From contig CANRCD010000002.1 in the NCBI GenBank assembly GCA_947629005.1, positions 1 to 64,000 of the forward strand: 64,000 nt of DNA, in the 5' to 3' direction. Positions 1 through 64,000 of the stretch are shown piece after piece. Within the stretch, counting starts at the first letter, position 1, and the number at the start of each line of letters is the position of its first letter. The notes beneath the pieces were generated by a model. It was not told the DNA's origin, made no database searches, and saw nothing but the letters and a program-made list of their open reading frames with translations. Source of the DNA: an uncultured Clostridia bacterium (GTDB lineage Bacteria; Bacillota; Clostridia; UMGS1883). Made by a program: the position numbers and the translations under genes.

Positions 1-3
1 CAT
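1..3 (-). CDS. Start codon of a gene that leaves the window leftward (partial)
   Basis: The first three bases are the complement of ATG. On the minus strand they are preceded by an AAAGGAG ribosome binding site at about 11-17 and by a good promoter at 28-56. Only the start codon is inside the window, so the product cannot be named. The case rests on the combination of promoter, Shine-Dalgarno and ATG at normal spacing. Confidence 0.55.
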
Positions 4-27
4 AATACTTCTCCTTTCGTGTCTATT

Positions 28-56
28 ATTTTATACCACTTCCTATTTTTTGTCCA
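28..56 (-). promoter_or_regulatory. Housekeeping-type promoter for the leftward gene starting at 3
   Basis: On the minus strand a -35 box TGGACA (51-56) and a -10 box TAAAAT (28-33) are separated by exactly 17 nt. The spacing matches the other promoters seen in this window. It would drive the gene whose ATG is at 3. Confidence 0.5.
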
Positions 57-61
57 CTTTT

Positions 62-193
62 TTAGTATACATCCAGGGTGACGATGACGGCGATGAAGGC
101 GAGGAATATGAGGACGACGGAGAAGATGCAGCCGACGGCGAGGACGACTGATAAGCGCCTGTCAAACGGTATGATATAAAAATAACCTTCCAC
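62..193 (-). CDS. Possible 43-codon single-pass membrane peptide
   Basis: An open frame on the minus strand runs from a GTG at 193 to TAA at 62-64. It encodes a short polar head with FDRR followed by about 27 very hydrophobic residues (VVLAVGCIF, then VVLIFLAFIAVIVTL) and ends LDVY. The hydrophobic codons almost all end in C or G, as in the real genes nearby, which supports coding. No strong ribosome binding site precedes the GTG, and the start lies just after a perfect hairpin. The overlapping plus-strand frame is only an acidic shadow without a start. Function unknown; a small membrane protein read through from the Mn-catalase transcript is one possibility. Confidence 0.35.
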   Translation of the reverse strand: MEGYFYIIPFDRRLSVVLAVGCIFSVVLIFLAFIAVIVTLDVY

Positions 194-200
194 AAACGAC

Positions 201-227
201 AGTACCACCGGCATGGCCGGTGGTACT
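201..227 (-). terminator. Perfect 12-bp hairpin after the Mn-catalase gene
   Basis: The arm AGTACCACCGGC (201-212) pairs perfectly with 216-227 around a three-base loop. It begins four bases after the catalase stop codon. No good T-run follows on either strand, so it may stabilise the 3' end or attenuate read-through rather than act as a strong intrinsic terminator. Confidence 0.5.
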
Positions 228-230
228 GCT

Positions 231-911
231 TTATTTGCTCGTATTGAAGCTCGGCGGCTTCACGTCCACCTCGACGTTGCCGTAGCCTCCCTCGGGCGAA
301 GGCGTGGAGAGGTCGAAGTAAATGCGGGAATCCTTCGTGACGCCGAAATCCCTGTTTGAGCCTGTGTCGCTCACCTTGTTAAAGGCCTCGCGGAACATGG
401 CGTTATGGGCCTCCTCGCGGTTTAAGAGGAAATCAATCGTTTCCTGCACCTTTTTGTCGTTTATCTGGCGGTAAAGGTACTCGTAAACCACCTTGGCCCG
501 CTGCTCAGAGGCAATGTTTGAGAGCAGGTCCGCGCAGAGGTCGCCCGTCACCGTGACGTAGTCGGCCGTCCACGAGTAGCCCGAGGCGTTGATGAGCCCG
601 GGGTTGAGCCCGAGAAGGACGTGGGTCTGTATCTCGCCTGCGCCGATGGAGGAGTAGTCCACATCGTGGCCGTTGAGGAGGTTAATCGTTTCGGCCACCA
701 TCTCCATGTGGCCAAGCTCCTCGGCGGCGATGTCCATGAACATATCCTTTATCTCGGGGTCCTTTATGCGGAAGCTCTGGGACATATACTGCATGGCGGC
801 CTTGAGCTCGCCGTTGCCGCCGCCGAGCTGCTCTTGAAGAAGGACGGCGTACTGCGGATTGGGGCGCTCCACCTCTACGGGGTGGAAAAGCTGTTTTTCG
901 TGCTTGAACAT
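231..911 (-). CDS. Manganese catalase (CotJC-like)
   Basis: A 226-residue ferritin-like di-manganese catalase that would convert hydrogen peroxide to water and oxygen. The metal ligands are visible: E35 (in NGELKAAM), E65 and H68 (EELGHMEM), E136 (ASEQRAK) and the REEAHNA motif with E166/E167 and H169. Positions 35, 65 and 68 match known manganese catalases almost residue for residue. The ATG at 911 was chosen because AAAGGAG lies 8 nt upstream; longer in-frame starts lack a site. In spore formers such proteins occur in the CotJ spore-coat set, but no cotJA or cotJB is visible here. The following region holds a hairpin (201-227) and a possible small membrane peptide. Confidence 0.93.
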   Translation of the reverse strand: MFKHEKQLFHPVEVERPNPQYAVLLQEQLGGGNGELKAAMQYMSQSFRIKDPEIKDMFMDIAAEELGHMEMVAETINLLNGHDVDYSSIGAGEIQTHVLLGLNPGLINASGYSWTADYVTVTGDLCADLLSNIASEQRAKVVYEYLYRQINDKKVQETIDFLLNREEAHNAMFREAFNKVSDTGSNRDFGVTKDSRIYFDLSTPSPEGGYGNVEVDVKPPSFNTSK

Positions 912-962
912 AGGTTCAGCTCCTTTCTGAGTATAGATTTTGCAATTTGAGGAATTTTTATG

Positions 963-1009
963 CAAAAAAAATAAAACCCCTGCCCGTGGGCGAGGGGGCA
1001 AGGAGTTTT
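963..1009 (-). terminator. Intrinsic terminator of the AraC-type gene
   Basis: On the minus strand an AAAACTCCTTGCCC arm pairs with GGGCAGGGGTTTT (one mismatch, one bulge) and is followed by ATTTTTTTTG. It starts about 10 nt after the regulator's stop codon and separates it from the catalase gene. Confidence 0.75.
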
Positions 1010-1019
1010 ATTCTGGGAG

Positions 1020-1811
1020 TTAGCTCTGCTGCTTCCGCTCGAGGGCGCGAAGCCGAGCGTAATACTTTGGGGATACCCCCATAATGGCTTTGAAATTCTT
1101 GCCTAAATGGAATTTGTCGCAAAACCCGCACATGGACGCTATCTCATCCAAGGAATATCCGCTCTGATCAAGGAGCTCACACGCGACCTGTACCCGCACC
1201 TTATTGATATACTGAGGAATAGTGCAGTTCTGCTCAGCCTTGAAAAGCTTTCCGCAGTAGGCGGAATCGAGACGGACAAGGGCCGAAAGGTCCTTGGCGG
1301 TTATGGGCCGCATATAGTACTCGATGATGTACTGCTTCATTTTTTCGACCGCGGGATGCGCGGCCTTGACCTCGCTTCGGTGGAACAGGTAGTGCAGGAA
1401 CAGGAGCAGTAAGCCGTCCAGTTCCATCTGATAGCCGTCAGCCTGGGAGACGTAGACGTAGTTCATTCGGTTCAGAACCGTATTGAGCTGATCCAGCTTC
1501 AGAGGGCGAAAAATGGCCGTTTTACACTCAGAAACGGAATGCGGCGCGGAAAAGTCAACGGCGGAAATGATGAATTTGTCGGAATTGACCCACGCTTTGC
1601 GCCATACGCCCGGCGCAAATAAGAAAACTTCTCCTGCGTTCACGGTATAGGTGTTTTCGTCGATTTTGCAACTGATGGAGCCTTCATGGACAATGATCAC
1701 AGACCAATGATCCAGCCAGCGGTCTAACGACCAGCTGCGATCCCGAGGCTTGCGATAAGCAATGTAGGTGACATGGGGCAAAGAATTTCTCGGTAGCTCC
1801 GGGTAAGTCAT
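1020..1811 (-). CDS. AraC-family transcriptional regulator
   Basis: A 263-residue protein. The N-terminal half looks like a cupin sensor domain (HEGSISCKIDENTYTVNAGEVFLFAPG, given in part). The C-terminal hundred residues carry two helix-turn-helix units typical of AraC/XylS proteins, with TAKDLSALVRLDSAYCGKLF and SLDEIASMCGFCDKFHLGKN followed by GVSPKYYARLR. Such regulators normally sense a small ligand, often a sugar, and activate a nearby operon; no obvious target lies next to it. ATG 1811 was chosen because GAGAGGAG sits 7-8 nt upstream. It has its own promoter (1850-1878) and terminator, so it is monocistronic. Confidence 0.93.
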   Translation of the reverse strand: MTYPELPRNSLPHVTYIAYRKPRDRSWSLDRWLDHWSVIIVHEGSISCKIDENTYTVNAGEVFLFAPGVWRKAWVNSDKFIISAVDFSAPHSVSECKTAIFRPLKLDQLNTVLNRMNYVYVSQADGYQMELDGLLLLFLHYLFHRSEVKAAHPAVEKMKQYIIEYYMRPITAKDLSALVRLDSAYCGKLFKAEQNCTIPQYINKVRVQVACELLDQSGYSLDEIASMCGFCDKFHLGKNFKAIMGVSPKYYARLRALERKQQS

Positions 1812-1849
1812 AAATTTACTCCTCTCGACGTGTTCGCCTCCCAACTACT

Positions 1850-1878
1850 ATTATATAATTACTTTACATTTTAGTCAA
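1850..1878 (-). promoter_or_regulatory. Promoter of the AraC-type gene
   Basis: Minus strand: -35 TTGACT (1873-1878), 17-nt spacer, -10 TATAAT (1850-1855), with the gene's ATG 38 nt further on. Confidence 0.75.
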
Positions 1879-1962
1879 GTATTACCTAAAGGAATTTTTC
1901 ACGAAAAAATACCCCGGTTAGTGTAAACTTTTAATAAATCATGCTTAAGTGAAAAAAAGTTC

Positions 1963-1991
1963 TTGCATTTTTGGAAAAAGTGTGCTATAAT
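1963..1991 (+). promoter_or_regulatory. Promoter of the T-box-pheST transcript
   Basis: -35 TTGCAT (1963-1968), 17-nt spacer, -10 TATAAT (1986-1991). Transcription would begin just before the T-box leader. Confidence 0.8.
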
Positions 1992-1999
1992 ATCCTTTA

Positions 2000-2253
2000 C
2001 GAATGTGCAGTAACGCTACGAAACGGAGAGTAGCCTGAGAGGAACCGTACCAGAGAAACGGCGCCGTTGGCTGGAAGCGCCGTGCGAGGAGCCTTGGGTG
2101 AAGTTCACCGCGGAGCGGCCCCCTGAACGGAGTAGGGGAGGACGAGGGCTTTTTGGCCCGTGGGGCGCGACAGGCCTCTTATGAGCGATAAATTAGGGTG
2201 GTACCGCGGATTTTCCGCCCCTGACGTCTTTTTGGCGTCGGGGGTTTTTTCGT
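2000..2253 (+). ncRNA. T-box leader controlling pheST
   Basis: The conserved T-box sequence AGGGTGGTACCGCG is present at 2195-2208. It is followed by a terminator hairpin (about 2215-2243, CCCCTGACG pairing with CGTCGGGG) and a TTTTTT run. Upstream, 2000-2190 folds into the long GC-rich Stem I expected of T-box leaders. A UUC triplet at 2104-2106 is a reasonable phenylalanine specifier, though I assign it by position and by the downstream gene only. T-boxes read uncharged tRNA and antiterminate; here that should raise phenylalanyl-tRNA synthetase when tRNA-Phe is uncharged. Confidence 0.93.
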
Positions 2254-2352
2254 GCGGCGTTGTGTTATTTTGTGAACCGGCCTGCGCCTCCGCGCTATTA
2301 AGGCGATGAAAATTAATAATTATTATGATTTTATTTGAAAGGATGGCAGGCA

Positions 2353-3372
2353 ATGAAAGAACAGCTTGAAAAAATCCGTTCAGACGCGGCGGCGGCCCTT
2401 GCGGCGGCGGCGGACGCCGAGGCGGTGGAGGCCGCTCGCGTGGCCTTTTTGGGCAAGAAGGGCCAGCTTACGGCGGTACTGCGCGGTATGGGGGCCCTGA
2501 GTCCGGAACAGCGGCCGGTGGTGGGTCAATTGGCCAACGAAATACGCGCCTTCGTTGAGGGCGAAATTGAGAAGAAAAAGGCCGAGCTTGCCGAAAAAGC
2601 GCGGGCGAAAAAGCTCGCAAGCGGGGTCATTGACGTGACGATGCCCGGCAGGCGCAATAAGGCCGGACGGCTTCACCCGCTTAACAAGGTGCTCGAGGAG
2701 GTCACGTCCATATTCACGGGCATGGGCTTTACCGTGGCCGAGGGGCCCGAGGTAGAGCTCGACTACTACAATTTCGAGGCCCTCAACACCCCCGCCGACC
2801 ACCCTGCCCGCGACTCGCAGGACACTTTCTATATAACCGATAAAATACTGCTGCGCACCCAGACCTCGTCGGTGCAGATAAGGGCTATGGAAAAGAGTAA
2901 GCCCCCGATAAGAATGATAGCCCCGGGCCGCGTTTTCCGCAGCGATACCGCCGACGCGACGCACTCCCCCGTCTTTCACCAGATAGAGGGCCTTGTGGTG
3001 GATAAGGGCATAACCATGGCAAACCTCAAGGGTACGCTTGAGACCTTCGTCAAGGCGCTTTACGGCCCCGACGCGCGCATCCGTCTGCGCCCGCACCATT
3101 TCCCGTTTACCGAGCCTTCGGCCGAGGTGGACGCCTCGTGCTTTGTGTGCGGCGGCAAGGGCTGCGGCGTGTGCAAGGGCGAGGGCTGGATTGAGATTCT
3201 CGGCGCGGGAATGGTTCACCCCAATGTGCTGCGCGCGGGCGGAATTGATCCGGAGGAATACAGCGGCTTTGCCTTTGGCTTGGGGCTCGAACGCCTTGTA
3301 ATGATAAAATACGGCGTGGACGACCTGCGCCTGTTCTACGAGAACGACCTACGCTTCCTGAAGCAGTTCTGA
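2353..3372 (+). CDS. pheS: Phenylalanine--tRNA ligase alpha subunit
   Basis: A 339-residue catalytic subunit of the heterotetrameric class II synthetase that charges tRNA-Phe in the cytoplasm. An N-terminal coiled-coil tRNA-binding arm (about residues 1-90) precedes the catalytic core. Motif 2 is visible as [19 protein letters not shown] and motif 3 as [13 protein letters not shown] near the C-terminus. A four-cysteine cluster (C263, C266, C271, C274) in [12 protein letters not shown] is the zinc-type insert seen in many bacterial PheS proteins. ATG 2353 fits a GAAAGGA site about 10 nt upstream; the in-frame TTG 18 nt earlier has none. pheT follows after 20 nt, and the T-box controls both. 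Confidence 0.97.
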
Positions 3373-3392
3373 TTGAGAAAGGATTGATATAG

Positions 3393-5771
3393 ATGAAATT
3401 ACCGCTAAGCTGGCTGAACGACTACCTCACCCTTGAAAACACGGGCGTGAAGGAATACTGCGACGCAATGACCCTCTCCGGCAGCAAGGTCGAGGGCTGG
3501 AGCGTGGAAGGCAGCGAGGTTGAAAACGTCGTTTTCGGCAAAATACTCACCAAGGTTCGCCATACCAATTCCGACCACATGTGGATAACGACCGTTGACG
3601 TGGGCGGCGAGGTTGTTCAGATAGTGACCGGCGCCCAGAACATCGAGGTGGGACAGACGGTGCCCGTAGCGCTGCCAGGGGCTAAGCTGCCCGGCGGCAT
3701 AACCATAAAGCCCGGTAAGCTCCGCGGCGAGCCGAGCAACGGTATGCTGTGCTCTCATCAGGAGCTTGGCTTCGAGGACGGAGTGATCCCCGGAAGCGAC
3801 CCCAACGGCATTCTTATTTTTCAAAAGGAATACCCCCTCGGGGCCGACGTGATGGAGGCTCTCGGCGAAAAAGAGACCGTCGTCGAGTTCGAGATAACCC
3901 CTAACCGCCCCGACTGCCTCAGCGTTGTCGGCCTTGCCCGCGAGACGGCCGCCACCTTCGGCGTACCCTTCTCTATCCCGCCGGTAGAGGTAAAGGAGCA
4001 GGCCGGCGGCGACATAAACGATATCGCCAAGGTCACCGTTGAGGCCCCCGACCTCTGCCCGCGCTACTCGTGCCGGTTGGTGAAGAATATAAGGATGGCT
4101 CCCTCCCCCGAATGGATGCAGAAGCGTCTGCGCGCGGCGGGCGTGCGGCCTATCAGCAATATAGTCGATATAACCAACTATGTAATGCTGGAGTACGGCC
4201 AGCCCATGCACGCCTTCGACCTTGATTTCCTCGAGGGCCGCGAGATCGTAGTGCGCCGCGCCAAAAACGGCGAGGAGATTGTAACTCTCGACGGGCAACC
4301 CCATACCCTTGACGACAGTATGCTCATGATTTGCGACGGCAAAAAGCCTGTCTGCGTGGCCGGCGTTATGGGCGGCGCAAACTCCGAAATAAAGGATACG
4401 ACCAAGGCCGTGCTTTTCGAGTGCGCCAACTTCCTGCGCGGCAGTGTGCGCCGCACGGCCAGAAAGCTGGGCCTGAGAACAGAGTCCTCCTCCCGATACG
4501 AGAAGGGCCTTGACCCGAACATGGTTATAACTGCCCTCAACCGCGCCTGTCAACTCGTCGAGGAGCTGGGCGCCGGCGAGGTGGTGCACGGCATAATCGA
4601 CGTGGACAACAGCGACCACACTCCCACGGTCATTCCCTTCCGCCCCGAAAGGATACGCGCCTTTATCGGCGCGGACATCGACGACGGCTTTATGGTTTCG
4701 GCCCTGCGCAGCCTTGAGATTGGCGTGGACGTCGATAAAATGCAAGTGCTTCCGCCCTCCTTCCGCATGGACATCGAGTGCGAGGCCGACGTGGCCGAAG
4801 AGGTTGCGCGGCTTTACGGCTACGACAGAATACCCTCCGCGCCGCTCGGCGGAGCCGGCGCGATGGGCGGACTGAACCGCGAACAGCGGCTGACGGCGAA
4901 AATCAAGAGCTCCCTTGTGGGACAGGGCTATTATGAGATACAGACATACTCCTTTACCAGCCCCAAAACGCTGGACATGATAAACGCCGGCGAGGAGCTG
5001 AGAAAGACCGTCAACATTCTAAATCCCCTCGGAGAGGACGCCAGCATAATGCGCACCACCGCCGTGACCGGAATGCTCGAGGTGCTTGCGAGGAACTACA
5101 ATCACAAGAACAAGAACGCCCGCCTCTTTGAAACTGCCACCGTCTACATTCCCAAGAGCCTCCCCGTGACAGAACTGCCCGAGGAAAAGAAGGTGCTGAC
5201 GCTTGGGGCATACGGCGCGGCGGATTTCTTCGACCTGAAGGGCGCAGCCGAGGAGCTTATGGACAGCCTTGGCGTCGAGGGCGTTACCTTCTCCGCGGCG
5301 GCCCCCAACCCCATATACCACCCGGGCAAGAGCGCGGAGATATATATTAATAAGAAGAAAGTGGGTATAATAGGCGAGGTTCACCCCGATGTGGCCGAAA
5401 ATTACGGCCTTGACGAGGCTTATCTCGGCGAGCTGGATATGGCCGCGCTGCTCTCGAACGCCGGCGGCGACGTGCGCTATAAGCCGCTCAGCCGCTTTCC
5501 GGCAGTCAGCCGCGACATCGCTATGCTGGTGGACGACGCCGTTACCGTCGCCGATATTGAGGCCGTTATCCGAAGGGCCGGAGGCAGTCTGCTCGAGGAA
5601 CTGGAGCTTTTCGACGTTTACAAGGGCAGCCAGATACCCGAAGGTAAAAAAAGCGTTGCCATGAGCGCGGTGTACCGTGGGGAAAAGACCCTCACCGATG
5701 ACGAGATCAACAAAATCATGAACAAAACCGTCCGCAGTCTGGAGCATGTGCTCGGAGCAACGCTCAGATAG
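3393..5771 (+). CDS. pheT: Phenylalanine--tRNA ligase beta subunit
   Basis: A 792-residue beta subunit, full length for the family, that supports tRNA binding and editing of misacylated tyrosine. Domains in order: N-terminal EMAP-type tRNA-binding domain (about 40-150, HTNSDHMWITTVDVG), the B3/4 editing region (about 200-400, HAFDLDFLEGREIVVRRA), the B5 domain (about 410-480), a pseudo-catalytic domain, and a C-terminal anticodon-binding domain (about 700-792, LSRFPAVSRDIAMLVDD). It begins with MKLPLSWLNDY, a typical PheT start, after GAAAGGA at the usual spacing. It lies 20 nt after pheS and is followed by a strong terminator. Confidence 0.97.
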   Translation: MKLPLSWLNDYLTLENTGVKEYCDAMTLSGSKVEGWSVEGSEVENVVFGKILTKVRHTNSDHMWITTVDVGGEVVQIVTGAQNIEVGQTVPVALPGAKLPGGITIKPGKLRGEPSNGMLCSHQELGFEDGVIPGSDPNGILIFQKEYPLGADVMEALGEKETVVEFEITPNRPDCLSVVGLARETAATFGVPFSIPPVEVKEQAGGDINDIAKVTVEAPDLCPRYSCRLVKNIRMAPSPEWMQKRLRAAGVRPISNIVDITNYVMLEYGQPMHAFDLDFLEGREIVVRRAKNGEEIVTLDGQPHTLDDSMLMICDGKKPVCVAGVMGGANSEIKDTTKAVLFECANFLRGSVRRTARKLGLRTESSSRYEKGLDPNMVITALNRACQLVEELGAGEVVHGIIDVDNSDHTPTVIPFRPERIRAFIGADIDDGFMVSALRSLEIGVDVDKMQVLPPSFRMDIECEADVAEEVARLYGYDRIPSAPLGGAGAMGGLNREQRLTAKIKSSLVGQGYYEIQTYSFTSPKTLDMINAGEELRKTVNILNPLGEDASIMRTTAVTGMLEVLARNYNHKNKNARLFETATVYIPKSLPVTELPEEKKVLTLGAYGAADFFDLKGAAEELMDSLGVEGVTFSAAAPNPIYHPGKSAEIYINKKKVGIIGEVHPDVAENYGLDEAYLGELDMAALLSNAGGDVRYKPLSRFPAVSRDIAMLVDDAVTVADIEAVIRRAGGSLLEELELFDVYKGSQIPEGKKSVAMSAVYRGEKTLTDDEINKIMNKTVRSLEHVLGATLR

Positions 5772-5840
5772 GGCAGGAAAATTTCGACACAGTACGACAT
5801 TTTTTCATGAAAATTGCTTTTGTGCATTTTTCACATAACG

Positions 5841-5880
5841 AACTGGGCAAAAATCGAGAGGTTTTTGCCCAGTTTTTAAT
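5841..5880 (+). terminator. Terminator after pheT
   Basis: Perfect 13-bp stem AACTGGGCAAAAA (5841-5853) with its complement (5862-5874), 8-nt loop, then TTTAATTT. Confidence 0.88.
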
Positions 5881-5928
5881 TTGGACACAGAAAATTAAAA
5901 TTTTTTATAAAAAATCTACAAAAAGGGC

Positions 5929-5957
5929 TTGATATTTTTGGAGTTTTTGTGTATAAT
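5929..5957 (+). promoter_or_regulatory. Promoter of the nine-gene ABC/DUF5696 cluster
   Basis: -35 TTGATA (5929-5934), 17-nt spacer, perfect -10 TATAAT (5952-5957). It is the only clear promoter I see before the cluster that starts at 6007. No operator or catabolite-response element was recognised by eye. Confidence 0.75.
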
Positions 5958-6006
5958 GGTTATATGCAAATAGTGTGCAGAATTACTAAATAAAGGATGT
6001 GGGAAA

Positions 6007-8115
6007 ATGCGGTTTAACTTGAAAACACTGATTGCCGCGTCTACGGGCCTTCTGCTTGTGGCGTCGGCTCTTGCGGGCTGCACAGCAAGAGGCGACAGCG
6101 CCGAGTCGATGACGATAGTTATCGGAACTCACGCCCAGCAGGAGGACGACCCCAACTGGGTTGACGAGATAACGGGCGAGGCGTCGATGAACCCTGACAC
6201 TATCCGTGCTGCGCAGACGGCTCTGGCAAAGGTTGAAGAGGATCTTGGAGTGACCGTGACATGGTCACAGTATTCCAGCGACCTTCAGCAGCTTCTGCTA
6301 CAGACGGTGCTTGCCGGCGATCCCTACTGCGATCTGGCGGTGCTGTGGAACGGCGTTCAGGGCAACATTATGAACCAGAACATTCTTCAGCCTCTGGATC
6401 CCTACATGGAGGACGTATTCCTCGGCGAGGACGACGTTGACAAGGCGTGGATACCCATAGGCAAGACCTTCGGCAGCTACTACCTTATGAACCGCGACCT
6501 GCTGTTTGTAAATACGTGGCCGATATGCTACAATATTGATTACATAGAGGCCGTGCCCGCTCTGCGGGAAAACGGCAAGACGGTATATCCCGCCGACCTT
6601 TATCTGAACGGCGAGTGGACGTGGAACCGCTTCGAGGATTATCTGACGAAGATCAAGGCGTACTATAACGGCAGAAAGGGCCCCGTGAACCCCGATAAGG
6701 ACATCGTGCCCTTCAATACCAACTACGCCTACGCGGTGCTCATGGCTATAGCCTCCAACGGCGCGGCCGTGTATGACGGCTCGAACATGACCTTTGACAG
6801 CGCCGAGGCCAAGGCCGCCATCGCCTATATGGATAAAATGATAGATTCAGACCTCATTTCCTGCTCCACCGTCAGCAGCACCTCGATAGACTCCGGCTGG
6901 CTTACCGAGACCGACGCTTTCACAAACGGAGAGACCGTGTTCACCAACGTGGCCCGCTGGCAGATGGATAACGCGGGCGCGGGTCTCGCTTCGAGAGGCC
7001 AGTCCATGGGCGTAATCCCATTCCCCCGCCCCGACAGCCTTCCCGCCGATTCGCCTCAGTATCATGTGCTGAGCGCTGCGGCTGACAGCGTCGGATTGAT
7101 GAAGGGCATTGACGCCGAGCGCAGCGAGCGCGCGCTCGAAGCCTATGCCACATATAAGAGCGAGTTCTACAAGGCCTACGCCAGAGTTGACAGCATAGAG
7201 GAATACCGCAAAAAGCAGGCCGGAACCGAGGCGCTGGCCTTCGGCGTGGATATATTCCACCCCGAGATAGGCGACAAGAACCTTGCGATATTCGAGGAAA
7301 TGGGCGTAACCCCTGTTAACGACTACTCCGAGGCTATCGGCGTGTTCTGGAGCTGGACCGACATTGCCGGCAAGGCCATATACAACTACGGCGGAATGCC
7401 GCAGTACGACATAGCCGTTGAGGCAAATAAGAACACTATCTATGAAAAGCTCGACAACATGAGCAAGGCCCTCAGAAAGGGCGAGGTAGTGGACGACGTT
7501 AAGCCCGCCGCAAGGCGCAAGGCCAACGATTCCTTCATCTTCCCGCTGGGCACCGATCCCGCCAATATAAACTGGGCCGAGCTTATCACAGCCGACGACA
7601 ATGTTGACGGCGAGTATGAGATACGCCGCGAGGACGGCAAGCTCCAGCTCCGCAGGAAGATAGAGGAGGACGCCGTTGACGAGGACGGCGAGCCCATCCC
7701 GCAGGATGAGTGGCGCGACGGTTACATAAGCGTGGACTGCTCCGGCGTGGACTTCGCCAACTCCGGCAAATACGGCGACGGCATAGTTATTAAGATAAAG
7801 GACTACGCCGGTAACGAAAACGAGAACAAGTTCGAGGCTTATGTTTACGACAGCAACAACACCACGCCTCCCACCCTTGTTCTCAAGGAGGAAATTCCCT
7901 CCCTCAGCCTCAATGTTGACACCTCCGGCGTCAACTGGGGCAGCCAGTTCGTCGATAAGGCGGAGGACGTCAACGGAGTTGACCTTAAGAGCAATGTTTC
8001 GGCCGACGTTACAAGCCTTGACGTAACTGAGCCCGGCACCTACCCCGTTGAGATATACGTGGTTGACTTCGCGGGCAACAGAACAGGCACGCAAATCCAA
8101 GTAGAAATCAAATAA
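6007..8115 (+). CDS. Extracellular solute-binding lipoprotein with C-terminal Ig-like domains
   Basis: A 702-residue family-1-type ABC solute-binding protein. It has a lipoprotein signal with lipobox LAGC (lipidated C25). The binding fold fills about residues 33-510, with typical features such as LQQLLLQTVLAGDPYCDLAVLW and FTNGETVFTNVARWQMDN. The last 150-190 residues are not part of that fold: two short beta-rich segments with DYAGNENENKF and VVDFAGNRTGTQIQVEIK resemble bacterial Ig-like (DUF5011-type) domains. At 702 residues it is much longer than usual sugar-binding proteins (about 420-550). First gene of the cluster; a second, membrane-anchored binding protein follows 21 nt later. The ligand, probably a glycan oligomer, is inferred. 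Confidence 0.85.
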   Translation: MRFNLKTLIAASTGLLLVASALAGCTARGDSAESMTIVIGTHAQQEDDPNWVDEITGEASMNPDTIRAAQTALAKVEEDLGVTVTWSQYSSDLQQLLLQTVLAGDPYCDLAVLWNGVQGNIMNQNILQPLDPYMEDVFLGEDDVDKAWIPIGKTFGSYYLMNRDLLFVNTWPICYNIDYIEAVPALRENGKTVYPADLYLNGEWTWNRFEDYLTKIKAYYNGRKGPVNPDKDIVPFNTNYAYAVLMAIASNGAAVYDGSNMTFDSAEAKAAIAYMDKMIDSDLISCSTVSSTSIDSGWLTETDAFTNGETVFTNVARWQMDNAGAGLASRGQSMGVIPFPRPDSLPADSPQYHVLSAAADSVGLMKGIDAERSERALEAYATYKSEFYKAYARVDSIEEYRKKQAGTEALAFGVDIFHPEIGDKNLAIFEEMGVTPVNDYSEAIGVFWSWTDIAGKAIYNYGGMPQYDIAVEANKNTIYEKLDNMSKALRKGEVVDDVKPAARRKANDSFIFPLGTDPANINWAELITADDNVDGEYEIRREDGKLQLRRKIEEDAVDEDGEPIPQDEWRDGYISVDCSGVDFANSGKYGDGIVIKIKDYAGNENENKFEAYVYDSNNTTPPTLVLKEEIPSLSLNVDTSGVNWGSQFVDKAEDVNGVDLKSNVSADVTSLDVTEPGTYPVEIYVVDFAGNRTGTQIQVEIK

Positions 8116-8136
8116 GTGAACGGAGGGAACAATCAA

Positions 8137-11103
8137 ATGGAGGCAAAAACAAAAAAACGCCTTATAATCGTGGGCGTTATTCTGGCAGTCATCGCGCTGC
8201 TGGTGCTCCTTGCTTTCGTCCTTCCCGGCTCAAAGGACACTGTGGCTAACCTCGGTACGTCGGAACCCTTTGTGGAGGAAACGTACCAGGACTACCTTGA
8301 CGATAACGGCTTTGACGGCTCCTATGCCGCAACCCCTGTCGAGGTTGACGTGAACAACTTTACAGCCGAGGGAATGGAAGTCAAGCAGGATGCCAAGGGC
8401 GTTACGCTCGGGGAGAGGGGAGACATAACATGGACCTTCGACGTACCGCAGGAGGGCTTTTACAACCTCAAATTCAAGTACTACTCTGTGGAGGGCACCA
8501 ACGCCACCCCTCAGCGCAGTATCCAGCTTGACGGCGAAAGCCTTTTCGACGGCATGAAGCAGATTTCGTTCCAGCGCGTGTGGCTCAATAACGAGGGTGA
8601 GATAGCCCAGCGCAACGGCAACGAAATTCGTCCCACTTCGGTTGAGATTGAGGATCTTAACGGCTATGAATTCTTCTACTCTGACGAGAACTACCGTTCT
8701 CTCGAGCCCTACGCCTTCTATCTCAGCGCCGGCCAGCATACCTTGACGCTCGTAGGAGCAAAGGAGGCCGTGAAGATAGGCGCTATCACCTTCTGTAAGG
8801 CAGACGAGCCCATTACATACGACGAGTATTCCGCTCAGAATCTCGGCCCCGTTTACAGCGGCGTAAACCTGACAGGTCAGGCCGAGCGTACCGATGAAGT
8901 TGTGACGAAGATAACCAAGTCCTCGCCCTCCATCGGCATGACAAGCGATTACTCCAGCTCATATACGGTACCCTATCATCACTGGAATGTTCTGCTGAAC
9001 ACCATGGGCGGCACCAACTGGCAGACTCCAGGCGATAAAATTGAATGGACGGTCAATGTTCCCGAGGCGGGATACTACCAGATATCCTTCCGCGGCCGTC
9101 AGGCTACGAACCGCGGCGTTAAGAGCTTCCGCCGCCTAAAGATAAACGGCGAGGTTCCCTTTGAGGAGGCAAAGAAGGTCGGCTTCGACTTCTCCGGCTC
9201 CTTCCAGAATTATGTAATAGCCAAGGACGGAGAGGCTATCCCCTTCTACCTTGAGGCCGGCGAGAACACCATTTCCCTTGAGGTTTGCTTGGGCGACTTC
9301 GCCGAGGCATACACAGCCATTAACCAGAGCGTTCAGTCGCTGAACAACTTCTACCTCAGAATAGTTCAGATTACCGGTACCGTTCCCGACAAGAACATCG
9401 ACTATGAGATCGGCACCAAGATTGACGGCTTCGAAAAGACCATGCGCAACGAGGCCAAGAAGCTTGAAAACATCGTTGACATGATGGTTCAGATAACAGG
9501 CGAGAAGGGTTCCAACACGACCAACCTCGAAAAAGTTGCCCAGCAGGCCGAACGCTTTGCAGAGGACCCCGAGAGAGTTGTTGTTGAGATAAACGACTTC
9601 AAGAGCAATATTTCCGCCCTTTCCACATGGATGCTCGAAATTGCCCAGATGCCTTTGGAAATCGACTCCATCACGCTCAGCGCCCCGGGCGCTAAGCTCA
9701 AGAGTGCCGAGCCCAACGGCCTTAAAGCCGCCTACCACGAGGCTATTCGCTTCTTTGCCACCTTCTTCGTTGACGAGACTCAGATCGACGAGGAGGGCAA
9801 CAGTAAGGACGCCCTCAAGGTTTGGATGCAGACCGGCCGCGACCAGTCCAATGTTGTAAAGAACCAGATAGACAACAGCTACACGGGCGGCAAGGTAAAT
9901 CTTCAGCTCATTCCCGCCGGCGTTATCCTTCCCGCCACTCTCGCGGGCAACGGTCCCGACGTGGTAATGAACATGGGGCAGGCAACGATAATCGACTTCG
10001 CTATCCGCGGAGCTATCAGCGACCTCACCCAGTTTCCCGACTTTGAGGAACAGGCTTCCCGCTTCTATCCCAGCGCACTGGAGACCGTAACCTACCACGG
10101 CGGCGTTTACGGCCTGCCCGAGACCGAGAACTTTAGTATGCTGTTCTACCGCGAGGATATTTTAAGCGAGCTCGGACTTGAGGTTCCCAAGACTTGGGAC
10201 GAGGTTGGCGAGATGATATCCGTGCTCCATATCAATAACTACGACTTCTATATGCCCTCCGCGCTGATGATAAACACAATGGTTTATCAGAACGGCGGCA
10301 ACCTCTACCACGGCAGCGAAGGTGAGACCTATTACGATAAGAACGAGAACATCGTCAAGACCGTTGACGGCGCCAACGCTGTGGGCGTAAGCACCGACTA
10401 CGGTATTGAGTCCGGCCTGAGGGACGAGGAGGCCATGGTGGCCTTCAAGCGCCTGTGCGAATTCTTCACGGCCTACAACCTGCCCGTATCCGCCGACTTC
10501 TCCAACCGCTTCAGAACCGGCGAAATTCCTATCGGCGTTGCGGATTACACCACCTATAACAGCTTGGAGATTTTCGCCCCCGAAATCAAGGGCCTGTGGA
10601 ATTTCGCTCCGCTGCCCGGCTTCGAGGATGAGAACGGCAACATAGTGAACACGGCGGTGGCTACCTCCGTTCACACGAGCATACTCAGCAGCAGCGAGCG
10701 TCAGGAGGACAGCTGGGACTTCCTTAAGTGGTGGCTCAGCGACGACGCTCAGGTCGAGTTCGCTCAGACGATAGAGGCTATCATGGGCAGCGGCGCCCGC
10801 TATGCCACGGCCAATAAGAACGTGCTCCGCCAGCTTCCCTGGTCCGCCGTTCAGGCCGACACGCTACTTGAGCAGTTCGAGAACACCGTCGGTATCCCCG
10901 ATGTTCCCGGCTACTACATGACCGGCCGTATGGTCGATTACGCTTACAAAAATGTTGTTACCGACGGTCAGAATCCGCGTGAGGCCCTTTACCTTAATGT
11001 TAAGGACATAAACGATGAGCTGACTAAGAAGAGAAAGGAATTTGGCCTTTCTTACATTGAAGATTCCGTATATCACGAAGAAGGGAGTGAGGTAAATGAG
11101 TAA
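8137..11103 (+). CDS. Membrane-anchored solute-binding protein with two CBM-like domains
   Basis: A 988-residue protein starting with KKRLIIVGVILAVIALLVLLAF-type anchor (given in part; no lipobox). Residues about 50-220 and 265-430 are two jelly-roll carbohydrate-binding-like modules with matching phrases DITWTFDVPQEGFYNLKFKY and KIEWTVNVPEAGYYQISFRG. A helical linker (about 435-540) follows, then a family-1 solute-binding fold from about 545 to 975 (AGVILPATLAGNGPDVVMNM, YGLPETENFSMLFYRED). The ATG at 8137 follows GGAGGG by 9 nt. The stop overlaps the ATG of the first permease, so translation is coupled. Fusion of carbohydrate-binding-like domains to a binding protein is unusual and suggests capture of a polymer at the membrane; this is inference. 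Confidence 0.82.
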   Translation: MEAKTKKRLIIVGVILAVIALLVLLAFVLPGSKDTVANLGTSEPFVEETYQDYLDDNGFDGSYAATPVEVDVNNFTAEGMEVKQDAKGVTLGERGDITWTFDVPQEGFYNLKFKYYSVEGTNATPQRSIQLDGESLFDGMKQISFQRVWLNNEGEIAQRNGNEIRPTSVEIEDLNGYEFFYSDENYRSLEPYAFYLSAGQHTLTLVGAKEAVKIGAITFCKADEPITYDEYSAQNLGPVYSGVNLTGQAERTDEVVTKITKSSPSIGMTSDYSSSYTVPYHHWNVLLNTMGGTNWQTPGDKIEWTVNVPEAGYYQISFRGRQATNRGVKSFRRLKINGEVPFEEAKKVGFDFSGSFQNYVIAKDGEAIPFYLEAGENTISLEVCLGDFAEAYTAINQSVQSLNNFYLRIVQITGTVPDKNIDYEIGTKIDGFEKTMRNEAKKLENIVDMMVQITGEKGSNTTNLEKVAQQAERFAEDPERVVVEINDFKSNISALSTWMLEIAQMPLEIDSITLSAPGAKLKSAEPNGLKAAYHEAIRFFATFFVDETQIDEEGNSKDALKVWMQTGRDQSNVVKNQIDNSYTGGKVNLQLIPAGVILPATLAGNGPDVVMNMGQATIIDFAIRGAISDLTQFPDFEEQASRFYPSALETVTYHGGVYGLPETENFSMLFYREDILSELGLEVPKTWDEVGEMISVLHINNYDFYMPSALMINTMVYQNGGNLYHGSEGETYYDKNENIVKTVDGANAVGVSTDYGIESGLRDEEAMVAFKRLCEFFTAYNLPVSADFSNRFRTGEIPIGVADYTTYNSLEIFAPEIKGLWNFAPLPGFEDENGNIVNTAVATSVHTSILSSSERQEDSWDFLKWWLSDDAQVEFAQTIEAIMGSGARYATANKNVLRQLPWSAVQADTLLEQFENTVGIPDVPGYYMTGRMVDYAYKNVVTDGQNPREALYLNVKDINDELTKKRKEFGLSYIEDSVYHEEGSEVNE

Positions 11104-12034
11104 GGAGGCAGCCGTAAAGAAGCCAAAGAAAAAGCTTGAGGCCATGAAATGGTCGAACGCATGGAGACTTCACAAGGAAAAATACCTTATGATACTCCCC
11201 TTCGCGCTCATCTTCATTTGCTTCACAGCTATTCCCGTTCTGGTTTCGATAGTCCTCAGCCTGACAGACTTCAATATGCTGCAGGTGCCTGACTTTATCG
11301 GACTGGACAACTACATCAACCTCATCGTTTACGATGACGTATTCCTCATAGCCATGAAGAACACCATGCTCTTCGCGGTTGTTACGGGCCCCATAAGCTA
11401 TTTGATGTGCTTTGTTTTCGCGTGGCTCATCAACGAGCTTCCGCCTAAGCCCCGCGCTCTGCTGACCCTGGTGTTCTACGCGCCCTCCATCTCGGGCAAC
11501 GCCTTCGTTATCTGGAAGCTGCTGTTCAGCTCCGATATGTACGGCTACATTAATGCATGGCTGCTTAACATGGGTATAATCGACAGCCCGATACTATGGT
11601 TTGAAACGGCCGAGTACATTATGCCGATACTGATTATCGTTCAGCTATGGCTGAGCCTCGGCGTATCGTTCCTGTCGTTCATAGCAGGTCTCCAGTCGGT
11701 TGACAAGACTATGTACGAGGCGGGCGCCATCGACGGAATAAAGAACCGCTGGCAGGAACTGTGGTATATAACCCTTCCCGCCATGAAGCCTCAGCTGATG
11801 TTCGGCGCGGTTATGCAGATAACCAGCTCGCTGTCGGTTTCCGGCATATCCACCGAGCTCGCGGGCTTCCCGTCGGTCGATTACGCGGGTCATACGATTT
11901 TGACGCACCTTAACGACTACGGCAACCTGCGTTACGAAATGGGCTACGCTTCGGCGATAGCCACGGTACTGTTCTTCATAATGATTTTCGCCAATATTCT
12001 CGTACAGAAGGCGCTTAGAAGGGTGGGTGAGTAA
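11096..12034 (+). CDS. Sugar-type ABC transporter permease 1 (MalF/LplB-like)
   Basis: A 312-residue inner-membrane permease with about six transmembrane segments. The cytoplasmic EAA loop that docks the ATPase is visible as EAGAIDGIKNRWQELWYITLPAMKP (in part: EAGAIDG and ITLPAMKP). It overlaps the end of the preceding binding-protein gene by 8 nt and is followed 3 nt later by permease 2, so the two probably form a heterodimer. No ATP-binding subunit is encoded in the cluster; carbohydrate uptake (CUT1-type) permeases often share an MsmX/UgpC-like ATPase encoded elsewhere. Confidence 0.93.
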   Translation: MSKEAAVKKPKKKLEAMKWSNAWRLHKEKYLMILPFALIFICFTAIPVLVSIVLSLTDFNMLQVPDFIGLDNYINLIVYDDVFLIAMKNTMLFAVVTGPISYLMCFVFAWLINELPPKPRALLTLVFYAPSISGNAFVIWKLLFSSDMYGYINAWLLNMGIIDSPILWFETAEYIMPILIIVQLWLSLGVSFLSFIAGLQSVDKTMYEAGAIDGIKNRWQELWYITLPAMKPQLMFGAVMQITSSLSVSGISTELAGFPSVDYAGHTILTHLNDYGNLRYEMGYASAIATVLFFIMIFANILVQKALRRVGE

Positions 12035-12037
12035 TTT

Positions 12038-12928
12038 ATGTTCAATCCTATCAAAAAATTCCAGGCATATCTTGAACACCGCAGAATTACCCGCCGCAAC
12101 CGCTCTCTCGGCGTGGACATAGCCCTCACCGTTTTCCTCGGGGCCTTCGGCCTGTTCTCGGTGTTGCCGCTGTGGTTGATAATTATCAACGCATTCAAGC
12201 CCCTGAACGAGGTGTTCCTGTTCCCGCCAAGGTTCTACGTTGTGAACCCCACGCTCGACAACTTCCGCGACCTGTTCCAGATTGTCGGCAATAGCTGGGT
12301 TCCCTTCAGCCGCTACATATTCAACACCTTCTTCATCACCTTCCTTGGCACCGCCGGTACGGTTATCCTCGGCTCCATGGCGGCCTATCCGCTGGCCAAG
12401 TATAAGTTCCCCGGAAGCTCAACCATGAGCAGCCTGATAACCTACTCCCTGATGTTCAACGGCACCGTAACCGCCATCCCTAACTACATTATCATGAGCA
12501 AGATTGGCCTCATTGATACGTATTGGGCGGTCGTTATTCCCGCCATAGGCTCCACGCTGTGCCTTTACCTGATGAAGAACAACATGGTTCACATTCCCTC
12601 ATCCCTGCTCGAATCCGCCAAGATTGACGGCGCGGGCGAGTTCGGGATATATTGGAAGGTTGTAATGCCACTTGCCAAGCCCGCGTGGATAACGGCGATA
12701 ATCCTGTCGTTCCAGTCCCTGTGGGGCGCCACCGGCGGCAACTTCATTTACACCGAAAAGCTCAAGCCCATTACCTACGCGCTCAGCCAGATTATAAGCG
12801 CCGGTATTGTGCGTACGGGCGTATCCTCGGCGGTTAACCTGATCATGCTCGTCGTTCCCATCGCGGTATTCGTTTTCTCGCAGAGCAACGTAATCGAAAC
12901 GATGGCCAGCTCGGGCATGAAGGACTAA
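12038..12928 (+). CDS. Sugar-type ABC transporter permease 2 (MalG/YtcP-like)
   Basis: A 296-residue permease with about six membrane spans and the EAA loop ESAKIDGAGEFGIYWKVVMP. The N-terminal cytoplasmic part is basic (HRRITRRNRS). It pairs with the permease just upstream and is followed 14 nt later by the NHL-repeat gene. The C-terminal SNVIETMASSGMKD resembles the tail of the G-type subunits in CUT1 transporters. Confidence 0.93.
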   Translation: MFNPIKKFQAYLEHRRITRRNRSLGVDIALTVFLGAFGLFSVLPLWLIIINAFKPLNEVFLFPPRFYVVNPTLDNFRDLFQIVGNSWVPFSRYIFNTFFITFLGTAGTVILGSMAAYPLAKYKFPGSSTMSSLITYSLMFNGTVTAIPNYIIMSKIGLIDTYWAVVIPAIGSTLCLYLMKNNMVHIPSSLLESAKIDGAGEFGIYWKVVMPLAKPAWITAIILSFQSLWGATGGNFIYTEKLKPITYALSQIISAGIVRTGVSSAVNLIMLVVPIAVFVFSQSNVIETMASSGMKD

Positions 12929-12942
12929 GGGGGTGCATAGTG

Positions 12943-14412
12943 ATGAAAAAGAGAATACTCAGTCTTTGCCTGCTGATCCTTTTATGCTTCACATTTGCAA
13001 CCGCTTATGCCGAGCATACCAATGACAGCAGCTACATCTACGACTTTTGGGGAAGCGCCAACGAAAGCCTTAACGCCTTCGAGCTCTCCAAGGTTATCTC
13101 CGGCCAGATAGAGGGCGGCACGGAGGAAAACGTGATACAAAGCGTTGACGACGTTTATTATCACAACGGCAGGCTTTATATTGCCGACGCCGTGGCCAAT
13201 AAAGTTTTCGTCCTTGACGATGACTACAAGCTGATTCGTGAGATTAAAATAATACGCGACGCCGAGGGCAAGATCGTCGTTAACGACGACAATAAGCAGG
13301 CCATACTCAGCGCGCCCGAGGGCGTTTATGCCAACGACCAGTACATCTACATCTGCGATACCGGCAACAACAGGATATTCCTGCTGAACCCCGAAACCTA
13401 CGCCCTTGAGATGGAAGTTGATAAGCCCGAAAACATGGTGGGCTCCACTGAGTTCGTTCCCTCCAAGATAGCCGTTGACAACGCCGGCAGAATGTTCGTC
13501 GTTGTAAAGAGCAGTACAGAGGGTATAATCGAGCTTAACACCGACGGCAGCTTTTCGCGCTACTTCGGCGTAAACTCGCCCAAGGTAAGCCTTGTGGACG
13601 TATTCTGGAAGTCCATCGCCACCGATGAACAGAAAAAGCAGATGGCCAAGACCTACGCTCCCGCCTTTGTAAATGTTCAGACCGACTCTGACGGTTTCGT
13701 TTACGCGGTAACTACCGATACCGCTTCCGAGGAAATGGTATTCCGTTTCAACGCCAAGGGCGAAAACGTTCTTCGTAAGTTCGGTTACAGCGAGCAGCTT
13801 GGCGACCTGCCCTCAGGCCCTGAGGACACCTCCAAGAGCACTTTCGCCGATGTGGCGGTTTCCGATTACGGTGTTTACGCTCTGCTTGATACGCTCCGCA
13901 ACAGGGTTTTCCTCTACAACTTCGATGGAAACCTGCTGACGGTGTTCGGCGGCAAGGGCGATATTGAGGGCACCTTCAACACTCCCACGTCTATATGCTG
14001 GCACGGGAACAACCTCATCGTCGGCGACAGCAAGCTGGCCTCTGCCTTCGTGTTCACCACGACGGATTTTGGCGCGCTGGTGCTTGACGCCGAGGAAAAG
14101 TACTTTAACGGAGACTTTAACGCTGCCTCCGCGCTGAACGAGAAAATTGTTTCCATGAACGCCAACTATGACCACGCCTACGTTTCTATCGGCAAGAACT
14201 ACCTCATGCGCGACGAGTACAAGCGCGCGATGGAGTATTTCAAGCTGGGCAACGATAAGACCTACTATTCCACCGCTTTCGGAGGGTACAGGAACCTTCT
14301 CATTCAGAAGTACTTCCCGATCTTCGCGATTGTTTTCCTCGCCTTTGTGGTATGGGTGCTGTGGACCGAGTTCGCTTATCACAAGAAGCAGAAGCAGTTA
14401 GAAGAATTATAA
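12943..14412 (+). CDS. NHL-repeat/TPR protein with signal peptide and C-terminal membrane anchor
   Basis: A 489-residue exported protein. It has a signal peptide (MMKKRILSLCLLILLCFTFA start) ending near TAYAEH, then beta-propeller NHL-like repeats at about residues 60-360 (VYYHNGRLYIADAVANKVFV; GVYANDQYIYICDTGNNRIF). A TPR-like helical part follows at about 380-445 (YISIGKNYLMRDEYKRAMEYF-like), and then one C-terminal span (IFAIVFLAFVVWVLW) with a short cytoplasmic tail. The ATG at 12943 was preferred to the adjacent GTG because the GGGGG site is about 9 nt away. NHL propellers often bind carbohydrate or protein partners; a role as an assembly or sensing partner of the transporter is inferred from its place between permease pair 1 and the YIP1 gene. 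Confidence 0.85.
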   Translation: MKKRILSLCLLILLCFTFATAYAEHTNDSSYIYDFWGSANESLNAFELSKVISGQIEGGTEENVIQSVDDVYYHNGRLYIADAVANKVFVLDDDYKLIREIKIIRDAEGKIVVNDDNKQAILSAPEGVYANDQYIYICDTGNNRIFLLNPETYALEMEVDKPENMVGSTEFVPSKIAVDNAGRMFVVVKSSTEGIIELNTDGSFSRYFGVNSPKVSLVDVFWKSIATDEQKKQMAKTYAPAFVNVQTDSDGFVYAVTTDTASEEMVFRFNAKGENVLRKFGYSEQLGDLPSGPEDTSKSTFADVAVSDYGVYALLDTLRNRVFLYNFDGNLLTVFGGKGDIEGTFNTPTSICWHGNNLIVGDSKLASAFVFTTTDFGALVLDAEEKYFNGDFNAASALNEKIVSMNANYDHAYVSIGKNYLMRDEYKRAMEYFKLGNDKTYYSTAFGGYRNLLIQKYFPIFAIVFLAFVVWVLWTEFAYHKKQKQLEEL

Positions 14413-14422
14413 TGAGGTGAAA

Positions 14423-15052
14423 ATGATGAAAAAGCTATTGGAAGATTTCAAATACCTCTTGCACGTCATTACCCACCCATTTGATGGCTTCTACGAGGTG
14501 CGGTTCCGCGGCAAGAAAAATGTTTATCTCGGCGCGATAATCCTTATCCTTTACGGGCTGCTCGCTATCATAAAGTACCAGTACACAGGCTTTATAATGA
14601 ACAACAACCCCATGTTCAGGATGAACAGTATAACGACCTTCCTGTTCGGAATATTCCCGTTCATTCTGTTCTGCATAAGCAACTGGAGCGTTACGGCAAT
14701 ATTTGAGGGAAGCGGTAAGTTTTCCGACATATTCACCGTTGTCACCTACGCGCTGTTCCCCAAGCTGGTGCTCGACGCTGTCATCGTTATTCTGAGCAAC
14801 GTCGTAACCAAGGAGGAGGCCACGATACTTTCCGCCATAAGCGCGTTCGGCGCGGTATACTTCGCCTTCCTCGTTTTCGCCGGCCTTTGCGTGGCGCATG
14901 AATACACCGCCGCCACCAACATTGTGATGATAATTGCCACCTTCGTGGCGGCGATAATCATCATATTCTTGGCGATACTCTACATAACGCTCATTCAGAA
15001 GGTCGTTTCCTTCGCAGTGACCTTCGGCTCCGAATTTATGAAAAGGTGGTGA
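14423..15052 (+). CDS. YIP1-family membrane protein
   Basis: A 209-residue polytopic membrane protein with five to six hydrophobic segments and the YIP1-type opening ITHPFDGFYEVRFRGKKN. The YIP1 family in bacteria has no settled function; in eukaryotes it serves membrane trafficking. It is placed between the NHL/TPR gene and the DUF5696-like gene, 10 nt after the former and overlapping the ribosome binding site of the latter. ATG 14423 or 14426 fits GAGG at 14414-14417. Conserved company with DUF5696 and CUT1 permeases, as I recall from Paenibacillus-type loci, argues for a role in the same transport complex. Confidence 0.85.
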   Translation: MMKKLLEDFKYLLHVITHPFDGFYEVRFRGKKNVYLGAIILILYGLLAIIKYQYTGFIMNNNPMFRMNSITTFLFGIFPFILFCISNWSVTAIFEGSGKFSDIFTVVTYALFPKLVLDAVIVILSNVVTKEEATILSAISAFGAVYFAFLVFAGLCVAHEYTAATNIVMIIATFVAAIIIIFLAILYITLIQKVVSFAVTFGSEFMKRW

Positions 15053-15057
15053 TTGAT

Positions 15058-17889
15058 ATGAAAAATTTCTTAAAGAATTTAAGCTTGATGAAAATCGTCT
15101 GCATTCTCGTCGCGCTGTTCTTGGTGATAAGCATCATATCATGGCTGCCTCAGCTCAGCATGAAGGGCTCTAAGCGCCCCGATGTTGGTTCAAGCGCGCT
15201 GGCCGAAGGCCTTGGAGCCATTGACGTGAAAGCCGACGAAACGCTTGTTGCCGAAAACGGCGGCCGTCAGCTTTATGTAAACCCCAAGAACCTTGACATA
15301 AAGGTTGTGGACGTGGCGTCCCAAACCTACTGGGAGTCCAGGAGCCAGACTGAGGAGTCCGAATCCAGCGCTACCGGCCCTATCGCTATCACTTACGTTG
15401 ACGGCGCCGGCGCCGAGCAGGTGTGGAGCGGCTACGACTTCTCCGTGGCTGACGAGGGCGGCTACCGCATAGAGAGGATAGATAACGGATTCCGCGCCGA
15501 GCTCCACTTCTCCAGCGAGGAGTCCACCAATCTCGAGGAGTATATGCCCAAGCAGGTAAACGCTGAAAAGTATAAAGAGTATTTCATCGACAAGGTGAAC
15601 GAGCTTGTCAAGGACGGCAAGGTTTCCGAGGAGGATCAGGAAAACTACAACAAGGCCCTTGAAATGATTTACGCACCCTCCGATGACGGCGAGTCCTACT
15701 ATAACAAATATTCCGGCACGCCCCCTGTTTCTGCCACGAATATACTTATTCAGCTCAGTAAGGACGTCGGATATAATGTTGACCTTATCCGTGAGGACAG
15801 CAACGAGTTCGGCTTTACCTTCGAGGTTACCGAAAACGCCGACTTCACCGTTCCGGTTGAGTTTGTTCTCGACGACGGGGATCTGGTTGTCAGCGTACCC
15901 ACTGCCGAAATCAAGACCGGCAACGAGGACTTTGTGCTTAAGGCCATCGACCTCCTGCCCAACTTCGGCATGGTTGAGGCCGAAGAAACCGACGACGGCT
16001 TCATCTTTGTTCCGGACGGCAGCGGCGCGCTGTTTGACCTGAACAGCTACGATAGCGGCTACACCGAATACAGCCGCGCTGTTTACGACAATACCTATTA
16101 CGATACCGTTTACGACCAGAGCGAATTCCGCGAGAATATTACAATGCCCGTGTTCGGCATGGGCAGCATGGCCGACAGAAAGGTTAAACCGGAGGAGCCC
16201 GAGGAAGCCGAAGGCGGAGAGGGAGAAGAAGCGGCCGAGGGCGAGGCCGAAGAGGGCGCCGAGGAACCCGCTGCGGAAGCCGCAGAGCCCGCCGCCGAGA
16301 CCGCAGAAGCGGCTGAAGGCGAGACGGCAGAGCCTGTCGGGGACGAAGCAGTCAATCCGGAGCTTGTGACCTCCGTGACGGCCCCCGTAGAGCCCTCCGA
16401 GTCCGAGGAAAAGCCATACAACGGCTTTATGGGTATAATTGAGAGCGGCGATCTCACCGCCACCATTAATGTTAAGCTGGCCGCCGACGCCAACAGCGAC
16501 GCCGACGCCCCATATAACAAGGTGTTCCCGTCGTTTGACGTAATGCAGGTGAGCAGCGTTAAGGTGTTCGGGCCCTACAGTGATAACGACGCCCGCTTCA
16601 CCGCTACAACGAAGAACTTTGACTTCGATTGCCGCGTCCGCTATAAGCTTTACGTTGACGATGCTAACTACTACAATATGAGCCGGACCTATAGGGATTA
16701 TCTCATTAAGACGGCGGAGCTCAAGGAAAAGACCGACGAGCAGTACGCCGAGGCCCCCGGCATGTTCTTGGACGTTATTTCGTCTCTTACGGTGGACGCC
16801 AGAATTCTTGGCGTTCCATACGATAAGACTATGTCGATGACGACCTACGACGAGCTGGCCGAGATTTACGCCGACCTCAAGGACGTTAAGAAGGTTGTTG
16901 ATTACCGCGGAGCCTTCAACGGAGGCATCTACAACACAATCAATACCTCCGCCAAGCTCACGGGCAGCAACGGCAGCAAGGCCGCCCTTGAAAGCCTGCT
17001 TAACGAAAACTGGGATTCGCTCTATCTTGGCGTTAATCCCTCCGAGGTCTACAAGACAACGGCGGCATTCTCACCGCGTAAGCATGCACTGATAACCTTC
17101 AACGGCGATCCCATCGAAACCTTTAAATACTACATTCCCACCGGCGAATTCGATATGAAGGGCAACGGCTTTTACACCATCGCTCCCGAGTATCTCACCC
17201 ACGTTGTGAACGAATTCAGCTCCGACGCGGCTGAGTATAAGAATTTGGCAATCGGCGATTTGGGCAACCTTGTTTATGAGAACCTTAACGCCGACAACGA
17301 GTGGAACCCGTACGAGTCTGAGGCTGTAATTCAGGATGCGCTCACGACGCTTGCCGCCGACAGGAAGCTTATCCTCGATAACCCCAACGCTAACAGGGTT
17401 AAGTACGCCGCTCTGGCATCCAATGTTTCCCGCGAGAGCAGCGACTACGGCCTCATCAAGGAAAATGTTCCATTCCGTCAGCTCGTACTCAACGGTCTTA
17501 CGGATTACACAACTCTCAGCGAGAACACCTCCTCCTCCAACGAGGCATACTTTACGCTTCAGGCTCTGGAACTTGGCTCGATGCCCAAGTTCACCATTAC
17601 CGCAAAGAGGGTGAACGAACTCAAGGAAGCCAACTATAACGAGCTTTACGCTACCGAGTACGCCATCTTCGCCGATCAAATCAAAGAACAGTACGCCACC
17701 ATTAAGGCTGAGTTCGATAAGATTGGCACGACAAAGATCACCGGCCACCGCGTTCTGGACGATAAGGTTTACGAAACGACCTACGCTTCCGGCGTTAAGG
17801 TGATCACAAACTACAACACCTTTGAAGTAGACGTGCAGGGCAAGAGCCTCGCCGCACAGAGCTACCTCATAGTGGAAGGAGGGGAATAA
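15058..17889 (+). CDS. DUF5696-like membrane-anchored surface protein
   Basis: A 943-residue protein with an N-terminal anchor (MKIVCILVALFLVISIISWL). Around residues 320-330 it has FVPDGSGALFDLN, which matches the PDGSGAL signature I associate with DUF5696. A long Glu/Ala-rich acidic insert (about residues 380-445) interrupts the protein just after that region. The C-terminal half (about 540-940) alternates predicted helices and strands (LGVPYDKTMSMTTYDELAEI, YRGAFNGGIYN, AIGDLGNLVYENLNADNEWN) and looks like a divergent TIM-barrel glycosidase-type fold, but no catalytic residues can be assigned. It lies between YIP1 and the second permease pair, so it probably presents or processes the substrate outside the membrane (inference). 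ATG 15058 follows AAGGTGG. Confidence 0.8.
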   Translation: MKNFLKNLSLMKIVCILVALFLVISIISWLPQLSMKGSKRPDVGSSALAEGLGAIDVKADETLVAENGGRQLYVNPKNLDIKVVDVASQTYWESRSQTEESESSATGPIAITYVDGAGAEQVWSGYDFSVADEGGYRIERIDNGFRAELHFSSEESTNLEEYMPKQVNAEKYKEYFIDKVNELVKDGKVSEEDQENYNKALEMIYAPSDDGESYYNKYSGTPPVSATNILIQLSKDVGYNVDLIREDSNEFGFTFEVTENADFTVPVEFVLDDGDLVVSVPTAEIKTGNEDFVLKAIDLLPNFGMVEAEETDDGFIFVPDGSGALFDLNSYDSGYTEYSRAVYDNTYYDTVYDQSEFRENITMPVFGMGSMADRKVKPEEPEEAEGGEGEEAAEGEAEEGAEEPAAEAAEPAAETAEAAEGETAEPVGDEAVNPELVTSVTAPVEPSESEEKPYNGFMGIIESGDLTATINVKLAADANSDADAPYNKVFPSFDVMQVSSVKVFGPYSDNDARFTATTKNFDFDCRVRYKLYVDDANYYNMSRTYRDYLIKTAELKEKTDEQYAEAPGMFLDVISSLTVDARILGVPYDKTMSMTTYDELAEIYADLKDVKKVVDYRGAFNGGIYNTINTSAKLTGSNGSKAALESLLNENWDSLYLGVNPSEVYKTTAAFSPRKHALITFNGDPIETFKYYIPTGEFDMKGNGFYTIAPEYLTHVVNEFSSDAAEYKNLAIGDLGNLVYENLNADNEWNPYESEAVIQDALTTLAADRKLILDNPNANRVKYAALASNVSRESSDYGLIKENVPFRQLVLNGLTDYTTLSENTSSSNEAYFTLQALELGSMPKFTITAKRVNELKEANYNELYATEYAIFADQIKEQYATIKAEFDKIGTTKITGHRVLDDKVYETTYASGVKVITNYNTFEVDVQGKSLAAQSYLIVEGGE

Positions 17890-17890
17890 T

Positions 17891-18829
17891 ATGAAAGCTG
17901 AAACAGCAAAAACAAAGAAGACAAGAAAGCCGCTCACCTTCGCCACAACTCAAAAGATAAACGGCTACGTTTTCTTGGCGCCGTGGATAATCGGTTTCCT
18001 TCTGTTCTTCATGATTCCGCTTGTTAACACCGTCATTTATTCCTTCAACGACGTACAGGTTGGCGAAACGGGCGGTATGGAAATGGAGTTCGTCGGCACG
18101 GACAATTACTTCGATTTGTTCAACACCGAGGTTTCCACTAAGTCCCAGCAGTTTATTCGTGTGTTCTCCGACGAGAATTCAAACGTGCTGGTAAACACAC
18201 CCTTGATAGTTATATTCAGCCTTTTCTGCGCGCTGCTCGTCAACGCAAAGTATAAGGGCCGCGGAGTGGTCAGAGTTATATTCTTCCTTCCGATCATTCT
18301 TGGCCTTACGATAGTAACTGACATGATCGCCGTCTCTACCGGCGGCGACATGACGGCTGTCGAAACCACCGCCACCGAGGAAACCGGCTTTTTGATGAGC
18401 CTGTTCACCACGAACAGCTTCCTGCCGGCCAATGTTATCTCCTTCATTGTGGGAGTTATCAGCGACATCTTCACAATAGTGTCAAAAGCCGGCGTTCAGA
18501 CGCTGCTATATCTGGCGGCGCTCCAGTCCATCAATCCCTCGCTTTACGAGGTTGCCAAAATTGAGGGCTGCACCACCTACGAGACCTTCTGGAAGATAAC
18601 CTTCCCCATGGTCGGCAACATGACGATATTCGTGTTCGTTTACACGTTGGTCGATTTGTTCCTGGCCTCTACAATATCACAGGAAATATACGCCTTCGCC
18701 TTTACGAAAAACAAGATAGGCGTTGGCAGCGCCCTGTCGGTATGCTTCCTTATCAACGTGCTTGCAGCGTTGTTGATTATGATATTTATTCTTACGAAGG
18801 TGGTGAAATTAGATTATGGCAAACGCTAA
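17891..18829 (+). CDS. Sugar-type ABC transporter permease 3 (MalF-like)
   Basis: A 312-residue permease with about six transmembrane segments. The EAA loop reads EVAKIEGCTTYETFWKITFP. It has an extended loop after the first span (FNDVQVGETGGMEMEF). It starts 1 nt after the DUF5696-like gene with a GGAGGGG site and overlaps the next permease by 14 nt, so the last pair is translationally coupled. Together with the permeases at 11096-12928 it gives the cluster two full permease pairs. Confidence 0.93.
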   Translation: MKAETAKTKKTRKPLTFATTQKINGYVFLAPWIIGFLLFFMIPLVNTVIYSFNDVQVGETGGMEMEFVGTDNYFDLFNTEVSTKSQQFIRVFSDENSNVLVNTPLIVIFSLFCALLVNAKYKGRGVVRVIFFLPIILGLTIVTDMIAVSTGGDMTAVETTATEETGFLMSLFTTNSFLPANVISFIVGVISDIFTIVSKAGVQTLLYLAALQSINPSLYEVAKIEGCTTYETFWKITFPMVGNMTIFVFVYTLVDLFLASTISQEIYAFAFTKNKIGVGSALSVCFLINVLAALLIMIFILTKVVKLDYGKR

Positions 18830-19856
18830 GGCAAAGGCCAAAACCGGCGGCATAGGCGCGTGGTTCAAGGAAAAATGGAATGATAATTCCATCACCGACC
18901 CACTGCACAGAACCCGCTATTTCCAAGGCCTTGTAGTGAAGATCTTCGCGGCCTCGCTTATCATCGGTATGTGCTTTACCATACTCTACCCCATCATAAA
19001 GCTTTTCCCCATGGTGCTCAACAACGTGGAGGAGCTCGGTAATCCCGATGTGGTTTGGGTACCCAAGAGCTTTTCAATAGTCAGCTTTAAGGCCGCCATC
19101 CGCCTCGTATACGGTAACTTCTCGGTAATGCTGCTGTCGCTGCTTTACGCGGCGAGCATAGCTGTCATTCAGGTGTTCATCAGCGCCATGGCAGGCTATG
19201 TTCTGGGCAGGATTAAAATCCCCGGAGGCTCGCTGATATTCATTCTTGTTATCGTGACCTTCGTCGTTCCCCAGCAATCGCTGCTGATTTCCCAGTACCT
19301 GCGCTTCAAGAACTTCGATGTTCTGGGCCTGTTCACCCTGTTTACGGGAGGAACGGTTGACCTTATCAACAAGCCCATAACGCTGTATCTGCTGTCGCTG
19401 CTGGGCTTCGGTCTTAAGCAGAGTATGTTTATTTATATGTTCCGCCAGTTCTTCATCGGCCTTCCCAAAGAGCTTGAGGAAGCCGCACTCATTGACGGCT
19501 GCGGATTTTACAAGACATACTTCAAGATTGCTTTCCCCAACGCCATCCCCACGATAATGACGGTTGCCATTCTTTCCTTCGTGTGGAACTACGGCGATAC
19601 CTACTACACCGGTTACTTCTATCCGGACGGCCCGTTTGTGGCGGTTAAGCTTTCTCAGCGCTTCGCCCAGACCCAGTCCGATACCATTGTAACGGCTGTG
19701 CAGACATGGTTCGACGCTCCCGCCGCGACCTCGTTCGCCTTCGACGCTGTGCGTCAGGCCGCCGTGCTCATATTCCTTGTTCCGCTGCTTATCGTGTACT
19801 TCTGCGTACAAAAGAGTCTTGTCGAGAACATGGAGCAGTCCGGTTTGGTTGGTTAA
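18816..19856 (+). CDS. Sugar-type ABC transporter permease 4 (MalG-like)
   Basis: A 346-residue permease with the EAA loop EAALIDGCGFYKTYFKIAFP. It carries a longer N-terminal cytoplasmic tail than permease 2 and a periplasm-side insert near the C-terminus (VQTWFDAPAATSFAFDA). It overlaps permease 3 by 14 nt. It ends the cluster, with a strong terminator 10 nt after the stop. No ATPase, glycoside hydrolase or regulator follows. Confidence 0.93.
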   Translation: MANAKAKAKTGGIGAWFKEKWNDNSITDPLHRTRYFQGLVVKIFAASLIIGMCFTILYPIIKLFPMVLNNVEELGNPDVVWVPKSFSIVSFKAAIRLVYGNFSVMLLSLLYAASIAVIQVFISAMAGYVLGRIKIPGGSLIFILVIVTFVVPQQSLLISQYLRFKNFDVLGLFTLFTGGTVDLINKPITLYLLSLLGFGLKQSMFIYMFRQFFIGLPKELEEAALIDGCGFYKTYFKIAFPNAIPTIMTVAILSFVWNYGDTYYTGYFYPDGPFVAVKLSQRFAQTQSDTIVTAVQTWFDAPAATSFAFDAVRQAAVLIFLVPLLIVYFCVQKSLVENMEQSGLVG

Positions 19857-19865
19857 ACAAAATTC

Positions 19866-19897
19866 AAAACGGAGCCCCGAGGGGCTCCGTTTTTGTT
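19866..19897 (+). terminator. Terminator of the ABC/DUF5696 cluster
   Basis: Perfect stem AAAACGGAGCCCC (19866-19878) with its complement (19881-19893), 2-nt loop, then a T-rich tail. It lies between convergent genes and may serve the minus-strand anti-sigma gene too. Confidence 0.88.
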
Positions 19898-19920
19898 TTG
19901 CGCGGCCTTTTATAAAAGAA

Positions 19921-20955
19921 TTAATCCGTCAGCGCAAATTCATGACCTAAGTAAGTGATTGATTTAACGTTTTTCACGTCAATCAGATTGTCGAATACCC
20001 ATGTAAATGTCAGCCCCGTGCCGTCCGCCGAGCCGCCCACGCCGTGGCGAATACCGCTGTCAAATGAATAATATTCCGATTGACCGTCTTTATAATTCAA
20101 GATAAAGCTGCTTTGTTCCTCGTTGGACATCTTTTGATACTCGTCGCTCCGCGCGTCAAAACCCGTAACCGTAATATTAACCGCCATCGGCGATACATAC
20201 AGCCTTTCGTGAGAATTGCGCCCGAAAATCGGTATATCAGCTTCGGCTGTAAGTTTTGGGAAATCAGCGCCGTAATCTAACGCAAAAGTCACGCGCCATT
20301 CTCCGGTGACTACGGTTTTGAACGGAGAGGGATATTCGCTGGCCGCTTCCAAATCGCGCAGAGTAAGCGACATTTTGCTGCCTCTTTTAATGCCGCTTCT
20401 GTCAAAGCTAAGACAGCATACCAGAGTTATTTTGTCGTCGTTCGGATTTTCGTCCGAAATCAAACGGTAGCCTATGCTCGTATTTGCGTCGAAATCGTCT
20501 ATAATATGGCTTGTCACGTCAAAACGATACCGCGCATAGTCAAGAACCGCGTCCGGGGCGGCAAAGTCCATTAGAATAAACAAATTCCGCTCGTCGCCAA
20601 CGACCTGCTTAACGGTAAGCGTCCCCGACGAATTGCTGTCCGTTTGGTTTACCGTATACGCGCTTGACGATAAAAATTTCATTTCAACGTCACTTGCCGG
20701 GTTAAAGTACCTCACAAAGCCGCTGTCCAGTATAAATCCGGCGGCGAATACTCCTGTCGCGCTTACCGCAAGAATAACGGCGGCAGCCAAAACCATTCTG
20801 CATAATTTCTGTTTCATATACATCGTCCTTTCTTCTGTGACGGAGTTAAGACTGTCATTTACCATTCTTTTTATTCTGTTGCTGTCAGCCGTGAAATCAT
20901 TTGTGTAAGCGGCGTTGATTTCAAGCTCACTTAAAAGATTGCGTTTTTTTCTCAC
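19921..20955 (-). CDS. DUF4179-like anti-sigma factor
   Basis: About 344 residues: a cytoplasmic N-terminal segment of about 55 residues, one transmembrane helix (MVLAAAVILAVSATGVFAAGF), and an extracellular beta-rich region. This is the arrangement of DUF4179-type anti-sigma factors that sit behind ECF sigma genes. The stop codon of the sigma gene overlaps the first possible start (ATGA at 20961). That ATG is only 1-2 nt from GGAGG, so the GTG at 20955, 7 nt away, is the better start; the protein would begin MRKKRNLLSELE. It would hold the sigma factor at the membrane until a surface signal arrives. Confidence 0.82.
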   Translation of the reverse strand: MRKKRNLLSELEINAAYTNDFTADSNRIKRMVNDSLNSVTEERTMYMKQKLCRMVLAAAVILAVSATGVFAAGFILDSGFVRYFNPASDVEMKFLSSSAYTVNQTDSNSSGTLTVKQVVGDERNLFILMDFAAPDAVLDYARYRFDVTSHIIDDFDANTSIGYRLISDENPNDDKITLVCCLSFDRSGIKRGSKMSLTLRDLEAASEYPSPFKTVVTGEWRVTFALDYGADFPKLTAEADIPIFGRNSHERLYVSPMAVNITVTGFDARSDEYQKMSNEEQSSFILNYKDGQSEYYSFDSGIRHGVGGSADGTGLTFTWVFDNLIDVKNVKSITYLGHEFALTD

Positions 20956-20957
20956 AG

Positions 20958-21497
20958 TCATTCCTCCTTGTCGGATAATATTTTTTTCAGCTTTTGCTTT
21001 CCGCGCAAAAGCTTTGTTTTGACGGTGGATAAATTAACGTTTGTAATTTTTGCTATTTCCCTCAGCTTTTGGCCATACTTATAATACCGCACGAATATTT
21101 CGTTATCAGGCTCTCCCAGTTGGGCAACCGCCTGCCAAACAAAATTGTATAAATCGTTCGGCTCGGCAAGCTCATACGACGCTCTTGCCGCGTCCGATTC
21201 GACAAGCTCTATCGGCAAATCGTTTGTTTTCTTCTGAAGCCTTTTTAACGCGCAATTCTTTGCGATAGCCGCCAGATACGAACGTATAGAGCCTTTGTTG
21301 AGGTCTATGTTATCCGCGCTTTTCCATAGACCGATAAATACGTCCGCCGTTATTTCCTCCGTATCCTCCTTCGTAAGTTGCGAGCCTACTGTGTTGTAAA
21401 TAACCGTGCTGACATACGGAGTATAAATGTCAATGGCCTGTTCCAAGGAATTCCGCTGCCTTTTTTTCAAATTTTTCAGCAATTGTTCATCCGTCAT
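20958..21497 (-). CDS. ECF-type RNA polymerase sigma factor
   Basis: A 179-residue sigma-70-family factor. Region 2 (about residues 20-85) contains EITADVFIGLWKSADNIDLNKG (in part), and region 4 (about 120-175) has the helix-turn-helix KLREIAKITNVNLSTVKTKL. The length and layout match extracytoplasmic-function sigma factors. It is followed, with a 4-nt overlap, by its probable membrane anti-sigma factor. A TGAAAC element at 21572-21577 upstream resembles ECF -35 boxes and suggests autoregulation, but the -10 element is unclear. A GAGG site precedes ATG 21497. Confidence 0.92.
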   Translation of the reverse strand: MTDEQLLKNLKKRQRNSLEQAIDIYTPYVSTVIYNTVGSQLTKEDTEEITADVFIGLWKSADNIDLNKGSIRSYLAAIAKNCALKRLQKKTNDLPIELVESDAARASYELAEPNDLYNFVWQAVAQLGEPDNEIFVRYYKYGQKLREIAKITNVNLSTVKTKLLRGKQKLKKILSDKEE

Positions 21498-21606
21498 TTA
21501 TCCGTTCCTCTTTGTATAAATTAAAAGCTTCTAATCCGTACACTTATACTTATCCTTGTTTTCGCGAAAAAGTTTCATTTTACTAAAAATTTTTATAAAA
21601 TAAAGC

Positions 21607-21628
21607 GGGGGCGCCGACTCGGCGCTCC
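21607..21628. repeat. Dispersed palindrome, copy A
   Basis: An inverted repeat of the form GGnGCGCCGA / TCGGCGCTCC, with one changed base in the left arm. The same palindrome recurs at 34998-35018 and 52299-52319. It lies between the sigma-factor gene and the 3' end of the glycosyltransferase-like gene. It is followed by CTATACCC, as copy C is after a similar gap. Confidence 0.6.
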
Positions 21629-21696
21629 CTTCATCTATACCCGCAAATTAGCCGGATTTTCGGGGGCAATTCTTTTTTTGTGCATATCGTGAAAAA

Positions 21697-22542
21697 TCAG
21701 CACAGATGATTTATCAGCTCGGGTACGCCCCACAACGCGCCCTCCCATTCCGGAAAGTCGCGGCGAAGCCTGTCCGCACAGCGGCGGCAGAAGGCCGCTC
21801 GCTTGGCCTTGTCGGCGCGGAGCGCGGTTTTCAGCCCCCACACATGGGTGATAATATCCTGCCCGTTCAAATCGTATTGGTCGAGCAGGTGAAATATGGG
21901 CTTGCCTTGCTCGGCGGCGCATATAGCCAGCAGCCGCTGCTCGGCAAAAACCATTGGTACGACTGTGCTTTCATCCCCCCGAAGGGCGGTCATGAACTCC
22001 AGCGAGCGGTTTATGTAGTAATTCTTGAAATTCATATCCTTAATATAGAGAAAGGCGGTGTTGCATGGCGCCGCGTCCCAGCCGCGGTCGGGGAAACGAT
22101 ATCCCTCCCTCACGCTAAAACGTTCCTTCGGCGGATAGACTTCGGGGGTTATGGTCTCTCGGTGAGCCACCGCTATCTCCTTGTTCGCAAGCAAGGGCGA
22201 GAGATCCTTCCACACTATCATATCGCAATCAACATGGCACACGGGCTCCGAGCAGGCCCTAAGCGCCCATATCTTACCGGCCGCCCAGAACAAAAAGGGG
22301 TCGATTTCCGCCGGAACTCCGTCCAGCGGGGTGTCGATCCCTCCGTCCCATAAATCTTCCAGCCCGCGGGAGCGGAAATATTCCGCTCCGCAGCCGTCGG
22401 TGAGCATTTTTATGCTGCCTCCGTTTTTGCGCCATTCAAGGGCCGAGAGTATGAGCGTAAACAGCTCAAAATCCTCCATGGAGAAGGCCTCGCCCCCACG
22501 CGCGAAAAAAGGCTTTGTCCAGCTTGAGTGTATTGCTTTCAT
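21697..22542 (-). CDS. Glycosyltransferase-like protein (DUF6734-like)
   Basis: A 281-residue cytoplasmic protein opening MKAIHSSWTKPFF, the pattern I associate with the DUF6734 group of GT-A-fold proteins. Near residue 100 it has CHVDCDMIVWKDL; the DCD triplet sits where GT-A enzymes bind the metal and nucleotide sugar. Other glycosyltransferase-like parts are AAPCNTAFLYIKD and FAEQRLLAICAAEQGKPIFHLL. The ATG overlaps the stop of the upstream Ser-Gly-tail gene by 4 nt, so the two are translationally coupled. Substrate unknown; modification of the partner's Ser-Gly tail is an attractive guess only. Confidence 0.7.
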   Translation of the reverse strand: MKAIHSSWTKPFFARGGEAFSMEDFELFTLILSALEWRKNGGSIKMLTDGCGAEYFRSRGLEDLWDGGIDTPLDGVPAEIDPFLFWAAGKIWALRACSEPVCHVDCDMIVWKDLSPLLANKEIAVAHRETITPEVYPPKERFSVREGYRFPDRGWDAAPCNTAFLYIKDMNFKNYYINRSLEFMTALRGDESTVVPMVFAEQRLLAICAAEQGKPIFHLLDQYDLNGQDIITHVWGLKTALRADKAKRAAFCRRCADRLRRDFPEWEGALWGVPELINHLC

Positions 22543-22979
22543 ATCAAATCTATCCCGTAGCCGAGGCCTCCGTCGCCGCTGCCGCTGCCCGAACCGCTTC
22601 CGCTTCCCCCACCTGAGCCCGAACCGCTGCCCGAACCGCTGACGGCGGGATATTTCTGCATGAGCGACGCGGCGCGCTGTTCGTCCTCCGCGTCGTTTAT
22701 AGTCAGCCGCATGGCCTGCCTCGCCGAGGGCGCAAAGGTGAGCAGGGAGGCTTTTTTAAGCAGATTCGCGGCCTCCTCGGTAAAGGGGGCATAACGCTCC
22801 TCAAAGCGGAGCAGTCCTACGGCCGCGTCGGGGCGGGATGCGGCAAGCTCGCGGCAGAGCGCGGCAGTCTCGCTCACAGGCCGGCTGCGGCGGCCATCCA
22901 TGAGCATGGGCTCAAAATATCCGCCGATAAGTTCGTATGTATAGCATCTTTCGTTAAAAAACATCAGCAGTATTTTCAT
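22539..22979 (-). CDS. Unknown protein with a Ser-Gly repeat tail
   Basis: A 146-residue protein I do not recognise. Residues 1-112 are globular-looking and cytoplasmic (KILLMFFNERCYTYELIGGY; LLRFEERYAPFTEEAANLL). From about residue 116 the chain becomes alternating Ser-Gly (PAVSGSGSGSGSGGGSGSGS), ending GDGGLGYGIDLI. There is no signal peptide. It has its own promoter (23009-23037) and is coupled by a 4-nt overlap to the glycosyltransferase-like gene. The tail could be a flexible linker, a glycosylation substrate, or the core of a modified peptide; nothing in the sequence decides this. Confidence 0.75.
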   Translation of the reverse strand: MKILLMFFNERCYTYELIGGYFEPMLMDGRRSRPVSETAALCRELAASRPDAAVGLLRFEERYAPFTEEAANLLKKASLLTFAPSARQAMRLTINDAEDEQRAASLMQKYPAVSGSGSGSGSGGGSGSGSGSGSGDGGLGYGIDLI

Positions 22980-23008
22980 ATAGGTCCCTCCTGCTAAAAC
23001 CTATTCAT

Positions 23009-23037
23009 ATTATAACAAAGTATTCAGGTAAAATCAA
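23009..23037 (-). promoter_or_regulatory. Promoter of the Ser-Gly-tail/glycosyltransferase-like pair
   Basis: Minus strand: -35 TTGATT (23032-23037), 17-nt spacer, perfect -10 TATAAT (23009-23014). Confidence 0.75.
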
Positions 23038-23154
23038 TAGAAAACGCGCCTTTATTTTTCGTTTCTTTTCTGTTATTTTGTCGATTTTGCAGCATTCTGA
23101 TCCGGCCGCCGAAGAAAAATTTTCAAATTTCCAAAAGAAAATATAAAAAAACTC

Positions 23155-23183
23155 TTGAAAAATTTGGTGGGATTATATATAAT
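23155..23183 (+). promoter_or_regulatory. Promoter of the cyclophilin gene
   Basis: -35 TTGAAA (23155-23160), 17-nt spacer, perfect -10 TATAAT (23178-23183), 66 nt before the start codon. Confidence 0.75.
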
Positions 23184-23248
23184 ATATGAGGAGAATAAGA
23201 GCCGGATAAAATCCGGCCGCCGACAATTTTCAAAGGGAGATGATTGCC

Positions 23249-23740
23249 GTGGGAGAGCCTGTTAAGGCCAGAATAACCATGGACGGTGATTTCGGCGAGA
23301 TAGAGCTTGAGCTTTATCCCGACGCGGCGCCGGTTACCGTGGCAAATTTTGTTAAGCTGGCAAGCGGCGGTTTTTATGACGGTTTGGGCTTTCACCGAAT
23401 CATAAAGGGGTTTATGATTCAGGGCGGCGACCCTCTGGGCAACGGTACCGGCGGCAGCGGCGAACGCATTAAGGGTGAGTTTAGGCAGAACGGGGTGGAT
23501 AACCCGATAAAGCATGAGCGCGGCGTGATTTCCATGGCGAGGAGTATGCTGCCCAATTCTGCTTCCAGCCAGTTCTTCATCATGCACGATAACGCTCCCC
23601 ACCTTGACGGTTCCTACGCGGCCTTCGGGCGCGTTGTTTCCGGCATGGATACGGTGGATAGGATAGCTTCGGTTAAGGTCGGTCCAGACGGGCAGACTCC
23701 GCTGGAAAAGCCGATTATAAAGAAGATAGAGATATTGTAG
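23249..23740 (+). CDS. Cyclophilin-type peptidyl-prolyl isomerase
   Basis: A 163-residue cytoplasmic cyclophilin that speeds cis-trans isomerisation at proline bonds. Core signatures are all present: TVANFVKLASGGFYDGLGFH, RIIKGFMIQGGDPLGNGTGG, SSQFFIMHDNAPHLDG and YAAFGRVVSGMD. Two starts compete. The ATG at 23240 touches its own AAAGGGAG site, whereas the GTG at 23249 is 9 nt away, so the GTG is preferred; the first three residues are then dropped. It is monocistronic from its own promoter, with gapA about 100 nt downstream. Confidence 0.95.
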   Translation: MGEPVKARITMDGDFGEIELELYPDAAPVTVANFVKLASGGFYDGLGFHRIIKGFMIQGGDPLGNGTGGSGERIKGEFRQNGVDNPIKHERGVISMARSMLPNSASSQFFIMHDNAPHLDGSYAAFGRVVSGMDTVDRIASVKVGPDGQTPLEKPIIKKIEIL

Positions 23741-23778
23741 GCTTTTCGGTCAAGCACAAAGCCGCGTCCCCAATTTGC

Positions 23779-23809
23779 TAATAAATTGTTCAAAGAACAA
23801 TATTTATTA
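23779..23809. promoter_or_regulatory. Imperfect palindrome upstream of gapA
   Basis: TAATAAATTGTTC (23779-23791) pairs with GAACAATATTTATTA (23795-23809), one base bulged, around AAA. It sits 29 nt before the gapA start, inside an AT-rich stretch without a clear promoter. It could be an operator for a central-glycolysis regulator or an mRNA 5' hairpin. Confidence 0.4.
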
Positions 23810-23837
23810 AATTTATTAAACGAAAGGATGTTTTCCA

Positions 23838-24869
23838 ATGGCAGTAAAAGTTGCGATCAATGGCTTTGGCCGCATCGGCCGTCTGGCTTTCCGTCAGATG
23901 CATGAGGCTGAGGGCTACGAGGTAGTTGCTATCAACGACCTTACGGATCCCAAAATGCTGGCCCATCTGCTGAAGTACGACACCGCTCAGGGCGGATATG
24001 CCGGACGTATCGGCGAGGGCAAGCACACTGTCGAGGCCGGCGAGGGTTCCATCACCGTTGACGGCAAAACCATCACTATCTACAGCGAGAAGGACGCCGC
24101 TAACCTCCCCTGGGGCGAGCTCGGCGTTGACGTAGTGCTCGAGTGCACGGGCTTCTATTGCTCCAAGGAGAAGAGCATGGCCCACATCAATGCGGGCGCA
24201 AAGAAGGTTGTTATTTCCGCTCCCGCGGGCAACGACCTCAAGACCATCGTTTTCGGCGTTAACGAGGGCACCCTCACAGCCGACGATCAGATCATTTCCG
24301 CCGCGAGCTGCACCACCAACTGCCTCGCTCCCATGGCTAAGGCTCTTAACGATTTCGCTCCCATTCAGAGCGGTATCATGTCCACAATCCACGCCTACAC
24401 CGGCGATCAGATGATTTTGGACGGCCCCCACAGAAAGGGTGACCTCCGTCGTGCCCGCGCCGGCGCCGCCAACATCGTGCCCAACAGCACCGGCGCCGCC
24501 AAGGCTATCGGTCTTGTTATTCCTGAGCTGAACGGCAAGCTTATCGGCTCCGCTCAGCGTGTTCCCGTTCCCACCGGCTCCACCACTATCCTCACCGCCG
24601 TTGTTAAGAAGGCCGACCTGACCAAGGAGGCTATTAACGCCGCTATGAAGGCCGCCGCCTCTCCCTCTTATGGCTACAATGAGGATCCCATCGTTTCCTC
24701 TGACGTTATCGGTATGATGTATGGCTCTCTGTTCGACGCTACCCAGACCATGGTTGCCCACATCGCCGACGACCTTTACGAGGTTCAGGTGGTTTCTTGG
24801 TATGACAACGAGAACTCCTATACCAGCCAGATGGTTCGCACTATTGAGTACTTTGCGAAGCTCGGCTAA
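23838..24869 (+). CDS. gapA: Glyceraldehyde-3-phosphate dehydrogenase
   Basis: A 343-residue glycolytic enzyme that oxidises and phosphorylates glyceraldehyde 3-phosphate with NAD+. The Rossmann start [13 protein letters not shown], the NAD-preferring acidic residue in VVAINDLTD, the active-site [12 protein letters not shown] with nucleophile C158, and [30 protein letters not shown] are all present. C-terminal [12 protein letters not shown] is typical. Start ATG follows GAAAGGA at the normal spacing. Codon use is strongly biased (frequent GGC, GCC), as expected for a highly expressed gene. A strong terminator follows at once. Confidence 0.97.
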
Positions 24870-24880
24870 AAAGCAAAACA

Positions 24881-24910
24881 AAAACGGACGGCGCCGCCGT
24901 CCGTTTTTTT
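24881..24910 (+). terminator. Terminator after gapA
   Basis: Perfect 12-bp stem AAAACGGACGGC (24881-24892) with 24896-24907, then TTTT. It lies between convergent genes. Confidence 0.88.
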
Positions 24911-24926
24911 ATGTGCACTTATGCGA

Positions 24927-26522
24927 TTACCTCATCGACTCCACCGCCGCGCGTTCTATCGGCAGCCCTGCCGAATAGCGGCGGATATAGCGGTTAAAGC
25001 CGTCAACGTCCGCGGGGTCAGGGGTGACGGTAACGCTCTTCATGTCCTTAAATACCTTTTCTTTTAGGTAGATATCCAGCGCTTCTCCATCGGACCTTTC
25101 AATCATATAGGCGGCCAAAAGGGCTATGCCCCAAGCGCCGCCCTCTCCGGCGGTCTCCATAACGCTGACGGGGGCGTCCATGGCGGCGGCGAGTATCTTC
25201 TGGCCAACGCCCTCGGTTTTGAACAGGCCGCCGTGCCCCAGAATACTGTCCACCTTCACGCCCTCCTGACGAAGCATTATGTCCAGCCCTATCTTGAGGG
25301 CCCCCAGCGTGGCGTAAAGGTTAGCGCGCATGAAGTTCGCCAAGCTGAAGTCGCTCTCCGGCGTGCGGACAAACAGGGGCCGCCCCTCCTCGAAGCCGGT
25401 TATGCTCTCACCGGAATAGTAGCAGTAGGAAAGCAGACCGCCGCAGTCGGGCGCGCCCTCCATGGCCTTAAAGTACAGCGCGTCGTAGAGCTTTGGCATA
25501 CTGATGTTAACGCCCATAAGCTCCGAAAATTCCTTAAATATGTTCACCCAAGCGTTTATGTCCGAGGTGCAGTTGTTACAGTGAACCATGCCCACCAGAT
25601 CGCCCATAGGCGTGGTAACGAGATCAATCTCGGGGTATACCCTCGAGAGTTCTTTTTCCAGAACAATCATGGCAAAAACCGAGGTTCCGGCCGAAACATT
25701 GCCGGTGCGCACGGTAACGCTGTTTGTGGCCACCATGCCCGTGCCGGCATCTCCCTCCGGCGGGCAGAGGGCGACGCCGGACTCAAGCTCGCCGCTGGGG
25801 TCGAGCAGAAGCGCGCCCTCAGCAGTGAGGACGCCGGCGTTCTCGCCTGCTACAAGCACCTTAGGCATTATGTCCTCAAGCCGCCACGGCAGATCCTTTA
25901 TAAGCATATTGAATTTTTCTACCATAGAGGCGTTGTAGGTTTTTGTACCGGTGTCGATGGGGAACATACCGGAGGCCTCGCCCACGCCCAGCACCTTTTC
26001 TCCGGTAAGCCGCCAATGTATGTAGCCGGCCAGCGTGGTGAGATAGGCTATGCGGGAGACGTGCTCTTCGCCGTTGAGGATGGCCTGATAGAGGTGGGCT
26101 ATGCTCCACCGCTGGGGAATGTTGTAGTTAAAGAGGTTCGTCAGCTCGCGTGAGGCGCGCTCGGTTATGGTGTTGCGCCAAGTGCGGAACGGCGCAAGAA
26201 GCCTGCCCTCGCTGTCAAAGGCCATGTATCCGTGCATCATGGCGCTGAAGCCCATCGCGCCGATTTTTGTAAGCTTAACGCCGTATTTTTCCATTACGTC
26301 GGTCTTTAGCTTGGCGTAGCAGTCCTGAAGGCCGGCGTGGATATCGTCAAGCGAATAGGTCCAGATACCGTTTTCAAGCCGGTTTTCCCAAGTGTGTCCG
26401 CCCGAGGCGACGGGAGATTTGTCACTTGTGATAAGCACCGCCTTAATGCGCGTGGAGCCGAACTCCACTCCCAACGCCGCTCGGCCCTCGGCAATTTCGT
26501 TCTTTATTTGTTCGGTAGTCAA
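24927..26522 (-). CDS. FGGY-family carbohydrate kinase
   Basis: A 531-residue two-domain sugar kinase of the ASKHA fold that would phosphorylate a sugar or polyol with ATP. The phosphate-1 motif is [15 protein letters not shown] (Glu in place of the commoner Asp). The C-terminal adenosine motif is seen in [20 protein letters not shown] and [14 protein letters not shown]. It resembles the xylulokinase/ribulokinase side of FGGY, but the substrate cannot be fixed from sequence. The start is a TTG, supported by AAGGAGGG 7 nt upstream and the lack of any nearby ATG. It is single-gene, with a promoter at 26553-26581. Confidence 0.9.
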
Positions 26523-26552
26523 TTTTGTTCCCTCCTTATTATGTATGGATTA

Positions 26553-26581
26553 ATTATACTATACCGCGGGAAAAAATTCAA
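26553..26581 (-). promoter_or_regulatory. Promoter of the FGGY kinase gene
   Basis: Minus strand: -35 TTGAAT (26576-26581), 17-nt spacer, perfect -10 TATAAT (26553-26558). Confidence 0.75.
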
Positions 26582-26601
26582 TAGAAAAATTCCGAATTAT
26601 G

Positions 26602-26629
26602 AAAAAAGCTCCATGTACGGAGCTTTTTT
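26602..26629 (-). terminator. Terminator after the HPr-like gene
   Basis: Perfect 11-bp stem AAAAAAGCTCC (26602-26612) with 26619-26629 and a 6-nt loop. It lies downstream of the HPr-like stop on the minus strand and just before the kinase promoter. Confidence 0.8.
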
Positions 26630-26647
26630 CATTTGAAATTAATTAAT

Positions 26648-26890
26648 TTAATCGACTATGAAGTCACCGACGCGGGAGAAAAAGTCTTCCACGCCCTCGT
26701 CGCCTTCATTGGCGTCAACTGTCATAAGTACGGGCCGGCTTCTGTCAAGACTGAATATTCCGAGAATTGATTTTGCGTTTACTGTAAAGCTGTCGGTCAG
26801 AATATCAACCTCGAAGTCGGCAGATGTGGCCGCGCCCACAAGAGTGCATACCTTATCGACCGTGTCGATATTGATTTTCCTGTTTAACAT
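26648..26890 (-). CDS. HPr-family protein lacking the catalytic histidine
   Basis: An 80-residue protein whose centre, FTVNAKSILGIFSLD (about residues 35-50), is the classic HPr helix with the regulatory-serine region. However, the N-terminal active-site segment, usually GLHARPA with phospho-His15, is replaced by VDKVCTLVGAATSADFEVDI, and no histidine occurs anywhere in the protein. It cannot act as a phosphoenolpyruvate phosphocarrier in the usual way. Ser46-like regulation (S42, S47) might remain, by analogy with Crh. It is a single gene next to the FGGY kinase and glgA, which hints at a role in carbon regulation; inference only. An AAGGAG site precedes the ATG. Confidence 0.85.
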   Translation of the reverse strand: MLNRKINIDTVDKVCTLVGAATSADFEVDILTDSFTVNAKSILGIFSLDRSRPVLMTVDANEGDEGVEDFFSRVGDFIVD

Positions 26891-27081
26891 TTTTCGTCTC
26901 CTTAAAATTGTTCAAAAAGGGCGCTTCCGAAAGAAGCACAAATTTTACTGCATACAATGATAGCACAAACAGGATTCAAAAGAAATGGTAGTTTTAATAT
27001 AAAATTCACCGTCGCCGAAAGTTTTTTTTGTGTATATTTTTTTGGACGGGCAGGTCTTTTCAAAAAATTTACAAATTGGCA

Positions 27082-27110
27082 TTTACAAATGGATAAAATA
27101 GTAGTATAAT
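27082..27110 (+). promoter_or_regulatory. Promoter of glgA
   Basis: -35 TTTACA (27082-27087), 17-nt spacer, perfect -10 TATAAT (27105-27110), 61 nt before the start codon. Confidence 0.75.
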
Positions 27111-27170
27111 TAATATATAAAGCGGGCGTTGACCGCTGAAAGACCGCATCAGGGAAAGGAGTACACGACC

Positions 27171-28622
27171 ATGAAAAAAATATTTATAGTTGCTTCGGAA
27201 TGCCTGCCCTTTGTTAAAACGGGAATCGCAGCCGACATGGCCGCCGCTTTGCCCCGCGGGCTCGATCCGCAGAAGTATGACGTGCGGGTGGCCTTACCCT
27301 TTTACTCCTGCATACCGGCTCATTTCAGCAAGGACTTCAAGTACGCCGCGCATTTTTATCTCAGCACTGGCGAGAGCATAAATAACGAGTATGTGGGCAT
27401 AACCACCTACGAGCGCGGCGGCATAAAATATTACTTTATCGACAATAAGCGCTTTTTCGGCGGGCCGCGCCCCTATGGCGAGATTAGGGCCGACCTTGAA
27501 AAATTCTGCTTTTTTTCAAAGGCTGCGCTTTCGCTGCTGCCCGTAATTAACTTCCGCCCCGACGTTATCCACTGCCACGACTGGCAGACCGCCGCCATAC
27601 CCGTGTATCTTAAAACCGAGTTCGCCGACGGTGAGTTTTATCGTGGGATAAAGTCTGTGCTGACGGTACATAATCTGGCTAATCAGGGTACAGCCGATAT
27701 CAAAACAATCCGTGACCTGACGGGCTTCTCGCCGGAGCTTTTTGTGCCTGACAAGCTGGAATTCAACGGGAGGGCCAGCCTGCTCAAGGGCGGTATAGTC
27801 TACGCCGACGCCGTCACCACCGACAGCCGCGCTCACGCCGATGAAATTCAGACTCCTGAGATGGGCGAGGGGCTGGACGGCCTTATTCGGACGAGGGGCG
27901 ACGTCCTCAGGGGAATAACGGTGGGCCTTGACCACGACCTGTTTGACCCATCGACGGACGAAAACATCTTTGTTAAATACAACGTGAACGACTTCTGGGC
28001 CCGTAAGTGGGAAAACAAGGCGCTGCTCCAACGCCAGCTCGGCCTCGAGGAGGACAGAAGCAAGTTCCTTGTGGGCGTGGTTTCGCGCCTTACCAATCAA
28101 AAGGGTATAGATATGCTCGAGGATGCGCTCGGCGAAATTTTGGACGGCTTTACTCAGCTTGTTGTTATCGGCACCGGTGACCGCCGCCACGAGGACATAC
28201 TAAAAGAGGCCGAGTGGAACAATCGCGGGAGTCTCAGCGCCAATATATACTACAGCCGCGAGCTCAGTCACAGGCTTTATGCCGGAGCCGACGCGCTGCT
28301 TGTTCCTTCTCGCTCGGAGCCGAGCGGTTTGACCCAGCTTGTAGCAATGCGTTACGGTACCGTTCCCATTGTGAGAGAGACGGGCAGCCTAAAGGACACC
28401 GTGCCGCCCTTCAATGAATATGAAAACGAAGGGCTGGGCTTCTCTTTCCTTAATTGCAGTCCGCACGAGCTGGCCGACGCCGTGGCCTACGCGCGGCGCG
28501 TATACTTCGATATGCCCATAATATGGCAGCAGATGATGCTGCGCGACATGACAGCGGACTGGTCGTGGAAGGGATGTGTGGAGGAATACGGCGAGATATA
28601 CGATGTGCTCTGCGAAAATTAA
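27171..28622 (+). CDS. glgA: Glycogen synthase (GT5 family)
   Basis: A 483-residue glucosyltransferase that extends alpha-1,4-glucan from ADP-glucose. The GT5 frame is complete: DVIHCHDWQTAAIPVYLK, SVLTVHNLANQG, GVVSRLTNQKGIDML, and the nucleotide-sugar site LLVPSRSEPSGLTQLVAMRYG. The N-terminal donor-binding loop is unusual: KTGIAADM (from K16) instead of the near-universal KTGGLADV. ATG 27171 follows AAAGGAG by 10 nt. glgC/glgD are not adjacent, but glycogen phosphorylase is encoded at 47011-49473, so both synthesis and breakdown of glycogen are represented in the window. Confidence 0.94.
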   Translation: MKKIFIVASECLPFVKTGIAADMAAALPRGLDPQKYDVRVALPFYSCIPAHFSKDFKYAAHFYLSTGESINNEYVGITTYERGGIKYYFIDNKRFFGGPRPYGEIRADLEKFCFFSKAALSLLPVINFRPDVIHCHDWQTAAIPVYLKTEFADGEFYRGIKSVLTVHNLANQGTADIKTIRDLTGFSPELFVPDKLEFNGRASLLKGGIVYADAVTTDSRAHADEIQTPEMGEGLDGLIRTRGDVLRGITVGLDHDLFDPSTDENIFVKYNVNDFWARKWENKALLQRQLGLEEDRSKFLVGVVSRLTNQKGIDMLEDALGEILDGFTQLVVIGTGDRRHEDILKEAEWNNRGSLSANIYYSRELSHRLYAGADALLVPSRSEPSGLTQLVAMRYGTVPIVRETGSLKDTVPPFNEYENEGLGFSFLNCSPHELADAVAYARRVYFDMPIIWQQMMLRDMTADWSWKGCVEEYGEIYDVLCEN

Positions 28623-28632
28623 AATATAGAAA

Positions 28633-28667
28633 AAATAAAGGCGGCTGACGGCCGCTTTTATTTTTTC
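28633..28667 (+). terminator. Terminator after glgA
   Basis: 13-bp stem AAATAAAGGCGGC (28633-28645) with 28651-28663, one G-T pair, then TTT. Confidence 0.85.
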
Positions 28668-28746
28668 CCGGCCCCGCGCGACGCGTCGGGCAGAAAATCC
28701 GTCTTATATGGTGAAGGCCTTCAAAGAAACAAAGGAGATCTGAAGC

Positions 28747-29305
28747 ATGGATGACAGGGAAATAATCGGGCTTTACCTTGCCCGTGACGAGGCCGCTCTC
28801 GCGGAAACGGCAAAAAAAATACGGCCGCATGGTGCGCTCCGTGGCTTACGGGATTTTGAAAAACGAGGCCGACAGCGAGGAGTGCGAAAACGACGCCTAT
28901 CTCTCCGCGTGGGAAAGCATACCTCCGCAGCGGCCGGCCTCACTGGGAGCGTATTTGGGGCGTATAGTGCGCAATGCCGCCATAGGAAAGCTGGAGTATT
29001 ACACCGCAGAAAAGCGCAGCCGCAGCCTCGAAACTCCGTTAGATGAGCTGGGCGACATAGCCTCCGGCGAGGCGGCGCCCGAGGCTGAGCTTGAGCGGGC
29101 TGAGCTCTCGCGCCTTATCGAGGCCTACCTTCGCGGTAAGAGCCGCGCCAAACGCGTGGTGTTCGTGCGGCGCTACTGGTACTGCGACCCCATAGGCAAA
29201 ATCGCCAAGGATAAAGGATATTCCGAGAGCAAGGTCAAGTCCATGCTCATGCGAATGAGAAACGAGCTTAAATGTTATCTTGAAAGGAACGGTGTCAATT
29301 TATGA
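28747..29305 (+). pseudogene. ECF-type sigma factor with a +1 frameshift at an A8 run
   Basis: Two reading frames together encode one sigma factor. Frame 1 starts at ATG 28747, 9 nt after AAAGGAG, and reads MDDREIIGLYLARDEAALAETAKK. At the run of eight A at 28812-28819 the sigma-factor sequence continues in another frame as YGRMVRSVAYGILKNEADSE. Removing one A restores an uninterrupted protein of about 185 residues, with region 2 ECENDAYLSAWESIPP and region 4 DPIGKIAKDKGYSESKVKSM. It may be a real mutation, a phase-variable tract, transcriptional slippage that restores the frame, or an assembly error. The partner gene at 29302 overlaps its stop (ATGA) and is intact. Confidence 0.85.
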
Positions 29306-30018
29306 ATAAAAATCAGCTTTTTAAGGCTGTAGGCGGTATTTCCGAGGAGCTTATAGCAGAGGCGGAGGGCGGAGCCGTCCGCCGTCATCGCGTGAAAACG
29401 TGCGCGCTGCTCGTGGCGGCGGCGTTAGCCGTAAGTGCTACGGTCTTTGCGGCAGTGAACGGAGCGAGGTACGGCGAGAGCCACTCATACGGCGTCGATT
29501 ACCGCAGTCTGCCTACGGCGGAGCGGCTCGTCAGGGACGTGGGCTTCTCTCCCGAGCTGCCCGAAAAATTTGCGAACGGCTACGCCTTTGAGGACGGGAG
29601 TATCATCCACAGTGAGAACTTTGACGAGGAAGGCAATTCGGTTGAAAAATATAAGGGCCTGTCCATGAGCTACGCCCTTGACGGCGACTGCGTTGACCTC
29701 CACGTCAACGCCGCAAAGACCAACGACGCGCCCGAGGGCGATATAGTAGGAGAGCACGGCGGCTGCGAGCTTTATTACTACAGCTACATGAATAAGTTTG
29801 TGCCGGGCAGCTACAAGCTGACCGAGCAGGACATAGCCGACCGCGACAGCGGGAAGTACGTGTTCAGCTTCGGAAGCGACAAGGTGGAGGTTAAGGAGAT
29901 AAAGGGCCTTTCGTGGGACGACGGCGATGAGCGTTTCGGCTTTGTCTGCATCGACTCGCCCCTCACCGCCGAGAATTTAGCCAAAATGGCAGAAGAAGTA
30001 ATAGATATGCAAAGGTAA
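29302..30018 (+). CDS. Probable membrane anti-sigma factor partner
   Basis: A 238-residue protein with a short cytoplasmic N-terminus (about 32 residues), one transmembrane segment (TCALLVAAALAVSATVFAAV), and an extracellular domain of about 180 residues. The topology and the 4-nt overlap with the sigma gene mark it as the anti-sigma factor. The extracellular part (LPEKFANGYAFEDGSI; GLSMSYALDGDCVDLHV) is reminiscent of DUF4367-type sensors, but I am not certain of that family. It is followed by a terminator at 30033. Confidence 0.78.
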   Translation: MNKNQLFKAVGGISEELIAEAEGGAVRRHRVKTCALLVAAALAVSATVFAAVNGARYGESHSYGVDYRSLPTAERLVRDVGFSPELPEKFANGYAFEDGSIIHSENFDEEGNSVEKYKGLSMSYALDGDCVDLHVNAAKTNDAPEGDIVGEHGGCELYYYSYMNKFVPGSYKLTEQDIADRDSGKYVFSFGSDKVEVKEIKGLSWDDGDERFGFVCIDSPLTAENLAKMAEEVIDMQR

Positions 30019-30032
30019 AGCGCACAGCAAAG

Positions 30033-30064
30033 AACGGACGGCTTTTTGCCGTCCGTTTTTTTTC
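30033..30064 (+). terminator. Terminator of the sigma/anti-sigma operon
   Basis: 10-bp stem AACGGACGGC (30033-30042) with 30048-30057, TTTTT loop, then T7. Confidence 0.87.
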
Positions 30065-30096
30065 GTGCGTATTATAAGTGGTTCAAGTAAATTCAA

Positions 30097-30732
30097 TCAA
30101 AGCAGCTCGGCGAGGGACATAACATATCTGTCGCAGAGGCGTTTCATCTCGGATGTCTTATCCGCGCTGTGGCTGTCATAAACCCCGCAGACGTTCATAC
30201 CGGCGGCCTTGGCGCCGGCTGCGGCGAGGGGAATATCCTCAAAGGCGGTGCAATCGTGCGCTTTAAGGCCGAGGCGGCGGGCGGCCTCAAGATATACGTC
30301 GGGATAGGCCTTGCTCTTGCCCACGTCGCCGGTAGTGACAAAGGCGTCGAACAGGGAATAAACCCCCAGCCGCCGGAGGGCGGGGGAGTAGAAGTTCTCG
30401 GGCGAGCTGGTGCAAAGGGCCGTTTTTACGCCGTCGGCGCGGAGCTTCTCCAGAAACTCGCGGGCGTATGGCTTGAGAGGGAGAGCGGTCTCGTACTCGT
30501 GCACAGCCATGTCCTCCCACTCGGTCATTAGCTCCTCGGGAGTGTCGGGCAGAGAAAATCGGGCGATGGTGTAGAGCGCGGTCTCGCGATAGCCAAGCGG
30601 AGCGATGGCGCCCATATAATCCGCCGGCACCTCAATGCCGCGCTTTTTGCTGAGGAAGTCGATATCCACCCGCTCCCAAAGGTCCATGGAGTCGAGGATG
30701 GTTCCGTCCATATCAATTATGGCCCCAAGCAT
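30097..30732 (-). CDS. HAD-superfamily phosphatase/phosphoglucomutase-like hydrolase
   Basis: A 211-residue cytoplasmic HAD subfamily IA enzyme. Motif I is IIDMDGTILDS (D7 nucleophile, D9 acid/base), motif II the Thr/Ser in TALCTSSPENFY, motif III the lysine in GKSKAYPDVYLEAARRLG, and motif IV ECTAFEDIPLA-like (TAFEDIPLAAAGAKAAGM). Family members include beta-phosphoglucomutases and sugar-phosphate phosphatases; the substrate is not set by sequence. ATG 30732 follows GGGAGG; the TTG 15 nt earlier lacks a site. It has its own promoter. Confidence 0.92.
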   Translation of the reverse strand: MLGAIIDMDGTILDSMDLWERVDIDFLSKKRGIEVPADYMGAIAPLGYRETALYTIARFSLPDTPEELMTEWEDMAVHEYETALPLKPYAREFLEKLRADGVKTALCTSSPENFYSPALRRLGVYSLFDAFVTTGDVGKSKAYPDVYLEAARRLGLKAHDCTAFEDIPLAAAGAKAAGMNVCGVYDSHSADKTSEMKRLCDRYVMSLAELL

Positions 30733-30756
30733 AAAAGCACCTCCCAATATACCTGA

Positions 30757-30785
30757 ATTATAGCATAGCAGGCCGGTTTTGTCAA
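30757..30785 (-). promoter_or_regulatory. Consensus promoter of the HAD phosphatase gene
   Basis: Minus strand: perfect TTGACA (30780-30785), 17-nt spacer, perfect TATAAT (30757-30762). Confidence 0.85.
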
Positions 30786-30820
30786 CTCAGAAAAATATTT
30801 TACAATTATTCAAAAAACTC

Positions 30821-30849
30821 TTGCAAAATTTTGCTTGCCGTATTATAAT
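30821..30849 (+). promoter_or_regulatory. Promoter of the amino acid ABC operon
   Basis: -35 TTGCAA (30821-30826), 17-nt spacer, perfect TATAAT (30844-30849), 38 nt before the start codon. It lies back to back with the HAD promoter. Confidence 0.8.
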
Positions 30850-30887
30850 AAATGTGTAAATTCTACATAGAAAGGATTATGATTGAA

Positions 30888-31754
30888 ATGAAAATGACAA
30901 AGCTTCTTGCTCTCGTTCTCGTTATTGCCCTTGCGGTATGCGCTTTCGCGGCCTGCGGCGGCAACGATACCGAGGAGCCCAAAACCAACCTTGAGGGCGT
31001 AAATCCTGACACCGGCGACGATTCCAATGTGAATGTTGACGGAGTTGACCCCGCTCCCGTAGCTACCGAGCTTGGCAAGACCACCCTCGTAATGGGCACC
31101 AACGCCGAGTTTGAGCCCTTTGAGTACCGTGATAACGACGAGATTGTCGGCTACGATGTGGAGACCGCAAAGGCTATTGCCGACTTTGTGGATATGGACT
31201 TCGACATTGAGGATATGGCCTTTGATTCCCTTATCACCGCCCTCAACTCCGGCCAGATTGACATGGTTGTCGCAGGCATGAGCGTTACCGAGGAGCGCCT
31301 TGAGGAGGTAAATTTCTCAAATCCCTACTATAGAGCCGCTCAGGTGATAATTGTTCCCAAGGAGGGCGCTACCGTAGCCTCCTCCGCCGACCTCGCAGGC
31401 AAGAAGATAGGCGTGCAGGAAGGCACCACCGGCGATATATACGTTGAGGAAAACGTCGAGAATGCCGATCTCAACCGCTTTAAAAAGGCCGTTGACGCCG
31501 CTATTGACCTTGCCAACGGCAGACTGGACGCGGTTGTTCTTGACGAGCAGCCCGCCCTCAGAATAGTTGCGCAGAACGACGCTCTTACCGTGCTTGACGA
31601 GGCCCTCACCGAAGAGGAGTACGCCATAGCCGTCCGTAAAGACAATCCCGAACTGCTCAACGCTATCAACGCCTGCCTTGATGACCTTGCCGAAACAGGT
31701 AAGAAGGATGAACTGCTTGAAAAGTACGGCCTTAGCGTTGATGACGCCGAATAA
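30888..31754 (+). CDS. Polar amino acid ABC transporter substrate-binding lipoprotein
   Basis: A 288-residue family-3 binding protein. The lipoprotein signal ends at FAAC (C23), followed by an acidic linker to about residue 65. The binding fold follows: LVMGTNAEFEPFEYRDNDEI, GYDVETAKAIADFVDM, FDSLITALNSGQIDMVVAGM and YAIAVRKDNPELLNAIN. It would deliver a polar amino acid to the permease encoded next. ATG 30888 was preferred to 30879 because the AAAGGA at 30871-30876 then has the 11-nt spacing usual here. A hairpin lies between this gene and the permease gene. Confidence 0.95.
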   Translation: MKMTKLLALVLVIALAVCAFAACGGNDTEEPKTNLEGVNPDTGDDSNVNVDGVDPAPVATELGKTTLVMGTNAEFEPFEYRDNDEIVGYDVETAKAIADFVDMDFDIEDMAFDSLITALNSGQIDMVVAGMSVTEERLEEVNFSNPYYRAAQVIIVPKEGATVASSADLAGKKIGVQEGTTGDIYVEENVENADLNRFKKAVDAAIDLANGRLDAVVLDEQPALRIVAQNDALTVLDEALTEEEYAIAVRKDNPELLNAINACLDDLAETGKKDELLEKYGLSVDDAE

Positions 31755-31771
31755 TAGATAACAAAAGTCCA

Positions 31772-31802
31772 AAAGGGGGCAAGAAATTGCCCCCTTTGTT
31801 TT
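31772..31802 (+). terminator. Intra-operon hairpin after the binding-protein gene
   Basis: 11-bp stem AAAGGGGGCAA (31772-31782) with 31787-31797 around GAAA, then GTTTT. A weak terminator here would leave the binding protein in excess over permease and ATPase, a common arrangement. Confidence 0.7.
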
Positions 31803-31820
31803 AGAAGGAAGTGACTGAAT

Positions 31821-32543
31821 TTGAATGGCATACTCCTTTGGTTTTCGGAATTCGGGGCCTCGTTCGCCGAAAGCTTTGAAAAAAATCTCATCCGTCAAGA
31901 TCGCTGGCTTTCGCTGCTTCGCGGCCTCGGCATGACGGTGGAACTCACCGTGGGCGCGATTTTGCTGGGCACCGTGCTCGGCATTTTGTTGTGCCTGATG
32001 AAGCTGTCGTCCGTTAAGCCGTTGAGCGCCTTTGCAAAGGGCTATATCCGCGTGTTCCGCGGAACCCCGTTGGTTGTGCAGCTGCTTATAATTTACTTCG
32101 GCGTTTTTGGCTCCATTCAGGCCTTGCGCTTTGTGCCCAAGGAGGTCGCCGCCATCGTTGCCTTTGGCCTGAACAGCGGCGCTTATATTGCCGAGCTGCT
32201 GCGCGGGGGCATTGTTTCGGTAGATCAGGGGCAGGTCGAGGCCGGACGCAGCTTGGGGCTGTCGTCGTGGCAGACGATGCGCTACATAGTGCTGCCTCAG
32301 GGTATTAAAATCGCGTTTCCGACATATACGCAGGAATTTATCGTGCTTATCAAGGAAACGGCTATCGCCGGCTATATCGCGCTGGAGGATTTGACGAAAA
32401 AGGGCGACATAATCCGCAGCCGCACCTTTTCGCCGTGGCTGCCGCTGCTTACGGTGGCGGTGATTTATCTTGTAATTACGACCGCGCTGGAGATAATCTT
32501 TGGCCGCGTGGAGAGGAGGCTGCGTGAAAGTGACAACAGATAG
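31821..32543 (+). CDS. Polar amino acid ABC transporter permease
   Basis: A 240-residue His/Glu/Gln/Arg-type permease with about five transmembrane segments. The amino-acid-type signature [17 protein letters not shown] and the EAA-type loop [23 protein letters not shown] are visible. The start is a TTG at 31821, supported by GAAGGA about 10 nt upstream; the next in-frame Met lies 38 residues in, past the first conserved part. The 3' end overlaps the ATPase gene by about 20 nt. Confidence 0.94.
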
Positions 32544-33270
32544 TATTATTGAGGTGCGCGGCCTTGTGAAAAAATTCGGAGAGGTGGAGGTGCTCAGGGG
32601 AATTACAGAAAACGTGCGCCGCGGCGAGGTCGTGGCCATAATCGGCCCCAGCGGCAGCGGCAAAAGTACCTTCCTGCGCTGTCTGAATTTGCTGGAGCAG
32701 CCCACAGAAGGCAGCGTTATCATTGACGGGGTGGATATCACCGACCGCCGCACCAATATAAATAAACTTCGTCAGGAGATGGGAATGGTATTCCAGCATT
32801 TCAATTTGTTCCCGCACCTGAAGGTAATCGACAATATTACCCTTGCGCCGGTGAAGCTTAAACTTGAGAAGGACAAAACGCACGCTCGTGAGACCGCCAT
32901 GCGCCTGTTGGAGCGCGTTGGCCTCGGCGACAAGGCGGAAAGCTATCCCGTGCAGCTCAGCGGCGGCCAGAAGCAGCGTATAGCTATCGCCCGCGCGCTG
33001 GCAATGAATCCGAAAATCATGCTTTTTGACGAGCCCACCTCCGCCCTTGATCCGGAAATGGTAGGCGAGGTGCTCAAGGTTATGGCCGACCTTGCAAAGG
33101 AGGGCATGACGATGGTTATCGTCACCCATGAGATGGGCTTCGCCCGCGAGGTGGCCGACCGCGTCCTGTTCATGGACGGCGGCATAATCGCCGAGCAGGG
33201 CCCGCCCGAAAAGCTGTTCTCCGACCCTCAAAATTCCCGCACGAAGGAATTTCTGTCGAAGGTTTTATAA
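32524..33270 (+). CDS. Polar amino acid ABC transporter ATP-binding protein
   Basis: A 248-residue ATPase that powers the permease encoded upstream. Walker A is GPSGSGKST, the Q-loop [12 protein letters not shown], the ABC signature LSGGQKQR, Walker B IMLFDEP and the H-loop VTHEMGFA. The overlap with the permease gene means translation is coupled. The start is probably the GTG at 32524, 4 nt after GGAGG; the GTG at 32530 is an alternative with longer spacing. This ATPase is of the amino-acid type and is not a likely partner for the sugar-type permeases at 11-19 kb. Confidence 0.96.
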
Positions 33271-33295
33271 AAGTATAAGAAAGGACAATCGCAAA

Positions 33296-34678
33296 ATGAA
33301 ATATGAAGTGAAAAACGGGTGGAAGGACGCCGCCGATGGCCTCAAGGACGCGGTTTTTGCCTTTTCGGAGGGATATGTGGACTTCCTCAACAACGGCAAG
33401 ACCGAGCGCGAATGTGTGAGCGAGGCCGTCCGCCTCGCGGGTGAGGCGGGCTTTAGGCCGCTGACCGAGGTAAAGGAACTGAAGACCGGCGACAAGGTTT
33501 ATGCGGTGAATAAGAATAAGGGTATTGCCCTTATGGTGATAGGTAAGCGTTCCATGACCGACGGCGTAAGCATCGTCGGCTCTCACATCGACTCGCCCCG
33601 CCTCGACCTCAAGCAGAATCCGCTCTACGAGGCCGACGAGATGGCGTTTCTTAAAACGCACTACTATGGCGGGATAAAGAAATACCAGTGGACGGCTATC
33701 CCGCTGGCTATACACGGAGTTATCGTCAAGGCCGACGGATCCACGGTAAAGGTGACCGTGGGCGATGAGGGCGACGACGTTACTTTTACTATAACCGACC
33801 TGCTGCCGCACCTTGGCAATTCGCAGATGGCGAAGCCCGCCCACAGCTTTATCGAGGCCGAGAATCTTAACTTGCTCATCGGTTCGCTGCCGGCGGCCGA
33901 GGGAGAGGACGGCAAAAAAGTTAAGGAGGCCGTTATGGCGCTGCTAGGCGAGAAGTACGGCATAGACGAGGAGGATTTCACCAGCGCGGAGCTGGAGGTT
34001 GTTCCGGCGTTTAGGGCCAAGGATTTAGGCTTTGACAGGAGCCTTATCGGGGCTTACGGCCACGATGACCGCGTGTGCAGCTATCCGAATCTTCGCGCCC
34101 TGCTGGACGCCGAGACCCCCGAATACACTGCTCTTTGCTTGTTGACCGACAAGGAGGAGGTCGGCAGCATGGGCAATACCGGCGCTAAGAGCCGCTTCCT
34201 TGAGCTCACGCTGCTCGAGGCGTTGGAGAAAACCGGCGCGGGGGCGGGCGTGCTCAACCTTGACAGAACTCTTGACCGCAGCCTGTGTCTCAGCGCGGAC
34301 GTCAGCGCGGCATACGACCCGAATTTTGCCTCCGTATACGAGAAGAACAACAGCGGCCGGCTGAACTGCGGCATTGCCATAAGCAAATATACCGGCAGCC
34401 GCGGCAAGGGCGGCAGCAACGACGCTCCGGCCGAGCTGATGGCCCGCGTGCGAGCCATTTTTAATGAAGCAGGCGTGCTGTGGCACACCGCCGAGCTCGG
34501 CAAGGTGGACGAGGGCGGCGGCGGCACCATTGCGCAGTTTGTGGCGAACCTTGGCGTGGACACCATCGACTGCGGCGTGCCCATGCTGAGTATGCACGCG
34601 CCCTTCGAGGTGGCCGCCAAGATGGACGTTTACCAGTGCTACAGGGCGTTTTCGGCCTTCTATGCGAGAAAGCAGTGA
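33296..34678 (+). CDS. M18-family aminopeptidase
   Basis: A 460-residue zinc aminopeptidase of the aspartyl aminopeptidase family, which trims N-terminal residues, often acidic ones, from peptides in the cytoplasm. Metal-binding and catalytic parts: GSHIDSPRLDLK (H97), YGHDDRVCSYPNL, LTDKEEVGSMGNTGAKS and LSMHAPFEVAAKMDVY (H434). The length matches the family. It starts 25 nt after the ABC ATPase gene with GAAAGGA, so it may be co-transcribed; peptide and amino acid use fit together. Confidence 0.95.
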   Translation: MKYEVKNGWKDAADGLKDAVFAFSEGYVDFLNNGKTERECVSEAVRLAGEAGFRPLTEVKELKTGDKVYAVNKNKGIALMVIGKRSMTDGVSIVGSHIDSPRLDLKQNPLYEADEMAFLKTHYYGGIKKYQWTAIPLAIHGVIVKADGSTVKVTVGDEGDDVTFTITDLLPHLGNSQMAKPAHSFIEAENLNLLIGSLPAAEGEDGKKVKEAVMALLGEKYGIDEEDFTSAELEVVPAFRAKDLGFDRSLIGAYGHDDRVCSYPNLRALLDAETPEYTALCLLTDKEEVGSMGNTGAKSRFLELTLLEALEKTGAGAGVLNLDRTLDRSLCLSADVSAAYDPNFASVYEKNNSGRLNCGIAISKYTGSRGKGGSNDAPAELMARVRAIFNEAGVLWHTAELGKVDEGGGGTIAQFVANLGVDTIDCGVPMLSMHAPFEVAAKMDVYQCYRAFSAFYARKQ

Positions 34679-34682
34679 TTTT

Positions 34683-34940
34683 ATGCGGATAGATAAATAC
34701 CTAAAGGTATCGCGCCTCATCAAACGGCGCACAGTGGCGAATGAGGCCTGTTCGGGCGGGCGCGTCACGATAAATGGCAAGGTCGCCAAGCCCGGCAGCG
34801 AGGTCGCTGCCGGCGACATAGTGGAGATACGCTTCGGCGAGCGGCTGCTTAAAGTGCGCGTTGAGGACGTTAAGGAACACGCCTTAAAGAACGACGCCGC
34901 GCTGCTTTACACAGTTTTGGAGCAGAACGGAACGATATAA
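34683..34940 (+). CDS. rqcP: S4-domain RNA-binding protein, RqcP/Hsp15-like
   Basis: An 85-residue protein made almost wholly of one S4 domain: MRIDKYLKVSRLIKRRTVAN and GRVTINGKVAKPGSEVAAGD. The size and sequence match RqcP (YabO-like), which binds stalled 50S subunits and helps RqcH in ribosome quality control. The start ATG lies 4 nt after the aminopeptidase stop with a weak ribosome binding site, so translation is probably coupled. In many Clostridia it sits beside yabP/yabQ or hupA; here it closes a peptidase operon. A strong terminator follows. Confidence 0.88.
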   Translation: MRIDKYLKVSRLIKRRTVANEACSGGRVTINGKVAKPGSEVAAGDIVEIRFGERLLKVRVEDVKEHALKNDAALLYTVLEQNGTI

Positions 34941-34942
34941 CC

Positions 34943-34982
34943 AAAGACGGCGTGCGGAGCCTTTCCGCACGCCGTCTTTTTA
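34943..34982 (+). terminator. Terminator after rqcP
   Basis: Perfect 16-bp stem AAAGACGGCGTGCGGA (34943-34958) with 34964-34979, then TTT. Confidence 0.9.
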
Positions 34983-34997
34983 GTAAATGGAGCCGTA

Positions 34998-35018
34998 GGA
35001 GCGCCGATTCGGCGCTCC
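34998..35018. repeat. Dispersed palindrome, copy B
   Basis: GGAGCGCCGA and TCGGCGCTCC meet in one perfect palindrome. Read on the minus strand its flank (CTACGGCT) matches the flank of copy C (CTACGAGGCT). It lies between the terminator of rqcP and the convergent SLH gene. Confidence 0.65.
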
Positions 35019-35081
35019 GTTTGTTATTGTTGCGTAAATATCGCGCAAATCTCCTCGGCATCATTGCGCGGCGATTATTTA

Positions 35082-37949
35082 TTACCGCGCCGCCATATCC
35101 AGCAGGCGGAAGATCATGGCGCAGGCTTCGGCCCGCGTGGCCGCACGTTTAGGCGCGAAGGTGGAGGTTTCGGTGCCGGTTACGAGCCCGAGATTGACTC
35201 CCTTGCCCACGCTGCTTACTGCCCAGTCCGAAATTTCACCGCTGTCGTAGAACCATTTTGTGGAGCCCGCCTCGGCCTCGCCGCAAAGCCGCTCGTAAAG
35301 GCGGATGAGCATTACGGTCAGCTCCTCACGGTTCACCGGCACGTCAGGTGAAAATTCGCTTTCCGATGTACCGTTTATAACGCCCAGCGAGCCCAGCGAG
35401 GCCACGTCGGCTGAGTACCATGCGTCCGCGGGGACGTCGGCAAAGCTCCTTACACCGGCCCGTGCGCCGAAGGCTCGCCTCAGAATGGCCGCCAGTTCGG
35501 CCCGCGTGATTTTGCCGTCAGGCGAGAAGGAGGCCTCCGTCCGGCCCTTTATAACGCCGGAATTATAAAGCGGCAGCACGTATTCCTTCGCCCAGTGATT
35601 CATCATGTCGCTAAAGGGCAGAGCGCCGCCGTCCTCCGACAGCGTTACGGGTGAAAAATCCGGCTCGTCGGCCGCGTTATTCTCCGTTTTTTGGTCGTTG
35701 CGCTGCGGGAGATAGTCGTCGTCTCTCAGTTCGCCGATGGCGAGCGGAACGCTTTGAACCGGAAAGCCGCTGAGCCCTGTGATTGCACAAATCGGCGTGA
35801 CCTCGGCGTAAACATAGCGGCCGACAAGGTCTGCTCGCACGACGAAGGACAGCCCGCCGCCTACGCGTACAGGCTCGCCGCCGGCGCTCATGCCGTACCA
35901 GCTTATGGCACAGGCCGAGGCGTCGTTCGTGGGATCCATATTATTGAAAAACTCAAATTCAACGCTGAGCTCGGCTCCGGATTCCGCCCGTCCCGTAACC
36001 CTTGGGGGCGAGGCCGTGACAATGGAGCGGAAGAGCTCGACGTTATCAAGCCATAAATCTATGCCGCCGTATTCCGAACTGATATAGAGCAGCAGGCGGC
36101 CTATCATTTCAAAATCGGGCTGAAAAAGCTCGAAGATGTCCTCGCCGCTCGACGACTGAACGACCGGTATCCGCTCGCCGTCAACGGTTTCGATAAAGGC
36201 GGTCACCTCGGCATTTGTGCCGCCCAAAATACCGGCCTTAAAGGCATAGGGCACGCCCTCGTAAAGGTGCATATATGAGTTGTTCATCACTATCGCGTAA
36301 TCGCCGTCCGAGGTCACGCGCGCAAAGCGGCCGTCTACGTTTTCCTCGATTTTCAGCCGAGCGGGTGAGGCCGCAGCCCAGCGCGACCCCGCGGCATAGC
36401 TTTCAAAGCCGCCGTCGGCCACATTGTCGTGACTGACGGTGAAGAACAGGCTGGCGCTCAAATCTTGATTGCCGGCCGATACAGCGAAAATTTCATACTC
36501 GCCCTCAATAGCGTCGGGAAAAACGGCAATTCCTCCGTCCACGAGCTCCACGCCCTGTCCCTCGGGATAGAGCGAAAGCTTGCATCTGCCGCTCATTATC
36601 TCGCCGGCCTGATCGCGGATATAGGCGTTCAGCGGGTAAACCGTAGCGGTGTCGGGCAGGGATATATTTCCCGGCGCGTGCAGCGTCAGAAAAGTTTCGT
36701 CCGGCGGTTCGGGCGCCAGCGAGGGGCTGCCCACGCTGATAATGCCAGGCTCAGCCGTGCTGAAATTTAGGCTCAGATTATAAATACCGCTGGCCTCGGG
36801 GGTAAACGCGGCAAAAACCTCGGTCCAGTCGCCGGCGGAAAGGTTTATTATATTGATAACGACTTCGCCGTCCAGTGAAAGAGCGGTGTTCTGTGAGTAA
36901 GCCGAAATGTCCGAGCCGCTGTCCACCCGTACCAGCGCGCGGAAAACGTACATAACGCCCTCCACCAACACAAGCGGCTCCGTGGGGCGCAGCGTTGCAT
37001 AATAGCCGTAAGGGCCGGATGTTTCGGTAAAAAGCGTCATATAGCTGCCAAAATAGCCGCTGCCAAAGTCATAGCCTCCGTCGGTCTCCCAAAATTCCCC
37101 GTCATTGTCGAAGGCGGGGTTTTTGAGCAGGTTTTTCGTAAGCGTTACCCTCAGCGAGACCTGCGGCAACGAAAGGTAGTCCGGCGGGGTGCACACGAGA
37201 GTGAACGAGGCGCCGTCCGGACAGGCCTCGCCTACGGTTACTGCGCCGGTGAGCTCGTCAAAGTATACGTCCGCCGGCAAATCCTCAGCCGTCAGGGACG
37301 AAACGCCCGCCAGCACGCTGATCATCTCGCCTTCGGCTGTGCGGGCTTCCACTCCGTAGCGCGTTTCCCGCACGCCCGCCACCGGAATCGTCAGCTCCGA
37401 AGGACCGCTTATGGTCAGGCTTTCGGGGCTGACGCTTACGCGGCTTATCTCAAGGCGGTCAATGAAAAAGCCGACGTACGGGTCGCCGTTTTTCAGCTCC
37501 AGCGAAAAGCCGTAGTCCGCATTCTCCGGCACCATGAAAAAGGCCGAAGCCGTAGTCCAACCCTCGCCGAAGCCGTTAAATTCGAACACAATGTTGTCGG
37601 TGCCCTCGCCGAAGCGGGTGTTTGCCGTGACATCGCCGCTTGTCGTACTCAGCGGGTCCATTGCGTCAAAGGATATTCTGTATATTTCGCCCGCGTTCAG
37701 TGGGATAGCGTCCATAGAGTAAAGGACATGAGATATTTTGCCGTCCGTTTCCTCGCCGTAGGGGTTGTTCACCAACAGGGAACAGTCGCCGTCAGTGCAG
37801 GTCTCATCGGTCTGAATCCCTCCGTCCCAATGGCTTAAGCCTGCGGCGGTCTCGAAGCTGTCAAAAAGAAGGCTACCCTCATCGTCGGCGCAGACCGGCG
37901 CGGCAAAAACGGCTAAAATCAGTGATATTAAAAGCAGCAGTCTGCGCAT
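35082..37949 (-). CDS. Secreted S-layer-homology protein with CBM-like modules
   Basis: A 955-residue exported protein. The signal peptide (RRLLLLISLILAVFAAPVCA) is followed by a carbohydrate-binding-like module (about 25-170; LLFDSFETAAGLSHWDGG), a second and third beta-sandwich module (about 270-410 and 500-660; GDWTEVFAAFTPEASGIYNL), and a linker. The C-terminus (about 770-955) has three SLH repeats: FSDMMNHWAKEYVLPLYNSG, SFADVPADAWYSADVASLGS and FYDSGEISDWAVSSVGKGVN. SLH repeats bind pyruvylated wall polymers, so the protein is held on the cell surface. GGAGGG precedes the ATG. The modules suggest glycan binding; no catalytic domain was recognised. Confidence 0.9.
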   Translation of the reverse strand: MRRLLLLISLILAVFAAPVCADDEGSLLFDSFETAAGLSHWDGGIQTDETCTDGDCSLLVNNPYGEETDGKISHVLYSMDAIPLNAGEIYRISFDAMDPLSTTSGDVTANTRFGEGTDNIVFEFNGFGEGWTTASAFFMVPENADYGFSLELKNGDPYVGFFIDRLEISRVSVSPESLTISGPSELTIPVAGVRETRYGVEARTAEGEMISVLAGVSSLTAEDLPADVYFDELTGAVTVGEACPDGASFTLVCTPPDYLSLPQVSLRVTLTKNLLKNPAFDNDGEFWETDGGYDFGSGYFGSYMTLFTETSGPYGYYATLRPTEPLVLVEGVMYVFRALVRVDSGSDISAYSQNTALSLDGEVVINIINLSAGDWTEVFAAFTPEASGIYNLSLNFSTAEPGIISVGSPSLAPEPPDETFLTLHAPGNISLPDTATVYPLNAYIRDQAGEIMSGRCKLSLYPEGQGVELVDGGIAVFPDAIEGEYEIFAVSAGNQDLSASLFFTVSHDNVADGGFESYAAGSRWAAASPARLKIEENVDGRFARVTSDGDYAIVMNNSYMHLYEGVPYAFKAGILGGTNAEVTAFIETVDGERIPVVQSSSGEDIFELFQPDFEMIGRLLLYISSEYGGIDLWLDNVELFRSIVTASPPRVTGRAESGAELSVEFEFFNNMDPTNDASACAISWYGMSAGGEPVRVGGGLSFVVRADLVGRYVYAEVTPICAITGLSGFPVQSVPLAIGELRDDDYLPQRNDQKTENNAADEPDFSPVTLSEDGGALPFSDMMNHWAKEYVLPLYNSGVIKGRTEASFSPDGKITRAELAAILRRAFGARAGVRSFADVPADAWYSADVASLGSLGVINGTSESEFSPDVPVNREELTVMLIRLYERLCGEAEAGSTKWFYDSGEISDWAVSSVGKGVNLGLVTGTETSTFAPKRAATRAEACAMIFRLLDMAAR

Positions 37950-37983
37950 GGGGAAGCCCTCCTTCCGATAATTATTTATAATA

Positions 37984-38012
37984 ATTATAGCATAACGGCC
38001 ATTGTTTGTCCA
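37984..38012 (-). promoter_or_regulatory. Promoter of the 955-residue SLH gene
   Basis: Minus strand: -35 TGGACA (38007-38012), 17-nt spacer, perfect TATAAT (37984-37989). Confidence 0.75.
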
Positions 38013-38037
38013 TAATATTTGTGAAAAATTAATAAAA

Positions 38038-38061
38038 ATTCGGAGGCTGAAGCTTCCGAAT
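38038..38061 (-). terminator. Terminator after the stalk-domain/parvulin gene
   Basis: 11-bp stem (38038-38048 with 38051-38061, one G-T pair), followed on the minus strand by TTTTATTAATTTTT. Confidence 0.75.
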
Positions 38062-38075
38062 AAAGAGTCGTTTGA

Positions 38076-39374
38076 TTAATCCGCTACGGTAAAATCATCG
38101 GAAATTGTAATTTCGGCCTTGCTAAACCACTGATTGATAAGGTCTTGCAGCTTGGAAAGCTCCTTAGTCCTTGCAGCGCCGGTTTTGAGATAGTCGCCGT
38201 CCTCAAGCGGAAGCCGCCGGATTATGTGGAAGCCGTAGAGCGAGCGGACAGGCGCGGGGCTGTATTCGCCCACCGCGAGGGCGCGGGCGTTTTGATAAAA
38301 TTCGTCCACCATTTCTCCTTCGGCAAACACATAGCTCCCGTTCGTCAGCATACCCGGGTCGTCGTTGTATTCGCGGATGAGGGCCTCAAAATCCTCGCCG
38401 CCGTTGAGCTTTTCGATGACCTCGCGGGCGCGGGCCTCGGCCTCCTCCTCGGTGCGGCCGTCAAAGGAAACGAGGATGTGCTGCGCCTTGGTGAAGTTGT
38501 CGTCGCCCCAGCCGATCTCCTCCGGCGCTACGCTGCACTCGCCGCCCTCAGAGGTAAGGCTTTTCATCAGCTTCTCATTAAGAGCAAAGCGGCGTAAGCA
38601 CCTTTCGCAGGCTGCGGCATACGGCCCGCCATCCGAAAACAGCGGCATATTCTCAGCAAACTCCATATCCTCATCGGTGACTGTCAGGCCACGGCTTTCG
38701 GCGATTTGCGCCGGTATGACGAGCGATATAACGCTGCCGAAGGCCTTCCCGTCAATCGTGCCATCGTTATTGCCGGAATATACAGTCGCGCCGTCGGCCG
38801 CAAGGGCTGCGCACATAACGTAATAATCCGAAAGGTAAATGTCCTCGCCGTTCACGGTGGCGAGAACTCTGTCCTCAAAGACAGGCTTGGCAATGGTTAT
38901 GGTTTGGCTTTCGCCGTCCCAGACCACCGCGTAGCCAAAGCTTTCCATAACGAAACGGGCGGGTATCATGGTTCTTCCGTCAATAATCACGGGCGAGGCG
39001 TCCAGCTCTGTGGTTTTTATTTCCCAGACATTACCGATTGTGCCCCAAGTGAGCTCGCGGAGAGTCGCCCTTGTGTCGCCGATTGTGAGCAGAAGCTCCA
39101 GCTCGTCGATTTTAAGGCTGACCATCTGCGCGGCCTCGCTCCAGCTGACCTCGCCGCCAAGCTCCTCGATTATGGCGCGGATCGGCACAAGCGTGCGGCC
39201 GTTTATAATTACCGGCGCGGCGCCACGGTCAGGGTCGATCTCCTTTTGCTCGCCGTCCACGGTCATCATCGGGTCGCCTATGCGCAGGACTATGGTTTTG
39301 TCCGCCCCCTCGCCGAAGGCGCAAAGCGGCAGCGCAAGGCACAAAATAAGTAGAATTGCGGTTAATTTTCTCAT
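38076..39374 (-). CDS. Copper amine oxidase-type stalk domain fused to parvulin isomerase
   Basis: A 432-residue exported protein with a signal peptide (MRKLTAILLILCLALPLCAF). Residues about 30-165 form the stalk domain first described in copper amine oxidases, with the repeated phrases VIINGRTLVPIRAIIEELGG and VIIDGRTMIPARFVMESFGY. A PrsA/SurA-like helical part follows (about 170-280), then a parvulin domain (about 290-385; KAQHILVSFDGRTEEEAEAR; RSLYGFHIIRRL). It would help fold secreted proteins. The stalk fused to a foldase is a less usual pairing. ATG 39374 follows AGAGGG; the start 30 nt upstream lacks a site. Confidence 0.9.
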   Translation of the reverse strand: MRKLTAILLILCLALPLCAFGEGADKTIVLRIGDPMMTVDGEQKEIDPDRGAAPVIINGRTLVPIRAIIEELGGEVSWSEAAQMVSLKIDELELLLTIGDTRATLRELTWGTIGNVWEIKTTELDASPVIIDGRTMIPARFVMESFGYAVVWDGESQTITIAKPVFEDRVLATVNGEDIYLSDYYVMCAALAADGATVYSGNNDGTIDGKAFGSVISLVIPAQIAESRGLTVTDEDMEFAENMPLFSDGGPYAAACERCLRRFALNEKLMKSLTSEGGECSVAPEEIGWGDDNFTKAQHILVSFDGRTEEEAEARAREVIEKLNGGEDFEALIREYNDDPGMLTNGSYVFAEGEMVDEFYQNARALAVGEYSPAPVRSLYGFHIIRRLPLEDGDYLKTGAARTKELSKLQDLINQWFSKAEITISDDFTVAD

Positions 39375-39394
39375 ATTTATCCCTCTTTTGATTA

Positions 39395-39423
39395 ATTCTA
39401 TCATAAACGCGCTATGATGTCAA
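39395..39423 (-). promoter_or_regulatory. Promoter of the stalk-domain/parvulin gene
   Basis: Minus strand: perfect TTGACA (39418-39423), 17-nt spacer, -10 TAGAAT (39395-39400). Confidence 0.75.
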
Positions 39424-39504
39424 GCGGCGAAAAGATTGGTTTGTCTTTGCGGGAAAAGGCCGTTTTTGTGCCCGTTCCGCCCGCCGCAAATGCTTTTGCC
39501 ACGT

Positions 39505-39530
39505 AAAAAGCCGCCATCGGGCGGCTTTTT
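39505..39530 (-). terminator. Terminator of the rplJL transcript
   Basis: 11-bp stem (39505-39515 with 39520-39530), GGCGGC core and T-run on the minus strand, 20 nt after the rplL stop. Confidence 0.85.
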
Positions 39531-39549
39531 TGCGAATGTATGAGCTTTT

Positions 39550-39918
39550 TTACTTAAGCTCTACCTTAGCGCCAACTTCCTCAAGCTGAGCCTTGTACTT
39601 CTCGGCATCTTCCTTGGAAACGGCCTCCTTAAGAGTGGTGGGAGCGCCGTCAACGGCAGCTTTGGCTTCTTTCAGACCAAGACCGGTGATCTCACGAACA
39701 ACCTTGATGACCTTGATCTTCTCGGCGCCGGCGTCGGTCAGAACTACGTTGAATTCGGTCTGTTCCTCAACGGCAGCTGCGGGGCCGGCTGCAACGCCGG
39801 CAACGGCAACGGGAGCGGCGGCGCTTACGCCGAACTCCTCCTCCATAGCCTTTACGAGATCGGCAACCTCAAGCAGCTTGAGCTCCTTTATGGCGTCTAC
39901 GATTTCCTGAATAGACAT
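39550..39918 (-). CDS. rplL: Ribosomal protein bL12 (L7/L12)
   Basis: A 122-residue stalk protein of the 50S subunit that recruits translation factors. The N-terminal dimer domain ([20 protein letters not shown]), an Ala-rich hinge (about 33-50) and the C-terminal factor-binding domain ([34 protein letters not shown]) are all present. It lies 53 nt after rplJ and ends the ribosomal run: a terminator follows and rpoB does not, unlike the common rplKAJL-rpoBC order. Confidence 0.97.
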
Positions 39919-39971
39919 AATCTTTACCTCCGATATTTTAAATTTTTAATTCTTTTGGATTTGTACCGAGC

Positions 39972-40601
39972 TTACTCGGCGGCGGGAGCCTCCTCGGCAG
40001 GGGCTTCAGCGGAAACGGCCTCGGCGGCAGGCTCCTCTGCGGGAGCTTCGGCGGCGGGGGCTTCCTCTGCGGGAGCTTCAGCGGCGGGCTTTACGATGTC
40101 CGCGGGTTCAACGCCGTTGTCGATAAGGGCTTGCAGCGTCCTGGCGAGCTTGCTTGCGGGGGCGTTCAGGCTGCCCATAACCATGGCGATAAGGGTCTCG
40201 CGGTTGGGAGTGTCGGCGAGCTTCTTGATTTCGTCAAGGCTTATGACCTTTCCGTCAAGAAAACCGCTCTTGATTTCCAGCTTTTCATTATCCTTGGCAA
40301 AATCGGCTATGACCTTCGCGGGGGCGACCTCGTCAGTCATGCTGACAGCCATGGCCGTGGGGCCGTTAAGGATGGGATCAAGCTCGTCAAAGCCGACCTC
40401 CTTGGCCGCAAGGCGGGCAAGAGTGTTCTTGATTACCTTGTAGTCAACGCCGGCCTCGCGCAGCTTGTTGCGAAGCTTGGTGTCCTGCTCGACAGTGAGA
40501 CCGCAGTAATCAACCAGCACACCCGAAACAGCGGATTTGAACTGCTCCGAAAGACCGGCGACTATCTGCTTTTTTTCTTCGAGAACTTTCTGGCTAGGCA
40601 T
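39972..40601 (-). CDS. rplJ: Ribosomal protein uL10 with Ala/Glu-rich C-terminal extension
   Basis: A 209-residue protein anchoring the L7/L12 stalk to 23S rRNA. Residues 1-165 match bacterial L10 (KKQIVAGLSEQFKSAVSGVL; KNTLARLAAKEVGFDELDPI). The last 40 or so residues are a low-complexity tail of Ala, Glu and Pro (AEAPAEEAPAAEAPAEEPAA), so the protein is longer than the usual 165-175. Archaeal and eukaryotic stalk proteins have acidic tails, but such tails are not standard in bacterial L10. It is preceded by an L10 leader, through which L10-L12 normally represses its own synthesis. GAGGTGAG precedes the ATG. Confidence 0.97.
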   Translation of the reverse strand: MPSQKVLEEKKQIVAGLSEQFKSAVSGVLVDYCGLTVEQDTKLRNKLREAGVDYKVIKNTLARLAAKEVGFDELDPILNGPTAMAVSMTDEVAPAKVIADFAKDNEKLEIKSGFLDGKVISLDEIKKLADTPNRETLIAMVMGSLNAPASKLARTLQALIDNGVEPADIVKPAAEAPAEEAPAAEAPAEEPAAEAVSAEAPAEEAPAAE

Positions 40602-40619
40602 ATTTTCTCACCTCACAAA

Positions 40620-40740
40620 TTTTAAATAAATTAACGGGGCCCTTGCCGCAGACGAGACGCAAGGAACCCCGCAAAAATCGCGTGTTTCTTTCCTCGGCGG
40701 GGCTTATTGGTGCCCGCTGTCTGCGGAAGGTATTTAATTT
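40620..40740 (-). ncRNA. Ribosomal protein L10 leader
   Basis: Minus strand, between promoter 40752-40780 and rplJ. The transcript starts with CCTTCCGCAGACAGCGGGCA, pairs distantly with CGTCTGCGGCAAGG, and contains GCGGGGTTCC, all features of the L10-leader family. It binds the L10-L12 complex for autogenous repression of rplJL. The boundaries are approximate. Confidence 0.8.
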
Positions 40741-40751
40741 TTACAAAAGCC

Positions 40752-40780
40752 ATTATATACCAAAGACAAGGCTTTGTCAA
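40752..40780 (-). promoter_or_regulatory. Consensus promoter of rplJL
   Basis: Minus strand: perfect TTGACA (40775-40780), 17-nt spacer, perfect TATAAT (40752-40757). It overlaps the region just after the rplA stop and gives rplJL a transcript separate from rplKA. Confidence 0.85.
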
Positions 40781-40798
40781 GGACTTTTGCGAAAAATT

Positions 40799-41491
40799 TT
40801 ACATAAAGCGCGCGCCGTTCAGCTTGATGCCGGGGCCCATGGTGCTGGCAATAGCCACGCTCTTAAGGTAGGTGCCCTTGGCGGCGGCGGGCTTGGCGCG
40901 AACGATGGCCTGCATGAGGGTATTCAAATTCTCGCCGAGCTTTTCGGGGCCGAACGAGGCCTTGCCGATTGGGCAGTGGATGATATTGGTCTTGTCAAGA
41001 CGGTATTCGATTTTACCGGCCTTGACCTCGGTAATGGCGCGTTCAACGTCGGGGCTTACAGTGCCGGCCTTGGGGTTGGGCATAAGGCCCTTGGGACCGA
41101 GAATACGGGCAATGCGGCCCACAACGCCCATCATGTCGGGCGTTGCGATAACAACGTCGAAATCGAACCAGTTGTCGTTCTGGATTTTGGCAACGTAATC
41201 CTCTGCGCCGACATAATCCGCGCCGGCTGCCAGCGCCTTGTCTACGTTTTCACCTTTGGCGAAAACGAGCACGCGTACGTTTTTGCCGGTGCCGTTGGGG
41301 AGAACTACCGCGCCGCGAACCTGCTGGTCTGCGTGACGGGAATCAACGCCCAGCTTGATGTGGGCCTCTATAGTCTCGTCAAACTTGGCGCTGGCCGTCT
41401 TTACGACGAGCTCCAGAGCCTCGGCAGGATCATACTGCTTGCCGGCCTCGATGAGCTTCGCGCCGGCTTGATATTTCTTACCGTGTTTCAT
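40799..41491 (-). CDS. rplA: Ribosomal protein uL1
   Basis: A 230-residue protein of the L1 stalk of the 50S subunit that helps release deacylated tRNA. Family phrases: [59 protein letters not shown] and the C-terminal [20 protein letters not shown] precedes the ATG. It lies 55 nt downstream of rplK in the same transcript; rplJL then has its own promoter. L1 commonly represses rplKA by binding the leader. Confidence 0.97.
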
Positions 41492-41546
41492 GCTTAATTA
41501 CCTCCTTGTGGTATGCGGGAAAAATCCCTCCCACGTTTTAAAAAAC

Positions 41547-41972
41547 TTATTCCTCTACTGTTACGCCCATCGAGCGGGCCGTTCCGGCAATCATGCTCAT
41601 AGCGGCTTCAAGGCTTGCCGCGTTGAGGTCGGGCATTTTCTGCTCGGCGATGGCCTGAAGATCGGCCTTCTTGAGAGTAGCAACCTTCGTCTTATTGGGA
41701 ACGCCGCTGCCGCTTTCAATTTTGCAGGCCTTTTTGATGAGGACAGCCGCGGGTGGCGTCTTCGTCACAAAGGTGAAGGATCTGTCGGCGTAAACAGTAA
41801 TTATTACAGGGATAATTAAGCCTGCGTCCTTAGCTGTTCTCTCGTTAAATTCCTTCGTAAACTGCACGATGTTAACACCGTGCTGGCCAAGTGCGGGGCC
41901 GACCGGAGGGGCCGGAGTCGCCTTGCCTGCGGGGATCTGCAATTTGATGTAGCCTGTTACTTTCTGTGCCAT
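41547..41972 (-). CDS. rplK: Ribosomal protein uL11
   Basis: A 141-residue protein of the GTPase-associated centre. The N-terminal domain ([40 protein letters not shown]) and the C-terminal 23S-binding domain ([34 protein letters not shown]) are complete. It follows nusG after a 164-nt leader region and precedes rplA. AAGGAGG is present about 8 nt before the ATG. Confidence 0.97.
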
Positions 41973-42136
41973 TATCTGTGCACCTCCTTAGAGAAAAAAT
42001 GTGGTAGCGGCACAGGAGCCTCGCATTGCGATGCCGTCCGTGCCTTAGCGGATTGTGTGGCCCTCCTTTTGGGGCTTTAGCCCGCCGGCGGCCATCCTCC
42101 CACTTATATAACAGGGAAACCCATGGGGCGCCCCGG
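41973..42136 (-). other. Untranslated leader between nusG and rplK
   Basis: 164 nt without a gene. On the minus strand it holds several short GC-rich hairpins, such as GGCCGCCGGCGGGC and GGGCTAAAGCCC. By position it is where ribosomal protein L1 or L11 feedback sites are found in other bacteria. I see no promoter of the usual form inside it, so it is probably an internal 5' control region. Confidence 0.45.
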
Positions 42137-42673
42137 TTATTCGAGCGGTTCAACTTGACGGAAATCGAATTCCACCTGCATTTCACGGCCGCCGAACATG
42201 GTGACCATGACGCTGACCGTTTTACGGTCCTTGTTGATTTCAAGCACCTCTCCCATGAAGCCTTCCATGGAGCCTTCGTTAATGCGCACGGTGTCGCCGA
42301 CATTGTAGTTAAGCTCGGTCTCCACCGTCTCAACGCCCATTCTTTCAACCTCCCTGTCCGAGAGGGGAACGGGCTCGCTTCCCGGACCCACAAAGCCTGT
42401 GCAGCCGCGGGTGTTCCTGACTATATACCATGTTTCGTTTGTCATTATCATTTTAACGAAAACATAGCCGGGGTAAATTTTGCGCTGAACGACCTTTTTC
42501 GTGCCGTCCTCCTTCTCCTCCACAACCTCCTGCGTGGGGATGCGGACGTCGGCAATGAGATGGCTTATTCCACGGTTTTCAACAATCTTTTCGATGCTGT
42601 CCTTTACCTTGTTTTCGTATTCGGTTATGGTATGGGCAACATACCATTTAAGCTCGTCGCTTGTCTTAATCAT
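42137..42673 (-). CDS. nusG: Transcription termination/antitermination protein NusG
   Basis: A 178-residue elongation factor that binds RNA polymerase and links it to Rho or the ribosome. The NGN domain is visible (KWYVAHTITEYENKVKDSIE; IYPGYVFVKMIMTNETWYIV; TRGCTGFVGPG), and the KOW domain follows (VGDTVRINEGSMEGFMGEVL). It lies 18 nt after secE and upstream of rplK, the conserved secE-nusG-rplK order. Confidence 0.97.
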   Translation of the reverse strand: MIKTSDELKWYVAHTITEYENKVKDSIEKIVENRGISHLIADVRIPTQEVVEEKEDGTKKVVQRKIYPGYVFVKMIMTNETWYIVRNTRGCTGFVGPGSEPVPLSDREVERMGVETVETELNYNVGDTVRINEGSMEGFMGEVLEINKDRKTVSVMVTMFGGREMQVEFDFRQVEPLE

Positions 42674-42691
42674 TGCCCTTTCCCCCGCCGT

Positions 42692-42907
42692 TTATCTGCC
42701 AAGAACTAAGCCGGCAAGCATGGAAAACAGAGAATCCAGACCGAAAAGGATAATACCGACCACCAAAATGGCGGCGATAACGATGACGGTGTTGTTCACG
42801 AGCTGCTTTCTGGTGGGCCAAACCACCTTTTTAAGCTCGGACTTGGTGGCCCTAAAGCCCTTTGAGGCGCGGGCGACGATACCTTCCTTTTTTACATCTT
42901 CTGCCAT
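42692..42907 (-). CDS. secE: Preprotein translocase subunit SecE
   Basis: A 71-residue single-span subunit of the SecYEG channel. The amphipathic part (SKGFRATKSELKKVVWPTRK) and the conserved WPTRKQ before the membrane helix (VIVIAAILVVGIILFGLDSL) are diagnostic. ATG 42907 follows AAAGGG at normal spacing; the GTG 9 nt upstream would overlap the ribosome binding site. It sits between rpmG and nusG. Confidence 0.96.
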   Translation of the reverse strand: MAEDVKKEGIVARASKGFRATKSELKKVVWPTRKQLVNNTVIVIAAILVVGIILFGLDSLFSMLAGLVLGR

Positions 42908-42919
42908 TTTAATCACCCT

Positions 42920-43069
42920 TTACTTAGTTTCCCTGTGCAGCGTGTGCTTGCGGCAGAAACGGCAGTACTTAGAAAGCTCGATCCTGTCGGGGGTATTCTT
43001 CTTTTCCTTCATTGTGTCGTAGTTCCTTTGCTTGCACTCTGTGCAGGCCAGCGTGATTTTGACTCTCAT
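42920..43069 (-). CDS. rpmG: Ribosomal protein bL33 (zinc-binding form)
   Basis: A 49-residue protein: [20 protein letters not shown] at the start and [16 protein letters not shown] at the end. C9, C12, C36 and C39 form the zinc ribbon of the C+ type of L33. The start ATG 43069 follows GAAAGGA by 9 nt; ATGs slightly upstream are in other frames or too close to the site. First gene of the rpmG-secE-nusG run. Confidence 0.97.
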
Positions 43070-43202
43070 GCCATTCATTCCTTTCATTTATGCGGGCAGT
43101 TGCCCCACGTAAACTCCCTCAATGCCGGAAGGCGGCGATTTTCATTTGCTTAAACGGCGCGCAACGGCGCACAATAAAAAAGCCTTCTCACGAGGTAAAA
43201 CC

Positions 43203-43231
43203 ATATTACCACATTCGCCTCCGCTTGTCAA
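43203..43231 (-). promoter_or_regulatory. Promoter of rpmG-secE-nusG-rplKA
   Basis: Minus strand: perfect TTGACA (43226-43231), 17-nt spacer, -10 TAATAT (43203-43208). A leader of about 125 nt follows before rpmG. The divergent rpsB promoter is 51 nt away. Confidence 0.8.
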
Positions 43232-43281
43232 GCTATTTTTGAAAATTTTTTCTCTTTTTAGAATTTTTTTTCAAAAAGAGC

Positions 43282-43310
43282 TTGCAATCGGTGAAAAACT
43301 GTGGTACAAT
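43282..43310 (+). promoter_or_regulatory. Promoter of rpsB-tsf
   Basis: -35 TTGCAA (43282-43287), 17-nt spacer, -10 TACAAT (43305-43310). Confidence 0.8.
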
Positions 43311-43316
43311 AATGCG

Positions 43317-43460
43317 GCACGAAAACCGTGCACTACACACACCATCTGAGCCTTGGCCGTGTGCCTTCCTTTAAATAGGGGGTTGGCCCGTGCGTGGACG
43401 GTGGTGGCGGCCGCGCCCGCGTGGCATGAGCGGGCGGCGGAAAACTAAAATAATCGGAGG
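43317..43460 (+). other. GC-rich untranslated leader of rpsB
   Basis: About 150 nt of transcribed, gene-free sequence between the promoter and rpsB. It begins with a GCACGAAAACCGTGC hairpin and includes further GC-rich inverted repeats around 43385-43440. S2 feedback leaders are known in several bacterial groups, so an autoregulatory role is possible. I do not recognise a defined family. Confidence 0.45.
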
Positions 43461-43470
43461 TGTTTTATTC

Positions 43471-44211
43471 ATGTCAGTTATTTCCATGAAGCAGCTTTTG
43501 GAGGCAGGCGTTCACTTCGGTCACCAGACCAGAAGGTGGAACCCCAAGATGGCGGAGTATATCTTCACCGAGCGCAACGGCATCTACATCATCGACCTTC
43601 AAAAGACCGTTAAGAAAATTGAGGAGGCCTACGCTTTTGTCCGTCAGGTTGCGCAGGACGGCGGCGAGATTCTTTTCGTTGGCACCAAAAAGCAGGCTCA
43701 GGAGACTATCCGCGAGGAAGCTCAGCGCGTAGGTATGCACTATGTCGACGCTCGCTGGCTCGGCGGTATGCTCACCAACTTCAAAACTATCGAGCAGAGA
43801 ATCAGGCGTCTTGCCCAGCTTCACAAGATGGAGGAGGACGGCACCTTTGACGTCCTTCCCAAAAAAGAGGTCATCGGCCTTCGCGGCGAGATGGATAAGC
43901 TTGAAAAGTACCTCGGCGGTATCAAGCACATGAAGAAGGCTCCGGCGGCTATCTTCGTTGTTGATCCCCGCAAGGAGAGGATTGCCATCTCCGAGGCTAA
44001 AAAGCTTCATATTCCCATCGTTGCTATCGTAGATACCAACTGCGACCCCGACGACGTTGACTACGTCATCCCCGGCAACGACGACGCTATCCGCGCCGTT
44101 AAGCTCGTTACATCAACCATTGCCAACGCCGTGGTTGAGGGCAGAGAGGGCGTTATGGGCGCAGCCGCCGAGCAGGAAGCCGCTCCCGAGGAGATAGACA
44201 TCACTCTGTAA
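43471..44211 (+). CDS. rpsB: Ribosomal protein uS2
   Basis: A 246-residue 30S protein. Family phrases: [75 protein letters not shown] and [17 protein letters not shown] 43471 follows CGGAGG. The frame stays open upstream but that part is leader sequence of unlike codon use. tsf follows 23 nt later, the conserved rpsB-tsf pair. Confidence 0.97.
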
Positions 44212-44234
44212 AAATTGATAGGAGGAAAGCGATA

Positions 44235-45149
44235 ATGAATTTTACTGCACAGGACGTTAAAGAGTTAAGAGAAAAAACCGGCTGCGGCATGATGGACTGC
44301 AAAAAGGCTCTCACCGCCTGCGACGGCGATATGGATAAGGCCATCGACTTCCTTCGCGAAAAGGGCCTCGCCTCCGCCGCCAAAAAGGCCGGCAGAGTTG
44401 CCTCCGAGGGCGTGGTTGACGTTGTAATCGAAAACGGCGTCGGCGCCGCCGTCGAGGTAAACAGCGAGACCGATTTCGTTGGCAAGAACGCCGAGTTCCG
44501 TTCCTTCGTGGGCAACATCGCCAAGCAGATAATTGCCGATAACCCCGCCGACGTTGCGGCACTTCTGGCCTCTCCCTACGCGGCCAATCCCGCGCAGACC
44601 GTTGACGAGGCTCTGAAGGAGAAGATCGCCACCATCGGCGAAAATATGAACATTCGCCGCTTCGGCCGTATGGAGGGCACTCTTGTGGGCTATGTTCACG
44701 GAGAGGGCAGGATAGGCGTTATAGTTAAGTTTAACGTGGGCGACGCCGCAGCAGCAGAGAGCGACGCTTTCAAGACCTACGGCAAGGACGTTGCCATGCA
44801 GGTAGCCGCCGCTTATCCCGAGTATACCCGCGAGAACGAGATTCCCGCGGACGTAATCGCTAAGGAGACAGAGATATTTAAGGCTCAGGCCATGAACGAG
44901 GGCAAGCCGGAGGCTATAGCCGAGAAGATGGTAAAGGGACGCTTGCAGAAGCGCTTCAAGGAGCTCTGCCTCGTTGACCAGCCCTTCGTTAAGGACCCCG
45001 ACAAGACCGTTTCCCAGTATACTGAGGAGACCGCCAAGGCCCTCGGCACAAGCATTGAGATAGCCGGTTTCGTTCGACTTGAAAAGGGCGAGGGGCTTGA
45101 GAAAAAGGAAGACAACTTCGCCGATGAGGTTGCTTCCATGATAAAATAA
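44235..45149 (+). CDS. tsf: Elongation factor Ts
   Basis: A 304-residue guanine-nucleotide exchange factor for EF-Tu. The N-terminal UBA-like domain (DVKELREKTGCGMMDCKKAL), the TDFV motif that touches EF-Tu (VNSETDFVGKNAEFRSFV), and the C-terminal core (VKGRLQKRFKELCLVDQPFV) are present. GGAGG precedes the ATG. It ends the rpsB transcript with a strong terminator. Confidence 0.97.
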   Translation: MNFTAQDVKELREKTGCGMMDCKKALTACDGDMDKAIDFLREKGLASAAKKAGRVASEGVVDVVIENGVGAAVEVNSETDFVGKNAEFRSFVGNIAKQIIADNPADVAALLASPYAANPAQTVDEALKEKIATIGENMNIRRFGRMEGTLVGYVHGEGRIGVIVKFNVGDAAAAESDAFKTYGKDVAMQVAAAYPEYTRENEIPADVIAKETEIFKAQAMNEGKPEAIAEKMVKGRLQKRFKELCLVDQPFVKDPDKTVSQYTEETAKALGTSIEIAGFVRLEKGEGLEKKEDNFADEVASMIK

Positions 45150-45161
45150 AAATCCTGTTTT

Positions 45162-45189
45162 AAGGCTCCGGCATTGCCGGAGCCTTTTT
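45162..45189 (+). terminator. Terminator after tsf
   Basis: Perfect 11-bp stem AAGGCTCCGGC (45162-45172) with 45176-45186, ATT loop, T5. Confidence 0.88.
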
Positions 45190-45232
45190 CACGTTAAGTT
45201 GCGTGCAGATTTTTCCTTTGCGCTCTATTATG

Positions 45233-45261
45233 TTGACAAACCACGGTGTTCATGCTATGAT
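45233..45261 (+). promoter_or_regulatory. Promoter of the leucine-rich-repeat surface protein
   Basis: Perfect TTGACA (45233-45238), 17-nt spacer, -10 TATGAT (45256-45261), 36 nt before the start. Confidence 0.8.
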
Positions 45262-45297
45262 ATAAATGTAGAAATTTGTGATTTCGGGGGTAAGGCT

Positions 45298-46434
45298 ATG
45301 AAAAAAATATGCGCGGCGCTTACGGCTGCGCTGCTGTTTTCCTCAGCTGCGTTCGGGGCGGACGGTACGGGCGTGCTGGTTTCAGGCGGAATGGTAGTGG
45401 GTCTCGGCGGCGAGGAGGCTTGGGCCGAAAGGGTAGAGATACCCGCCGAATCGGGCGGAGGTCCGGTGGAGATAATTTATCGGGTGAACAGCGCGAGTCT
45501 CAGGGAGGCGGCGCTGCCGTCCTCTGTAAAGACGGTGTATACCGAAGCGTTCACCGGCTGTCCGTCCCTTGAAAGGATAAATCTCAAAGACGTCACCACC
45601 GTGTACGACAGAGCCTTTGAAGGGTGCGGGGCGCTTGAAAGCGTGGGCGGCGGCAATAGGTTCTCCACCGGCATGGCGCTGGGTGAGAGGGCTTTTGCCG
45701 GCAGTGGTCTCCGAGGCATATTGCTGGACAGAGACCTTGGCGAAGCCGAGGCGGAAGTCTTTGCCGACTGTAAGCGCCTTTGTCAGGTGGGCTTCACAAG
45801 CGCGGTGACGCGCCTCGGAGGCGGAGCCTTCCGCGGCTGCTCCGCCCTCGGTCAGCTCTGCCTGCCTGCCTCGCTCGACAGGCTTGAGGGTGGGGTATTC
45901 AGCGGCTGCACCGGTCTCAGGACGGTTGTTTTTCCTGCTAAAAATGTTGAACTGTCAGACGGCGCGGAGGAGATTTTCGCCGGCTGCGAAGGCCTGACGT
46001 TAATCGGAATGGCCGGTACCACCGCCGAGGCCTACGCACGCGCTCATAACCTACCCTTTATTCCCGCCGTGATACCGCGATCGGGCCGTTTTGCGCAGGT
46101 GGGCGAAGCCGTGCAGAACGCCACGGTCAGCGTGGGCTGGGCCGAGCTTCCGGCCTACACTGTGAACGGCAGCGTTTATGTGGGTGAAAGTGCGCTTAAG
46201 AGCGTGGGATTCAACTGCAAATGGGATAATTCCGCCCGCACTACTGACGTTATCGCGCCCGAGGGCGTTATCTGGAGCGTTACGTCCACGGACGGTCCCG
46301 AGCGCGGCAGAGTCGGCATTGTCAGTACTGATATCGCGTTTTACTGTAACGGGGTGCGGGTGCCGGCCCTCAATGTCGGCAACAACGAGAGCATTATCGA
46401 CGTGAACGCCCTCGCTGAAATGGAGCTGTATTGA
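45298..46434 (+). CDS. Exported BspA-like leucine-rich-repeat protein
   Basis: A 378-residue protein with a signal peptide (KKICAALTAALLFSSAAFGA). Residues about 60-260 hold at least five BspA-type repeats (LPSSVKTVYTEAFTGCPSLE, VTTVYDRAFEGCGALESV, VTRLGGGAFRGCSALGQLCL, LDRLEGGVFSGCTGLRTVVF). The last 90 residues (LPAYTVNGSVYVGESALKSV; WDNSARTTDVIAPEG) resemble half of a copper amine oxidase-type stalk domain. Such proteins sit on the cell surface and bind host or bacterial ligands; the partner here is unknown. No wall anchor is seen. The 3' end abuts a 0.5-kb repeat. ATG 45298 follows GGGGG. Confidence 0.88.
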   Translation: MKKICAALTAALLFSSAAFGADGTGVLVSGGMVVGLGGEEAWAERVEIPAESGGGPVEIIYRVNSASLREAALPSSVKTVYTEAFTGCPSLERINLKDVTTVYDRAFEGCGALESVGGGNRFSTGMALGERAFAGSGLRGILLDRDLGEAEAEVFADCKRLCQVGFTSAVTRLGGGAFRGCSALGQLCLPASLDRLEGGVFSGCTGLRTVVFPAKNVELSDGAEEIFAGCEGLTLIGMAGTTAEAYARAHNLPFIPAVIPRSGRFAQVGEAVQNATVSVGWAELPAYTVNGSVYVGESALKSVGFNCKWDNSARTTDVIAPEGVIWSVTSTDGPERGRVGIVSTDIAFYCNGVRVPALNVGNNESIIDVNALAEMELY

Positions 46435-46449
46435 GCCGTGTTCGGCGCA

Positions 46450-47005
46450 TAGGAATAAGGAAAAAGCAAAAATAGGCCGTAAAACTCGCTCTGTTATTTG
46501 GGCGCATGGGGGTTGGCCGAAAAAATCGCGCAGAACGGACGGCATCGGAACAGGCTTCGCATCGCGGCTTAGGTTTTTCAAAACCAAAACCAATCGGGCT
46601 CGCTCCGCTGCTCCTCATTTTCCCACAAATACGGCTCCGCCGTCTTTGCGGGGGCCCGTTATTAGCTCGCGTAGGCTGCGTAACGCCCCACATAAACAAA
46701 GAACCCCTCCGCTCGCAAAAGGTTGGTAGCAAGTGGAGGCGTGATGAGGGCGGTTTATCCGCCCGAATAGCCGAAGCGCGGCGTGACCTTTTGCGAAAAA
46801 GGAGGGGCAAGCCCTCGAGCGACGATATTTTTTCGTAAGAAAAAACGTCAGAGCAAAGACGAGCTTTGCCCCGACGCCGCCGAGGGTGATTTTCGTTTGT
46901 AGTTCAAGGCATAAAAATGAGAAAATTCGCTCGTAAGGGCGAATTTTCTCATTAAAATTATTTTAATTACTAAATCTATAATGCTCAAACTTGCCTTAAA
47001 TAATC
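46450..47005 (-). repeat. Hairpin-rich interspersed repeat, copy 1
   Basis: Fills the junction between two convergent genes. Read on the minus strand it matches copy 2 (50580-51070) along nearly its full length, with one extra segment of about 75 nt near 46570-46645. Its glgP-proximal end is a 15-bp hairpin (46916-46930 with 46939-46953, AATGAGAAAATTCGC) followed by ATTTTTA, so it probably terminates glgP. Further stems include GGGGCAAAGC with GGGCTTGCCCC, CCTTTTTCGCAAAAGG and GGGCGGATAAACCGCCC. Open frames in it differ between copies, so it is not coding. Confidence 0.85.
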
Positions 47006-47010
47006 GGCCC

Positions 47011-49473
47011 CTATTTCTCGACCGTGGGGAGGTGCCAAATCTTGTCGTTATATTCCTCGATGGTTCTGTCGCTGGAGAAAAAGCCGCTGTAGGCCGTGTT
47101 AAGAATGGCCTTGCGCGTCCACAGCGCCTTGTCACGGTACTGGGATTCGGCCTTGCGGTGAATCTCACAGTAAGCCTCGAAGTCGCGTACAACCATATAG
47201 TTGTCGGCCGAGCCGTGTTCGCCGAAGATGAGCGACTGGTAGAGGTCGTAGTAGAGGTGGTGGTCGGTGGGATTGATAGAGCCGTCGATGAGCATATCGA
47301 GTATTTTTCTTATCTCAGGGGATGAGGCGTAGATGTCCTGACTGGAGCGGCTCTCGAAGCGCAGGGCCTTGTTCACCTCAGCGGTCGTCATGCCGAAGAT
47401 AAAGATATTGTCGTCGCCCACGCAGCGCAGCATTTCGACGTTCGCGCCGTCAAGCGTGCCTATGGTGAGGGCGCCGTTGGCCATGAACTTCATGTTGCCG
47501 GTGCCGCTGGCCTCCTTGCCGGCGGTGGATATCTGCTCGGATATCTCAGCTGCGGGAATGATGGACTGAGCCAGCGTTACGCCGTAGTTTTCGATGAATA
47601 CCACCTTTATCTTACCGCCGATATCGGGGTCGTTGTTGACGAGCTTTGCAACATCGTTTATCAGGCGGATAATGAGCTTTGCCCGCTTGTACCCGGGTGA
47701 GGCCTTTGCGCCAAAGATAAAGGTGTGGGGAAGCATATCGAAGCTTGGGTCGGTTTTAAGACGGTTATAAAGATAGAGCACGTGCAGGATGTTCAAAAGC
47801 TGACGCTTGTACTCATGCAGGCGCTTCACCTGAACGTCAAAAATGGACTCGGGGTCTACCTCTATGCCGTTGTGCTCCTTGATGTATGCTGCAAGCTCCT
47901 TTTTCTTTTCAAGCTTAACCGCACGGAACTGCTCTTGGAAGTCGGGGTCGTCGGCAAACTTGGCAAGCTCCTCAAGTTTCGAGAAGTCCTTCGTCCAGGC
48001 GTCGCCGATTTTGGAGGTGATAAGGCGGCTGAGCTCGGGGTTAGCCAGCATAAGCCAGCGGCGGAAGGTAATGCCGTTGGTTATGGCCACAAACTTTTCC
48101 GGGAACAAATTGTAATAATCGCGGAACACGTCCTCCTTGAGTATCTGCGTGTGCAGCTCGCTTACGCCGTTGACCTTGTAGCACGAGGCAAGGCACATAT
48201 TCGCCATGGAAACATAGCCGTGGGCCACGATAGCCATGTAGTTTATCTTGCCCCAGTCCTCGCCGTAGATGCTGAGCAGGTGGTTCTGAAGGCGGCGGTT
48301 CATTTCCTCCACGATCATCCATATACGGGGAAGCAGGCGCTGGAACATCTCCACGGGCCATTTTTCAAGAGCTTCGGCCATAACGGTGTGGTTCGTATAG
48401 GCAAACACCTTGGTGGTGATGGCCCAAGCCTCGTCCCAGCCAAGCCCCTCGTCGTCCATCAGAATTCGCATGAGCTCGGGAATGGCGATAGCGGGGTGGG
48501 TGTCGTTGATGTGTATGGTGATGAAATCGGCAAGTTTATGCAGTCCCTCGCCGGCGTGGTGGCGCTTGAAGCGGGAAATTATCCACTGGAGCGTACACGA
48601 CACGAAGAAATACTGCTGTCTGAGGCGCAGGGCCTTGCCCTCCTGATGGTTGTCCTCGGGGTAGAGCACCTTGGAAAGCGCCTCGGCCAAAGCCTTCTCC
48701 TCTACGGCCTTAACGTAGTCGCCGCCGCCGAAGTAGGCCAGATTGAGGTCGTTCTTCGCGCGGGAGGACCAAAGGCGCAGGGTATTGACGAGGTTCGCGT
48801 TATAGCCTGCGATAGGTACGTCGTAGGGAACGCCCAGCACGTCGGTGGTGTCCTCGTAACTGACCTTGAGGCCGCTTTCGGTGAACTCGGTCTTTACATG
48901 ACCGCCGAAGTGGACGACCTGCTGCTCCTCGGGGCGGGGTATCTCCCACACGGTGCCGTCCTCAAGCCAGTTGTCGGGAGTCTCCACCTGTTGGCCGTCG
49001 ATGATTTTCTGGCGGAACAGGCCGTATTCGTAACGTATGGAGCAGCCGAAAGCGGGCATATTGAGCGCGGCCAGCGAATCCATAAAGCAGGCGGCGAGGC
49101 GGCCAAGACCGCCGTTGCCAAGGCCGGCGTCGCTCTCCTGCGAGGCGATTTCGGCAAGAGAGCAGCCCATGCTTTGAAGCACGGCCTCGTAATCTTCAGT
49201 AAGGCCTACGTTAAGCAGGTTGTTGCCAAGGGAACGCCCCATGAGAAATTCAAACGAAAGATAGAACAGCTCCTTGCGATGAGCGGTTCTCTGCGCGCGG
49301 CGGTATTCCGTCCAGCGCTTCATTATGGTATCGCGCACGGTGAGAGCCGTCGCTTTATATATGTGCGACTTGGTTGCGTCCTCGATGGTGCGGCCGTAGT
49401 GGCGGCTGAGCTTGCCGAGGATTTCTTCCTTAAGCTCCTGCTGCGCGGGAGTGAGAGCCTTTGTCTTGGACAA
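47011..49473 (-). CDS. glgP: Glycogen phosphorylase
   Basis: An 820-residue GT35 enzyme that releases glucose 1-phosphate from glycogen with pyridoxal phosphate. The N-terminal part has the substrate-site phrase DAGLGNGGLGRLAACFMDSL. The PLP lysine (about K662) lies in GTGNMKFMANGALTIGTLDG. Phosphate-site residues are in FGAKASPGYKRAKLIIRLIN. The start is a TTG (TTG-TCC-AAG) with GAAAGGA 8 nt upstream, the only sensible start. It is monocistronic: own promoter, with the copy-1 repeat hairpin as terminator. It pairs functionally with glgA at 27171-28622. Confidence 0.96.
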   Translation of the reverse strand: MSKTKALTPAQQELKEEILGKLSRHYGRTIEDATKSHIYKATALTVRDTIMKRWTEYRRAQRTAHRKELFYLSFEFLMGRSLGNNLLNVGLTEDYEAVLQSMGCSLAEIASQESDAGLGNGGLGRLAACFMDSLAALNMPAFGCSIRYEYGLFRQKIIDGQQVETPDNWLEDGTVWEIPRPEEQQVVHFGGHVKTEFTESGLKVSYEDTTDVLGVPYDVPIAGYNANLVNTLRLWSSRAKNDLNLAYFGGGDYVKAVEEKALAEALSKVLYPEDNHQEGKALRLRQQYFFVSCTLQWIISRFKRHHAGEGLHKLADFITIHINDTHPAIAIPELMRILMDDEGLGWDEAWAITTKVFAYTNHTVMAEALEKWPVEMFQRLLPRIWMIVEEMNRRLQNHLLSIYGEDWGKINYMAIVAHGYVSMANMCLASCYKVNGVSELHTQILKEDVFRDYYNLFPEKFVAITNGITFRRWLMLANPELSRLITSKIGDAWTKDFSKLEELAKFADDPDFQEQFRAVKLEKKKELAAYIKEHNGIEVDPESIFDVQVKRLHEYKRQLLNILHVLYLYNRLKTDPSFDMLPHTFIFGAKASPGYKRAKLIIRLINDVAKLVNNDPDIGGKIKVVFIENYGVTLAQSIIPAAEISEQISTAGKEASGTGNMKFMANGALTIGTLDGANVEMLRCVGDDNIFIFGMTTAEVNKALRFESRSSQDIYASSPEIRKILDMLIDGSINPTDHHLYYDLYQSLIFGEHGSADNYMVVRDFEAYCEIHRKAESQYRDKALWTRKAILNTAYSGFFSSDRTIEEYNDKIWHLPTVEK

Positions 49474-49517
49474 GTTGATCTTCCTTTCATAAATGAGTAG
49501 GATTCATAACCTAAGAT

Positions 49518-49546
49518 ATTATACTATAAAACCGTTTGACCGTCAA
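49518..49546 (-). promoter_or_regulatory. Promoter of glgP
   Basis: Minus strand: -35 TTGACG (49541-49546), 17-nt spacer, perfect TATAAT (49518-49523). Confidence 0.8.
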
Positions 49547-49622
49547 GAAATTTTATGCAGAATTTACCTAAAAATACGTTAAATAAATTGTAGGTTTTTG
49601 CCAAAAAAATTTCAAAAACCTG

Positions 49623-49651
49623 TTGCAAAGACTGCGGAAATGTGCTATACT
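49623..49651 (+). promoter_or_regulatory. Promoter of the FMN riboswitch-ribU transcript
   Basis: -35 TTGCAA (49623-49628), 17-nt spacer, -10 TATACT (49646-49651). Transcription would start just before the riboswitch. Confidence 0.75.
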
Positions 49652-49663
49652 AATATAAATGAA

Positions 49664-49800
49664 TATCTTCGGGGCGGGGTGAGATTCCCCACCGGCGGTA
49701 CAGTCCGCGAACCCGGGTTCCCCGGGCCGATTTGGTGAAATTCCAAAACCGACGGTAACGGCTTTTGGCCGGAGTCCGGATGAGAGAAGTGAGGTGTTTT
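49664..49800 (+). ncRNA. FMN riboswitch (RFN element)
   Basis: All conserved blocks of the RFN element are present in order: TTCGGGGCGGGGTGAGATTC, CCCACCGGCGGTA, AGTCCGCGA, CCGATTTGGTGAAATTCCAAA-type, ACCGACGGTAACGGC-type, and GTCCGGATGAGAGAAG. It binds flavin mononucleotide and switches off the riboflavin transporter gene when FMN is plentiful. Confidence 0.97.
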
Positions 49801-49817
49801 TTGCGTGTGACTCCTGT

Positions 49818-49856
49818 TAGGCTCCGATTTTTCGGGGCTGTTTTATTTTATCCTCT
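49818..49856 (+). terminator. Expression-platform terminator of the FMN riboswitch
   Basis: GGCTCCGA pairs with TCGGGGCT through two G-T wobbles, around TTT, followed by GTTTTATTTT. The antiterminator would involve the CTCCTGTTAG just upstream. Confidence 0.75.
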
Positions 49857-49902
49857 ATTATTATTTTAACCCGTATTATTTTTAGGAAAGGAAGCAAATT
49901 TT

Positions 49903-50550
49903 ATGAGTGACAAAACAAAAAAAATAACCACCCTCGCCATGCTCTGCGCAATGGCCTTTGCCGCAGTGGCGCTTATCCGCATACCCGTGACGGCGTTTTT
50001 GAAGTACGAACCGAAGGACGTTATCATCGCCATCGGCGGTATGCTGTTCGGGCCGCTGGCTTCGGTGGCCGTTTCGGTGGTAGTGTCGCTGGTCGAGATG
50101 GTGACTATCAGCGATACGGGTTTTTACGGCCTTATTATGAACATAATCTCCAGCGTGTCCTTTGCGGCCGTGGCTTCCCTCGTCTACAGCCGCCGCCGCA
50201 CCGTTGGCGGGGCGGTCGCCGGTCTTTTGTCCGGCGTCGCGGTTATGACGCCCGTCATGCTGCTGTGGAATTACATCGTCACCCCACTTTATATGGGCTA
50301 TCCCCGCGAGGCCGTGGCCGCTATGCTGGTTCCGGTGTTCCTGCCGTTCAATCTGCTTAAGGGTGGGCTCAACGCCGCTATCACCATGCTGCTGTATAAG
50401 CCCGTTGCAACGGCGCTGCGCAAGGCGCATCTCGTTCCCAAGAGAGAAGGTTCCTCGGGCGGAGGCTTTAGATTCGGAATAACCGTGGTTTCGGCCATTG
50501 CGCTTGTTGGACTGATAGCCTGTCTGGCGCTGCTCAGGGCACATCAATAA
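49903..50550 (+). CDS. ribU: Riboflavin ECF transporter S component (RibU-like)
   Basis: A 215-residue membrane protein with about six spans (MLCAMAFAAVALI; MLFGPLASVAVSVVVSLVEM; LIMNIISSVSFAAVASLVY). The S-component family phrase FLKYEPKDVIIAIGGMLFGP matches RibU. The FMN riboswitch upstream makes riboflavin the near-certain substrate. It needs the shared energy-coupling module (EcfA/A'/T), which is not encoded here. GAAAGGA lies 11 nt before the ATG. Copy 2 of the repeat starts just after the gene, and its hairpin probably terminates the transcript. Confidence 0.95.
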   Translation: MSDKTKKITTLAMLCAMAFAAVALIRIPVTAFLKYEPKDVIIAIGGMLFGPLASVAVSVVVSLVEMVTISDTGFYGLIMNIISSVSFAAVASLVYSRRRTVGGAVAGLLSGVAVMTPVMLLWNYIVTPLYMGYPREAVAAMLVPVFLPFNLLKGGLNAAITMLLYKPVATALRKAHLVPKREGSSGGGFRFGITVVSAIALVGLIACLALLRAHQ

Positions 50551-50579
50551 GCAAAAAACGAAAAGGCCGTAAAAAATAC

Positions 50580-51070
50580 GTGCAGGCGTTAAAGGGCCGA
50601 AAGCCTTTATTTAAGGCAAATTTAAGCATTATTTGAGCATTAAATGATTGGTAGTTAAAATAATTAATGAGAAAATTCGCCCTTACGAGCGAATTTTCTC
50701 ATTTTTATGCCCTTGAACTACGGACGCAAATCACCCTCGCCGGCATCGGGGCAAAGCCCGTCTTTGCTCTGACGTTTTTTCTTACGAAAAAATGTCGTCG
50801 CTCGAGGGCTTGCCCCTCCTTTTTCGCAAAAGGTCACGCCGCGCTTCGGCTATTCGGGCGGATAAACCGCCCTCATCACTCCTCCACTTGCTACCAATCT
50901 TTTGCGAGCGGGGGTTCTTTGTTTATGTGGGGCGTTGCGCCTCCTGCGAGAGCTGATAACAGGGTCCCGCAAAGACGGCGAAGCCTGCTCCGACGCCGTC
51001 CGTTCTGCGCAATTTTTTTGGACGGCCCCGTGCCCCCCGAGTTACAGAGCGAGGTTTTTTACAGCCTCTT
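50580..51070 (+). repeat. Hairpin-rich interspersed repeat, copy 2 (inverted to copy 1)
   Basis: Fills the junction between ribU and the convergent lipoprotein gene and reaches the latter's stop codon. Same order of hairpins as copy 1: AATGAGAAAATTCGC stem (50666-50680 with 50689-50703), GGGGCAAAGCCC with GGGCTTGCCCC, GACGTTTTTTC-TTAC-GAAAAAATGTC, CCTTTTTCGCAAAAGG and GGGCGGATAAACCGCCC. It lacks the roughly 75-nt segment found in copy 1. In both copies the first hairpin faces the 3' end of the gene it follows. Confidence 0.85.
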
Positions 51071-51071
51071 T

Positions 51072-51644
51072 CTACTTCTCTTCCTCAGCTGAGGGTTCAC
51101 TTGCCGGTTCAGCTGCCTCGCCTGCGGCGTCCTCGGCCGGACTGCCGCCGGCAAGCTGCTCCTCCATCTCCTCCTGAGTGACGGGATCGTCCTCAACCCT
51201 CACGCGGGATACCTCGGTGGCAAATTTTTCACCCTTGGGGCCGTCCTGCACGGTCATCAGCACCGCGTCGCCGGGCTTGACAAAGTCCACGCAGTTCAGA
51301 CCGTTGCCGTCGAGAATGTAGGTGGTTATCTTATTGTAGGTGTTTACCGTAATGTCCTTAAGGCTTATGGCAAGCACCCAGCCGGCCACGCGGCCGCCGT
51401 CAAGATAGTCTCCCTTCATGAATATCTCGTGGTATTCTCCGAGCTCGTCCTCGCTCGGCAGTTCGTCGCCTACGCTCGCCTCGGTGACGGGGCCGTGCTC
51501 CTCCACGCTGCCGTCCGGTATAAGCTCGGTATTTTCCTTGTTTTCGTATGCCAGCTCGTTTTTCGGCAGCGCGGGCTTGTCCTCGCCGCAGCCGAAAAGA
51601 ACAGCGGCAAGCAGCAGCGCAATTAAAAGCGAAAATTTTTTCAA
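51072..51644 (-). CDS. Small lipoprotein of unknown function
   Basis: A 190-residue protein with a lipoprotein signal: KKFSLLIALLLAAVLFGC (lipobox LFGC). The middle (about 70-150: VAGWVLAISLKDITVNTYNK; PGDAVLMTVQDGPKGEKFAT) looks like a small beta-barrel. The C-terminus is Glu/Ala-rich low complexity (SPAEDAAGEAAEPASEPSAE). I do not recognise a family. The start is a TTG at 51644, 7 nt after GGGAGG; the longer frame upstream lacks a site. It has its own promoter, and its 3' end meets repeat copy 2. Confidence 0.78.
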   Translation of the reverse strand: MKKFSLLIALLLAAVLFGCGEDKPALPKNELAYENKENTELIPDGSVEEHGPVTEASVGDELPSEDELGEYHEIFMKGDYLDGGRVAGWVLAISLKDITVNTYNKITTYILDGNGLNCVDFVKPGDAVLMTVQDGPKGEKFATEVSRVRVEDDPVTQEEMEEQLAGGSPAEDAAGEAAEPASEPSAEEEK

Positions 51645-51665
51645 CTGAAAACCTCCCTTTTTTAT

Positions 51666-51694
51666 ATCATACCACAATGAATAATTTTTTTCAA
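51666..51694 (-). promoter_or_regulatory. Promoter of the lipoprotein gene
   Basis: Minus strand: -35 TTGAAA (51689-51694), 17-nt spacer, -10 TATGAT (51666-51671). Confidence 0.65.
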
Positions 51695-51752
51695 CAGAAA
51701 AATACTATTCTTATAAAAAATGGCCAACAGCCACAAGAAAGGAAGAACAAGC

Positions 51753-52169
51753 ATGGAAATGAAAGTATCGGCCTTATTTGATACCGACGCCGATCTCGAC
51801 GCCGCGCGCGACGCGGCTTGCCGCGGAGGAGCCGAGGCCGAGAGCATAAGCGTCTGCCGCGCGCGGGAGCAGGCCGGCTTTAACGGAAAAAACACTCTTA
51901 TGTGGACGGCCGCCGGAGCAGCCGCCGGAACGGTGATAGGACTTGGCTCTCTCGCGCTGGAGAGCTTTGGCGTGGTTTCGACGGCAGGCCCCCTCGCCGG
52001 ACTCATCAGCGGAGCCGTCATCGGCGCGGTTATTGGCGGCTTTGTTGACAGCGGCCGCACCGAACCGCCGGAAAAGTGGCTTTTCACCGTCAATACCGAC
52101 GAGAACGGCGCGGGCTCGATAGTCCGTCAGCTACGCCGCTGCGGCGGGGAAAACGTGTCGGTGGACTGA
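51753..52169 (+). CDS. Glycine-zipper membrane-associated protein of unknown function
   Basis: A 138-residue protein. The first 50 residues are soluble (KVSALFDTDADLDAARDAAC) and could form a small alpha/beta domain. Residues about 58-105 are glycine-rich and hydrophobic (TAAGAAAGTVIGLGSLALES; LAGLISGAVIGAVIGGFVD) in the GxxxG glycine-zipper style that inserts in membranes. A basic end follows (SIVRQLRRCGGENVSVD). It resembles general-stress proteins of the DUF1269/Gly-zipper kind only in layout. ATG 51753 follows GAAAGGA by 9 nt. Confidence 0.75.
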   Translation: MEMKVSALFDTDADLDAARDAACRGGAEAESISVCRAREQAGFNGKNTLMWTAAGAAAGTVIGLGSLALESFGVVSTAGPLAGLISGAVIGAVIGGFVDSGRTEPPEKWLFTVNTDENGAGSIVRQLRRCGGENVSVD

Positions 52170-52185
52170 GTTTCCGTGCGGCTCA

Positions 52186-52330
52186 TAAATCAAAAGGGCC
52201 GCACAAAGCCTTGCCTTCTCCTTGGGGAGAAGGTTGCGCGAGAGCAGCGAGCGACGGATGAGGGGTCGGCGTACGACGTATATACAATAATATCCCGCGG
52301 AGCGCCGAATCGGCGCTCCCTACGAGGCTA
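52186..52330. repeat. Composite intergenic repeat with palindrome copy C
   Basis: Between two convergent genes. It begins with a hairpin CCTTCTCC-TTGG-GGAGAAGG (about 52211-52230). A GAGCAGCGAGCGACGGATGA stretch follows. The palindrome GGAGCGCCGA/TCGGCGCTCC is at 52299-52319. Elements of the first kind are, as I recall, frequent between genes in gut Clostridia. No gene is visible here. Confidence 0.65.
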
Positions 52331-52363
52331 TACCCCTCAGGACAAAGGTTCATAAACATGCAG

Positions 52364-52388
52364 AAATCCGCTCTTTCGAGCGGATTTT
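52364..52388. terminator. Bidirectional hairpin between convergent genes
   Basis: 10-bp stem AAATCCGCTC (52364-52373) with 52378-52387 around TTTC, T-rich on both sides. It could end both the glycine-zipper gene and the AGCS symporter gene. Confidence 0.6.
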
Positions 52389-52492
52389 CCACATTAATTC
52401 ATCAATTCATAATTTTTTATATAGAGCTTGACACTTATACAAATCCATTAAGCCCTTGAACGGTCTGCGCGTATTTTTTTACGGCCCCTTTG

Positions 52493-53932
52493 CTATTGCA
52501 GCAGCTTTCCTTCCTTACGCCGTTGAAGATAGCTCTTTATCTCCTGCATGACCTGCCCGTGCAGCAAAATTACCGCGAACAGGTTGGGAATAGCCATAAG
52601 GCCGTTGAAGGTATCGGAAATATTCCACACCAAATCAAGCTGGCTGAGGCAGCCGACCATTATCATAAGAATGAAAATCACCTTATATACGGGCACTGCC
52701 TTTATTCCGAACACGTACTGAATACCGCGCTGACCGTAATACGACCAGCCGAGTATCGTGGAGAAGGCGAACAGCGCAAGGCTTATGCTGATGAATATCG
52801 CGCCAATCTGCCCGAAGGTCTGCGAAAAGGCGGCGGAGGTGAGCGGAGCGCCGGAAAGCGTGGCGCCGGTTTTATCGAGCAGCAGCTCGCCGGCCTTGTT
52901 GGCGGGAGCGCCAAGCTCGGGATTGTATACGGTGGTTAGTATGGAAAGGGCGGTGATGGTGCAGATAACAATGGTGTCGGCAAACACCTCGAAGATGCCC
53001 CACATACCTTGAACTACGGGCTCCTTAACGTCGGAGGCGGAGTGAACCATTACCGAGGAGCCGAGACCGGCCTCGTTACTGAACACGCCGCGGGCTATGC
53101 CAAAGCGCATGGCCTGCGCCACCGTAAAGCCGAGGAAGCCACCGCCCGCGGCCTTAATATTGAAGGCGCCGCGGAAAATCATGGCGAAAGCTGCGGGAAC
53201 GGCCTTGATGTTGACAAGGATTATCGCAATGCCGCCGACTATGTAGAAAATAGCCATAAAGGGAACGATTTTCTCCGTGACCTGAGCTATTCTCTTGATA
53301 CCGCCGATGATAACGAGGGCGGCGAACGTCATTATAACTATCGCCACGGCAAACTTGGGAACGCCGAAGGTGTCGTGCACGGTGGTGGCTATGGAGTTGC
53401 CTTGACTCATATTGCCTATACCGAAGGAAGCAAGTATGCAGAAGCAGGAGAATATCATCGCCAGCCACTTCATGTTGAGGCCGCGGTCCATGTAAATCAT
53501 AGCGCCGCCTACCCAGTCGCCCTTTTCGTCCTTATAGCGGTACTTAATGCCGAGTACGTTCTCGGTAAAGTTCGTCATCATGCCGAGGAAGGCGCTGAGC
53601 CACATCCAGAAGATAGCGCCGGGGCCGCCGCTGACGATAGCCGTGGCTACGCCGGCGATATTGCCTGTGCCCACCGTGGCCGCAAGCGCCGTGGAAAGGG
53701 CCTGAAACTGACTGATAGCCCTTTTGTCGTCTGTTTTGCGGACGCTCTTTTTCTTAAAAATCGCGAGAATGGTTTCGTCAAACCAAAGCTTGAACTTGGA
53801 GACCTGAAACACGCCGCTGCGCACCGTGCACAGCAGGCCTACCAGCAGGAATACCACCAGCATTACCGGCCCCCAGACAAAGTTGTTTACCGTGGAGTTG
53901 ACCTTTTCAACAATCCCGACAAATTTGTCCAT
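52493..53932 (-). CDS. Alanine/glycine:cation symporter (AGCS family)
   Basis: A 479-residue membrane transporter with about ten to eleven spans that takes up alanine or glycine with Na+ or H+. Family phrases: ALSTALAATVGTGNIAGVAT, IFWMWLSAFLGMMTNFTENV, VFSNEAGLGSSVMVHSASDV and GWSYYGQRGIQYVFG. The full length fits the family. A good promoter (53973-54001) and a GAGGAGG site precede the ATG. It is a single-gene unit. Confidence 0.95.
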   Translation of the reverse strand: MDKFVGIVEKVNSTVNNFVWGPVMLVVFLLVGLLCTVRSGVFQVSKFKLWFDETILAIFKKKSVRKTDDKRAISQFQALSTALAATVGTGNIAGVATAIVSGGPGAIFWMWLSAFLGMMTNFTENVLGIKYRYKDEKGDWVGGAMIYMDRGLNMKWLAMIFSCFCILASFGIGNMSQGNSIATTVHDTFGVPKFAVAIVIMTFAALVIIGGIKRIAQVTEKIVPFMAIFYIVGGIAIILVNIKAVPAAFAMIFRGAFNIKAAGGGFLGFTVAQAMRFGIARGVFSNEAGLGSSVMVHSASDVKEPVVQGMWGIFEVFADTIVICTITALSILTTVYNPELGAPANKAGELLLDKTGATLSGAPLTSAAFSQTFGQIGAIFISISLALFAFSTILGWSYYGQRGIQYVFGIKAVPVYKVIFILMIMVGCLSQLDLVWNISDTFNGLMAIPNLFAVILLHGQVMQEIKSYLQRRKEGKLLQ

Positions 53933-53972
53933 GTCGTTTTCCTCCTCTTTTTTGGGATTTTAAGATTTAACA

Positions 53973-54001
53973 ATTATATCATAAGGTGGGAAAATTTTCA
54001 A
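53973..54001 (-). promoter_or_regulatory. Promoter of the AGCS symporter gene
   Basis: Minus strand: -35 TTGAAA (53996-54001), 17-nt spacer, perfect TATAAT (53973-53978). Confidence 0.75.
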
Positions 54002-54042
54002 CAGGATTTTGGCCTATTTATGATAAAAAATTTTCATTATTC

Positions 54043-54387
54043 TTATCCCTCGGCGCCCTCGCTTCCCTCAAGATGCTCCTTCCCCCAGCGGCAAAGGTCC
54101 ATCATTATGGGCGAAAGGCTTTGCCCCATTTCCGTGAGGGAATACTCGGTGCGCGGCGGCACAACGGGGTAGACCGTCCGCTGCACAAGACCGTCGCGCT
54201 CCAGCTCGCGGAGCTGCTGCGTCAGCATTTTTGCCGTAGCCTGCGGCACCAGCCGCTGAAGCTCGGAAAAGCGCAGTTTTCCGCCGATGAGGTGCCAAAG
54301 GATTATAGCCTTGTACTTTCCGCCTATCATTCCGATGGTGTGCTCGATAGGGCAGTTGTAGCCCTCGCATACGCAGCAGGTTTGCAT
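54043..54387 (-). CDS. HxlR-family transcriptional regulator
   Basis: A 114-residue winged-helix regulator. The family core is clear: GYNCPIEHTIGMIGGKYKAI, ILWHLIGGKLRFSELQRLVP, TAKMLTQQLRELERDGLVQR and PPRTEYSLTEMGQSL. Four cysteines lie in the first 14 residues (TCCVCEGYNC); HxlR relatives such as YodB and HypR sense reactive electrophiles through an N-terminal cysteine. ATG 54387 follows AAGGAGG. Two AGTAT repeats at about 54410-54431 in its own upstream region may be its operator. No obvious target gene is adjacent. Confidence 0.93.
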   Translation of the reverse strand: MQTCCVCEGYNCPIEHTIGMIGGKYKAIILWHLIGGKLRFSELQRLVPQATAKMLTQQLRELERDGLVQRTVYPVVPPRTEYSLTEMGQSLSPIMMDLCRWGKEHLEGSEGAEG

Positions 54388-54450
54388 GATTAGCCTCCTT
54401 AAATATTCCACAGTATCTTTTTGGGTAGTATGTTACAATAAAGTGCGTTC

Positions 54451-54479
54451 TTGATTTTTGGAAAACTCTATGCTATGAT
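54451..54479 (+). promoter_or_regulatory. Possible promoter upstream of gpr
   Basis: TTGATT (54451-54456), 17-nt spacer, TATGAT (54474-54479) in the plus direction. gpr genes are usually read by forespore sigma factors; a GCATA at 54515-54519 with GGAAAAAT 15 nt later loosely resembles that type. The choice is not settled. Confidence 0.4.
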
Positions 54480-54575
54480 TATAGCACGGCTCGGGAAATA
54501 TTTCAAGAGCCAAGGCATAAATATTTTCCCTTTCGGAAAAATATTCTTGAAAGTGTTTTGAAAGGGGAAAAATTT

Positions 54576-55502
54576 ATGATAAGAACCGATTTGGCCGTAG
54601 AGGCCAGTGAAATGCACGGCGAGGGAGTGCCTGGCGTAGTAAGCAGAACGGAGAACCGCGGCGGGGCCGAGGTGACCACCGTGGAGATAACTACCCCCGA
54701 GGGGGCCGAGCGGCTGAATAAGCCCATGGGCGTTTACGTCACCGTCGAAATCGAGGACGCAGAAAGCGCCGACGGCCGCCGCGCCGCCGCTGAAAGTCTG
54801 GCCGGCGAGCTGAAGCTGATGATGAAAGGCAAAAACGCCGAGCGTGTGCTGGTGGTGGGTCTCGGCAACGACCACATCACCCCCGACAGCGTGGGCGTGG
54901 CCGCGGCGGAGCAGATTTTCGTAACAAGACATTTGCGCGAGCTTATGCCGGAGGAGTTCGGCTCGGCCCGCGAGGTCAGCGCTATCGCGCCGGGCGTGTT
55001 GGGGCTGACTGGAATAGAGACCGGCGAGACCGTTCGCGGCGTTATTGACAAAATTTCGCCCACTCTCATAATCGCCGTGGATGCGCTGGCATCCCGCTCG
55101 ATGAAGCGCATAGGGCGGACGCTTCAACTTACCGATACCGGCATAAGCCCCGGCAGCGGGGTGGGCAACAGCCGCAGGGAGCTTTCCGAAAAGACTCTCG
55201 GCGTGCCTGTCATAGCCGTTGGCGTGCCCATGGTTGCAGACGCGGCGACCGTTGCCGACGACGCTATAGGTATGCTGCTCTCGCGGATGCGCGAGGAGGC
55301 CGGCGAGCAGCTTCTCGATTTGTTGCGCTCGATGGAGGAGAACGATCGCTACGCCATGATTTATGAGGCGCTGGAGCCGCGCTCGGCCAACATGATAGTC
55401 ACTCCCAAGGACGTGGACGCCATTGCCGACCGCGTGGCCGAGGTGCTGCGCGAGGGGATAAATCTGGCCCTGCACGGCGATAAATACGAAATGTTTTACT
55501 AA
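54576..55502 (+). CDS. gpr: Germination protease Gpr
   Basis: A 308-residue spore endopeptidase that degrades small acid-soluble proteins at germination. The N-terminus MIRTDLAVEASEM contains the type of propeptide site cleaved on activation. Core phrases: VLVVGLGNDHITPDSVG, APGVLGLTGIETGETVRGVI, IIAVDALASRSMKRIGRTLQ, DTGISPGSGVGNSRRELS and VPVIAVGVPMVADAAT. ATG 54576 follows AAAGGGG. It is strong evidence that the organism makes endospores. The nifS gene follows under its own promoter. Confidence 0.96.
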   Translation: MIRTDLAVEASEMHGEGVPGVVSRTENRGGAEVTTVEITTPEGAERLNKPMGVYVTVEIEDAESADGRRAAAESLAGELKLMMKGKNAERVLVVGLGNDHITPDSVGVAAAEQIFVTRHLRELMPEEFGSAREVSAIAPGVLGLTGIETGETVRGVIDKISPTLIIAVDALASRSMKRIGRTLQLTDTGISPGSGVGNSRRELSEKTLGVPVIAVGVPMVADAATVADDAIGMLLSRMREEAGEQLLDLLRSMEENDRYAMIYEALEPRSANMIVTPKDVDAIADRVAEVLREGINLALHGDKYEMFY

Positions 55503-55517
55503 ATACCAAATTTGCTC

Positions 55518-55546
55518 TTGCATAAGGGGCGGATTTGTGCTATTAT
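55518..55546 (+). promoter_or_regulatory. Promoter of nifS-iscU
   Basis: -35 TTGCAT (55518-55523), 17-nt spacer, -10 TATTAT (55541-55546). Confidence 0.75.
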
Positions 55547-55573
55547 ATATGAATTGGAAAGAGGTGTCACAAG

Positions 55574-56740
55574 GTGGTTTATTTTGACAATGCAGCGACC
55601 ACAAGAGTAAAAGAAGAAGTGCTGGAGGCCATGCTGCCCCTATTTACCGATAATTTTGGCAACGCCTCCTCCACATATACCACCCCGGGCCAGAGGGCCC
55701 GAAGGGCCCTGTCCGACGCGAGAAGGACAGTCGCCGCGGCGCTTAACGCCGAGGAAAGGGAAATCTATTTCACCGGAGGCGGCAGCGAGTCCGACAACTG
55801 GGCCATAAAGGGATATGCCCTGAAAAACAAAAGCAAGGGCAACCACATAATTACCACGGCGGTGGAGCACCACGCCGTGCTTCACACCTGTGAATTTCTT
55901 GAAAAACACGGCTTTGAGGTGACATACCTACCGGTTGACGAGGAGGGCGCGGTTTCGGCCGAGCAGGTGCGCGAGGCCATCAGACCCGAAACCTTGCTTG
56001 TCTCGGTGATGTTCGCCAACAATGAGATAGGCACCATCAACCCTATCGCCGAGATAGGAGCCGTTTGCCGCGAAAAAGGCGTGGCCTTCCACACCGACGC
56101 GGTGCAGGCCGTTGGCGCCGTGCCGATTGACGTAAAGTCCATGAACATTGATATGCTGTCGGCCTCGGGGCACAAGTTTCACGGCCCCAAGGGCATAGGC
56201 GTGCTGTATATCAAAAAGGGGCTTCGGCTCGACAATCTTATCCACGGCGGGGCTCAGGAGAGCGGCCGCCGCGCCGGAACCGAGAATATTCCCGGGGCGG
56301 TGGGTCTGGCCAAGGCGCTCAGCATGGCCGTCGGGGCCATGGAGGAAAAGACGGCGAAGCTCACCGCAATGCGTGATAAAATAATTGATACCATTCTCGC
56401 CGAGGTGCCCTACGTGCGCCTGAACGGCTCGCGCACGAACCGTCTGCCAAACAACGTAAGTATATGCTTCCGCTATATTGAGGGCGAATCGCTGCTGCTC
56501 AGTCTCGACATGAAGGGCTTTGTCGTTTCAAGCGGCAGCGCCTGCACCTCGGGTTCGCTTGATCCCTCGCATGTGCTGCTTGCTATAGGACTGCCGCATG
56601 AGATAGCTCACGGTTCCATGCGCGTGAGCCTCAGCGACGAGAACACAATGGACGAGGTAGAAGCATTCCTGGCCGAGCTTCCGCCTATAGTAAGGCGGCT
56701 AAGGGAAATGTCGCCATTATTTGAAGGAGTTGAGAAATAA
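55574..56740 (+). CDS. nifS: Cysteine desulfurase (NifS/IscS-like)
   Basis: A 388-residue PLP enzyme that takes sulfur from cysteine for Fe-S cluster assembly. Key sites: [16 protein letters not shown] at the start, the cofactor-binding [14 protein letters not shown] histidine and [10 protein letters not shown], the PLP lysine K201 in [12 protein letters not shown], and the persulfide cysteine C324 in [20 protein letters not shown]. The start is a GTG at 55574, with GAGGTG 7 nt upstream. The stop overlaps the iscU ATG by one base, so the two are coupled. Confidence 0.96.
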
Positions 56741-57192
56741 TGTATAGCGAAAAGGTTATGGACCATTTTGCCAACCCCCGCAACGTGGGCGAGATAGAGG
56801 ACGCCAACGCTGTGGGCACGGTGGGCAACGCCAAGTGCGGCGATATAATGAAAATGTACATGAAGATTGAGGACGGCGTTATAAAGGACGTAAAGTTCAA
56901 AACCTTTGGCTGCGGCGCGGCCATTGCCACAAGCTCCATGGCCACGGAACTCGTCAAGGGCAAGACCATAGCCGAGGCGCTTGAGCTCACCAACAAGGCC
57001 GTTATTGAGGCGCTTGACGGGCTCCCTCCGGCAAAGATACATTGCAGCGTGCTGGCCGAGGACGCTATCAAGGCCGCTATTGTGGATTACTACAAGCGTC
57101 AGGGACTGGAACCCCCGCAGGAGCTCGGCTGCTCGGGCGACTGCGCCGCCTGCGCTCATGGCCACGACCACGTAATTCCCGAGGATAAATAA
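56740..57192 (+). CDS. iscU: Fe-S cluster scaffold protein (IscU/NifU-like) with Cys/His tail
   Basis: A 150-residue scaffold on which clusters are built with sulfur from the upstream desulfurase. The three cluster cysteines are C33 (NAKCGD), C58 (FGCGAA) and C102 (KIHCSV). After about residue 125 there is a tail with C131, C135, C138, H140, H142 and H144 (CSGDCAACAHGHDH), a further possible metal site that is not part of the standard fold. It is coupled to nifS and ended by a terminator. Confidence 0.95.
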   Translation: MYSEKVMDHFANPRNVGEIEDANAVGTVGNAKCGDIMKMYMKIEDGVIKDVKFKTFGCGAAIATSSMATELVKGKTIAEALELTNKAVIEALDGLPPAKIHCSVLAEDAIKAAIVDYYKRQGLEPPQELGCSGDCAACAHGHDHVIPEDK

Positions 57193-57196
57193 GAGC

Positions 57197-57229
57197 AAAG
57201 CTCCCCGCGAAGCAGCGGGGAGCTTTTTT
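57197..57229 (+). terminator. Terminator after iscU
   Basis: 12-bp stem AAAGCTCCCCGC (57197-57208) with 57215-57226, then TTT. Confidence 0.88.
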
Positions 57230-57271
57230 GCTTTTCCCTGCGTGCGGCTGTTTTTCAGATTTACAATACAA

Positions 57272-57307
57272 AAAACCACTGACAACCAAACGGTTGTCAA
57301 TGGTTTT
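57272..57307 (-). terminator. Terminator after the GNAT gene
   Basis: 16-bp stem (57272-57287 with 57292-57307, one mismatch). It starts within the stop codon of the GNAT gene and is followed on the minus strand by TTTTTGT. Confidence 0.82.
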
Positions 57308-57836
57308 ATTTTCCGTTGAACGGCACAAACGGCTCGGGCGGGACGCTATGCTCGGCGATAAATTTTTCCATCCATATCATGTCCCACCATTGACCAAGCT
57401 TATAACCGCACATTGTAAAGTGAGCCGCCGTCCTATAACCCATACTCTCGTGAAAGGCGATGCTGGACGGGTTGGGGAAGGTTATGCAGGCGTTAAGGTT
57501 AGTTACGTTTTGGCGCGCGAGCAGTTCCTCGAGCCTTGCGTATAGTGCGCGGCCATAACCGTTGCCCTCGCTCCCTTGACGAACGTAGACCGTAGTCTCG
57601 ACGGCCCAGTCGTAGGCCGCCCGCCCCTTGAAACGGGAAGCGTATGCGTAGCCGAGGATAGCGCCGTTCTTCTCGAGGACAAGATAGGGAAAAAGCCTGA
57701 GCGTTTCCGATATACGCCTACCAAACTCCTCTTTGGACGGAACCTCGTACTCAAAGGTGACGGCGGTATCGGTAACGAACGGGGCGTAAATTTCAACAAG
57801 CGCGGCGGCGTCGGCCGCAGTAGCGAGTCTAATCAC
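57306..57836 (-). CDS. GNAT N-acetyltransferase, phosphinothricin-acetyltransferase-like
   Basis: A 176-residue acetyl-CoA-dependent transferase. The acetyl-CoA loop reads GNGYGRALYARLEELL after VETTVYVRQGSEG. The start MIRLATAADAAALVEIYAPF and TAVTFEYEVPSKEEFGRRI match the PAT/YwnH group. It probably acetylates a small amine, an amino acid analogue or a similar toxin. The start is a GTG with GGAGGG about 9 nt upstream. It overlaps the radical SAM gene by 8 nt and is the last gene of an rnc-led unit. Confidence 0.92.
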   Translation of the reverse strand: MIRLATAADAAALVEIYAPFVTDTAVTFEYEVPSKEEFGRRISETLRLFPYLVLEKNGAILGYAYASRFKGRAAYDWAVETTVYVRQGSEGNGYGRALYARLEELLARQNVTNLNACITFPNPSSIAFHESMGYRTAAHFTMCGYKLGQWWDMIWMEKFIAEHSVPPEPFVPFNGK

Positions 57837-58809
57837 AGTCCGTTCCCTCCCTTCCGTTTACAAGGACAGGCCCCTCGTATGGGGTGACGGTCAGAATAAT
57901 TCCCCTGCTTTTGAAGTATTCCGCGTTGCAGCGGCGGTTGCCAAGTATACGGCTGACGGCTCTTTTGGGGGCGGAAATCTTCAGATGGCCGCCCTCGGCC
58001 AGCGGTTCAAGCTGATTGCGTATGTAGCGGCTTTTTATCAGCTCGCCAATGGACGGATGATAGGGCCCTGCCACACATGAGGCTTTGAGCGCTTCGCTGT
58101 CGCTGAGGCCGATTCTCAACACTTTTATGCCCGATCGGCGGAAAAAGGCGTAAAGCTCGGCCCCGAGGGCCACGGCTTCCTCCACGCTCTGCGGGCGGTA
58201 GGAGCCCTCGCGCCACAGGTGCGCCAGCTCGGTGCCATCCATGACGAGGGTGGGGTAGATCCTCGTCTCAGCGGCGCCGAGGGCGGCAAACTCATGGGCC
58301 GTGGCAAGGGCCTTTTCAGGAGTGTCCAGCGGAAGGCCGGTCATCATCTGAAGCCCGAGGGTGAAGCCACGGCTGAGGATAAGCTGCGAGGCGCGGCGCA
58401 CATCGCCGGCGGTGTGGCCCCGCTTCACCGCGCTAAGCACATCGTCGTCCATGGACTGCGCGCCAAGTTCGATGTTGGTGACTCCGTATTCCGCGAGGAG
58501 GCCGAGCCGCTCCTCGTCTATGTAATCTGGGCGGGTAGAAAGACGAATTCCGTCCACAAGGCCGCGGCTCAGGTACTCGCCCGCCATGGCGAGATAGCGG
58601 CGCTGAAGCTCCATGTCTATGCCGGTAAAGCTGCCGCCGAAAAAGGCTATTTCGGCGTTTTTTTCACCTTTGCCCGAGAGGTATTTTTCCACTGTGGCGC
58701 GGGCTTCTTCAATTGTGGGCGGCGCCGCCGCGCCGGTTATGGAGCGTTGGTCGCAGAAGGCGCAGTTGTGGCCGCAGCCCGCGTGGGGCACAAAAATAGG
58801 AATGTTCAC
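57829..58809 (-). CDS. Radical SAM protein of the Elp3-like group
   Basis: A 326-residue radical S-adenosylmethionine enzyme. The 4Fe-4S cluster cysteines are C12, C16 and C19 in AGCGHNCAFCDQRSITG. Downstream are EIAFFGGSFTGID and IELGAQSMDDDVLSAVKRGH, both typical of the Elp3/YhcC branch. There is no acetyltransferase domain fused to it, but a separate GNAT gene follows with an overlap. In Clostridia this gene often follows rnc, as here; its GTG start overlaps the rnc stop (GTGA). The substrate is unknown; tRNA is one possibility. Confidence 0.9.
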   Translation of the reverse strand: MNIPIFVPHAGCGHNCAFCDQRSITGAAAPPTIEEARATVEKYLSGKGEKNAEIAFFGGSFTGIDMELQRRYLAMAGEYLSRGLVDGIRLSTRPDYIDEERLGLLAEYGVTNIELGAQSMDDDVLSAVKRGHTAGDVRRASQLILSRGFTLGLQMMTGLPLDTPEKALATAHEFAALGAAETRIYPTLVMDGTELAHLWREGSYRPQSVEEAVALGAELYAFFRRSGIKVLRIGLSDSEALKASCVAGPYHPSIGELIKSRYIRNQLEPLAEGGHLKISAPKRAVSRILGNRRCNAEYFKSRGIILTVTPYEGPVLVNGREGTDCD

Positions 58810-59564
58810 TGTTTACGCAGCTCCTCGAGTATTGTATGAGCGTCAGCGCGGCGGCCCTCGGCGGAGAGGGAGTCCTCCACGGCCTTTATCCGTTCAAGCG
58901 CGGCCTGAGCGGCGTTCTGCTGGGCCTGCTTTTTGCTGTGGGCCGAGCCCGTGCCGAGGCAAAAGCCGTTGATAACGGCGGCCACGGTGAAAAGGCAGTC
59001 ATGCACGGGCCCTTCTTCGGATATGACGTCATAGACGACATTTCCGCCCTTGCTTTGCAGCTTTTCCTGAAGGCGGCTCTTGCAGTCGTTATCCAGAAAA
59101 ACCTTGCTTGAAATTACCTTGTCTATCCTGTCGCCGTAAACGCCGAGCACGTACCGCTGAGTTTCCTCAAGGCCGGCCTCAAGATAGAGCGCCGCAATGT
59201 GAGCCTCAAACATATCGGCCAGTATGGACTTGCGGTCGCGCTCTCCCGCACTTTCAGCGCTGTCGCCGAGCCGCGCGTATACATTTATGCCAAGCTCCCG
59301 CGAAAGCTCCGCGAGAGCGTCCTCGCAGACGAGGGCCGCCCTCACCTTTGTGCATATCCCCTCGGGGAAGCGGCGGTTCTTGTAAAGCTCCTGCGCGATT
59401 ATCATGCCGAGGATGGCGTCGCCCAGAAATTCCAGCCTTTCGTAGCTTTCCACGCCGTGCTGGTGGGCGTAAGAGGAGTGCGTCAGGGCTGTAAGCAGCA
59501 AGCCGCGGTTTTTGAAGCGGTGGCCCATTCGGTTTTCAAGGTCGTTTAGAGGCTGCGGTTTCAT
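58806..59564 (-). CDS. rnc: Ribonuclease III
   Basis: A 252-residue double-strand-specific endonuclease that matures rRNA and regulatory RNAs. The catalytic signature ERLEFLGDAILG carries E42, E45 and D49; the second acidic pair is in ADMFEAHIAALYLEAG. A C-terminal double-stranded RNA-binding domain (about 165-235) includes SRLQEKLQSKGG and GTGSAHSKKQAQQNAAQAAL. ATG 59564 was chosen because GAAAGGA then lies 8-9 nt upstream; the ATG at 59573 is inside the site. It may be read through from the SLH gene upstream. Confidence 0.95.
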   Translation of the reverse strand: MKPQPLNDLENRMGHRFKNRGLLLTALTHSSYAHQHGVESYERLEFLGDAILGMIIAQELYKNRRFPEGICTKVRAALVCEDALAELSRELGINVYARLGDSAESAGERDRKSILADMFEAHIAALYLEAGLEETQRYVLGVYGDRIDKVISSKVFLDNDCKSRLQEKLQSKGGNVVYDVISEEGPVHDCLFTVAAVINGFCLGTGSAHSKKQAQQNAAQAALERIKAVEDSLSAEGRRADAHTILEELRKQ

Positions 59565-59600
59565 TGTGCCCATCCTTTCTCTGCTGGCTTTTTACGCTCC

Positions 59601-59648
59601 AAACACAGAAAGCCCCCGGGCGGCGCTGGGCCGTCCGGGCGCGTGTTT
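59601..59648 (-). terminator. Long GC-rich hairpin after the 1038-residue SLH gene
   Basis: Outer arms AAACAC/GTGTTT and an imperfect inner stem CCGGGCGGC/GCCGTCCGG. There is no long T-run, so it may reduce rather than stop transcription into rnc. Confidence 0.5.
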
Positions 59649-59655
59649 CTGCATT

Positions 59656-62600
59656 TTACTTGATGATATAGATGAACCTGAGGTAGCCGGAGTTGTTAGT
59701 GGTGTCGTTCGTGGTGAAGGTGACAACTCTGGTAGCGTTGATATCAGCGGTATCGTAAGCGTTTATTAACTCGCTCTCGAGAGCGGCGCTCATCGTCATG
59801 TGAGCGGGAGCGTCTCTTCTGTTGTTGTAAATATATACGTGGGTGGTGGGGGCGAATTTGTGCTTGATAACGCTGTTGGCGGTGGTGGTGTCGTCGGTAT
59901 CCATATCCATGTTATCGGTGGGAAGCGTGGGAGAAACGGTGATATAATAGGGGTCGTCCCTCTCGAGCTTCGCTACAGCGCCGTAGGCCAGACGGAACGG
60001 AGCGGAGATTTTGTCGTTCTTCTCAGGTTCGCCCACGGTGTCGGTATCGTAAACGATAAGTCTTGATTCAAGAGCCTCGTCAAGCGTGCTGACAGGATCG
60101 TCCTGAACAGGAGCGCTGGCGTCGAGCCACAAATCAATATCCTTGATTTCACCGCCGCTGTTGGTGTTCGTCAGGAAGCGAACAATGTCGCCGCATTCAA
60201 TGCGCATCAGCTCGTCCTCGGAGACATCCTCGCTCACAATGTAGGTCTTGGTCGAGGCGCTGGGGGTAGTGCTCCTTGTGAAGTAATAGCCGGAAATCTT
60301 GTTGCTGCCTCCGTTTTCGGTATCGCCCCACTGGATTCCGGTGACGATCATGAAGGCGGAACCGTAGTTGTAGTTCGCGCTGTCGTTCTGTTTGTAAAGC
60401 AGAACCATCGCGGCGGCGTCGGATGCGGAGGTGCTGGAGGAGTTGAGGTTGTAGGCCTCAACGTGGTACTCCCTGTTGAGGGTGAACATGGAACTGTAGC
60501 TGCCGTAAGAGTAGGAGCTCCAATCGTCACGGTCGTCGGGAATGAAGAATATCTTCGTTTTTCCCGTTACGGAGAAATCGTCGAAGCGGCTGCCGGAGAG
60601 GTATTTCCGTTCGCCGTCGTAAGCGACGCCGCAGGTCAGGTCGTCACTGTCGGGCTTTTTATTCTCGGCAACGGTGTCAAGCTGCTCCATAAGGCCGGCG
60701 CTGGTGAGCTTATATCTCACGGGCTGCTGGTACGCCTGATTGGTGATGGTGTTCTTTTCCATGTAAGCGGCGTTGGCCATATCGGCGCTTTCCTTGAGCT
60801 TGGTAAGAATTTCACCGTTGTTGTTATTATACTGCGTGCCGTCAATTTGGACCTTGCTCTTGGCGTTCACATAGCGCTGCGTGCCGGTCTCGTCAATCAG
60901 GCTGAATTCGATGGGCTTGTTCTTGTCAATGGCGCTGGAATCCGTAACTCTGCCGGCGTAAAGCAAATATCCGTACTTCCACGAGGTGGCGGAGCCGGTG
61001 GTGGTGTTTGTGGCCACGCAGGCTATCTGGCCGATGTGGTCAAGATAAACGCTGATGCTGTCGTCGCCTCTGGAGAGGTCGTATTTTTGATCGGAGCCGC
61101 CGTCGTCAGGGTCGTAGCTGAGGTATTCGTAGTTATACCTGTAGGTGCCTTTCTTGCTGGAGGCGCTGAGATCCACGGTGTCGTCGGCCTTGCTGGCGCC
61201 GGTTACCTCCGCGCCGACAATGCTGTTGCGGGTTATGTCGTATATTCTGACATTTATGCCGCCAAGCTCCTCGGGAGACGTGAGCTCGCTTATTACGTCG
61301 TACTTCTGAAGGTCGCGCACGGACTCAATTACGGCGGAGGAGTTGCGGCGCGCCACAACGTACTCGCCGCTGCCGCCGGTGGGCTGGAAGCTGTAGCGGG
61401 CTTCGGCGCCGGTCTTATAGAATACCGTAACGGTGCCGGCGGAGCCGCTCGTGGACGTGCTGGGAGATTTTACGACATAGTTCTTGTAGCTGGATATTTT
61501 CGCGGTCTTATACGAGCCGACTTCGATAAGCTCGATAACGCCGCTTGTGAAGAAGTAGGGACTTTCGGGATCTTCCAGATCCTCAGTCTTGAAGCCGCTT
61601 ACGTACTTGCCGTTGAATATGACCTTGTAGCCGGCGAGAGATATGTGGCGTGTGGTCTCCTTTTCGGGATTGCTGCAGTACTCTATCTGACCGTTATCGT
61701 TTACTTCAAGGAAGTAGGGATCAGAGTCGTTGACATAACCGGAATAGATGGTAGTCAGATTGTTCTTGGAGGTGGTTACCGAAATGGCGGTAACCAAATC
61801 GTCGTCCTCGTCGTATGTCAGCTTTACCCTCTGGCCAATAAGATCATAAAGGTCGATATCGCCGAGCTTTTTGCTCGAAAGCATATATACGTCATCGCCG
61901 TCAAGGGTTATTTCGTAGTAGTCGTTCTTGGTGACAGCGTCGTCAAGGGCGGTAATGTAGGTGGCCGTAACGGTGCCGTTGATGGTTTTTATGGATGAGT
62001 CGCCAAGTCCGTTGCCGCCGGAGCTGCCGCCGCCGCCCTTGCTGCCGGAGCTGCCGCCGCCCGTTACGGGACGGAAGGTGCCGGCCGGCGTCTGCTGCAG
62101 GCGGGGAACGCTGAGGGCGTTATAGGCAAGCTGGGCCACAACGCCGCGGTTCACGGGCTGGGTGCGCACTACTTCGTTGCTGTTTGTGCCCTTTATAAGG
62201 CCGGCGGTGTTGGCGTAATTGATGTACCCTATGGACCAGGAGTTCGCGGAATTGAGCTCCTGAAGGCGCTTGGTTTCGCTTTCGCACACGTCGCCGTAGC
62301 CAAGCAGGCACATCAGCATTTTAACCGCCTGCTCGTATGTCACGGGCTCGCCGGCGCGGAAGGTGCCGTCCTCAAAGCCCGAAATAACGCCCTGACCGAT
62401 GGCCATGTGCACGTAGGGGCGGGCCCACTTATATGAGTCGTCGGCGTCAAGGTCGGAAAAATGCGTCACGGCGTCGTCGGGCAAAGCGGAATCAAGCCCG
62501 GCGAGACGGGTAACCACAACGGCAAACTCGGCGCGGGTTATGCTGCCCTCGGGGAGGAAGGTTCCGTCGGGATAGCCGGTTAGTATGCCGCGCATGGCCA

Positions 62601-62772
62601 GCTCCGTTATGGCTTTGCCCACAATAGAGCTCGAATCGACGTCGGAAAATTCCGATACGATTTCGTCCTCCTCATCCTCGTCGGCGTCGCCGTCCGCCGC
62701 AAACGCGGTCAGGCACGAAAAAGCGACTGCCAGAGCAAGAATGAGTGAAAGGACTACTCTGAATTTTTTCAT
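59656..62772 (-). CDS. Large S-layer-homology surface protein
   Basis: A 1038-residue exported protein with a signal peptide (KKFRVVLSLILALAVAFSCL), a short acidic stretch (DADEDEEDE), and three SLH repeats at about 40-215: ITELAMRGILTGYPDGTFLP, HMAIGQGVISGFEDGTFRAG and YANTAGLIKGTNSNE. A Gly/Ser-rich hinge (about 238-258) leads into about 780 residues of mostly beta structure, rich in Asp, Ser, Thr and Tyr, without a recognised catalytic domain. The N-terminal SLH layout and length match Firmicute S-layer or S-layer-like proteins. It has a good promoter and an AAGGAGAG site. Confidence 0.92.
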   Translation of the reverse strand: MKKFRVVLSLILALAVAFSCLTAFAADGDADEDEEDEIVSEFSDVDSSSIVGKAITELAMRGILTGYPDGTFLPEGSITRAEFAVVVTRLAGLDSALPDDAVTHFSDLDADDSYKWARPYVHMAIGQGVISGFEDGTFRAGEPVTYEQAVKMLMCLLGYGDVCESETKRLQELNSANSWSIGYINYANTAGLIKGTNSNEVVRTQPVNRGVVAQLAYNALSVPRLQQTPAGTFRPVTGGGSSGSKGGGGSSGGNGLGDSSIKTINGTVTATYITALDDAVTKNDYYEITLDGDDVYMLSSKKLGDIDLYDLIGQRVKLTYDEDDDLVTAISVTTSKNNLTTIYSGYVNDSDPYFLEVNDNGQIEYCSNPEKETTRHISLAGYKVIFNGKYVSGFKTEDLEDPESPYFFTSGVIELIEVGSYKTAKISSYKNYVVKSPSTSTSGSAGTVTVFYKTGAEARYSFQPTGGSGEYVVARRNSSAVIESVRDLQKYDVISELTSPEELGGINVRIYDITRNSIVGAEVTGASKADDTVDLSASSKKGTYRYNYEYLSYDPDDGGSDQKYDLSRGDDSISVYLDHIGQIACVATNTTTGSATSWKYGYLLYAGRVTDSSAIDKNKPIEFSLIDETGTQRYVNAKSKVQIDGTQYNNNNGEILTKLKESADMANAAYMEKNTITNQAYQQPVRYKLTSAGLMEQLDTVAENKKPDSDDLTCGVAYDGERKYLSGSRFDDFSVTGKTKIFFIPDDRDDWSSYSYGSYSSMFTLNREYHVEAYNLNSSSTSASDAAAMVLLYKQNDSANYNYGSAFMIVTGIQWGDTENGGSNKISGYYFTRSTTPSASTKTYIVSEDVSEDELMRIECGDIVRFLTNTNSGGEIKDIDLWLDASAPVQDDPVSTLDEALESRLIVYDTDTVGEPEKNDKISAPFRLAYGAVAKLERDDPYYITVSPTLPTDNMDMDTDDTTTANSVIKHKFAPTTHVYIYNNRRDAPAHMTMSAALESELINAYDTADINATRVVTFTTNDTTNNSGYLRFIYIIK

Positions 62773-62829
62773 TGCAGTGATCTCTCCTTATTAAAATAAT
62801 CGGGTGTAACGCAGATTATTACACAGTCT

Positions 62830-62858
62830 ATTCTATATGCTTTTCAATCTAAAGTCAA
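62830..62858 (-). promoter_or_regulatory. Promoter of the 1038-residue SLH gene
   Basis: Minus strand: -35 TTGACT (62853-62858), 17-nt spacer, -10 TAGAAT (62830-62835). Confidence 0.75.
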
Positions 62859-62875
62859 TACGCATTTTATATTTG

Positions 62876-63700
62876 TCACAAATTTTTAATATTTTTGTTT
62901 TCGACGCTTCCGCTCTTTTTTCTCCCATGCAGAGCCGTCAGCGTTATGCCCGCGAGACCTGCGGCCATGCCGATAATGGCCGCTATTTGCGAGGCCCTGA
63001 GCCCCGAGGCGGTATAGAGGCTGTCTGTTCTGAGCCCCTCGATAAAGAATCTGCCCGCGCCGTACCACGCCAGATAGGCGAAAAAGGCATAACCCGAAGC
63101 CGAGCTTTTGGAGAGGCGGATTATGAGCAGCAGCAGCGCTATGCCCGCGAGGCTCCACAGGCTTTCGTAAAGAAAGGTGGGGTGCACCGGAGCGGAACCG
63201 TTTATACTCATTCCCCATGGCAGTGAAGTCTCGCCGCCGTGGGCCTCCCCATTCACGAAATTTCCCCAGCGGCCGAGGCACTGCCCCAGCGCGAGGCCGG
63301 GCACGCAAAGGTCGGCGAAGCGAAGGAAGCTTATATCCTTGACGCGGCAGAAAATGAGGGCCACGGCCAGTCCGGCGATTATCCCGCCGTAGACCGCGAT
63401 GCCGCCCTCCCATACGCGCACTATCTCGGCCGGATTGTCCCGATAGTAGTCCCACGAAAAAAACACGTAGTAGGCCCGCGCCCCGATTATGCCGGCGGGC
63501 AGCGCCCACACCAGAAAATCAATCAAAAGCTCAGGGTCGAGTCCGCGGCGGCGGAACAGGGCCGAGCAAAGGAGCAGCGCAAGAATAACGCCCAAGGCAA
63601 TGATTATGCCGTACCAGCGCACACCGCCGTCTCCAATGGGAATCGCCACAGGGTTCAGTTCAAATTCCAGCCCCAAGCGGGGAAAGGCGATGCTATTCAC
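62876..63700 (-). CDS. lgt: Prolipoprotein diacylglyceryl transferase
   Basis: A 274-residue membrane enzyme that adds diacylglycerol to the lipobox cysteine of lipoproteins, such as those encoded at 6007, 30888 and 51644. About seven spans are visible. The Lgt signature lies in GQCLGRWGNFVNGEAHGG, with the catalytic-region RWYGIIIALG near the start and HPTFLYESLW later. The start is a GTG with GGAGG 7-8 nt upstream. It lies 18 nt after hydF and is probably co-transcribed. Confidence 0.96.
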   Translation of the reverse strand: MNSIAFPRLGLEFELNPVAIPIGDGGVRWYGIIIALGVILALLLCSALFRRRGLDPELLIDFLVWALPAGIIGARAYYVFFSWDYYRDNPAEIVRVWEGGIAVYGGIIAGLAVALIFCRVKDISFLRFADLCVPGLALGQCLGRWGNFVNGEAHGGETSLPWGMSINGSAPVHPTFLYESLWSLAGIALLLLIIRLSKSSASGYAFFAYLAWYGAGRFFIEGLRTDSLYTASGLRASQIAAIIGMAAGLAGITLTALHGRKKSGSVENKNIKNL

Positions 63701-63718
63701 GCAAAAACCTCCAGTAAT

Positions 63719-64000
63719 TTAGTCGAGCAGAGCCCGCACTGCGGGCAGAATCTCCAGCGAGCGGCGCAGTATTCCGTGGATATGCGCTATGGCCACTCCG
63801 TAGTTGGTGAAGGGCACGCCCTGCTCCTCGGCGCAGCCCATGCGGTAGAGCATTTCTCTTTCTGTCAGCATACAGCCCCCGCAGTGGATTATAAGCGAAT
63901 AGCCGCCAAGCTCTTCGGGAAACTCCGTTCCCGAGCTGTGCTCAAGCACGAGCTCCCTGCCGGTGTGCTCGCGGAGCCAGCGGGGCAGCTTTACGGTTCC
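63719..64000 (-). CDS. hydF: [FeFe]-hydrogenase maturation GTPase HydF, C-terminal part (partial)
   Basis: The last 93 residues of a gene that enters from the right edge. LVLEHSSGTEFPEEL, SLIIHCGGCMLTEREMLYRM and GVPFTNYGVAIAHIHGILRR match the cluster-binding C-terminal domain of HydF; the CGGC motif, with an upstream Cys/His, binds a 4Fe-4S cluster. HydF is the scaffold on which the H-cluster di-iron unit is built before transfer to hydrogenase. Its presence implies an anaerobe that makes or consumes hydrogen. The GTPase domain and the start are outside the window. Confidence 0.93.
   Translation of the reverse strand, partial: GTVKLPRWLREHTGRELVLEHSSGTEFPEELGGYSLIIHCGGCMLTEREMLYRMGCAEEQGVPFTNYGVAIAHIHGILRRSLEILPAVRALLD

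Follow-up and report, generated by a model that had tools for sequence, protein, structure and literature searches.

Folded, mobile and apparently undescribed elements at gene 3' ends in Clostridia

What are the two similar, oppositely oriented repeats that bracket glgP and ribU in the genome of an uncultured Clostridia bacterium? The window analysed here is a 64,000-nucleotide stretch of that genome (GenBank GCA_947629005.1, contig CANRCD010000002.1), and the original prediction, made from its letters, had taken the pair for a structured RNA or a mobile 3'-end element that supplies terminators and makes the 3.6-kb block between its copies invertible. Most of that reading has held, as the repeats are structured, mobile, tied to gene 3' ends and equipped with terminator-like hairpins. 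The invertible block has not: no sign of inversion was found, and G004, a genome without the element behind ribU, keeps the gene order and orientation of the glgP-ribU block.

The repeats of the window and their basic unit

The predicted inverted arms align over almost the entire length of the two repeats, and both repeats lie between convergent genes, as expected (Table 1). Copy 1 starts with GGGGCCG at 47010, immediately 3' of the glgP stop codon (47013-47011), and lacks part of the 5' strands (most of P1 and P2 in the fold described below). Copy 2 fills the space from 13 nt past the ribU stop codon (50548-50550) to 4 nt short of the stop codon of the convergent gene at 51072-51677. A partial third copy begins 4 nt past the stop codon of a sodium:alanine symporter gene (52493-53932, minus strand). 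Folding of the glgP and ribU copies gave z values of -5.5 and -5.9 against dinucleotide shuffles, none of 100 shuffles being equally good. The FMN riboswitch predicted ahead of ribU was recognised as a match to RF00050 (91.4 bits) at 49661-49795, upstream of the ECF riboflavin transporter gene. Spurious open reading frames can be read through the element, for example at 50667-51092.

Table 1. Coordinates of the repeats, their parts and the tRNA-associated relatives of module B.
Feature	Position	Strand	Remark
Inverted arm	46706-46909/50711-50914		204 nt, 95% complementary
Inverted arm	46633-46707/50911-50985		87% complementary
Inverted arm	46481-46560/50978-51057		80% complementary
Inverted arm	46908-46955/50664-50711		48 nt, 100% complementary
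Copy 1 (glgP copy)	46474-47010	minus	long mosaic element
P3 hairpin, copy 1	46916-46953	minus	terminator-like
Inserted module B, copy 1	46712-46877	minus	borders approximate, mapped from copy 2
Internal P1 3' strand, copy 1	46509-46537	minus	GTTCTGCGCGATTTTTTCGGCCAACCCC
Terminal repeat at 3' end, copy 1	46474-46484	minus	TTTTACGGCCT
Copy 2 (ribU copy)	50564-51067	plus	long mosaic element
P3 hairpin, copy 2	50666-50703	plus	terminator-like
P2 3' strand and P4 5' strand, copy 2	50709-50735	plus	conserved core stretch
Inserted module B, copy 2	50743-50908	plus	borders approximate
Second insert, copy 2	50961-50999	plus	breaks P4 3' strand; borders approximate
Internal P1 3' strand, copy 2	51002-51029	plus	GTTCTGCGCAATTTTTTTGGACGGCCCC
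Terminal repeat at 3' end, copy 2	51055-51067	plus	TTTTTTACAGCCT
Copy 3	52345-52488	minus	partial: P1 and P2 5' strands and P3, without P4-P6
Module B, tRNA-associated	L007 1501-1591; L025, L038, L040, L042, L043, L045, L050

When the ribU copy is used as a query its matches split into modules, the window copies exceed most others in length, and mosaic and truncated copies occur in the family. The basic unit was derived from 69 short forms, nearly all from the window's genus; a typical member has about 310 nt (units of about 240-330 nt). Its fold consists of a closing stem P1, a stem P2 bearing the terminator-like hairpin P3, and the arm P4, from which hairpins P5 and P6 branch off. In P1 the 5' end of the element (GGGGCYGTAAAAAA..GCGCAGA) pairs with an internal strand (TCTGCACGATTTTTTC..CGGCCCC), and in P2 TTCAAGGGC is paired with GCCCTTGAA. 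P3 is a variable hairpin within P2 that is followed by T, and P4 (ACGAAAATCA paired with TGATTTTCGT) encloses P5 (CTCGGCGTAC..GTACGCC) and P6. Genus copies carry a tail after the fold, ending in TTTTTTACAGCCCC, and thus have the terminal inverted repeats GGGGCYGTAAAAAA/TTTTTTACAGCCCC; in several other families it is stem P1 that forms the outer ends.

In both window copies, module B replaces the P5 hairpin. Outside the element, module B is a separate repeat family, and relatives of it lie directly 3' of tRNA genes (Glu, Pro, Met, Asn, Ala, Val) in several genomes. A C-G to T-G change that had been cited as a sign of a preserved stem does exist, but it lies inside the inserted module B, outside the conserved fold, and as a one-sided change it says little by itself. 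Because of module B and the second insert, the arm models give the window copies 20.9 bits at most, which marks them as worn members of the family. They are old, insert-bearing and probably decayed, and today they may act at most as a terminator and spacer between convergent genes.

Distribution of the family and conservation of its fold

Further copies are numerous, with 61 matches to the ribU copy in its own 2.04-Mb genome and 19 to 30 in each of seven genomes of the same genus. The core motif is also present in numerous named records from uncultured Clostridia and in one Oscillospiraceae genome. Class-wide covariance-model searches, run with strict filters and only nine scored candidates per genome, detected the element in 54 of 391 genomes and 30 of 223 genera with the arm model R1, and in 56 of 391 genomes, 33 of 223 genera and 13 families with the broader model R2. 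Because these searches score so few candidates, copy numbers per genome were taken from a separate count, and they reach 66. In a phylum sample of 398 genomes the sole match was the window's own genome. Several contigs of the window's assembly (G000) start or end in repeats (C1:1-89, C12:13-443, C11:60787, C16:33917), so that the repeats probably break the assembly and the copy numbers are probably lower bounds.

It could be argued that the pair is nothing more than the outcome of a recent event within this genome, a local duplication or a gene conversion, involving two 3' regions that are otherwise unrelated. The window copies do have their best matches in each other and in a single additional copy, and since the corresponding glgP site of G004 is occupied by a short form, the window's genome has probably undergone an exchange of the element body there. 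However, such an event explains the similarity of the pair and not the family, which has dozens of further genus copies and a fold found in 33 genera. As a full explanation it is refuted by the 61 matches in the same genome and the 33 genera, and we give it hardly any credence.

Searches of Rfam 15 gave no match at the gathering score or at E values up to 10, and a search of phages and plasmids gave no match to the element. No description was found in the literature, where subscription papers were thinly covered, so an earlier description is possible. The family of folded, mobile, non-coding 3'-end elements of Clostridia is apparently undescribed so far.

Compensatory changes, as anticipated for a structured element, were found in many copies and across families. 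Among the short forms, 29 pairs show a two-sided change at least once, with 95% of cells paired, and across families two-sided changes occur in 28 of 32 pairs. In the cross-family alignment, which was fitted to the structure and contains a few opposite-strand matches of the same copies, the covariation score was 0.330, compared with 0.109 ± 0.005 after shuffling and at most 0.076 when the structure was slid. For this reason, two further pairing tests relied on sequence that the model does not cover. The P2 5' strand (32 distinct sequences) pairs with its partner at 8.98 of 10 bases against 6.76 in shuffles (maximum 7.34), and duplexes of the outer P1 strands average -13.6 against -8.8 ± 0.4 kcal/mol, the shuffles behind these and the covariation values being ones that ignore the relatedness of copies. 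At the 5' end of genus copies, base 5 varies in step with the internal P1 strand (83 of 86 copies) and not with the terminal repeat. A strand test found 101 G-U pairs and 73 A-C mismatches; from these uncalibrated counts no strand-specific RNA signature could be found.

Gene ends, terminators and empty sites

Gene calls in the genus were based on codon usage, and 45 full copies have a called end on both sides. These comprise 19 convergent, 14 sense tandem, 11 antisense tandem and 1 divergent contexts, so that 44 of 45 abut a gene 3' end, and the element is mostly separated from the stop codon by 0-17 nt. In distant genomes the context was read from the longest open frame and is hence noisier; the 33 clear cases there comprise 17 convergent, 10 sense, 4 antisense and 2 divergent contexts, with 31 at a gene 3' end. 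The predicted tie to gene ends is thus found in the genus and in distant genomes. Moreover, the stop codon of the sense gene anchors the 5' end in 27 of the 33 distant cases, mostly 0-20 nt upstream of it, and the 3' end is more remote. Judged by eye from their C-termini, the genes that several distant copies follow resemble fusA, groEL, rpoC and glgP. Two distant copies (L270, L278) adjoin the RNase P RNA gene. At one convergent gene pair in different species (L092, L215, L179) the element has opposite orientations, which could reflect either independent insertions or a flip in place.

Hairpins with the T-run of an intrinsic terminator accompany the element, in line with its predicted supply of terminators. 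P3 is terminator-like, with a stable hairpin and then a T-run, in 97 of 116 genus copies. In families such as those of G078 and G023, 19 of 55 cases, compared with 2 of 54 control windows, have a terminator-like hairpin behind the fold, often GGGGCTGTAA..TTACAGCCCC-TTTT. Several other families have an ordinary terminator hairpin after the unit, which places the element between stop codon and terminator. Head-to-tail tandems were seen at L358 985-1600 (three units), L360 and L274 1501-1806, and G023 also has units in tandem; in tandems a terminator hairpin comes after the last unit, and its 5' arm is similar to the unit's own 5' end.

Occupied and empty orthologous sites support the predicted mobility. 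Behind glgP the element is present in G000, G001, G002 and G004 and absent in G003, G006 and G007, where the empty site has simple hairpins (G006, G007) or a fragment of module B (G003). Behind ribU the site is empty in G004 and G005. At L191(+) the element is flanked by AAAAG and CTTTT, while L146 and L206 read AAAAG-hairpin-CTTTT at this site, and simple hairpins also mark the empty sites in the pairs L230 and L252, L208 and L249, and L161 and L247. The T-tract of the native terminator is retained at L191(-) and the native terminator itself 3' of the element at L034, and the pair L177 and L255 shows no clear terminator. Replacement of the native terminator by the element, whether at insertion or through later loss, thus appears frequent yet not the rule, as judged from few occupied and empty pairs. 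Furthermore, seven copies in G078 show 93-98% identity across 189-237 nt, and no flank similarity was seen among the five whose flanks are long enough. The element spreads, since empty orthologous sites mostly have simple terminators and these near-identical copies sit in unrelated flanks.

A mobilising partner was sought among known enzymes. Neither the presence of Y1 transposases nor that of reverse transcriptases tracks the element, and a universal partner of either kind was rejected. Six genomes (G001, G006, G013, G023, G025, G026) have the element and no Y1 match, and the Y1 match of G000 is a 39-position fragment. There was no coding sequence between element halves and no transposase with these ends in the 1.67 Mb examined. 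Altogether, no mobilising enzyme was found among Y1 transposases and reverse transcriptases or in these 1.67 Mb. Target duplications of 6 bases occur in 3 of 59 copies, against 0.17 expected, and 53 copies are without any duplication; duplication as a rule was rejected. Treated as inverted repeats, as for a palindromic target, the flanks gave a 12-nt identity that was not above shuffles and slightly longer exact runs.

These observations bear on the possibility of an ordinary MITE moved by a standard transposase of the host, for which only terminal repeats and palindromes would matter and gene-end placement would be due to purifying selection against other insertions. Such an origin would account for the terminal repeats GGGGCYGTAAAAAA/TTTTTTACAGCCCC of the genus, the few 6-base duplications and the mosaic and truncated copies. 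It fits poorly with a 5' end that covaries with an internal strand rather than the terminal repeat, with compensatory changes in deep interior stems across families, with the very tight distance to the stop codon and with the failure to find a transposase for these ends in 1.67 Mb, and we regard it as improbable.

Interpretation and comparison with known systems

The existence of the family, its fold and covariation, its position, the occupied and empty sites and the near-identical copies in unrelated flanks were observed directly. They are best explained by a mobile, structured 3'-end element family that supplies or accompanies termination and whose fold is read by a factor in trans, which we consider moderately probable. 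For the mechanism of movement and the molecular role we infer the following. The element may spread by copying to gene ends and could be tolerated there because it supplies or accompanies termination, often replacing the native terminator. Its fold would be kept because it is recognised, as folded RNA or as single-stranded DNA, and the likeliest reader would be a trans-acting mobilising or processing factor. Against this explanation stand the lack of a mobilising enzyme in our searches, the 3 duplications in 59 copies, the nearly equal numbers of sense and antisense tandem copies in the genus (14 to 11), the small excess of G-U pairs over A-C mismatches (101 to 73), and the poor scores of the window copies.

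A host-serving structured 3'-UTR RNA could produce some of the same features. It would act on its mRNA (stability, processing or regulated termination) or as a released RNA, and would have been multiplied by domestication or duplication instead of selfish mobility. The conservation of fold and junction sequences in 13 families, the anchoring of the 5' end at the sense-gene stop codon in 27 of 33 distant cases and the location between stop codon and terminator in distant genomes all agree with such a role. However, a given gene can carry the element in one species and lack it in another, a single family spans copy numbers of 0 to 66, genus copies also lie antisense to their neighbour and the G-U excess is weak, so this explanation seems unlikely, although less so than an ordinary MITE.

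The mobile-element explanation also has a more ambitious form, in which the family forms a novel class of large structured RNAs, or of folded single-stranded DNAs, that are themselves mobile, target gene ends just past stop codons, displace native terminators, have been kept by compensatory evolution across many Clostridia families and are moved by machinery that reads the fold. This is offered tentatively, as a possibility that could well prove wrong. Bacterial interspersed repeats are usually short, confined to a single lineage and regarded as decayed transposons. In the element, numerous copies and turnover go together with a branched fold that compensatory changes have preserved in 13 families, and its place is at the ends of transcription. 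If its action were confirmed, it would explain many unannotated 3' regions of gut Clostridia, provide a natural case of exchangeable terminators and hint at machinery that recognises the fold. The element matters for annotation too, given the spurious reading frames that run through it.

Among known systems, MITEs are likewise short, non-coding, palindromic and high in copy number, with terminal inverted repeats that the element has in the genus. The element differs from them in a fold kept by compensatory changes across families, in the rarity of target duplications and in a partner transposase that was not found. Similarly, REP and BIME sequences, which are associated with RAYT (Y1) transposases, are extragenic, palindromic and present in many copies, and their folded structure is thought to be recognised. 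The element shares these traits but is about ten times longer, and element-bearing genomes exist without a match to the Y1 (TnpA-REP) transposase of that system.

Closest in action is SPRITE of mitis-group streptococci, an 18-bp duplex followed by a long U-rich tract, which is interspersed, terminator-like, enriched near gene 3' ends and perhaps co-opted as a terminator (PMC3049150). Both are interspersed and terminator-like and lie near gene 3' ends, but the element is a multi-branched fold of about 310 nt in many families and not an 18-bp duplex. Closest in build is BOX of S. pneumoniae, whose boxA-boxB-boxC organisation is modular, with a variable inner module, and is folded if transcribed (PMC3049150). 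Neither SPRITE nor BOX is described with the fold of the element (PMC3049150). Compared by description only, BOX and the element are both modular interspersed repeats with a variable inner module, but they differ in sequence and organisms, and in the element the inserts are optional, the short form is the conserved fold and the placement is at gene 3' ends.
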